A DNA stretch of 29,853 nucleotides from a virus, in the IMG/VR virus record IMGVR_UViG_3300013005_003478, positions 1 to 29,853 of that record; one strand, given 5' to 3'. This document shows positions 1 to 29,853 of the stretch, one piece after another. Position numbers and translations under genes: made by a program. How positions within the stretch are numbered: the first letter of the stretch is position 1; every line of letters starts with the position of its first letter. The notes beneath the pieces are model-generated. The model worked only from the letters and a program-made list of their open reading frames with translations, made no database searches and had not been told where the DNA came from.

Positions 1-44
1 ATGATGTAATTATCACAGATGAAGTTATAGACGAAGAAGGCTAA
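1..44 (+). CDS. C-terminal end of an unidentified CDS (partial)
   Basis: Reading from base 3, the window opens with an in-frame acidic tail, DVIITDEVIDEEG, followed by TAA at 42-44. An acidic C-terminus just before a tightly spaced start at 59 fits the end of an upstream gene in the same transcription unit. Only about 13 residues are visible, so no family can be assigned, and the frame itself could be open by chance. Confidence 0.5.
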   Translation, partial: DVIITDEVIDEEG

Positions 45-58
45 CAGCAAAATAAGTT

Positions 59-1123
59 ATGAATAAATATCAAGAATTATTCAAACAGTTACAAAAAGAA
101 AAAGAATCTAATCCGTCAAATGTCGATGATCATATCATGGTGTTTGACGGATTAAATACTTTCATAAGAAGCTTTGGTGCTACTCCGTCAACAAATGAAG
201 ACGGTGAACATGTAGGCGGTATTACTGGATTTTTGTATTCTGTTGGGAAAGCAGTACGAGACTTTAAACCTAGTAGATGTGTTATTGTTTTCGATGGCAG
301 AGGCGGAAGTGCCAGACGCAAGAAAATATACAAAGACTACAAAGGGAATAGAGCAAATAAAACAAGATTGCGTAGACATGATCATCAGCAATTTCCAACA
401 ATTGAAGATGAACAAGAAGCAATGCGTTGGCAATTTAGCCGTCTAATATCATATCTAGACAATTTACCTGTAACTTTTTTATCAATTGATGGAATTGAAG
501 CAGATGACACTATTGCGTATATTGCACAAATGTACAATGATATTAGCAAGAAAGTTACAATTGTATCAACCGATCGAGACTTCTATCAATTAATAAGTCC
601 AACTTTGCAGGTGTGGTCTCCAATCAAAAAGAAAATGTATGATGAAGCCACTCTTATTGAGGAGTTTGGGGTGCATCCAAACAATTATGTTGTCTATCGA
701 ACCTTTACTGGAGATAACTCTGATAACATTCCTGGTGTTGATGGATTTGGTCCAAAAACAATTTTAAAAACATTTCCGGAGCTAGTTAATGAATCCGAAT
801 TCACACTAGAAGATCTCAAAACAAAATGTGATAACAAAGTTGCATTAAACGAAACACGAAACTATCAAAAGGTACTAGATAACTATGATATAATTGACAA
901 AAACTATCGTTTAATGAATATCAAATTGCTAAACATTCCAGCTTCAAATTCAAGCACAATTCGAGGTATCATGCAACAACCAATTCCTGGACTAAACAAA
1001 ATAGAATTTCAACGAATGTTTATGGAAGATCGAATGTGGTCAACCATGAAAAATTTGCCGGAATGGCTAAACAACACTTGGTTATCATTGAATGCATTTG
1101 CACAACAAACACATAACAAATAA
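59..1123 (+). CDS. rnh: T4 RNase H-like 5'-3' exonuclease / flap endonuclease
   Basis: A 354-residue member of the FEN-1/5'-3' exonuclease family, which includes T4 RNase H. These metal-dependent nucleases remove RNA primers and 5' flaps from the lagging strand. The N-terminal PIN-like domain carries the metal-binding acidic residues: VFDGLNTF near residue 30, VIVFDGRGG near 76, then DGIEADD near 145 and STDRDFYQL near 170. The helix-hairpin-helix region follows with GDNSDNIPGVDGFGPKT around 220-236, the typical DNA-binding segment. The start lies in an AATAAGTTATG context that recurs at other genes here. The helicase gene follows after a 38-base gap containing a promoter, so the two replication genes are neighbours but may be separately transcribed. 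Confidence 0.93.
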   Translation: MNKYQELFKQLQKEKESNPSNVDDHIMVFDGLNTFIRSFGATPSTNEDGEHVGGITGFLYSVGKAVRDFKPSRCVIVFDGRGGSARRKKIYKDYKGNRANKTRLRRHDHQQFPTIEDEQEAMRWQFSRLISYLDNLPVTFLSIDGIEADDTIAYIAQMYNDISKKVTIVSTDRDFYQLISPTLQVWSPIKKKMYDEATLIEEFGVHPNNYVVYRTFTGDNSDNIPGVDGFGPKTILKTFPELVNESEFTLEDLKTKCDNKVALNETRNYQKVLDNYDIIDKNYRLMNIKLLNIPASNSSTIRGIMQQPIPGLNKIEFQRMFMEDRMWSTMKNLPEWLNNTWLSLNAFAQQTHNK

Positions 1124-1126
1124 AAC

Positions 1127-1155
1127 TTGGAAACTCAATTTATTTTTAATATAAT
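1127..1155 (+). promoter_or_regulatory. sigma70-like promoter for the helicase gene
   Basis: TTGGAA at 1127-1132, a 17-base spacer, and a perfect TATAAT at 1150-1155. The helicase ATG is at 1162, so the expected transcription start falls on or next to the start codon. The transcript would therefore be leaderless or nearly so. The element fits exactly between the exonuclease stop codon and the helicase start. No mapping data are available. Confidence 0.7.
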
Positions 1156-1161
1156 AGTTAC

Positions 1162-2529
1162 ATGACAGATAAATTATCAGAGTATGGATGGGGCTTTCAG
1201 GTTAAAGTAATTGCCGCAATGTTTACCGATCGTTTATTTCTACAACAAATTTCAGATATCATACAACCTGATTATTTTGAATCAGATGCAAATGCTTGGT
1301 TGTTAGAAATAATCATGGAACATTTTATAGCATACAAAGCACCTCCGTCTAAAGATGTATTAAAGGTTAAATTGACTGAGCTAAGTGATGACGGACCAGA
1401 ATCTATATTAAAAGCTGCAATTTTAGAACAACTTAAAGAAGTATTCCGATTTATGGAATCTGATGATTTGAGTTTTGTTAAAGACGAGATTCTTAAATTT
1501 TGTAAGAATCAAGAAATTAAACGAGCAATTATGGAGTCAGTCGAATTGTTGCAACGAGGCAATTACGATCAGATTAAAACCAATATGGACAAAGCCATGA
1601 AAGCCGGCGCGGATACTGATATTGGATTAGATTATAAAACTAGTGTAGCTGCTCGATATGATGAAGCTGCTAGACATACTATCACAACCGGGTGGGATGT
1701 TGTTGACGATTTAATGGCTGGCGGTCTAGCCAATGGTGAACTAGGAGTAGTAATGGCACCTGCTGGAATTGGTAAATCTTGGCTTCTTATTAATATTGGA
1801 GCAAATGCCATCAAAGCAGGACACACTGTTATACACTATACATTGGAATTAAACAAAGAATATGTTGCTCAACGTTATGATTCGGTATTAACAGGAATCA
1901 ATGCTCAAACATTAAAACATCATCAGGAAACAGTACAAGATAAAATGGACACACTATCTGGTGAACTAATTGTCAAATACTATCCAACAAAATCAATTGG
2001 TGTTATGGGGCTTAAAGCTCACTTAGAAAAAACAATAATGCTAGGCAATAAACCTTCATTGGTTATTGTGGATTATGGTGACTTGTTGAAAATCAACACA
2101 AAAAAGGACAAACACGAGGCCTTAGAAGAACTCTACGAGGATCTAAGAGGAATGGCAGGTGAGTATGACGTTCCTGTATGGACCGCATCACAAGCAGGGA
2201 GAAGCGCCTTAGAAGAAGATATTATTGAAGCCGATAAAATTGCATCATCTTATGGTAAAGTGATGGTTGCTGACTTCTTAATGTCACTTTCCAGAAAAGT
2301 GGAAGACAAGATGTCAGGTACTGGTAGAGGTCACGTTATCAAGAATCGTTTTGGGCCTGATGGAATCACATTGCCTTGTAAAATTAATACAAACAATGGA
2401 CAGTTCCAATTCTTTGAGCCACAGACAACTCAAGGAAAACAGACAACTCAAACAATGAAAACTGGTGAAAATATTATGAAGAAAAATTTAGCACAAAAGT
2501 TCAAAGATCTGGGCGGAACTTTAGGTTAA
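1162..2529 (+). CDS. 41: DnaB-type replicative helicase (T4 gp41-like)
   Basis: A 455-residue RecA-fold helicase of the DnaB/gp41 family, the hexameric enzyme that unwinds DNA 5'-3' at the fork. The N-terminal ~150 residues are the helical primase/loader-interaction region. The ATPase domain follows, with Walker A APAGIGKSW at about 199-207, and a Walker B-type strand LVIVDYGDLL near 305. SQAGRSALEEDIIEADKIA near 345 is the conserved DnaB-family region after the catalytic Gln. The C-terminal tail is low in complexity and rich in Thr and Gln, then basic (MKKNLAQKFKDLGG). Primase (gp61) and loader (gp59) genes are not in the window. The gene has its own promoter overlapping the start and is closed by a terminator. 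Confidence 0.93.
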   Translation: MTDKLSEYGWGFQVKVIAAMFTDRLFLQQISDIIQPDYFESDANAWLLEIIMEHFIAYKAPPSKDVLKVKLTELSDDGPESILKAAILEQLKEVFRFMESDDLSFVKDEILKFCKNQEIKRAIMESVELLQRGNYDQIKTNMDKAMKAGADTDIGLDYKTSVAARYDEAARHTITTGWDVVDDLMAGGLANGELGVVMAPAGIGKSWLLINIGANAIKAGHTVIHYTLELNKEYVAQRYDSVLTGINAQTLKHHQETVQDKMDTLSGELIVKYYPTKSIGVMGLKAHLEKTIMLGNKPSLVIVDYGDLLKINTKKDKHEALEELYEDLRGMAGEYDVPVWTASQAGRSALEEDIIEADKIASSYGKVMVADFLMSLSRKVEDKMSGTGRGHVIKNRFGPDGITLPCKINTNNGQFQFFEPQTTQGKQTTQTMKTGENIMKKNLAQKFKDLGGTLG

Positions 2530-2547
2530 AACATATTTATATTATGT

Positions 2548-2581
2548 AAAAGGTCCGGTATTAGTTTACCGGCCTTTTTTT
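2548..2581 (+). terminator. Rho-independent terminator after the helicase gene
   Basis: The arms AAAAGG(T)CCGGTA and TACCGGCCTTTT pair over 12 bp with a single bulged T and a 6-base loop, followed by a T run to 2581. It lies 18 bases after the helicase stop codon, the expected place for an intrinsic terminator separating it from ribonucleotide reductase. Confidence 0.88.
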
Positions 2582-2596
2582 ATCTAAAAACAAATT

Positions 2597-2606
2597 TATT
2601 TATTAA
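2597..2606 (+). promoter_or_regulatory. TATTTATTAA element upstream of RNR
   Basis: The 10-mer TATTTATTAA ends 18 bases before the RNR start, in a segment that must restart transcription after the terminator but shows no TTG-N17-TATAAT promoter. The same 10-mer ends 21 bases before the gene at 11140. A close variant (TATTTATATA) ends 18 bases before the gene at 20951. This could be a second, phage-specific promoter class, but AT-richness makes chance matches possible. Confidence 0.35.
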
Positions 2607-2623
2607 CAAAAAAGATTACACAA

Positions 2624-4701
<2,078 letters not shown>

Positions 4702-4702
4702 T

Positions 4703-5155
4703 ATGATACGATTGCGCAATTTATTAAAAGAAACAAATTCATCTATAGAATTAGCTTATCAAAAAATTGACAAATTACCTTCCGGTAAAATTTTTGCGGA
4801 TGCTAAAAATATAGAAGGTGTTTTTACAAAGTCTAAGTATGATTGGAATGAAGTTATAGTTACATATGAACAACATGAAGAACAACATCACATTAAATAC
4901 GTTAATATTGCAGATATTCATATAACTCAGCCAAATGTACAATCTGAAAAAGTAAAACAACTCATCGTAAATATACAATCAACTCCTAGAATCAATGTTG
5001 TTCAATTTGGTAACGGAGAAATGGCAATTTACGATGGACATCACAGATTAGTTGCTAATTGGGCTTTAGGAAATACACAAATCAAAGTAAATTTAGTCCA
5101 GCTAACAAAATACGATGCATCTGGTATAGATACTCCAAATGATTCAACCATGTAA
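4703..5155 (+). CDS. ParB-like domain protein
   Basis: The 150-residue product has a C-terminal half resembling the ParB/sulfiredoxin-like fold: IADIHITQPNVQSEKVKQL near 75-95 and then FGNGEMAIYDGHHRLVANWALG near 107-128. The DGHHR motif is the usual ParB-like nucleotide-binding signature (GxRR/GHHR). The N-terminus MIRLRNLLKE is a short basic/amphipathic leader. I chose the ATG at 4703, one base after the previous stop, because an earlier GTG at 4625 would overlap the DUF5522 gene heavily. Such domains occur as nucleases, CTP-binding proteins or modification enzymes in phages, and the actual activity here is unknown. Confidence 0.6.
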   Translation: MIRLRNLLKETNSSIELAYQKIDKLPSGKIFADAKNIEGVFTKSKYDWNEVIVTYEQHEEQHHIKYVNIADIHITQPNVQSEKVKQLIVNIQSTPRINVVQFGNGEMAIYDGHHRLVANWALGNTQIKVNLVQLTKYDASGIDTPNDSTM

Positions 5156-5171
5156 AAGTTTGTATAAAACT

Positions 5172-5199
5172 TTGAAAATCCAATAAAATCTATTATATT
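5172..5199 (+). promoter_or_regulatory. sigma70-like promoter upstream of folE
   Basis: TTGAAA at 5172-5177, a 16-base spacer and TATATT at 5194-5199 (or TATTAT at 5196-5201 with 18 bases). It sits in the only gap (62 bases) before folE and would give a leader of roughly 10-15 bases. It likely drives folE through polymerase, since all genes to 11094 overlap or are closely spaced. Confidence 0.55.
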
Positions 5200-5217
5200 A
5201 TAGTAAGAAATCAAGTT

Positions 5218-5916
5218 ATGACAAACGAACAAAGAAAAAACATAGAACTAGTTAAATCTGGATTTGCTAACGGTATCTCAATACAATTAGCAACGAAACA
5301 AGCAATATTTGGACCAGATGCTCGACTAACGGATGAAGATAAACAAGAGATTATTGATAATGCAGCTTACCATTATGGTGAGTTTCTTCGAGCATTAGGA
5401 GTGGCTTGGGAATCCGATCCTAATTCAGATAATACACCTCGCCGTGTTGCAAAGGCATATGTAAACGATTTATGGCGTGGTAGATACGAACCAATGTCAG
5501 ATATTACATCTTTCCCATCTGATGGTTATGACGGTATTGTGTTTGAGGGAGGAATTCCTTTAACATCAATGTGTTCGCATCATCATCAAACAATTGAAGG
5601 CCTAGTTCATATTGCGTATATCCCAGCAGAAAATGGCAATGTAGTAGGTTTAAGTAAATTGAATCGCGTAGTTGAACATTTTGGCAGACGAGGTGCAATT
5701 CAAGAACAATTGACAGTAGCAATACAACATGCAGTAGACGAACTTATTACTGACAATAAAGGAGTAGCTGTAATGATTGAAGCAACACATAACTGTGTAT
5801 CATGTAGAGGTGTTAAGCATCGAGGCGCTTCAATGAAAACTGCAAAATTATCAGGAGCATTCCTAAATGATGGAAATGCAAGATCAGAATTTTATCAATT
5901 CGTAAAAGGTTACTAA
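5218..5916 (+). CDS. folE: GTP cyclohydrolase I
   Basis: A 232-residue type I GTP cyclohydrolase converting GTP to 7,8-dihydroneopterin triphosphate, the first step towards 7-deazaguanines. The zinc ligands are present: C119 and H122 in SMCSHHHQ (usually SMCEHH) and C193 in HNCVSCRGV, with H191 alongside. DNTPRRVAKAY near 71-81 is the conserved N-terminal helix motif, and KLNRVVEHFGRR near 147-158 is the family's KL.R.v..farR region. The 50-residue N-terminal extension is helical and typical. The stop codon overlaps the QueD-like start. Because QueD- and QueE-like genes follow directly, the product most likely feeds 7-deazaguanine rather than folate synthesis. Confidence 0.95.
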   Translation: MTNEQRKNIELVKSGFANGISIQLATKQAIFGPDARLTDEDKQEIIDNAAYHYGEFLRALGVAWESDPNSDNTPRRVAKAYVNDLWRGRYEPMSDITSFPSDGYDGIVFEGGIPLTSMCSHHHQTIEGLVHIAYIPAENGNVVGLSKLNRVVEHFGRRGAIQEQLTVAIQHAVDELITDNKGVAVMIEATHNCVSCRGVKHRGASMKTAKLSGAFLNDGNARSEFYQFVKGY

Positions 5917-6377
5917 TGGCAAAATACAATTCAACAAAATTATTTGACGGTTACTCAACTTGTTTCCGTCAATGGCGAGCAGAAGGAACTCATTGTAAAT
6001 TCCTACACGGGTATGCAGTATCATTTCGAGTATGGTTCGAAGGCGAGTTAGATTATCGTAACTGGGTATGGGACTTTGGTGGAATGAAACGATCTAAAAC
6101 TAAGATTGCTGGTATGTCTCCAAAAGATTATTTTGCTTGGTTATTAGATCATACTACAATTGTAGCTGACGACGATCCATATTTGGACCAATTTATACAA
6201 ATGGATAAAGATGGTATTATTCAATTACGAATATTATCTGCAACCGGCTGTGAAAAGTTTGCTGAGTATTTATACAACATAATCAATATATTCTTGCAAG
6301 AAGAAACTGATGGTCGTGTAAAGGCAACAAAAGTAGAAGTTTATGAACACGAAAGAAACTCAGCAAGTTATGAATGA
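5916..6377 (+). CDS. queD: QueD-like 6-carboxy-5,6,7,8-tetrahydropterin synthase (divergent)
   Basis: A 153-residue T-fold protein of the QueD/PTPS family, expected to turn dihydroneopterin triphosphate into 6-carboxytetrahydropterin. C27 and H31 in THCKFLHGY correspond in number and spacing to the catalytic Cys27 and zinc His31 of E. coli QueD. LDHTTIVADDDPYLDQF near 77-93 and VEVYEHE near 141-147 match the catalytic His region and the pterin-anchoring Glu. Two zinc ligands differ: the second His of HGH is Y33, and position 16 is Cys in STCFRQW instead of His. It sits between folE and queE, which supports the assignment. The exact reaction remains inferred. Confidence 0.8.
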   Translation: MAKYNSTKLFDGYSTCFRQWRAEGTHCKFLHGYAVSFRVWFEGELDYRNWVWDFGGMKRSKTKIAGMSPKDYFAWLLDHTTIVADDDPYLDQFIQMDKDGIIQLRILSATGCEKFAEYLYNIINIFLQEETDGRVKATKVEVYEHERNSASYE

Positions 6378-6741
6378 AAAGATAATTACAAGTTGGCAAG
6401 AAAATGGTATGCAATATATCATTATTGCCCGACCGATTGAAAATGCAACTGCAACGCCCAAAGGGAATGATTCAGAAATGCTTTCTGTTTATGAATATTT
6501 AGGTGGAACTCCTAGTCATGGAACTGGCGATAAAGTGTATAGACACGCAAAGCAGACAGGAGCTAAAGTTGGTACAACTGACGTATCTACTGCGAAATAT
6601 ACTGGACCAATTATGACATATGAACGCGCATTTCTAGATGTATATTTCAATAAGCAAACAACTAGCTCAGCACCAGTAGTAGCAACACCACAACCTGAGA
6701 CATATACATATGATCCAATTAATGATGACTTACCATTTTAA
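6370..6741 (+). CDS. Small protein with SSB-like C-terminal tip
   Basis: A 123-residue protein I cannot assign to a family. An N-terminal beta-rich region (residues ~1-90) is followed by a Thr/Pro/Ala-rich linker and a final NDDLPF. That architecture, and the D-D-L-P-F ending, mirror bacterial single-stranded DNA-binding proteins, whose acidic tip recruits repair and replication proteins. No convincing OB-fold motif is visible, so it may be a divergent SSB or a tail mimic. I use the ATG at 6370, which sits in the recurring AAGTTATG context and overlaps the QueD stop by eight bases. An upstream ATG at 6343 is also possible. It lies between queD and queE. Confidence 0.65.
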   Translation: MNEKIITSWQENGMQYIIIARPIENATATPKGNDSEMLSVYEYLGGTPSHGTGDKVYRHAKQTGAKVGTTDVSTAKYTGPIMTYERAFLDVYFNKQTTSSAPVVATPQPETYTYDPINDDLPF

Positions 6742-6743
6742 TT

Positions 6744-7517
6744 ATGAATAAAAGAATTACAGATTACACAAAAACATTGCCTATAGTAGAACTATATAGA
6801 TGTGTACAAAGCGAAGGAAGTCGATTTGGTAGACCTACAATTGCTGTTCGAACTACTGGTTGTACACATAGATGTTGGTTTGGTGAGGGCGGTTGGTGCG
6901 ATAGTTGGTACACAAGTATCCACCCAGAAAAAGGACAATTTACATTCAACGACATCGTGAAGATATATGATGAAAATCCACATATCAGAGAAATGATGTT
7001 AACGGGAGGTTCCCCGACAATGCATCCAGCATTAGTAAATGAACTTACATGGTTTGCTCATGAACGAAACATTCACATTACGATCGAAACTGAGGGCTCG
7101 CATTTTGTTGAGACCGATTATCCTATCGATCTTATATCTCTTAGCCCTAAGTTTTCAAATAGTGTTCCCATGGTGGGAATTGCCACACCACAGGGTGATA
7201 TTACCGATGAAAAGATGGTTAGACAACATAACAAGTATCGATTGAATATGGATGCTATTAAAGCTACGTTGCATTATCATACAGATTATCATTACAAACC
7301 AGTATGGGATGGCACTCCAGAAAACCTAAAAGAGATTGAAGAATTTAGAGTATCGCTTCATATTCCAAAAGACAAAACATACATCATGCCAGCTGGCGAT
7401 ACTAGAGAAGAATTAATACATATGTATCCAATTGTGTTTGATATGTGTGCTGAGCATGGTTATAATATGACAGGTAGAGACCACATCATTGCATTTGATA
7501 CTAAACGAGGAGTATAA
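6744..7517 (+). CDS. queE: 7-carboxy-7-deazaguanine synthase (radical SAM)
   Basis: A 257-residue radical SAM enzyme of the QueE family, which contracts 6-carboxytetrahydropterin to 7-carboxy-7-deazaguanine. The N-terminus VELYRCVQSEGSRFGRPT is the usual 'QGEG..G.p' entry, followed by RTTGC40THRC44WFGEGGWC52DSW. The third cluster cysteine is seven rather than two residues after the second, so the motif is CX3CX7C, but the following CDS is preserved. LTGGSPTMHP near 90-99 is the GGE-type SAM site, and ETEGSH near 118 and LSPKFSN near 131-137 are also QueE features. It starts two bases after the previous stop, and its stop overlaps the thioredoxin start. Confidence 0.92.
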   Translation: MNKRITDYTKTLPIVELYRCVQSEGSRFGRPTIAVRTTGCTHRCWFGEGGWCDSWYTSIHPEKGQFTFNDIVKIYDENPHIREMMLTGGSPTMHPALVNELTWFAHERNIHITIETEGSHFVETDYPIDLISLSPKFSNSVPMVGIATPQGDITDEKMVRQHNKYRLNMDAIKATLHYHTDYHYKPVWDGTPENLKEIEEFRVSLHIPKDKTYIMPAGDTREELIHMYPIVFDMCAEHGYNMTGRDHIIAFDTKRGV

Positions 7518-7759
7518 TGAAACAACTAATTTATTTTGGCAACGAGTGGTGCGGCCCATGCAAAACAATTAAGCCACAATTACAAGCAGCAGGATTGCCA
7601 ATCCGATATGTCGATACAGATCAAAGTCCAGAAATGACATCTCATTATGGCATTCGCAATGTACCTACTATAATTTTAGTAAGTAATGGAGAAATCATTG
7701 ATAGAAAAACTGGATCTATGATTACAGTCGCAGCAGTAAAACAAATGTTAAATATATAA
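7517..7759 (+). CDS. Thioredoxin-like protein
   Basis: An 80-residue thioredoxin-fold protein with the classical active site W11-C12-G13-P14-C15 and the cis-proline motif NVPT near 48-51. It is shorter than host thioredoxin (about 105 aa), in the size range of phage thioredoxin/glutaredoxin and NrdH proteins. The likely role is electron donor for the class II ribonucleotide reductase encoded upstream. A strong Shine-Dalgarno, GAGGAG at 7507-7512, lies four bases before the ATG, and the start overlaps the QueE stop by one base. Confidence 0.9.
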   Translation: MKQLIYFGNEWCGPCKTIKPQLQAAGLPIRYVDTDQSPEMTSHYGIRNVPTIILVSNGEIIDRKTGSMITVAAVKQMLNI

Positions 7760-7772
7760 ATAAGAATAAGTT

Positions 7773-8072
7773 ATGGAATGGAAACCAATTGGAGATCAAG
7801 TACTCCTAAAACAATTAGAAAAGCAAGATAAAACACAGAGTGGTATCATCATCATGAATTCATTGGATGATTATATTGAATGTGATGTAATGGCAGTTGG
7901 TGATGGGTTATTTACTCAAACCGGAAATAAAATTCCAATGACTGTAAAGTCTGGAGATCGAATAAAAATCTATTCAGGAAACTTAGGTAACCAGAAAAAA
8001 GTTCAATTAGGATCAGTAGATTTTATTTTAGTTCGTGAACATGAAATTGCAATGATAAATACACGTCCATAA
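7773..8072 (+). CDS. GroES-like co-chaperonin (T4 gp31-like)
   Basis: A 99-residue Cpn10-family protein. WKPIGDQVLLKQLEK at the start, the flexible loop region DKTQSGIIIM around 19-28, and the end VDFILVREHEIAMI are characteristic of GroES. The mobile loop with its hydrophobic III tripeptide is the GroEL-contacting part. T4 gp31 replaces host GroES during folding of the major capsid protein, and this protein may do the same for its host GroEL. Its placement among nucleotide-modification genes suggests early expression. The start has the AATAAGTTATG context and the stop overlaps the next start (TAATG). Confidence 0.88.
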   Translation: MEWKPIGDQVLLKQLEKQDKTQSGIIIMNSLDDYIECDVMAVGDGLFTQTGNKIPMTVKSGDRIKIYSGNLGNQKKVQLGSVDFILVREHEIAMINTRP

Positions 8073-8581
8073 TGGAAATTATCATCAACAAACAAGACAT
8101 CGAAGCCCGAGTAAAAGCATTAGCAGAGGCAATATCAATTGATCATGTAATTAACAGCACTAATGTATTGCCACCTGTAATGATATGTGTTCTAAATGGA
8201 TCATTTCATTTCTTTTCAGACCTAACAAGAATGATGTCGATTGATAGCGAAGTTGACTTTATCAGATTGAAATCATATACTGGCCAAGATAATTCACAAG
8301 GTGTAGTAATCACCAAAGGTTTAGAATTAGATTTAAAAGGTAAACGAGTTTATATTGTTGATGATATTTTAGATTCTGGGGCAACTATGATCGAAGCATT
8401 AACGATGGTTAATGACCGCATGGCACAAGAAGTCAAAGTAGTAACCTTGTTAAAGCGAAAAGATGGTCCAATGACTCCAGATTTTTATGGATTTGAAATT
8501 GGACACGAGTTTGTATATGGATATGGACTAGATGATTACGGGCTTAAAAGACACTTACAAGATATTTACAAAATAAAATAA
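8072..8581 (+). CDS. hpt: Hypoxanthine/guanine phosphoribosyltransferase
   Basis: A 169-residue type I phosphoribosyltransferase that joins hypoxanthine or guanine to PRPP to form IMP or GMP. Family hallmarks are CVLNGSFHFFSDL near 39-51 (PRPP loop), SYTGQDNS near 68-75 (flexible loop), RVYIVDDILDSGATM at 92-106 (the PRPP-binding signature, with VDD in place of the usual VED), and DEF/EFVYGYGLD-type residues near 146-154 that contact the purine. HPRT genes are unusual in phages. One reason for it here may be recovery of guanine released by the DpdA-like base-exchange enzyme, which is inference. It overlaps both neighbours by one base. Confidence 0.92.
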   Translation: MEIIINKQDIEARVKALAEAISIDHVINSTNVLPPVMICVLNGSFHFFSDLTRMMSIDSEVDFIRLKSYTGQDNSQGVVITKGLELDLKGKRVYIVDDILDSGATMIEALTMVNDRMAQEVKVVTLLKRKDGPMTPDFYGFEIGHEFVYGYGLDDYGLKRHLQDIYKIK

Positions 8582-11094
8582 TGGCATATACATCAATAGG
8601 ACACGACAAAAAAAATGGAATTATTCACGTATGGGACGATGAATTAGGACATCAAAAATTCCCATTTCAACCATACGGATATTTGCCAGATCGATCCGGA
8701 CAATATCAATCGCTAGATGGTACTAAATTAAAAAAGGTTGCTGGTAATCATCGTGATAATCCTAAATCATATGAATCTGATCTCAATGAAGAAGTTAGAA
8801 CATTGATTGACTTATATTACGAATCAGACGAACCATCTAAAGGGCATCGTGATTTCTTTTTTGATATTGAAACAGCTAAAGACGAAAACGGTTATAGTAC
8901 AACCGAAGATGTTCGAACAGCTATCACATCTATTGCATATTACGATAAAGCCGGCAAAGACCGCCGAGTATTAATTCTAGATGAATTAGGTCGCATAAAA
9001 GAGCGCGAATACCAAGGCGATGGCTATGTATTAGAGATATTCCGAGATGAAAAAGACTTATTAACTAGATTTATCAATATATTCGCAGCAATACATCCAA
9101 CTGTAATTACTGGGTGGAACACTGATGGATATGATATTCCATATTTAATTGGCCGCATTAAAAAAGTGTTAGGGGCACAAGCAATTAAAAAATTGAGTCC
9201 TGCAGGAATAGTTGAACAATCTAAATCAGGTAAATGGAAGATATTTGGAGTATCTAGTTTAGACTACATTAAACTGTATAAAAACTTTACATACACAGAA
9301 CTTCCGAATTATCGATTAGACACTGTTGCTAAGAAAGAATTAGGTCGAGGTAAAGTTGAATACGATGGAGATTTAGACACATTGTTTACTCAGGATATTC
9401 ACAAGTTTGCATATTATAACATGACGGACGTTGATTTGATTGTGGATATGGATGACAAACTGCAACTACTAAATTTAGCCCGTACAATTTGCCATAAAGG
9501 ACACGTTCCATATGAAGATGTATACTTTGCATCTAAATATCTAGATGGCGCGGCCATTGTAGATTTGAAAAGAAACGGATTTGTTGCTCCAAACAAGCAA
9601 TTTAGATTTGTAGAAGATGAAACTACAGCAGATGCATTAGCCGGAGCCTATGTAATGGCACCAGTGCCTGGATTGTATAAATGGATCTATGACTTAGATT
9701 TAACTTCACTGTATCCAAGTATCATCATGACTGCAAATATTTCTCCAGAAACTAAAATTGCTGTTATAAAAGATTGGAATCAAGAATGCTTGTTAAGTCC
9801 AACCGCAACTCAAGTACAATTTACTGACGGAACATGGGCTCAGGATATTAAACAATGGTTAACTGATATGAATTATTCAGTAGCCAGTAACGGGGCTGTT
9901 TACCGCAATGATAAGCGAGGATTCTTACCAACCATTCTAGAAAAATGGTTTGATGAGCGAGTTATTTACAAAGATAAGCGTGATACATTTGAGGTAGGAA
10001 CAGAAGAATATAAATTTTATGATGCCATGCAGTTAACGCAAAAAGTATTGCTTAATTCATTTTATGGTGTGTTAGGATTAAAAACATTTCGATTCTATGA
10101 TTTAGATAATGCCGGGGCAATTACAGCAGTTGGTCAAAGCATTATTAAATTCTCAGCAAAAGTTATTAACAACTATTACAAGAAAGAATTAAGAACAGAT
10201 CACTTTGTTAATGCATCTGGAGATAAAGCTGAGTTTGCATTCTATACGGATACAGATTCAACATTTTGTAGTAGCGAACCACTAATTAAACACAGATTCC
10301 CGGGTTGTAATACAGAAGATGAACAGTTTATGATTGAACAAACAAATGCAATTGCATCTGAAATTCAACAAACTGTGAATACCATGTACAACCAATATGC
10401 AAAAGTATTTCACAATACAACTAAACACCGTTTCCAAATCAAGCAAGAATATATTGCTAAATCTGGTTTATGGATTGCCAAGAAAAGATATGCTCAATGG
10501 GTTATTTTTAAAGAAGGTAAACCTACGGATAAATTGGATATTAAAGGATTAGATGTTGTAAGATCAAGTTTCCCGGAAGATTTTAAAAAGATCATGAAAG
10601 AAACATTGTGGTATATTCTTAAAGGCAAAGACAAACAAACTACTTCCACATTGATACATGATTTCAAAAGTAACATTAAAAAATCAGAAGTGTTGAATGT
10701 AATGAAGAATTCAAGTGTTAAAGAATTATCCAAATACATTCGAGGTCGAAAATCGTTTTCTGGATTTATAAAAGGTACTACGGCACATGCAAAAGCAGCA
10801 ATCAATTTTAATGATATGCTTTCAACATTGAACACTGATATTCTACCAATTAAAGATGGAGAAAAAATCAAATGGGGCTACATGGTAAACAATCCATATG
10901 GGTTTGAAACTTTGGCATTGCGAGGTTATCAAGATCCACCTGAAATAGTTGAGTTTGCAAAACAGTATATTGATCACACTAAAATGTTTACATCTGATTT
11001 GAGTAACAAGTTCAATGATTTTTATGCCGCAATGGGTTGGGGACAGTTACCGGAAAATAATAACGCTAAAAAGTTCTTTTCATTTGGGAAATGA
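8581..11094 (+). CDS. 43: Family B DNA polymerase (T4 gp43-like)
   Basis: An 837-residue replicative DNA polymerase with a proofreading exonuclease. Exo I is FDIETAKDEN (D95, E97), Exo II is TGWNTDGYDIPYL near 178-190, and Exo III is the YYNMTDVDLIVDMD stretch near 279-292. The polymerase motifs follow: A, DLTSLYPSI near 375; B, QKVLLNSFYGVLG near 488-500; C, YTDTDST near 557; and KKRYAQ near 635. All catalytic acids are present. T4 gp43 is about 900 aa, so this is a compact version. It is translationally coupled to the HPRT gene (TAATG). The clamp and clamp loader lie 3.8 kb downstream, separated by the DNA-modification operon. Confidence 0.96.
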   Translation: MAYTSIGHDKKNGIIHVWDDELGHQKFPFQPYGYLPDRSGQYQSLDGTKLKKVAGNHRDNPKSYESDLNEEVRTLIDLYYESDEPSKGHRDFFFDIETAKDENGYSTTEDVRTAITSIAYYDKAGKDRRVLILDELGRIKEREYQGDGYVLEIFRDEKDLLTRFINIFAAIHPTVITGWNTDGYDIPYLIGRIKKVLGAQAIKKLSPAGIVEQSKSGKWKIFGVSSLDYIKLYKNFTYTELPNYRLDTVAKKELGRGKVEYDGDLDTLFTQDIHKFAYYNMTDVDLIVDMDDKLQLLNLARTICHKGHVPYEDVYFASKYLDGAAIVDLKRNGFVAPNKQFRFVEDETTADALAGAYVMAPVPGLYKWIYDLDLTSLYPSIIMTANISPETKIAVIKDWNQECLLSPTATQVQFTDGTWAQDIKQWLTDMNYSVASNGAVYRNDKRGFLPTILEKWFDERVIYKDKRDTFEVGTEEYKFYDAMQLTQKVLLNSFYGVLGLKTFRFYDLDNAGAITAVGQSIIKFSAKVINNYYKKELRTDHFVNASGDKAEFAFYTDTDSTFCSSEPLIKHRFPGCNTEDEQFMIEQTNAIASEIQQTVNTMYNQYAKVFHNTTKHRFQIKQEYIAKSGLWIAKKRYAQWVIFKEGKPTDKLDIKGLDVVRSSFPEDFKKIMKETLWYILKGKDKQTTSTLIHDFKSNIKKSEVLNVMKNSSVKELSKYIRGRKSFSGFIKGTTAHAKAAINFNDMLSTLNTDILPIKDGEKIKWGYMVNNPYGFETLALRGYQDPPEIVEFAKQYIDHTKMFTSDLSNKFNDFYAAMGWGQLPENNNAKKFFSFGK

Positions 11095-11109
11095 TTTTTT
11101 TTTATCCTA

Positions 11110-11119
11110 TATTTATTAA
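11110..11119 (+). promoter_or_regulatory. TATTTATTAA element upstream of the gene at 11140
   Basis: An exact second copy of the TATTTATTAA 10-mer seen before RNR, ending 21 bases before the ATG. Both copies are followed by an A-rich stretch containing AAAAAAGAT. No sigma70-like -35/-10 pair is convincing in this gap. It may be a promoter of a different class or simply AT-rich leader sequence. Confidence 0.3.
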
Positions 11120-11139
11120 TAAATTAAAAAAGATATATT

Positions 11140-11496
11140 ATGAAAAACATTCTAGCAGAAAACATGCGACGATTCAATACAAAGAATTTAACAGAACAAA
11201 CAAATCCAATAAAATTTGATGAAAAATATTTCATGAATAAAAAAACCGGAGTAATTACTTTTGATGATAATGGAAAAGTAATATCGGTTGATAATATTCC
11301 TATACAACCTAAATATTATGATTTTCAATGGAAGGAAACTGGTGCAGTGCGATCAATTGAATCAAGTTTTAACTCTGGAGAATTAGATGGCGGAGAGTAT
11401 GATTGGACTTATATTAAAATAGAAGACGGTGGAAGCGAAGTTGTATTCTTTAATAAACAAAAACAAGAAGTCGGAAAAATAACATATACATCTTAA
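11140..11496 (+). CDS. Hypothetical protein
   Basis: A 118-residue soluble protein with no family I recognise. The N-terminus MKNILAENMRRFNTKNLTEQ is a short amphipathic, basic leader. The rest is beta-rich with a YMNKKTGVITFDDNG-like strand-turn-strand near 30-45, ending KQEVGKITYTS. It stands alone: 45 bases after the polymerase stop codon, and followed by a terminator. It may be expressed separately from its neighbours. Coding potential is supported by its isolation between regulatory elements and by + strand orientation shared with all other genes. Confidence 0.65.
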   Translation: MKNILAENMRRFNTKNLTEQTNPIKFDEKYFMNKKTGVITFDDNGKVISVDNIPIQPKYYDFQWKETGAVRSIESSFNSGELDGGEYDWTYIKIEDGGSEVVFFNKQKQEVGKITYTS

Positions 11497-11522
11497 TATT
11501 TTTAAAGATATTAAATAAACTC

Positions 11523-11552
11523 AAGTGCTAGCAGCAATGTTAGCACTTTTTT
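11523..11552 (+). terminator. Rho-independent terminator
   Basis: The arms AAGTGCTA and TAGCACTT form an 8-bp perfect stem around a 10-base loop, followed directly by a T run. It lies 27 bases after the stop of the 118-aa gene and 14 bases before the -35 of the next promoter, forming a clean transcription boundary. Confidence 0.88.
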
Positions 11553-11565
11553 ACTGCACACCCGG

Positions 11566-11594
11566 TTGGATATTATTAGTAAATTCATTATATT
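11566..11594 (+). promoter_or_regulatory. sigma70-like promoter of the DNA-modification operon
   Basis: TTGGAT at 11566-11571, exactly 17 bases, then TATATT at 11589-11594. The same hexamers with the same spacing occur at 29706-29734. The predicted start near 11601 leaves a 12-base leader with an AAAAAAGG ribosome-binding site before the ATG at 11613. Placement directly after a terminator makes this one of the best promoter calls in the window. Confidence 0.75.
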
Positions 11595-11612
11595 AAATAA
11601 AAAAGGTTATAA

Positions 11613-12056
11613 ATGTACGGAAAGAAACAGTGGCGTGGCCTAGAAGTAGAAGGACGCTATTCAGATATAATGACATTCTTTGTCAGAGATTTAGTTGACA
11701 ACAAACTAGTTGTAAAAGAATACAACGAATATCCACATTATTATTTTACTATTGAATACATGAAACAAATTCATAGTAACGTTAATCCGAAATGCGTATC
11801 AATCATTCGAGATATCTTAGATACAACTAATTGTGCAATTACAATCGAAGCCGATACGGTTACTTTAAAGAGCATTCCGGTGGACCTAGTTAATAGATGC
11901 CACATTATTTATCGCATACAAGATCCTGCAGTACAACTGCTAAAAGATACCGATACATTAAGTATTGATGCTGGTTGGTATCGTGTTCATCAAATTACCA
12001 AGTGTAACATGATGGAAATTAAGCCAGATAACTATAAATTTGATGAAGAACTATGA
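11613..12056 (+). CDS. Unknown protein heading the QueD-like/GT/DpdA operon
   Basis: A 147-residue protein with no recognised family. It begins MYGKKQWRGLEVEGRYSDIM and has several Cys and His residues (C60, C74, C103 and C130 roughly; H near 42), some of which could bind metal. The profile is mixed alpha/beta without membrane segments. The first gene after a strong promoter, it overlaps the next gene by four bases (ATGA). It is therefore probably made with the T-fold protein, glycosyltransferase and DpdA-like enzyme, and is a candidate new component of the same base-modification pathway. That is inference from position only. Confidence 0.75.
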   Translation: MYGKKQWRGLEVEGRYSDIMTFFVRDLVDNKLVVKEYNEYPHYYFTIEYMKQIHSNVNPKCVSIIRDILDTTNCAITIEADTVTLKSIPVDLVNRCHIIYRIQDPAVQLLKDTDTLSIDAGWYRVHQITKCNMMEIKPDNYKFDEEL

Positions 12057-12403
12057 AATATAGTGTAGTAGTAACATTTAGCATCGAAGGCTTTCACAAT
12101 TGGCCAGATGCAAAAGAAATATTCCCAGAAGTAGCATTCCTTTCAGATCGACACCGTCATATGTTTGGATTCCGTTGTTATGCAACAGTAACACATACAG
12201 ATCGAGATGAAGAATTTATTTTGTTAAATCGAAAGATCCAAAAATCGCTTCGAGTTGGGTTCTCAAAGGAATCGACCAATGTATTAGAATTCGGTTCTAT
12301 GTCATGTGAAATGATTGGTGAGTGGTTGCTAGAAGCATTTTCATCTTTGTATAAAGTTGAAGTTTGGGAAGATTGGGAAAACGGAGCAATAATTGAAAGA
12401 TAA
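12053..12403 (+). CDS. T-fold protein related to QueD/6-pyruvoyltetrahydropterin synthase
   Basis: A 116-residue protein whose layout matches the QueD/PTPS T-fold. An opening strand VVVTFSIEGFH15NW is followed by DRH34RH36MFGFRCYATV, which parallels the LHGHSY zinc motif, and it ends with KVEVWEDWENGAII near 101-114, which parallels the pterin-binding Glu strand. H15, H34 and H36 could form the family's three-His zinc site. The Cys expected four residues before the first His of the HxH pair is Leu30, so ordinary QueD catalysis looks unlikely. It overlaps the preceding gene by four bases. It may bind or modify a pterin or deazapurine, but the function is unproven. Confidence 0.7.
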   Translation: MKYSVVVTFSIEGFHNWPDAKEIFPEVAFLSDRHRHMFGFRCYATVTHTDRDEEFILLNRKIQKSLRVGFSKESTNVLEFGSMSCEMIGEWLLEAFSSLYKVEVWEDWENGAIIER

Positions 12404-12404
12404 C

Positions 12405-13607
12405 ATGAGAAACGTATTTTACTTTGGGCTCGAGCCCCTTAAAGCTCGATATACTTACCAATTGAGTAAGGAATGGATGCCAGCAACATTTGCTCCATAT
12501 GAAACAGCAAGTGAATTAGAATTTATTGATATCCCAGGAGATTTTGATCCAGACCAGCAAATCAAAGTTGGAGCCGTGTTAGATGCCGTAGGGCGAGGTA
12601 AATTTGCTATGAGTCAATGTAGCAATTTCTTGGATATGATCAATAACGATCAAGTTAAAGATGGTGATGTAATCTTCTTGCAGGATTATTGGACTCCGGG
12701 AATGGATGCAATTTGGTACGCATTGGATTTGTATGGTATCAAAGTCAAAGTTTATGCAATGATACATGCACAAAGTGTTGACGAGTATGATTTTACTTGG
12801 CCAATGCGCAACTGGATGCGTCATTATGAATTAGGTTTAGATGAACGAATGACAGCAATCTTTGTTGGATCTACAATTCACAGAGACCAATTACGACAAG
12901 CAGGATTTAAAGCACCAATCCATGTAGTATCATTGCCATTGCATCATGCCATGACTTTGGCTAAATTGCCTAATTATTCAGACGCATTACAACATGGTTT
13001 GATTAAAAAGAAAAACAAAGTAGTATTTTCAAGTCGATTAGACAAAGAAAAGAATCCATTCTTCATGTTGCAAGTTGCTGAGGAATTCTTAGAAAATATG
13101 CCAAACTATACATGGCACGTGACAACTTCCGGTAAATCATTCAAATCAATGTTGCCAGGTGTAATTGAAGAAATGAATGCTTTAGCCCAAAGACAACCTA
13201 GATTCAAATTGTTAAGCAATCTAACAAAAGAAGAATATTACACGGAATTAGCAACCGCAAAGATTCAATTCAATAGTTCATTGCAAGATTATGTATCATG
13301 GACCGTATTAGAATCCACAGCATTTGGTTGCGATGTTGTATTTCCAAATTTTAGATCGTTTCCAGAATTTATTCCAGCACATCAAATGTATCAACCATTC
13401 CAAGTACAAGATGCGGTAAACACATTAATGAATTGTATAGTTAAACTAGAGATTTCTAGTGCAACTTATAATTTTGCAGAAATTGCAGATATTGGCCGAA
13501 GAATGGAGGCATACATTATTGCAAATGATTATCAACAAGAAATCAATGTTTGGCACGAGCTGGAATATTGTAAATATTTATTAAAACAACAAGGTTACAA
13601 TGAGTAA
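12405..13607 (+). CDS. GT-B type glycosyltransferase (GT4-like)
   Basis: A 400-residue protein with the two-domain GT-B pattern. The N-terminal domain contains GDVIFLQDYWTPGMDAI near 86-102. The C-terminal domain has NKVVFSSRLDKEKNPFFML near 202-220, typical of the donor-binding strand-loop of GT4 enzymes, and DYVSWTVLESTAFGCDVVFPN around 295-315, equivalent to the E-x7-E region. The donor sugar and acceptor cannot be read. I take the ATG at 12405, one base after the previous stop, rather than a TTG at 12393. It is sandwiched between a QueD-like gene and the DpdA-like gene, whose start it overlaps by eight bases. A role in decorating modified DNA bases is therefore possible. Confidence 0.8.
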   Translation: MRNVFYFGLEPLKARYTYQLSKEWMPATFAPYETASELEFIDIPGDFDPDQQIKVGAVLDAVGRGKFAMSQCSNFLDMINNDQVKDGDVIFLQDYWTPGMDAIWYALDLYGIKVKVYAMIHAQSVDEYDFTWPMRNWMRHYELGLDERMTAIFVGSTIHRDQLRQAGFKAPIHVVSLPLHHAMTLAKLPNYSDALQHGLIKKKNKVVFSSRLDKEKNPFFMLQVAEEFLENMPNYTWHVTTSGKSFKSMLPGVIEEMNALAQRQPRFKLLSNLTKEEYYTELATAKIQFNSSLQDYVSWTVLESTAFGCDVVFPNFRSFPEFIPAHQMYQPFQVQDAVNTLMNCIVKLEISSATYNFAEIADIGRRMEAYIIANDYQQEINVWHELEYCKYLLKQQGYNE

Positions 13608-14853
13608 AAAGTTTATTTACTACCCATCACTGTCAGCAGGATCGATGGTCTCAGCCTTTAAAAAGGACACAAAGTTTACCGATGGTACTACGATGCGTTT
13701 CTTTTCAAAAGAATACCCTGAGGAATGGAGGCATCCATATTTCCTAATCACAGCTGGTCACCATTATAAGAAAATGGACTTCCGTCAGCAAATGGGATTA
13801 GATGATGAAGTATTAGTGTTTGGTGATTCTGGAGGATTCCAGATTGCAACCGGAGCATTGAAATGGGATTCAACAATTCGCGAAAAGATCTTTCATTGGT
13901 TAGAAGCCAATAGTGATGTTGCAGCAAATTTAGATATTCCACCACGAGTAACATTTGAAAATAGATTCCAAGATTCTATGGATATTTCATTTGATAACTT
14001 TAAATGGTTTGAGAAACATCAATCAGGTAAAACTAAATTCCTGAATGTGATTCAAGGAACATACAGTGAGGAATACAATACATGGTATCATAAATTCAAA
14101 GATTTTGATTTTAATGGTTGGTGTATTGGAGGTCCTAAAAAATTAGTTGACTTCATGTATGTGGTTGCATTAATGTTGAAAGAACGTGAATTTGAAAAGA
14201 AACATGTAGAATTCATACATTTACTAGGAATAAGCAAAATATCAGATTTCTTTATTTTGTCAACCTTGCAAAAGTTATTGAATGAGTTAACTGATGGCAG
14301 AGTTCAATTGTCTACGGATTCATCATCTCCAGGTCAATATCCAGTATATGGAACATATCTTCATTCAACAAATTATAAAACACAAACCTTTACGGAATTG
14401 TATTTTCCTAAGAATGCTGAGTATCGTAGAAAATCTCATGCTAGACAAGGCAAAGAAGGTGAAATTACAATTGACAAAACAAAACATGTACCTTGCAGTA
14501 TAGAATGTCCAGCATGTCGTGATTTTACATATGAATACTTAGGTGGAAAAACACCAGAAGGATTGTGTCGTAATTCACAAGAAGGAATGCCTAGAATGGT
14601 TGTGCATAACACTCACTTGTATGTTAATATGGCAAAAGATGTTGACAAACTAGTTGATAGTCATGTGGAATTGTTGGAAACTGCTATCCCAAGTGAATTA
14701 TTCAATGTGATTCTTTCACTACATGAAATGTTTGCAGATCCAGACAAAGCTATGCAAATATACTCAACATATGTTAAAACATATAAAAAATTCGGAGGCG
14801 ATTCTATATCAACAACGGATGCCGAAAACTTTAATAAATACTTTAAATTTTAA
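13600..14853 (+). CDS. dpdA: DpdA-like tRNA-guanine transglycosylase family protein (7-deazaguanine insertion into DNA)
   Basis: A 417-residue TIM-barrel protein of the TGT family. FGD76SGGFQ is the hallmark substrate-binding motif. HLLGIS near 207-212 parallels the YLMGVG loop. D240 in QLSTD240SSSPG is positioned like the nucleophilic Asp. The zinc site is recognisable: C299, C303 and C306 in CSIECPAC, plus H336 in VVHN. TGTs exchange guanine for a 7-deazaguanine in tRNA; phage and bacterial DpdA relatives do this in DNA. The presence of FolE, QueD and QueE in the same phage and no phage tRNA in view favour a DNA role. Modified positions and the exact base are unknown. Confidence 0.88.
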   Translation: MSKKFIYYPSLSAGSMVSAFKKDTKFTDGTTMRFFSKEYPEEWRHPYFLITAGHHYKKMDFRQQMGLDDEVLVFGDSGGFQIATGALKWDSTIREKIFHWLEANSDVAANLDIPPRVTFENRFQDSMDISFDNFKWFEKHQSGKTKFLNVIQGTYSEEYNTWYHKFKDFDFNGWCIGGPKKLVDFMYVVALMLKEREFEKKHVEFIHLLGISKISDFFILSTLQKLLNELTDGRVQLSTDSSSPGQYPVYGTYLHSTNYKTQTFTELYFPKNAEYRRKSHARQGKEGEITIDKTKHVPCSIECPACRDFTYEYLGGKTPEGLCRNSQEGMPRMVVHNTHLYVNMAKDVDKLVDSHVELLETAIPSELFNVILSLHEMFADPDKAMQIYSTYVKTYKKFGGDSISTTDAENFNKYFKF

Positions 14854-14865
14854 TCAAATAATAAA

Positions 14866-15573
14866 ATGGAAAAAAGCAAATTACAATCATTCATCAATCG
14901 CTACTATTTGGCAGGGAATTGTGAAGCAGTTATTTTAAAAGAAGATACATCGGGAATCAATTGTGAATTGATTGATATGGATCAAACCGTTGTAGGTAAA
15001 ATTCAATGGAAAACAACTCCATTCATGAAAGGTTCATTGGGAATCAATCATACCGGAACATTGACAAAGATGCTAGGAGCATTGGGTGAAAACATCAATA
15101 TTGATGTAAAAGATTCATCTGGTAAGAATTATGCAATGAAAATTACAGAAGGAAATACTCAAGTAACTTTCATGTTAGCAGATACCACAGTTATTCCAGC
15201 AGTCCCAACCATTAATGCTGAGCCTGATTATGTTGTAACGATTCCAGTAAATGATGAATTCGTTAACAAATTTATCAAAGCAAAAAATGCAATTCCAGAT
15301 GCAAAGAATTTTGCAATTCAGGTTCAAAACGGCAAAATCAAATTCATCATCAATTATTCCACAGTGAATGCTGATAATATTTCATTTGAAATGGATGGAG
15401 GAAAAGATCCAATTGAGCCAATTTGTTTCTCAGCTGACAAACTCAAAGAAATTTTAGTTGCAAATAAAGGCGATGCTGGTCAATTGCATATCTCAACCGA
15501 AGGATTGGCAAGAATCAATTTCTCAGGTGCTGATTTTGATTCAACTTATTGGTTAGTTCAATTACAAAACTAA
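14866..15573 (+). CDS. 45: Sliding clamp (T4 gp45-like)
   Basis: A 235-residue protein close in size to the 228-aa T4 gp45 clamp, which forms a trimeric ring holding the polymerase on DNA. The sequence shows the weakly conserved two-domain clamp pattern with MLGALGENINIDVKD near 69-83, FMLADTTVIPAVPT near 104-117, and a second domain ending ADFDSTYWLVQLQN. Assignment rests on size, fold pattern and position: dUTPase and both clamp-loader subunits follow. The start lies 12 bases after the DpdA-like stop. The modification operon transcript may run on into the clamp, as no terminator lies between them. Confidence 0.85.
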   Translation: MEKSKLQSFINRYYLAGNCEAVILKEDTSGINCELIDMDQTVVGKIQWKTTPFMKGSLGINHTGTLTKMLGALGENINIDVKDSSGKNYAMKITEGNTQVTFMLADTTVIPAVPTINAEPDYVVTIPVNDEFVNKFIKAKNAIPDAKNFAIQVQNGKIKFIINYSTVNADNISFEMDGGKDPIEPICFSADKLKEILVANKGDAGQLHISTEGLARINFSGADFDSTYWLVQLQN

Positions 15574-15574
15574 T

Positions 15575-16003
15575 ATGCAAGTACGAGTAAAAAAATTACA
15601 TCCAGACGCAGTTATCCCTAGTTATGCAAAAGCTGGGGATGCTGGAATGGACCTGACTGCAACTGCTATGGAAAAAGATAGCCATGGCAATATTACATAT
15701 AGCACAGGATTAGCAATTGAGATTCCACAAGGACATGTAGGATTAATATTTCCTAGATCATCAAATAGCAAAACTGATTTATATTTAACTAATCACGTAG
15801 GCGTCATAGACTCAGGATATCGTGGTGAGATTATGTTTAAATTTCGACCAGTAAATGGCTTATTAAACGCAACAATCTATCATCCAGGTGATCGAGTAGG
15901 ACAATTATTAATATTACCATATCCGCAAATCGAAATAGCAGAATCAGGCAACTTATCTGATACTGACCGAGGCGAAGGAGGATTTGGATCAACAGGTAAA
16001 TAA
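15575..16003 (+). CDS. dut: dUTPase
   Basis: A 142-residue trimeric dUTPase hydrolysing dUTP to dUMP, which keeps uracil out of DNA and supplies dTMP precursor. All five motifs are visible: AGDAGMDLTA (22-31), FPRSSNSK (60-67), GVIDSGYRGEIMF (76-88), GDRVGQLLI (105-113) and the C-terminal RGEGGFGSTGK. It starts one base after the clamp stop and lies inside the clamp/clamp-loader block, an insertion relative to T4 gene order. Confidence 0.96.
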   Translation: MQVRVKKLHPDAVIPSYAKAGDAGMDLTATAMEKDSHGNITYSTGLAIEIPQGHVGLIFPRSSNSKTDLYLTNHVGVIDSGYRGEIMFKFRPVNGLLNATIYHPGDRVGQLLILPYPQIEIAESGNLSDTDRGEGGFGSTGK

Positions 16004-16004
16004 C

Positions 16005-16931
16005 ATGTACGGAAACACAGAAAATACGTTGTGGGTTGAATCATTTCGCCCAAGCACATTAGAAGGATATATTGGAAATGAACATATCATTGAAAAAGTT
16101 GGTATCTTTATCAATAATGGCGATGTTCCTCACTTATTGTTTTACGGTCCGGCCGGCACGGGTAAGACCACGTTGGCAAAAATCATTGCCGGTAGTGTGG
16201 ACGCCGATGTTATGTATATAAATGCATCAGATGAAAACTCAGTAGATGCAGTACGCGACAAGATTAAAAGATATGCATCAACAGTAGGATTTCGTCGTTG
16301 GAAAATCATTATACTAGATGAAAGTGATTACTTAACACCGAATGCTCAAGCAGCACTTCGTAATTTGATGGAGACATATAGCAAAACGACTCGTTTTATT
16401 TTAACATGCAACTATGTTGAAAAGATTATTGACCCGATTCAATCACGTTGTCAAACATTTGCAATTACACCTCCAAACAAAACAGATGTAGCAAAACGAT
16501 TAGTTACAGTGTTGAATGAAAACGAGGTTGAATTTGATATCAAAGACGTTGCTGCAATAATAAATGCATCATATCCAGATATTCGCCGAGCTATCAATGC
16601 AGCACAAGCATCTGTAGTTAATGGTAAATTGCAATTGGATAAGGCAAGTGCAATTCAAGCAAATTATCTAACTGAAGTACTCGATGTGTTGAAAAATGCT
16701 AAAGATAAGAAAGCGGCATTTACCAAAATTCGTCAAATTATTGCTGATAGCAAAGTTAGAGATTTTACGCCAATGTACACATTCTTGTATGATAGCTTAG
16801 ATGAGTTTGCTCACGGACATATTGCTCCATGCATTTTGATCATAGCAGAATCTCAATTTAAAGATGCTAGCGTTGTTGACAAAGAAATCAACATCATGGC
16901 TATGTTTGTAAATTTATTGGGAGAAATATGA
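16005..16931 (+). CDS. 44: Clamp loader large subunit (T4 gp44-like AAA+ ATPase)
   Basis: A 308-residue AAA+ ATPase of the RFC/gp44 type, which opens the clamp and places it at primer junctions. WVESFRPSTLEGYIG at the N-terminus is the usual RFC box. Walker A is FYGPAGTGKTTLAK (47-59), Walker B IILDESDYL (D105, E106), sensor 1 LTCNY near 133-137, and the arginine-finger motif SRC at 147-149. I chose the ATG at 16005, just after the dUTPase stop. The earlier TTG at 15984 would overlap dUTPase without adding conserved sequence. The gp62-like subunit follows after one small gene. Confidence 0.95.
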   Translation: MYGNTENTLWVESFRPSTLEGYIGNEHIIEKVGIFINNGDVPHLLFYGPAGTGKTTLAKIIAGSVDADVMYINASDENSVDAVRDKIKRYASTVGFRRWKIIILDESDYLTPNAQAALRNLMETYSKTTRFILTCNYVEKIIDPIQSRCQTFAITPPNKTDVAKRLVTVLNENEVEFDIKDVAAIINASYPDIRRAINAAQASVVNGKLQLDKASAIQANYLTEVLDVLKNAKDKKAAFTKIRQIIADSKVRDFTPMYTFLYDSLDEFAHGHIAPCILIIAESQFKDASVVDKEINIMAMFVNLLGEI

Positions 16932-16955
16932 GTATACAATTAAAGCAAAAAAATA

Positions 16956-17168
16956 ATGTCAGCACCATATTATAAATCTAATATAACAATTGTTTTTAAA
17001 ACTTCTAATCGCAGCAATGCTCGAACTAAAATGAAAACATTTAGGAATAAAAGCATTGATGATGTGTTAGAAAAGAAATTGCCAGGAATTCCTGACACTG
17101 CAATTATATTAGAAATGGGAATTGGCGGAATATTCGAAGAAAAATATAAACTTAAGTATAAACTATAA
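16956..17168 (+). CDS. Small hypothetical protein between clamp-loader genes
   Basis: A 70-residue basic protein (Lys-rich, KLKYKL tail) without a recognisable domain. YKSNITIVFKTSNRSNARTK suggests a beta strand followed by a basic helix. It starts 24 bases after gp44 and ends two bases before the gp62-like gene, so it belongs to the same transcript. T4 has nothing at this position. It could influence the clamp loader or be unrelated. Confidence 0.65.
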   Translation: MSAPYYKSNITIVFKTSNRSNARTKMKTFRNKSIDDVLEKKLPGIPDTAIILEMGIGGIFEEKYKLKYKL

Positions 17169-17170
17169 AC

Positions 17171-17623
17171 ATGGCGGACGAGAAAAAGGGTGCAACAATT
17201 TTTGATTTCATTGACGGAGTAACACACAAAAAGAAAGAATGGAGCAAATGGTCCGAAACGGATCAATCAAAATTTGCTCCATACATTGTTAACAGATGGT
17301 TATCTATGCGTCAGGACTTGACAGAAATTATTAATGAGTTACAAACATATACAATCGGATTGTTACGACCAAAAGAAACATATCGTCTTTACTATGAATT
17401 CCTGCCAGCTAGCAAAGGGTTTGCAAAATACATAAAAGGCAAAAAAGACGAAAAGTTTTCAGACAAATTAATCGCACAGGTAGCAGAGCATTACAGCATT
17501 GGTAAATCAGAAGCATCAGACTACGTGGAATTAATGGATCAAACAAGTTGCACCCGTCTGCTAGGTTTATATGGATATACTGAAAGTGAAATAAAAACAA
17601 TGATTAAAGGAGTAAAAAAATGA
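17171..17623 (+). CDS. 62: Clamp loader small subunit (T4 gp62-like)
   Basis: A 150-residue protein matching the gp62-like small clamp-loader subunit seen next to gp44 in T4-type phages. FAPYIVNRWLSMRQDLTEIIN near 36-56 is the recognisable segment, and the C-terminal half is helical (LIAQVAEHYSIGKSEASDYVELM). gp62 has no ATPase motif and completes the 4:1 loader with gp44; this protein likewise shows none. It overlaps the next gene by four bases (ATGA). Assignment combines sequence pattern with position, so somewhat less secure than gp44. Confidence 0.8.
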   Translation: MADEKKGATIFDFIDGVTHKKKEWSKWSETDQSKFAPYIVNRWLSMRQDLTEIINELQTYTIGLLRPKETYRLYYEFLPASKGFAKYIKGKKDEKFSDKLIAQVAEHYSIGKSEASDYVELMDQTSCTRLLGLYGYTESEIKTMIKGVKK

Positions 17624-17865
17624 CACCAGAACAATTTACCTACTGGTTGCAAGGATTTATGGAGTTAACTACTATGAATCATTTGACTACAACACAATTT
17701 CAAATAGTAAAAGATCATCTAGACTTAGTATTTGATAAAAAAACACCAGACCGAAATACGGTTGGATGGACTCCAGAATGGCCGGTAATGCCAGGAACAA
17801 CTGCACCTGTAGGTCCATATACATATCCATCGATATCGGATCCACGGACAACAATAATTTGTTAA
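17620..17865 (+). CDS. Conserved-looking small phage protein, function unknown
   Basis: An 81-residue protein beginning MTPEQFTYWLQGFMEL, with a helical N-terminal half (to about residue 45) and a Pro/Thr-rich, probably disordered tail (MPGTTAPVGPYTYPS). The opening resembles small proteins of unknown function common in phages, from memory rather than search. A strong Shine-Dalgarno, AAAGGAG at 17606-17612, precedes the ATG by seven bases. It overlaps the gp62-like stop by four bases. Confidence 0.7.
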   Translation: MTPEQFTYWLQGFMELTTMNHLTTTQFQIVKDHLDLVFDKKTPDRNTVGWTPEWPVMPGTTAPVGPYTYPSISDPRTTIIC

Positions 17866-17867
17866 TC

Positions 17868-18083
17868 ATGAGTATTAATACCGAATCACATTACAAAGGC
17901 AAAGATAGTCTTTATAAGTTTGCGGAAGAGTGGCAATTGAATACCTATGAATTTGACATCATTAAACGCATTGTTAGATGTCGGCATAAAGGTCAGTTTA
18001 ATCAGGATCTAGTTAAAACAAAAAACTTAATTGACATTTACTTAAAAGAAAAAGGCGAAATGCGGTTGGATATTGAAAAATAA
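17868..18083 (+). CDS. DUF3310-like small protein
   Basis: A 71-residue protein with SHYKGKDSLYKFAEEW near residues 7-22 and FDIIKRIVRCRHKG followed by DLVKTKNLIDIYL near 29-58. This 'HY..k..y.f....l..y..di.KYi.R...Kg...Dl.Ka..yl' pattern is that of DUF3310, a phage domain with no settled function. The ATG at 17868 lies two bases after the previous stop. An earlier in-frame start at 17766 would overlap the previous gene by 100 bases and was not used. Confidence 0.65.
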   Translation: MSINTESHYKGKDSLYKFAEEWQLNTYEFDIIKRIVRCRHKGQFNQDLVKTKNLIDIYLKEKGEMRLDIEK

Positions 18084-18108
18084 TTTCATATTATATAAAA
18101 AAAAGAAA

Positions 18109-18330
18109 ATGAAAAATATTTTTGATATCCAATTGAATTGGAAACTGCTTGTCATAACATTGTTAGCATACATGTTTGCAATATCACTGTTTTTTGAGTA
18201 TTGTATCAATCGAGAAATTAACGAATATGTAGGTGGCGCAGCCGGAGTCATTGCATTGATTTACACAGTCTGGCAGATTGAATTAATTATTAAATTTATT
18301 AACAAAACAATTAAAAACAAGTTAAAATGA
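18109..18330 (+). CDS. Small membrane protein
   Basis: A 73-residue protein with two predicted membrane spans: about residues 13-30 (LLVITLLAYMFAISLFF) and 41-58 (GGAAGVIALIYTVWQIEL), separated by a short charged loop (CINREINEY). Both ends are basic. The ATG at 18109 follows an A-rich stretch with a GAAA-type leader; a TTG at 18073 upstream would overlap the previous gene. It overlaps the SPFH gene start by four bases, so the two membrane proteins are probably made together and may interact. Confidence 0.7.
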   Translation: MKNIFDIQLNWKLLVITLLAYMFAISLFFEYCINREINEYVGGAAGVIALIYTVWQIELIIKFINKTIKNKLK

Positions 18331-19229
18331 TTACAGGTATTATTATTGGAATTTTCCTTATTATTGCAGGAATTAAAATTGTCAGTGCTATCTCACAAGA
18401 CAGTACAAAAGGTCTAATGACAGGCATTGCAATTGCGGTTGTAGGTGTCGTTATTGCATTCATTCAACCATATAGTGTTGAAAAAATTGACAGTGGTTAC
18501 AAAGGACTAAAAATTAGTTTGATTGGATCACAACGTGGCGTAACTAACTATCAATACAAGACAGGTTGGGTAGTATACAATTCATGGACTGAACAAGTTA
18601 AAGAATTTCCATTATTCCAGCAACATATCGAGTATGATGACCAAATAGTTATTACAAAAGGCGGATTCTCAGCAACTATTAAACCAACCTTTAACTATTC
18701 CTTGAAGGAAAACAATATTGGGGACATGTTTGTGAATCTTCGATTAGACACCAAATCTATTGAACAAGGATGGCTAAAAAATGCAATTGTCGGATCAGTT
18801 AATGATGAAGCAAATAAATGGGAAGTCGATTCAATCTTTAGTCATCGTCAGGAGTTTGAAGCTGCAATTGTTGTAGAGTGTAACAAGCGATTAACAAGAT
18901 GGTTTGATGTATCTCAACTAAGAACAAATATCACACCACCAGAAGCATTGCAAGAAGCAATTATATCTAAAACAAAAGCAATCCAACAAGCAGAAGCATC
19001 TGAGCAACAAGCATTGACAGCAATTGCTGAGGGTAAGAGAAAAGTAGCAGTAGCAAGAGCAGACTCAGCCGAGACAATTATCAATGCCAAAGCAGCAGCA
19101 CTAGCAATTAAGTTGAAACAGATGGAATTGACGCCAATGTATATTGAGTATACTAAAGCTACAAAATGGGACGGAGTATTACCAACCACCGTGGCAGGAG
19201 GCGCAGGAACATTCTTGAATGTTAAATAA
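18327..19229 (+). CDS. SPFH/prohibitin-like membrane protein
   Basis: A 300-residue protein with two N-terminal hydrophobic segments (about 2-20 and 29-48). An SPFH/band 7 domain follows from the VEKIDSGYKGLKIS stretch, including TGWVVYNSWTEQVKEFPLF near 80-98. Next comes a long Ala/Glu/Lys-rich coiled coil (residues ~205-265, SKTKAIQQAEASEQQALTAI and onward). SPFH proteins form ring-like membrane scaffolds and regulate proteases. Phage versions are known but their roles are not settled; altering host membrane or blocking superinfection are possibilities. It is coupled to the small membrane protein upstream and closes the unit before a terminator. Confidence 0.85.
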   Translation: MITGIIIGIFLIIAGIKIVSAISQDSTKGLMTGIAIAVVGVVIAFIQPYSVEKIDSGYKGLKISLIGSQRGVTNYQYKTGWVVYNSWTEQVKEFPLFQQHIEYDDQIVITKGGFSATIKPTFNYSLKENNIGDMFVNLRLDTKSIEQGWLKNAIVGSVNDEANKWEVDSIFSHRQEFEAAIVVECNKRLTRWFDVSQLRTNITPPEALQEAIISKTKAIQQAEASEQQALTAIAEGKRKVAVARADSAETIINAKAAALAIKLKQMELTPMYIEYTKATKWDGVLPTTVAGGAGTFLNVK

Positions 19230-19249
19230 CTAAACCACAATATATAATG

Positions 19250-19281
19250 AAAAGCCGTAGCAGAAATGTTGCGGCTTTTTT
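19250..19281 (+). terminator. Rho-independent terminator after the SPFH gene
   Basis: AAAAGCCGTAGC pairs with GTTGCGGCTTTT over 12 positions including G-T pairs around an AGAAAT loop, followed by a T run. It lies 20 bases after the SPFH stop and just upstream of the promoter at 19291. Confidence 0.88.
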
Positions 19282-19290
19282 ACTGTTCTT

Positions 19291-19319
19291 TTGGTTTTTA
19301 TCAAATTTTTTATTATAAT
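19291..19319 (+). promoter_or_regulatory. sigma70-like promoter of the nuclease gene
   Basis: TTGGTT at 19291-19296, a 17-base spacer and a perfect TATAAT at 19314-19319. The ATG at 19325 is only five bases past the -10, so the start of transcription would coincide with the start codon, as at the helicase gene. Directly follows a terminator. Confidence 0.7.
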
Positions 19320-19324
19320 ATAGT

Positions 19325-20284
19325 ATGAAAGAAAATGTAAATTACATAGCTCCTATCTATAAGTTAGCATTGCGAGATGCCACAACTGTACCTAGAAAGA
19401 TTTCGTACTCCCAATGGTCTATGTATGAAAAATGTCCACAACAATGGAAACTTGCTTACATTGATGGGTTAGCTCCATTTCAGTCTAGCATCGATACATG
19501 TTTCGGAACAGCATTCCATGAAACCTTGCAAACATATTTAACTGTGATGTATACGGATTCTATAAAGAGTGCCGATCGAATTGATTTGCAAGGACTTTTG
19601 ACAACTAATCTTCGCTCAGAATATTTACGAACAGTCACAGCAATGGATGGCAAACACTATTCGAATCCATTGCAATTGGCTGAGTATCTAGAAGATGGTG
19701 TTGCCATTTTAAATTGGTTTAAAAATAGACGTTCAACCTATTTTTCTACAAAGGATTGGGAATTGGTTGCAATTGAAATGGAATTGTGCACTCAGGCATC
19801 AGCTAAGAATCCTTCGGTGTTTTGGTATGGATTTATTGATGTTGTTTTGAGAAATACTAAGACCAATGAAATTTTGATACTAGATATTAAAACAAGCAGA
19901 AGTGGTTGGAACAAATATCAAAAAGCAGACAGTATCAAAATGGCACAATTGATTGCATACAAGAATTATTTCCATCAACAATTTGGAACTCCAATTGAAA
20001 AAATTGATGTTGAATTTTTTATTGTTAAACGCAAACTAATAGAAGATTCAATGTTTCCACAAAAAAGAGTTCAACAGCTTCGACCAGCATCTGGATCAGT
20101 TACTCAGCGCAAAGTGCAGAAATCAATTGATGCATTTGTTGAATCATGCTTTGATTCCGAAGGCAATAAAAATGCTGATAGAAACTATCTAGCAATTGCA
20201 GGAAAAGGTTCAAAGAATTGTAAATATTGTCCCTTTAAGGAAGACTATGCTAATTGCTCTAAAGAAGCTAGGATTCGTGAATAA
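19325..20284 (+). CDS. PD-(D/E)XK nuclease with four-Cys Fe-S-type site (Cas4/RecB-like)
   Basis: A 319-residue nuclease of the RecB/Cas4 superfamily. SYSQWSMYEKC37PQQWKLAYIDGL opens the domain, and FGTAFH65ETLQ is motif with the conserved His. The catalytic core is GFID172VVLRN followed by ILD187IK189TS. The C-terminus has C299KYC302 and C311, which with C37 make the four-Cys Fe-S cluster arrangement of Cas4, AddB and Dna2. Such enzymes are 5'-3' or 3'-5' single-strand exonucleases in recombination and repair. No helicase domain is fused. It has its own promoter. Confidence 0.88.
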   Translation: MKENVNYIAPIYKLALRDATTVPRKISYSQWSMYEKCPQQWKLAYIDGLAPFQSSIDTCFGTAFHETLQTYLTVMYTDSIKSADRIDLQGLLTTNLRSEYLRTVTAMDGKHYSNPLQLAEYLEDGVAILNWFKNRRSTYFSTKDWELVAIEMELCTQASAKNPSVFWYGFIDVVLRNTKTNEILILDIKTSRSGWNKYQKADSIKMAQLIAYKNYFHQQFGTPIEKIDVEFFIVKRKLIEDSMFPQKRVQQLRPASGSVTQRKVQKSIDAFVESCFDSEGNKNADRNYLAIAGKGSKNCKYCPFKEDYANCSKEARIRE

Positions 20285-20302
20285 AATTAAATATATTATA
20301 AT

Positions 20303-20518
20303 ATGATTCGGTTTAAACACAAACATACATATGTATATGGATTTGATATTCAAAAGAAAGCACCATATACTGGATGGACAAAGTATGAATATACATTATT
20401 AACTGATATATCAGATCCACAGTGTAAAACGAATCGAACAACATTGGAAATGATGCTTCGAGTAGCATACGGACATATGCCCAAGAGTGTTAAATTTTTA
20501 TACGAAAAATCAAAATGA
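20303..20518 (+). CDS. Small hypothetical protein
   Basis: A 71-residue protein with no family recognised. The N-terminal half is beta-rich with many aromatic residues (HTYVYGFDIQKKAPYTGWTKYEYTLL), and the C-terminal half is helical and basic. A TATAAT abuts its ATG (20297-20302), too close to drive its own full transcript but perhaps part of a weak promoter. It overlaps the next gene by four bases. Confidence 0.65.
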   Translation: MIRFKHKHTYVYGFDIQKKAPYTGWTKYEYTLLTDISDPQCKTNRTTLEMMLRVAYGHMPKSVKFLYEKSK

Positions 20519-20919
20519 AAAAAGTAGCAGTTATAGGTAGCACTGGTTGGCAAAATAAAAGAAAAGTACAAGATACGCTGTTTCGACTAAACAAACAATT
20601 TGGTGATGAATTAACAGTTATAGGAGCTGGAGGAAATGAGGGTGCTAATAGTATGGTTAGAAAATATGCATTGGAATTTGGAATAAACTATCAAGAATTT
20701 AATCCATCATTTTCAGGATATAATTTATATTCAGCAATGCCAGAATCATATTACGGTAAATCATATCATTTCAGCCAATTGCATCATCGCATGAAATTAA
20801 TTGCAGAACAATGTGATTATATGATGATAATGACTCAGGAAGATCAGTTAGATCCTGTTTTAAAAACAGCATACACAAATCAACAAAAACTTAGTAAACC
20901 GGTGGTTATATTAGGTTAA
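20515..20919 (+). CDS. SLOG-like Rossmann-fold protein (DUF2493/YspA-like)
   Basis: A 134-residue protein starting KKVAVIGSTGW, with LTVIGAGGNEGANSMVRKYALEFGI near 39-63 and CDYMMIMTQED near 101-111. This arrangement is typical of the SLOG superfamily, which includes DprA, LOG and DUF2493 proteins: a Rossmann core with a GxGGxxG(A/T) loop binding a nucleotide or nucleotide-like ligand. The function could be ligand sensing or nucleotide processing. It overlaps the upstream small gene by four bases. Confidence 0.7.
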   Translation: MKKVAVIGSTGWQNKRKVQDTLFRLNKQFGDELTVIGAGGNEGANSMVRKYALEFGINYQEFNPSFSGYNLYSAMPESYYGKSYHFSQLHHRMKLIAEQCDYMMIMTQEDQLDPVLKTAYTNQQKLSKPVVILG

Positions 20920-20923
20920 ACTA

Positions 20924-20933
20924 TATTTATATA
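20924..20933 (+). promoter_or_regulatory. TATTTATATA element upstream of the gene at 20951
   Basis: A variant of the TATTTATTAA element found before 2624 and 11140, ending 18 bases before the ATG and followed by AAAGTTACAAGGA containing a Shine-Dalgarno AAGGA. Position and likeness suggest the same regulatory class. Chance in AT-rich DNA cannot be excluded. Confidence 0.3.
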
Positions 20934-20950
20934 AAAGTTACAAGGAATAT

Positions 20951-22414
20951 ATGGAGTTATCAAAAAAGAAAAAAATCCTACTACTAGGTGATGATTTTCG
21001 TTTGCCATCCGGGATCGGAACTATTAGCAAAGAAATTATTTTAAACACAGTTAAAGAATTTGATTGGGTTCAATTAGGAGCTGCAATTAATCATCCAGAT
21101 GCCGGGCAAGCATTTGATTTGTCAGCTGAAGTAATCAAAGAAACCGGCATATCAGATGCATCAGTCAAATTGATTCCATGGAATGGATATGGTGATCGCA
21201 ATATTCTGTTTGCAATTATCAATCAAGAACAACCTGATGCAATTCTTCACTTTACTGATCCACGTTATTGGACATGGTTGTATGCAATCGAGCATGAAAT
21301 AAAAACAACATTCAATATTCCAATTACATATTATTCTATCTGGGATGATTTACCATATCCAATGTGGAACGCACCTTTTTATGCTAGCTGTGATATGATT
21401 ATGGGAATTAGCAAGCAATCAGACAATATCCATAGAGAAGTGCTTAAACAGAATGGATTTGAGGTAATTAACTATGATGATTCCTGGTATATGCCAACAG
21501 CCAAGAAATGGAACCAGATACTTACCGGATATGTTCCTCATGGGTTAAATCACAATGTATTCAAACCATTAATCTCAAATGATCCAGCATATGTTGCAAT
21601 GCATAAAAAAATCAAGCAAGATAACAAAGTTGATTTTGTTGTGTTTTGGAATAATCGCAATATTCGAAGAAAACAGCCAGGCGATGTAGTTTTAGCATTT
21701 AAAACGTTTATAGACACATTACCAGCAGACCAACAAAGCAAAATTGCATTAGTTATGCATACTCAGGCAATAGATGAAAATGGTACAGACTTAAAAGCAA
21801 TTGCAAAAACATTGGCACCACAATGCAAAATTATTTTCTCAGAACAAAAAATAAACGCAGCTGAATTAAATGCAATGTACAATGTGGCTGATGTTACAAT
21901 TAATATCGGTAGCAATGAAGGTTGGGGACTTAGTTCAACTGAGGCAATTTTAGCAGGATGCCCAATCATTAACAATGTTACTGGTGGATTGCAAGACCAA
22001 TGTGGATTTGAAGATGAAAATGGAGAATGGCTTCGTTTTGATGGCAAATTTTCAACTAATCATACCGGCCGATTTAAAAAACATGGAATATGGGTAAAAC
22101 CAGTATTCCCAAGCAACAGATCACTACAAGGCTCGCCAGCAACACCATATATTTTTGATGACCGAGTTCAATTCGAACAAGTTGCTGAAGCAATTGGATA
22201 TTGGTATACAATGACCGAAGAAAATAGAGCTGCATGCGGATTTGAAGGAAGAACATGGGCATTAGCTAATGGATTAACGGCAGAACAGATGGGTAACAAA
22301 ATGATTTCAATGTTTAGAGATTTATTTGCAATGAACAGAGAATTAAGACCATTATTCACAGTAACAAAAGTAGAAACTCCTAAATACGAACAAACAGGAA
22401 TAGTAGCACAATGA
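20951..22414 (+). CDS. Glycosyltransferase family 4-like protein
   Basis: A 487-residue GT-B glycosyltransferase. ILLLGDDFRLPSGIGTISKE near 9-28 is the N-terminal acceptor-domain opening. VDFVVFWNNRNIRRKQPGDV near 225-245 begins the donor domain. SNEGWGLSSTEAILAGCPIIN near 321-341 is the E-x7-E donor motif of GT4 enzymes, followed by NVTGGLQDQ. Donor and acceptor are unknown. The AAGGA ribosome-binding site at 20941-20946 supports the start. It overlaps the second GT4 gene by four bases, so the pair is co-translated. Confidence 0.88.
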   Translation: MELSKKKKILLLGDDFRLPSGIGTISKEIILNTVKEFDWVQLGAAINHPDAGQAFDLSAEVIKETGISDASVKLIPWNGYGDRNILFAIINQEQPDAILHFTDPRYWTWLYAIEHEIKTTFNIPITYYSIWDDLPYPMWNAPFYASCDMIMGISKQSDNIHREVLKQNGFEVINYDDSWYMPTAKKWNQILTGYVPHGLNHNVFKPLISNDPAYVAMHKKIKQDNKVDFVVFWNNRNIRRKQPGDVVLAFKTFIDTLPADQQSKIALVMHTQAIDENGTDLKAIAKTLAPQCKIIFSEQKINAAELNAMYNVADVTINIGSNEGWGLSSTEAILAGCPIINNVTGGLQDQCGFEDENGEWLRFDGKFSTNHTGRFKKHGIWVKPVFPSNRSLQGSPATPYIFDDRVQFEQVAEAIGYWYTMTEENRAACGFEGRTWALANGLTAEQMGNKMISMFRDLFAMNRELRPLFTVTKVETPKYEQTGIVAQ

Positions 22415-23643
22415 GAAAAGTAGTTATAGCGTCGCCAGTAGCGACACAAAGCGGTTATGGTCATCACGCACGCGAAGTGATAACAAATATTATAGAACAA
22501 CGAGGGTCTGAATGGGATGTAAAACTAGTTTCATTGCCATGGGGACATACCCCAATGACTTATCCAATTTCTGTGGATTTGCAACTTCGTATAATTCCAT
22601 TGCCATTAACAGAACAACCAGATGTATGGATTCAAATTTCAGTTCCAAATGAGTTTCAAGCTGTTGGAAAATACAATATTGGTGTTACGGCAGGTACTGA
22701 AGGAGATATTTGTCCGGCACAATGGATTGAAACCATCAACAAAATGCAATTGATAATTGTACCTAGTGAATTTACTCGTTCTACATTTGAGGAAACAGCG
22801 AAACGCAACAACTTATTGATTACAACTCGAATTGAAGTAGTTCCAGAATATTTTGATGAAACAGTGTATAAATCATCAACTGATATCGTATTATCTGAAT
22901 TAGATTCAGTTACCGAATCATTTGCCTTCTTATCAGTCGGACATTGGTTGCAAGGCCAATTAGGCGAAGACCGAAAAAACATAGGAGCCATGGTACATTG
23001 CTTTTTCCATGCATTTAAAGATGTTAAAGATGCACCAGCACTTATCCTAAAAACATCAGGTGCAACATATAGCATCATGGATCGAATGGATATTGAAGGC
23101 CGAATCAATCAAGTTCGAGATATGTACGGTACTGCAAAATTACCCAATGTTTATTTAGTGCATGGAGATTTAACGGATGCTGAAATGAATTCACTATACA
23201 ATCATCCAAAAGTCAAAGCATTTGTGTCATTTACAAAAGCAGAAGGATTTGGAAGACCATTATTAGAATTCTCAGCAACAAGCAAACCAATTATTGCGCC
23301 GCATTATTCAGGTCAAGCAGATTTCCTCAAAAAGGATTTTATTTGTGCACTACCAGGCCAATTAACACCGATCCATCCATCGGCACAAAATGAGTTTTTA
23401 ATTGGTGATGCAAAATGGTTTAGTTTTGATTATGGATATGCTTCTGCCATGATGAAAGATGTTCGTAAAAACTACAAGAAGTGGGCTGAATTAGCAAAAC
23501 GTCAACGTTATTTTGTTAATTCAACATTTACAAAAACTGCGGTTGCTGAAGTATACAAACAAGTATTAGAAACAGTGGATACTGGGTTAGAATCAATTCC
23601 AAAGCCAATTGAATTAAAATTGCCTAAGCTTCAAAAGATTTGA
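22411..23643 (+). CDS. Glycosyltransferase family 4-like protein
   Basis: A 410-residue GT-B enzyme coupled to the preceding glycosyltransferase by an ATGA overlap. The N-terminus KVVIASPVATQSGYGHHARE has the typical SGYG..a.e loop. FLSVGHWLQGQLGEDRKNIG near 173-192 opens the donor-binding domain, and KAEGFGRPLLEFSATSKPIIA near 275-295 carries the E-x7-E motif. It resembles the upstream enzyme in layout but not closely in sequence, so they probably add different sugars. Codon use is like the phage core, including TTG for leucine. Confidence 0.88.
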   Translation: MRKVVIASPVATQSGYGHHAREVITNIIEQRGSEWDVKLVSLPWGHTPMTYPISVDLQLRIIPLPLTEQPDVWIQISVPNEFQAVGKYNIGVTAGTEGDICPAQWIETINKMQLIIVPSEFTRSTFEETAKRNNLLITTRIEVVPEYFDETVYKSSTDIVLSELDSVTESFAFLSVGHWLQGQLGEDRKNIGAMVHCFFHAFKDVKDAPALILKTSGATYSIMDRMDIEGRINQVRDMYGTAKLPNVYLVHGDLTDAEMNSLYNHPKVKAFVSFTKAEGFGRPLLEFSATSKPIIAPHYSGQADFLKKDFICALPGQLTPIHPSAQNEFLIGDAKWFSFDYGYASAMMKDVRKNYKKWAELAKRQRYFVNSTFTKTAVAEVYKQVLETVDTGLESIPKPIELKLPKLQKI

Positions 23644-23644
23644 T

Positions 23645-23672
23645 TTGTCAACTAAATTCATTATAATATAAT
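23645..23672 (+). promoter_or_regulatory. Possible promoter upstream of the GT2 gene
   Basis: The 29-base gap holds TTGTCA at 23645-23650 and two overlapping TATAAT hexamers at 23662-23667 and 23667-23672, the second touching the ATG at 23673. TTGTCA to the second is 16 bases. Alternatively TTTGAT at 23639-23644 pairs with the first at 17 bases. Either way, transcription would start at or just inside the gene, so usefulness is uncertain. Confidence 0.45.
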
Positions 23673-24320
23673 ATGAAAATAAGTTACGCAGTTACGGTAT
23701 GCAATGAAGTCGAAGAAATTAAACGGCTCATTGCATTCCTTTTAAAACATAAACGAGAACAAGATCAGATTTTAGTCTTAATGGATTTACAAAAGTCAGA
23801 TTTCTACGATAAAATTCCTGAAAAAGAACAAGTGCATGAGTTCATTATGCAACATCACGCGAAAGCTCACTTACAAGTTGCATTTAGATCATTAAACAAT
23901 GATTTTGCTGCATTTAAGAACAATATAGCTTCATATTGTACTGGTGATTATATTTTTCAAATAGATGCTGATGAATTGCCACATGAAAAGTTAATTGAAA
24001 TACTCCCAGACCTGTTAGAAGAAAACTGCGATTGTGATGTATTTTTAGTGCCACGTGTTAATACGGTAGAAGGTATGCAACAAGATCATATGCAACAATG
24101 GGGCTGGGCGGTAAATGAAAAAGGATGGATTAATTGGCCAGACAATCAATGGAGAATTTGGAAAAACAAACCTGAGATAAAATGGATCAATAAAGTGCAT
24201 GAACGATTGGATGGATTCAAATCATACACAGTTTTGCCAGAAATGGAAGAATTTGCATTATATCACCCAAAGACAATCGAACGACAAATTAAACAAAACA
24301 ATTATTACAGTACATTATGA
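23673..24320 (+). CDS. Glycosyltransferase family 2 protein
   Basis: A 215-residue GT-A fold enzyme. SYAVTVCNEVEEIKRLI at the N-terminus is the classical GT2 opening, FKNNIASYCTGDYIFQIDADE near 85-101 contains the DxD metal site (DAD), and INKVHERLDG near 172-181 is the catalytic-region motif of WaaE/KdtX-like GT2 enzymes. The substrate is unknown. Its codon use (leucine TTG present) resembles the phage core, unlike the next gene, which it overlaps by four bases. Confidence 0.88.
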   Translation: MKISYAVTVCNEVEEIKRLIAFLLKHKREQDQILVLMDLQKSDFYDKIPEKEQVHEFIMQHHAKAHLQVAFRSLNNDFAAFKNNIASYCTGDYIFQIDADELPHEKLIEILPDLLEENCDCDVFLVPRVNTVEGMQQDHMQQWGWAVNEKGWINWPDNQWRIWKNKPEIKWINKVHERLDGFKSYTVLPEMEEFALYHPKTIERQIKQNNYYSTL

Positions 24321-25111
24321 ATATAATTACTTCAAAATTAATGGGCGGTTTAGGTAATATGTTATTTCAGGTTGCAGCAGGATACTCATTATCAAAAAAA
24401 ATTGGGGCTGAGTATTTAATTAATACGCAATATACAGAGATCAGTCATGGCCATTCTAGACCAAAATCACCAAGTGATTATTTAGATACGATTTTTAATA
24501 AACTTGTTATATATACACATAATCATGATCTAATCGAAATTCACGAACCAAATTTTCGATATAATCCGATAAACGATACTACATCTAATATTATATTACA
24601 TGGATATTATCAATCTTATAAATATTTTAATGATATTGAAATACAAAAATTATTCGCACCAGATATTAACATGTTAACTAAATTAAATAGTAAATATCCT
24701 GTATTACAAGATAACACTGTTTCACTACACATTCGTCGCGGTGATTATATAACATTATCAGATTTTCATCATAATTTATCTATTTCATATTATAATAATG
24801 CAATCAAACAATTCCCAATTGGAACGAAATATCTAGTTTTTAGTGATGATATCGATTGGTGTAAAAACATATTTATCGGAAATGAATATACATTCATAGA
24901 ATCACAATCAGATATCGAAGACTTATATCTAATGTCGTTATGCAAACATAATATTATAGCAAATTCTACATTTAGTTGGTGGGCAGCTTGGCTTAATTGT
25001 AATACGACAAAAACAGTAATATATCCTAATCGATGGTTCGGCCCTGCAACTATTAATAATTTATCAACAATAGATATGTTTCCAGCAGATTGGGTATGTA
25101 TTAACGAATAA
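24317..25111 (+). CDS. GT11 alpha-1,2-fucosyltransferase-like protein
   Basis: A 264-residue enzyme with the family 11 glycosyltransferase motifs: MGGLGNMLFQVAAGYSL (9-25), HIRRGDY (138-144) for GDP-fucose binding, and STFSWWAAWLN near 217-227. These enzymes add fucose in alpha-1,2 linkage in O-antigens and capsules. It is the first gene where leucine is written almost entirely as TTA or CTA with no TTG found on reading, marking the start of a compositionally distinct block. No GDP-fucose synthesis genes (gmd, fcl) lie in the window, so the donor would come from the host or genes elsewhere. Confidence 0.9.
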   Translation: MNIITSKLMGGLGNMLFQVAAGYSLSKKIGAEYLINTQYTEISHGHSRPKSPSDYLDTIFNKLVIYTHNHDLIEIHEPNFRYNPINDTTSNIILHGYYQSYKYFNDIEIQKLFAPDINMLTKLNSKYPVLQDNTVSLHIRRGDYITLSDFHHNLSISYYNNAIKQFPIGTKYLVFSDDIDWCKNIFIGNEYTFIESQSDIEDLYLMSLCKHNIIANSTFSWWAAWLNCNTTKTVIYPNRWFGPATINNLSTIDMFPADWVCINE

Positions 25112-25118
25112 TATAAGT

Positions 25119-25958
25119 ATGGAAATTAATTTATTTGACACGGCATTTGAGCATTTAATAACAGAAGACGGTAAATATTCTCACGTTTTTTCTAAGAGTA
25201 CACAATATACAACATATGTAAAAAATCAAACCAATTGGCAAGGAATTACTTTATTTACTGACAGTTTTATAAATTCAGGCATCGCTCCAGGAATTACTAG
25301 TAAACATAAGATTGGTTGGTTAATGGAGTCTAGGGAATTACACCCGGGCTTTTATACTACATTTGATCAATATAAAGAGCATTATGATTTTGTATTAACT
25401 CACGATCCTGAACTATTAAAAAATTATCCAACTAAAACTAAAATGTATCCGATCGGCGGTTGTTGGATACATGAATCTAATTGGAAAATGCATGATAAAG
25501 CAAAGTTAGTTTCAATGATATATTCTGGACGACAGCAATTAACCGGACATCGATTACGACACGTAATTGCAAATAGATTTCAATCATCTGGGATTGATTA
25601 TTACGGACATGGGTCTGCAAGACCATTAGTCAACAAAGAAGATGGATTACAAGATTATCAGTTTTCCATAATAATAGAAAATTCTAATCAATTAAATTAT
25701 TTTACCGAAAAAATTGTAGATTGTTTAGTTGTAGGAACAATACCAATATATTGGGGTTGTCCAAACATATCAGAATTTTTTAACACTGATGGTTTTATTT
25801 GTTTTAATTCTATAGATGAGTTAGATGATATTTTAGCATCACTTACTCCGGAATTATATCAATCAAAATTAAAATATGCTCACGAAAATTTAGAATTAGC
25901 AAAACAATATGCTGTGACAGAAGATTGGTTATTTAAAAATATATTTACTAAGTTATGA
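25119..25958 (+). CDS. GT10 fucosyltransferase-like glycosyltransferase
   Basis: A 279-residue protein whose C-terminal half matches the GT10 (alpha-1,3/4-fucosyltransferase) donor domain: QFSIIIENSNQLNYFTEK near 180-197, continuing to GTIPIYWGCPNISEFFN near 206-222. The N-terminal half is a divergent acceptor domain with KIGWLMESRELHPGF near 63-77. The assignment to the family is good, but fucose specificity is inferred. It starts seven bases after the GT11 gene and overlaps the next gene by four bases. No leucine TTG codons were found on reading. Confidence 0.82.
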   Translation: MEINLFDTAFEHLITEDGKYSHVFSKSTQYTTYVKNQTNWQGITLFTDSFINSGIAPGITSKHKIGWLMESRELHPGFYTTFDQYKEHYDFVLTHDPELLKNYPTKTKMYPIGGCWIHESNWKMHDKAKLVSMIYSGRQQLTGHRLRHVIANRFQSSGIDYYGHGSARPLVNKEDGLQDYQFSIIIENSNQLNYFTEKIVDCLVVGTIPIYWGCPNISEFFNTDGFICFNSIDELDDILASLTPELYQSKLKYAHENLELAKQYAVTEDWLFKNIFTKL

Positions 25959-26452
25959 TATTTCCAGAAGTTACCGTGTATCGGCCTGATATTTTTACTG
26001 ATTTCAGGGGTGATCTATTAACTCTGTGGAATCATGATGAGTTTGAACCAAAACTAAATTTTAAACATGATAAAATATCATCATCTAGACAAAATGTAAT
26101 ACGAGGATTACATGGCGATAATAAATCATGGAAACTAACTAGTTGCCTGTCAGGAGAATTATATTTTATTGTAGTAGACAATCGACAAGATTCAGTAAAC
26201 TATCTAAAGTGGGATTGGATAATATTAGATGATAAAAGCAGAAAACAAGTATTAACGCCTCCTGGTTTTGCAATCGGGTTCCTAGTATTAAGCAAACAAG
26301 CATTACTTCATTATAAATGGGCATACGACGGAGCATATGCAGATGTAGATGATCAGTTTACATTAAAGTGGAACGATTCTAACATTAATATTTATTGGCC
26401 TATAGATTCGCCGATATTATCACAACGAGATACAAAAACTAAACTAATATAA
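25955..26452 (+). CDS. RmlC-like cupin, dTDP-4-dehydrorhamnose 3,5-epimerase family
   Basis: A 165-residue cupin of the RmlC family. FRGDLLTLW near 17-25, VIRGLHGD (48-55) with the catalytic-type His53, LSGELYFIVVDNR near 65-77, TPPGFAIGFLVLS (101-113) and the end WPIDSPILSQRDTK are all family features. In canonical RmlC the PPGFAHGF segment has His where this protein has Ile107, so the reaction may differ (for example a 3- or 5-epimerase acting on another nucleotide sugar). It is coupled to the upstream GT10 gene. Confidence 0.8.
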   Translation: MIFPEVTVYRPDIFTDFRGDLLTLWNHDEFEPKLNFKHDKISSSRQNVIRGLHGDNKSWKLTSCLSGELYFIVVDNRQDSVNYLKWDWIILDDKSRKQVLTPPGFAIGFLVLSKQALLHYKWAYDGAYADVDDQFTLKWNDSNINIYWPIDSPILSQRDTKTKLI

Positions 26453-26456
26453 ATTT

Positions 26457-27200
26457 ATGGAAAAAGAAATTAGAAAATTAATCGTAGATGCAGCATTTCA
26501 TGCCAAACATGGTCATATTCCAAGTGCTCTATCGATTGTAGATATTATATGTGCATTACATGAAACTATGACACCTAATGATATTTTTATTTTAAGTAAA
26601 GGTCATGGTTGTTTAGCATATTATGCATATTTAGTTATCATTGGCGAATTAACTATCGATGAACTTCGCAAATTTGGCAAATCTGGAAGTAAATTAGGAG
26701 GACATCCGGATAAAAATAAAATCAATAAAGTATATACATCAACTGGATCGTTAGGGCAAGGATTACCAACAGCTATTGGCGCAGCTATAGCAAGAAAGAT
26801 ACTTAACAAACCTGGCAAATTTTATTGTATAATTGGTGACGGTGAATGCAATGAAGGAAGTATATGGGAATCTGTAATGTTAGCTGCAGCTCATAAATTA
26901 GATAACTTAGTTTGTATTGTTGATTATAATCAATCTCAGATTCGATCATTGCCATTAGGCAATCTTAAAGATAAGTTTCAATCATTCGGATGCAATTCAA
27001 TTGAAACTGATGGACACGATATAAATGAAATTATGCAATCATTAATAAATACACAAACAAATATGCCTACATTTATTATTGCTAACACAATTAAAGGTAA
27101 AGGAATTAATCAACTAGAATCAAATATGTTTACCTGGCATCATAAGGCACCAACATTAGAAGAATATACACAATTTATACAAGAAATATATGAGAACTAA
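26457..27200 (+). CDS. Transketolase N-terminal subunit (TPP-binding)
   Basis: A 247-residue protein equal to the thiamine-diphosphate-binding half of transketolase. LSKGHGCLAYYAYL near 46-59, GGHPDKNK near 81-88, TGSLGQGLPTAIGAA (96-110) and the GDGECNEGSIWE motif (127-138), ending with DYN at 156-158, form the Mg-TPP site. It lacks the pyrimidine-binding half, which is encoded by the next gene in another frame with an 11-base overlap. Split transketolases exist in bacteria and archaea. In a sugar cassette it would transfer two-carbon units to build or alter an unusual sugar. Confidence 0.92.
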   Translation: MEKEIRKLIVDAAFHAKHGHIPSALSIVDIICALHETMTPNDIFILSKGHGCLAYYAYLVIIGELTIDELRKFGKSGSKLGGHPDKNKINKVYTSTGSLGQGLPTAIGAAIARKILNKPGKFYCIIGDGECNEGSIWESVMLAAAHKLDNLVCIVDYNQSQIRSLPLGNLKDKFQSFGCNSIETDGHDINEIMQSLINTQTNMPTFIIANTIKGKGINQLESNMFTWHHKAPTLEEYTQFIQEIYEN

Positions 27201-28059
27201 ATTCGCAGAAATATGCAAAAATATTGTACAAACGGATGATAAATCTGTAATATTAATAGGAGATATTAGTCACTACTTATTGCGAGATGCCCAAGACAGC
27301 GCACCGGATAGATTTTTTAATATAGGAATTTGTGAACAATCTACAGTTAATGTTGCAGCAGGTATGTCTCTTGAAGGAATGCGTCCAATCATACATACGA
27401 TCGCGCCATTTGTTGTAGAAAGAGCATATGAACAAATAAAAGTTGGGTTAGGATATCAAAATACCGATGTTACAATTATTACTGTTGGCGGAACGTATGA
27501 TTATGCTGATTTGGGTTGTACTCATCATTGTTACAGTGATATTGCATTAATGAGAAGTATTCCAGGAATGGATGTATATGAACCTGGATCTGCTTCTGAA
27601 TTCGAGCAATTATTCAACCAATCATGGGCTAATGGCAATCCTAAGTATTTTCGATTATCAAATCATTCACATACTCAAGATCTAATAGTTAAATCTAATG
27701 AGATTAATATTATTCAAAAATCTAAAAATAATAAATACGTGTTCGTAACAGGTCATTTATTAGACGATGTATTGCATGATGAAGAAATTGGAATATTCTA
27801 TGTTTCTACATTATCAAATATTTCAACAGAGTCTATTAATGAAATTTCAAAAGTATTTAACAGTGACAGTAAAATATTCTCAGTAGAAAATCATTTTATT
27901 ACTGGAGGCTTAGGAGACTTAATAAGTTCTACATTTAATGTAGCGGTAACTAGAATCGGAATACAAAATAAATTTATTACAGAATACGGTACATATGATG
28001 ACTTACGACAAGCATCTGGTATGGATACTAACACAATATTAAACAAATTGAAATTATGA
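27190..28059 (+). CDS. Transketolase C-terminal subunit (pyrimidine-binding)
   Basis: A 289-residue protein matching the second half of transketolase or the DXS-like fold. RFFNIGICE49QSTVNVAAGMSLEGMRP contains the conserved Glu that activates TPP. SDIALMRSIPGMDVYEPGSASEFE near 115-138 and a C-terminal domain with SVENHFITGGLGDLI near 235-249 complete it. It should assemble with the product of the preceding gene into a working enzyme. The overlap of 11 bases suggests balanced translation. Substrate unknown. Confidence 0.92.
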   Translation: MRTKFAEICKNIVQTDDKSVILIGDISHYLLRDAQDSAPDRFFNIGICEQSTVNVAAGMSLEGMRPIIHTIAPFVVERAYEQIKVGLGYQNTDVTIITVGGTYDYADLGCTHHCYSDIALMRSIPGMDVYEPGSASEFEQLFNQSWANGNPKYFRLSNHSHTQDLIVKSNEINIIQKSKNNKYVFVTGHLLDDVLHDEEIGIFYVSTLSNISTESINEISKVFNSDSKIFSVENHFITGGLGDLISSTFNVAVTRIGIQNKFITEYGTYDDLRQASGMDTNTILNKLKL

Positions 28060-29078
28060 AACACGATTACGAAAAAATTATATCGCAACTAAATTTAACT
28101 AAGCTTAGTAATGCTAATATTTTAATTACTGGTGCTAATGGGCTTATAGGAGGATTTCTAGCTGATTTATTCTCATATATGAATGATACTCACGATTACA
28201 ACATTAAATTAACATTAACTAGTTTATCAACAACACCTAATCGAATAATACATTTGTTAGATAGAGATGATGTTACATATATAAGTACTGATTTATCAAA
28301 AGATAATTTAATAGTTCCTAATATTGATTTTTGTTTCTATTGTGCAGGATATGCTCAACCTTCAAAATTTTTATCACAATCGATGACTACTTTATTACTT
28401 AATTCGTATGGGGTAGCTAATACATTTGAATCTATTTTTAATAGTAATCCAACCGCAACATGTATTTATTTAAGCAGTTCAGAAATATACTCAGCATCTG
28501 ATAAACAAACAGCACATACTGAATCAGATAATATTAATATTGATTTGAATAATAAACGAAATTTTTATATTTTAGGAAAAGTCAACGGTGAATTAATTGT
28601 TAACAATTTACGAAACCAAGGATATAATGCAATTTCAGCGCGAGTATCATTATGTTACGGCCCAGGCGTATTGGAAGATGATTCTCGAGTATTAAGTGAA
28701 TTAGTACAGAAGGCGCTTGGGTCAAACGATACAATACAATTATTTGATGATGGTAGTGCTAAACGACGTTATTTACATGTTACTGACTTTACATCCATGC
28801 TATTAAACATTTCATTAAATGGAACACAGAATGTATATAATATATGCGGCGAAGAAGAATGCACAATTTATGAATTGGCCGAAATTATAGGAGCAACTGT
28901 TAACAAAGAAATTATAAAAGGTAAATCAAATAATGCAGTATCAGTTTCTGCACCAACTATCGTATGGAATTCATTGGATCGATATAAAAATGAATTTGGT
29001 AGTTTTCAATTAAAATCTATAAAGGACGGTGTAGTTGAATTCATAACATGGTATAAAACAATTTTAAATAAAGATTAA
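28056..29078 (+). CDS. NAD-dependent sugar-nucleotide epimerase/dehydratase (extended SDR)
   Basis: A 340-residue extended short-chain dehydrogenase. NILITGANGLIGGFLADLF (21-39) is the glycine-rich NAD loop, YLSSSEIYSASD near 138-149 supplies the catalytic Ser, and Y171-ILG-K175 is the YxxxK pair. VSLCYGPG and RRYLHVTDF in the C-terminal half are typical of sugar-nucleotide epimerases and dehydratases. The specific substrate cannot be told. It overlaps the transketolase C gene by four bases and is followed after one base by a methyltransferase gene. Confidence 0.9.
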   Translation: MKHDYEKIISQLNLTKLSNANILITGANGLIGGFLADLFSYMNDTHDYNIKLTLTSLSTTPNRIIHLLDRDDVTYISTDLSKDNLIVPNIDFCFYCAGYAQPSKFLSQSMTTLLLNSYGVANTFESIFNSNPTATCIYLSSSEIYSASDKQTAHTESDNINIDLNNKRNFYILGKVNGELIVNNLRNQGYNAISARVSLCYGPGVLEDDSRVLSELVQKALGSNDTIQLFDDGSAKRRYLHVTDFTSMLLNISLNGTQNVYNICGEEECTIYELAEIIGATVNKEIIKGKSNNAVSVSAPTIVWNSLDRYKNEFGSFQLKSIKDGVVEFITWYKTILNKD

Positions 29079-29079
29079 T

Positions 29080-29697
29080 ATGAAATTTTACGTTCCATTT
29101 GATATGCAAGTATATAATAATTTTGTAAAGGCAAATCAAACACAAAATTTACAGTACACTTATAATTTAACTAAAGATTCGATTGTGATAGATGCAGGAG
29201 GATACCGAGGAGAATTTACAGATATTATACATAATAAATATAATTGTTCTGTACACATCTTCGAACCGATAAAATCAATGTTTGATGCATTAGAATCTAA
29301 ATTTAGTTCAAATCCAAAAATTATTATTAATCAATTAGGATTATCAAATTCGACAAAAAAAGATATAATTTATTTAGATAATGATGGGTCATCACTATAC
29401 GGATCTGGCAATAGCGAAACAATTCAGTGTATTGATATTTCTAAATATTTACGTTCAAATAAAATACAGTCGGTGGATTTACTTAAGTTAAATATAGAAG
29501 GATCTGAATATGATGTAATAGAAAGATTAATCGATCAAAAAATGTTATCAACTATAAAAAACTTACAAGTGCAGTTTCATAGATTTGTGCCAGATTGTGA
29601 CATACGTAGAATAGCTATTCATGAACAATTATCTAAAACACATACATTGTCGTGGAATTATGATTGGATTTGGGAAAGTTGGTCGATAATTGAATAG
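29080..29697 (+). CDS. FkbM-family methyltransferase
   Basis: A 205-residue SAM-dependent methyltransferase of the FkbM type. SIVIDAGGYRGEFTDII (34-50) is the SAM-binding loop, VHIFEPIKSMFDAL near 58-71 the second motif, and LLKLNIEGSEYDVIERL near 130-146 the conserved FkbM C-terminal signature. FkbM enzymes O-methylate sugars and polyketides; here a sugar of the cassette is the likely acceptor. The ATG is one base after the SDR stop. Confidence 0.9.
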   Translation: MKFYVPFDMQVYNNFVKANQTQNLQYTYNLTKDSIVIDAGGYRGEFTDIIHNKYNCSVHIFEPIKSMFDALESKFSSNPKIIINQLGLSNSTKKDIIYLDNDGSSLYGSGNSETIQCIDISKYLRSNKIQSVDLLKLNIEGSEYDVIERLIDQKMLSTIKNLQVQFHRFVPDCDIRRIAIHEQLSKTHTLSWNYDWIWESWSIIE

Positions 29698-29705
29698 AAT
29701 TCAAT

Positions 29706-29734
29706 TTGGATTAATGAAATAACTTAATTATATT
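29706..29734 (+). promoter_or_regulatory. sigma70-like promoter before the aminotransferase gene
   Basis: TTGGAT at 29706-29711, a 17-base spacer, and TATATT at 29729-29734, the same hexamers and spacing as the promoter at 11566. It begins nine bases after the FkbM stop and would give a leader of about nine bases before the ATG at 29750. Confidence 0.65.
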
Positions 29735-29749
29735 AATAAAAAGAATTAT

Positions 29750-29853
29750 ATGGATACAAATATACAACTAGTAAGTGATACAATTAATCGTGCTGATATT
29801 GACAGTCTAATCGACTGGTTAAAACAAGATCCGATACCGAGATTAACCAAAGG
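29750..29853 (+). CDS. DegT/DnrJ-type sugar aminotransferase, N-terminus (partial)
   Basis: The window ends inside an open frame of 34 complete codons. NIQLVSDTINRADIDSL and WLKQDPIPRLTKG resemble the N-terminus of PLP-dependent sugar aminotransferases of the DegT/DnrJ/EryC1/StrS family (the 'lv.dtid..di..l..wl...prLTkGp' opening). The PLP lysine lies beyond the window edge, so the call rests on the first 34 residues and on the sugar-cassette context. Such enzymes aminate keto-sugars made by SDR dehydratases like the one upstream. Confidence 0.7.
   Translation, partial: MDTNIQLVSDTINRADIDSLIDWLKQDPIPRLTK

Follow-up and report, generated by a model that had tools for sequence, protein, structure and literature searches.

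What does a transketolase (TK) encoded in two pieces do within the glycan cassette of a phage? The question is raised by a virus record of 29,853 bases, the whole of which is called the window here, where phage replication genes are followed, from position 20951 on, by glycosyltransferase and sugar genes that are all co-directional (Table 1). The last of these genes only begins in the window; viral contig L001, in which the cassette genes common to both are 100% identical to those of the window, extends about 2 kb beyond the window's end and carries the gene whole.

Table 1. Position of the split transketolase and its neighbours in the window
Feature	Position	Strand	Basis or remark
DnaB-like helicase, ribonucleotide reductase, DNA polymerase, clamp loader	ahead of the cassette		phage replication genes
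Two GT4-like glycosyltransferases	20951-22414, 22411-23643	+	Pfam Glycos_transf_1, 4.6e-6 and 7.2e-5
GT2 glycosyltransferase	23673..24320	+	Pfam Glycos_transf_2, 1.3e-9
GT11 (fucosyltransferase-type) glycosyltransferase	24317..25111	+	Pfam Glyco_transf_11, 2e-28
GT10 (fucosyltransferase-type, GDP-sugar) glycosyltransferase	25119..25958	+	Pfam Glyco_transf_10, 1.9e-10; PDB alpha-1,3-fucosyltransferases
RmlC-like cupin epimerase	25955..26452	+	nearest Campylobacter GDP-4-keto-heptose 3- or 3,5-epimerases (PDB 8db5)
TKN, split transketolase N-half, PP domain, 247 aa	26457..27200	+	Pfam Transketolase_N, 6e-36
TKC, split transketolase C-half, Pyr and C-terminal domains, 289 aa	27190..28059	+	Pfam Transket_pyr, 7.7e-21
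Extended SDR, 340 aa, third gene of the conserved triad	28056..29078	+	Pfam Epimerase, 1.4e-24
FkbM-family methyltransferase	29080..29697	+	TIGR01444, 61.1 bits (cut-off 37.7)
ColD-type PMP-dependent 3-dehydrase, start only	29750..29853	+	whole gene is L001:8561-9721

The split transketolase pair

TKN and TKC are read in different frames and share 11 nt; each open reading frame has an ATG and a stop codon of its own. TKN carries IGDGECNEG and the ThDP-site Asn, and E49 of TKC aligns with E411 of E. coli TktA. This confirms the first-pass annotation, which had described the two halves as overlapping genes with intact TPP-site residues. In the PDB, TKN was most similar to the N-half chain of the split TK from Carboxydothermus (6yak, 1.5e-45), and its Pfam score was 124.5 bits for Transketolase_N versus 57.7 bits for DXP_synthase_N. 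TKC scored almost equally against the NCBIfam models for DXS and TK (89 and 88 bits, respectively), and its AlphaFold2 model (pLDDT 94.0, pTM 0.92) matched DXS with a Z score of 33.7, the Carboxydothermus split TK (6yaj) with 31.7 and E. coli TK with 28.5. PHROGs contained no family for TKN and placed TKC in a family of unknown function, and a BFVD fold search returned nothing at E<=0.001.

Both halves are under purifying selection, with dN/dS values of 0.028 and 0.037 against L002 and of 0.060 and 0.070 against L004 for the two halves, and the pair is conserved and, by selection, functional. Since viral relatives and cellular loci have the two genes arranged alike, and purifying selection acts on both, the pair is not one gene split by sequencing; a frameshifted or broken full-length TK is likewise excluded by the intact reading frames, the conserved arrangement and the low dN/dS. 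TKN and TKC probably form one ThDP enzyme, an alpha2beta2 assembly like the split TK of Carboxydothermus hydrogenoformans (6yaj/6yak), in which the PP domain and the Pyr and C-terminal domains also lie on separate chains, as described in an excerpt of PMC7661550. That enzyme is the nearest solved relative by sequence for both phage halves; unlike the phage pair, it is, according to the same excerpt, the only TK of its organism and not a glycan-locus gene.

Relatives, locus types and GDP-sugar neighbours

Scans of viral contigs yielded 20 + 8 loci, from which 12 redundant ones were removed; after L011 and L017 had been dropped for want of a TKC match of the required length, 14 non-redundant viral loci were left (L029 is the window itself). 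A cellular scan of one genome per species, based on two peptide patterns covering window residues ~66-82 and thus lying outside the acceptor residues tested below, found 161 relatives; the analysis covers the best 80 of these. In all of these 80, the N-half was directly upstream of the C-half, and their owners spanned many bacterial phyla and one nanoarchaeon. The family therefore reaches far beyond the Streptomycetes, with 161 relatives in one scan and members in phages. Our search of the open-access literature returned no description of it. Matches in the 'phages' collection were confined to less than 60% identity (45 and 28 records for the two halves), and many of them are apparently bacterial DNA. 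No cyanophage record was among the matches to either half; the first-pass annotation had mentioned cyanophage transketolases as known carbon-metabolism genes.

The third gene of the module is an SDR. The gene that immediately follows TKC is a homologue of the window's SDR in 12 of the 14 non-redundant viral loci and in 29 of the 80 cellular loci (best 80 of 161), and the SDR belongs to a conserved TKN-TKC-SDR module. Its residues S142, E143, Y171 and K175 were invariant (40/40). They form a dehydratase-type S-S-E...YxxxK active site, in which the Glu differs from the Fcl-type reductase compared. Because this Glu, of the GMD/dehydratase kind, is present in 40/40, a reductase step is unsure and the SDR may instead make the keto acceptor. 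The FkbM gene that follows seems dispensable for the TK-SDR module, since in L003 (7896-8040) only the two ends of the gene match and the triad is intact.

Three neighbours point to GDP sugars, as judged from their nearest relatives. The RmlC-like protein matched GDP-4-keto-heptose epimerases, which we take to be Campylobacter proteins, with 137.9-149 bits (149 for 8db5), versus at most 88 bits for RmlC of the dTDP type (1dzr 88). A few of its eight top PDB entries are named after dTDP-rhamnose and are presumably Campylobacter proteins of the same set. The RmlC-like epimerase proposed earlier is thus present, but its nearest relatives act on GDP sugars and not on dTDP sugars, and a dTDP-rhamnose reading was rejected on the scores. 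The SDR and the methyltransferase were also correctly named; the supposed aminotransferase, by contrast, is a ColD-type dehydrase. Its complete copy on L001 scored 220.6 bits with ColD versus 107.5 bits with perosamine synthetase (PDB), and in its FGHHLSTIEGG motif His-His replaces the PLP lysine. ColD being nearest and His standing in place of the lysine, the DegT-family gene is assigned as a ColD-type 3-dehydrase, and the aminotransferase or perosamine reading was rejected. Further along the cassette on L001, after the ColD-type gene, lies GDP-mannose 4,6-dehydratase (GMD, 326 aa). Enzymes for an NDP-4-keto-3,6-dideoxy sugar are thus found in one cassette, which is readable as making GDP-4-keto-3,6-dideoxymannose. 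The GT10 and GT11 transferases are consistent with a GDP-fucose-like donor.

Three locus contexts were distinguished. Type A, the window's type, has the order TKN-TKC-SDR, with a GMD or GDP-fucose-synthase-like gene in many loci. Type B combines a cupin epimerase, a GMD-like gene, a B12 radical-SAM protein and GDP-heptose genes, and in type C the split TK has PDH-E1-like alpha and beta genes as neighbours, giving two ThDP enzymes per sugar locus. For comparison with the 29 SDR-type cellular loci, 47 of the 51 non-SDR cellular loci were used, the four without room downstream being left out. A GMD or GDP-fucose-synthase-like gene was found in 18/29 SDR-type versus 1/47 non-SDR loci (p=4e-9, uncorrected for kinship; Fisher tests here treat the loci, the best 80 of 161, as independent). 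The corresponding values were 1/29 versus 19/47 for heptose genes (HddA, HddC or GmhA homologues), 0/29 versus 14/47 for a second ThDP E1 pair, and, within the stretches examined, 8/29 versus 0/47 for the ColD-type dehydrase. The ColD-type gene was accordingly missing from the stretch examined in 21/29 type A cellular loci; three further type A loci (L052, L072 and L093) contain Lys-type relatives of it. In many loci, the TK-SDR module is followed by the gene for a protein of ~310 aa with a weak methyltransferase match, here X308 (L008:7936-8859; L038:9899-10846). X308 was present in 16/29 type A loci and shared a locus with the ColD-type gene in only 1 of the 23 having either (Fisher p=0.0097, loci treated as independent). 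As the ColD-type gene is missing from most type A stretches and X308 is often found instead, the acceptor may vary, or the ColD-type dehydrase may serve another sugar.

Seven type B loci (L034, L036, L039, L049, L050, L085 and L089) contain a cupin epimerase, X308 and homologues of GDP-heptose kinase/guanylyltransferase, often also with the GMD-like gene and the B12 radical-SAM protein. Type C includes L037, L048, L059, L065, L067, L079, L086, L090 and L095. Homologues of E. coli talB, rpiA and rpe were sought with tblastn in all 108 viral and cellular loci, and none matched at E<=1e-5. The first-pass annotation had named relatives placed with pentose-phosphate genes as the observation that would count against its preference for a glycan role over carbon metabolism; their absence from these loci, and the position of the pair among nucleotide-sugar genes, favour that preference. 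Judged by these gene neighbourhoods, the split TK family is one of sugar tailoring and not of pentose-phosphate metabolism.

A quick maximum-likelihood tree was built from 95 C-half rows, including 8 controls, after seven short rows had been dropped. One group held 86 of the 95 rows (SH-aLRT 99); outside it were seven other split TKs, TktA and the long-branched viral row L028. The window's phage group of nine viral rows joined a Sediminibacterium MAG with a support of 100. Viral type A rows fell in more than one place in the tree, so phages have probably taken up genes of this family on more than one occasion. The viral contig L028 carries a divergent split TK with E1-, GMD- and radical-SAM-like genes, resembling type C. 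In viral contigs L017-L020, the TK halves are shorter (213 and 151 aa) and lie among phage structural genes, with no SDR; Campylobacter phage records made up 14 of the 41 matches to their short C-half at E<=0.01. The transketolase-like pyrimidine-binding proteins of Campylobacter phages (IBB35, H6SUI2) resemble the TK C-half as well, with a weak structural match (E 2e-3), but H6SUI2 is only 171 aa long and had no sequence match to the window's TKC at 1e-5 in the 'phages' collection.

Active-site residues

Residue numbers were mapped onto E. coli TktA and checked against the TktA protein sequence; the roles assigned to them follow in part an excerpt of PMC5073344. TKN of the window keeps the equivalents of H26, H66, H100, H261, D155 and N185, and TKC keeps E411 (E49), H473 (H112) and R358 (R2). 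Across the family, with redundant viral copies counted, the N-half histidines were retained in 91/91 (H26), 90/91 (H66), 91/91 (H100) and 88/91 (H261) sequences, and E411 and H473 each in 88/88 C-halves. In TktA, His100 contacts the hydroxymethyl group of the donor.

The site that would hold the sugar phosphate and acceptor is different. Its residues R358, S385, H461, D469 and R520 read R, Y, G, L and N in the window, where S385 has become Y29, H461 G100, D469 L108 and R520 N158, so that only R358 is kept. R91 is absent from the window and from all N-halves (91/91, redundant viral copies counted). In a non-redundant count of 79 C-halves, taken from loci with called ORFs, position 461 was Gly and R358 was kept in 79/79, and Arg was found at 520 in 0/79. 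Among type A C-halves (27 cellular and 12 viral), position 385 was aromatic in 37/39 and position 469 was Leu in 38/39; type B C-halves kept D469 in 8/9. Seven unrelated split TKs, used as controls, kept R520 in 6/7, H461 in 3/7, D469 in 2/7 and S385 in 1/7, and had an aromatic residue at 385 in 1/7. Since several of these controls also lack H461 and D469, the loss of these two is not specific to the family, whereas an aromatic residue at 385 and the absence of R520, each seen in only one control, are more telling. As far as the alignment indicates, the family has kept the residues of TK (EC 2.2.1.1) chemistry and lost most of the sugar-phosphate-holding site. The Carboxydothermus split TK differs here from the phage pair in keeping His, Asp and Arg at 461, 469 and 520 (alignment read by eye).

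The same three positions as Y29, L108 and N158 of the phage are altered in the E. coli TK variant S385Y/D469T/R520Q (PDB 5hht), which is described in an excerpt of PMC5073344 as shifted from phosphorylated to non-phosphorylated aldehydes; there, Y385 hinders phospho-sugar binding, and the engineers removed the R91-D469 salt bridge. That variant is laboratory-made, and the phage enzyme adds H461 to Gly and the loss of R91 and has other residues at 469 and 520. If the reading given below is true, evolution would have arrived at nearly the same acceptor-site changes as engineers at three key positions, and the family would offer natural catalysts already without most of the sugar-phosphate clamp.

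Proposed two-carbon branching and its alternatives

We consider it somewhat more probable than its negation (roughly 0.55) that the split TK is dedicated to nucleotide-sugar tailoring, transferring a hydroxyacetyl unit to the ketone of a GDP-4-keto sugar, with the SDR finishing a branched surface sugar. In the proposed route, GMD would form GDP-4-keto-6-deoxymannose, and the ColD-type dehydrase would remove the 3-OH to give a GDP-4-keto-3,6-dideoxy sugar, possibly with C5 epimerisation by the RmlC-like protein. For the split TK, the donor of the hydroxyacetyl unit, a two-carbon ketol, might be hydroxypyruvate or a ketose, for example; by joining this unit to the C4 ketone, the enzyme would give a tertiary alcohol with a glycoloyl branch. 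The SDR would reduce this product or finish it in another way, unless its part is to make the keto acceptor. Transfer of the sugar to the virion, or to a glycan on the surface of the infected host, would fall to the GT10/GT11-type transferases. The sequence itself provides the order of the genes, the family, the pattern of residues, the type of dehydrase and the GDP-type neighbours; from these we infer the acceptor, donor, product, order of steps and glycan target. The two-carbon transfer suggested earlier, read here as going to a keto sugar, has gained ground through the loss of the phosphate/acceptor site and through GMD with the ColD-type gene, and the reaction remains a conjectural one. 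In its full form, the proposal is that the virus encodes a ketone-accepting TK building a GDP-linked, C4-branched 3,6-dideoxy octose, a hydroxylated and GDP-based counterpart of yersiniose, within an uncharacterised but widespread nucleotide-sugar TK family with near-engineered changes at three positions; this we hold only tentatively, at somewhat less than even odds.

Yersiniose synthesis is the closest precedent for this logic, with a split TK standing where YerE acts and a GDP-linked sugar. In yersiniose synthesis, the acceptor is made by a C3-dehydrase of the ColD/RfbH kind, and YerF is the partner of YerE in the module. An excerpt of PMC12247030 gives CDP-3,6-dideoxy-4-keto-D-glucose as the substrate on which YerE places a two-carbon unit; like the proposed phage enzyme, YerE is a ThDP enzyme that puts two carbons onto an NDP-3,6-dideoxy-4-keto sugar. 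It belongs, however, to the decarboxylase superfamily and uses a CDP sugar and pyruvate, whereas both phage halves match transketolase families, not that superfamily, and have GDP-type neighbours. Closer in enzyme kind are the split TKs of the miharamycin and amipurimycin pathways, for which transfer of hydroxyacetyl to a keto sugar has been proposed (PMC12247030, section 2.3). Compared by description, these too sit beside keto-sugar-forming oxidoreductases, but in antibiotic clusters of Streptomyces instead of a phage cassette. Section 2.3 of this 2025 review counts 13 putative ketone-accepting split TKs, proposed solely on the strength of gene clusters, all from Streptomycetes and none characterised, and gives acceptance of a ketone by any TK as not demonstrated to date. 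The window would thus hold a known kind of enzyme, a split TK, with possibly a new reaction, and as the phage TK comes with the genes expected to make its acceptor, the question is directly testable. If the hydroxyacetyl-transfer reading is true, two-carbon branching would be added to the known changes that phages make to glycans.

Several alternatives were weighed. GMD and the ColD-type dehydrase could make ordinary GDP-colitose beside an unrelated TK product. More generally, the two-carbon unit might go to another acceptor, such as an aldehyde or, ahead of nucleotide activation, a precursor in free or phosphorylated form, to give a ketose or chain-extended sugar, with the ColD-type dehydrase and GMD forming a separate colitose/fucose pathway. 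The absence of the ColD-type gene from most type A cellular stretches speaks for this, as do the GDP-heptose-type genes in the non-SDR loci, with which a single acceptor for the whole family does not agree; the mostly lost phosphate clamp argues against phosphorylated acceptors, and a GMD or Fcl gene does occur in most type A loci. We regard such an acceptor as unlikely, if worth keeping in mind. That the enzyme is instead DXS- or YerE-like, decarboxylating pyruvate and transferring acetyl, is a reading we consider distinctly unlikely: the C-half is slightly nearer DXS in both model and NCBIfam score, but the N-half is clearly of the TK kind and the equivalents of His26, His66, His100 and His261 are retained almost throughout. 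With the N-half TK-like and not DXS-like, a hydroxyacetyl donor would be favoured over an acetyl donor.

The pair could also be an ordinary TK that feeds sugar phosphates into the glycan, such as sedoheptulose-7-P as a heptose precursor. Heptose genes do lie near the family in the non-SDR loci, and the nearest relatives of the RmlC-like protein are GDP-heptose epimerases; in the SDR-type loci, however, a heptose gene was found only once, three of the four mapped phosphate-contacting residues of TktA are lost from the window protein, and the TK of the host would supply sedoheptulose-7-P already. The supply of this compound for heptose was therefore rejected for the window's locus type (1/29) and could hold for the other types; overall, this explanation appears improbable. 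Phage auxiliary genes of the pentose phosphate pathway exist, but a role of this kind in boosting host carbon metabolism is highly improbable here and was rejected, given the lack of talB, rpiA and rpe homologues in the 108 loci, the position of the TK genes within a glycosyltransferase cassette, and a tree and residue pattern that set the family apart from TktA.

Among ten viral records, mostly fragments, Gp23 and Terminase_6C were each found in one. Outside the cassette, GTP cyclohydrolase and QueE-like genes at 5218-7517 of the window suggest phage 7-deazaguanine (preQ0-type) synthesis, and a GroES-like co-chaperonin gene lies at 7773-8072 (PHROG 1.3e-16). The nearest relative of the window's DNA polymerase is that of Microcystis phage Mel-JY01 (43%).
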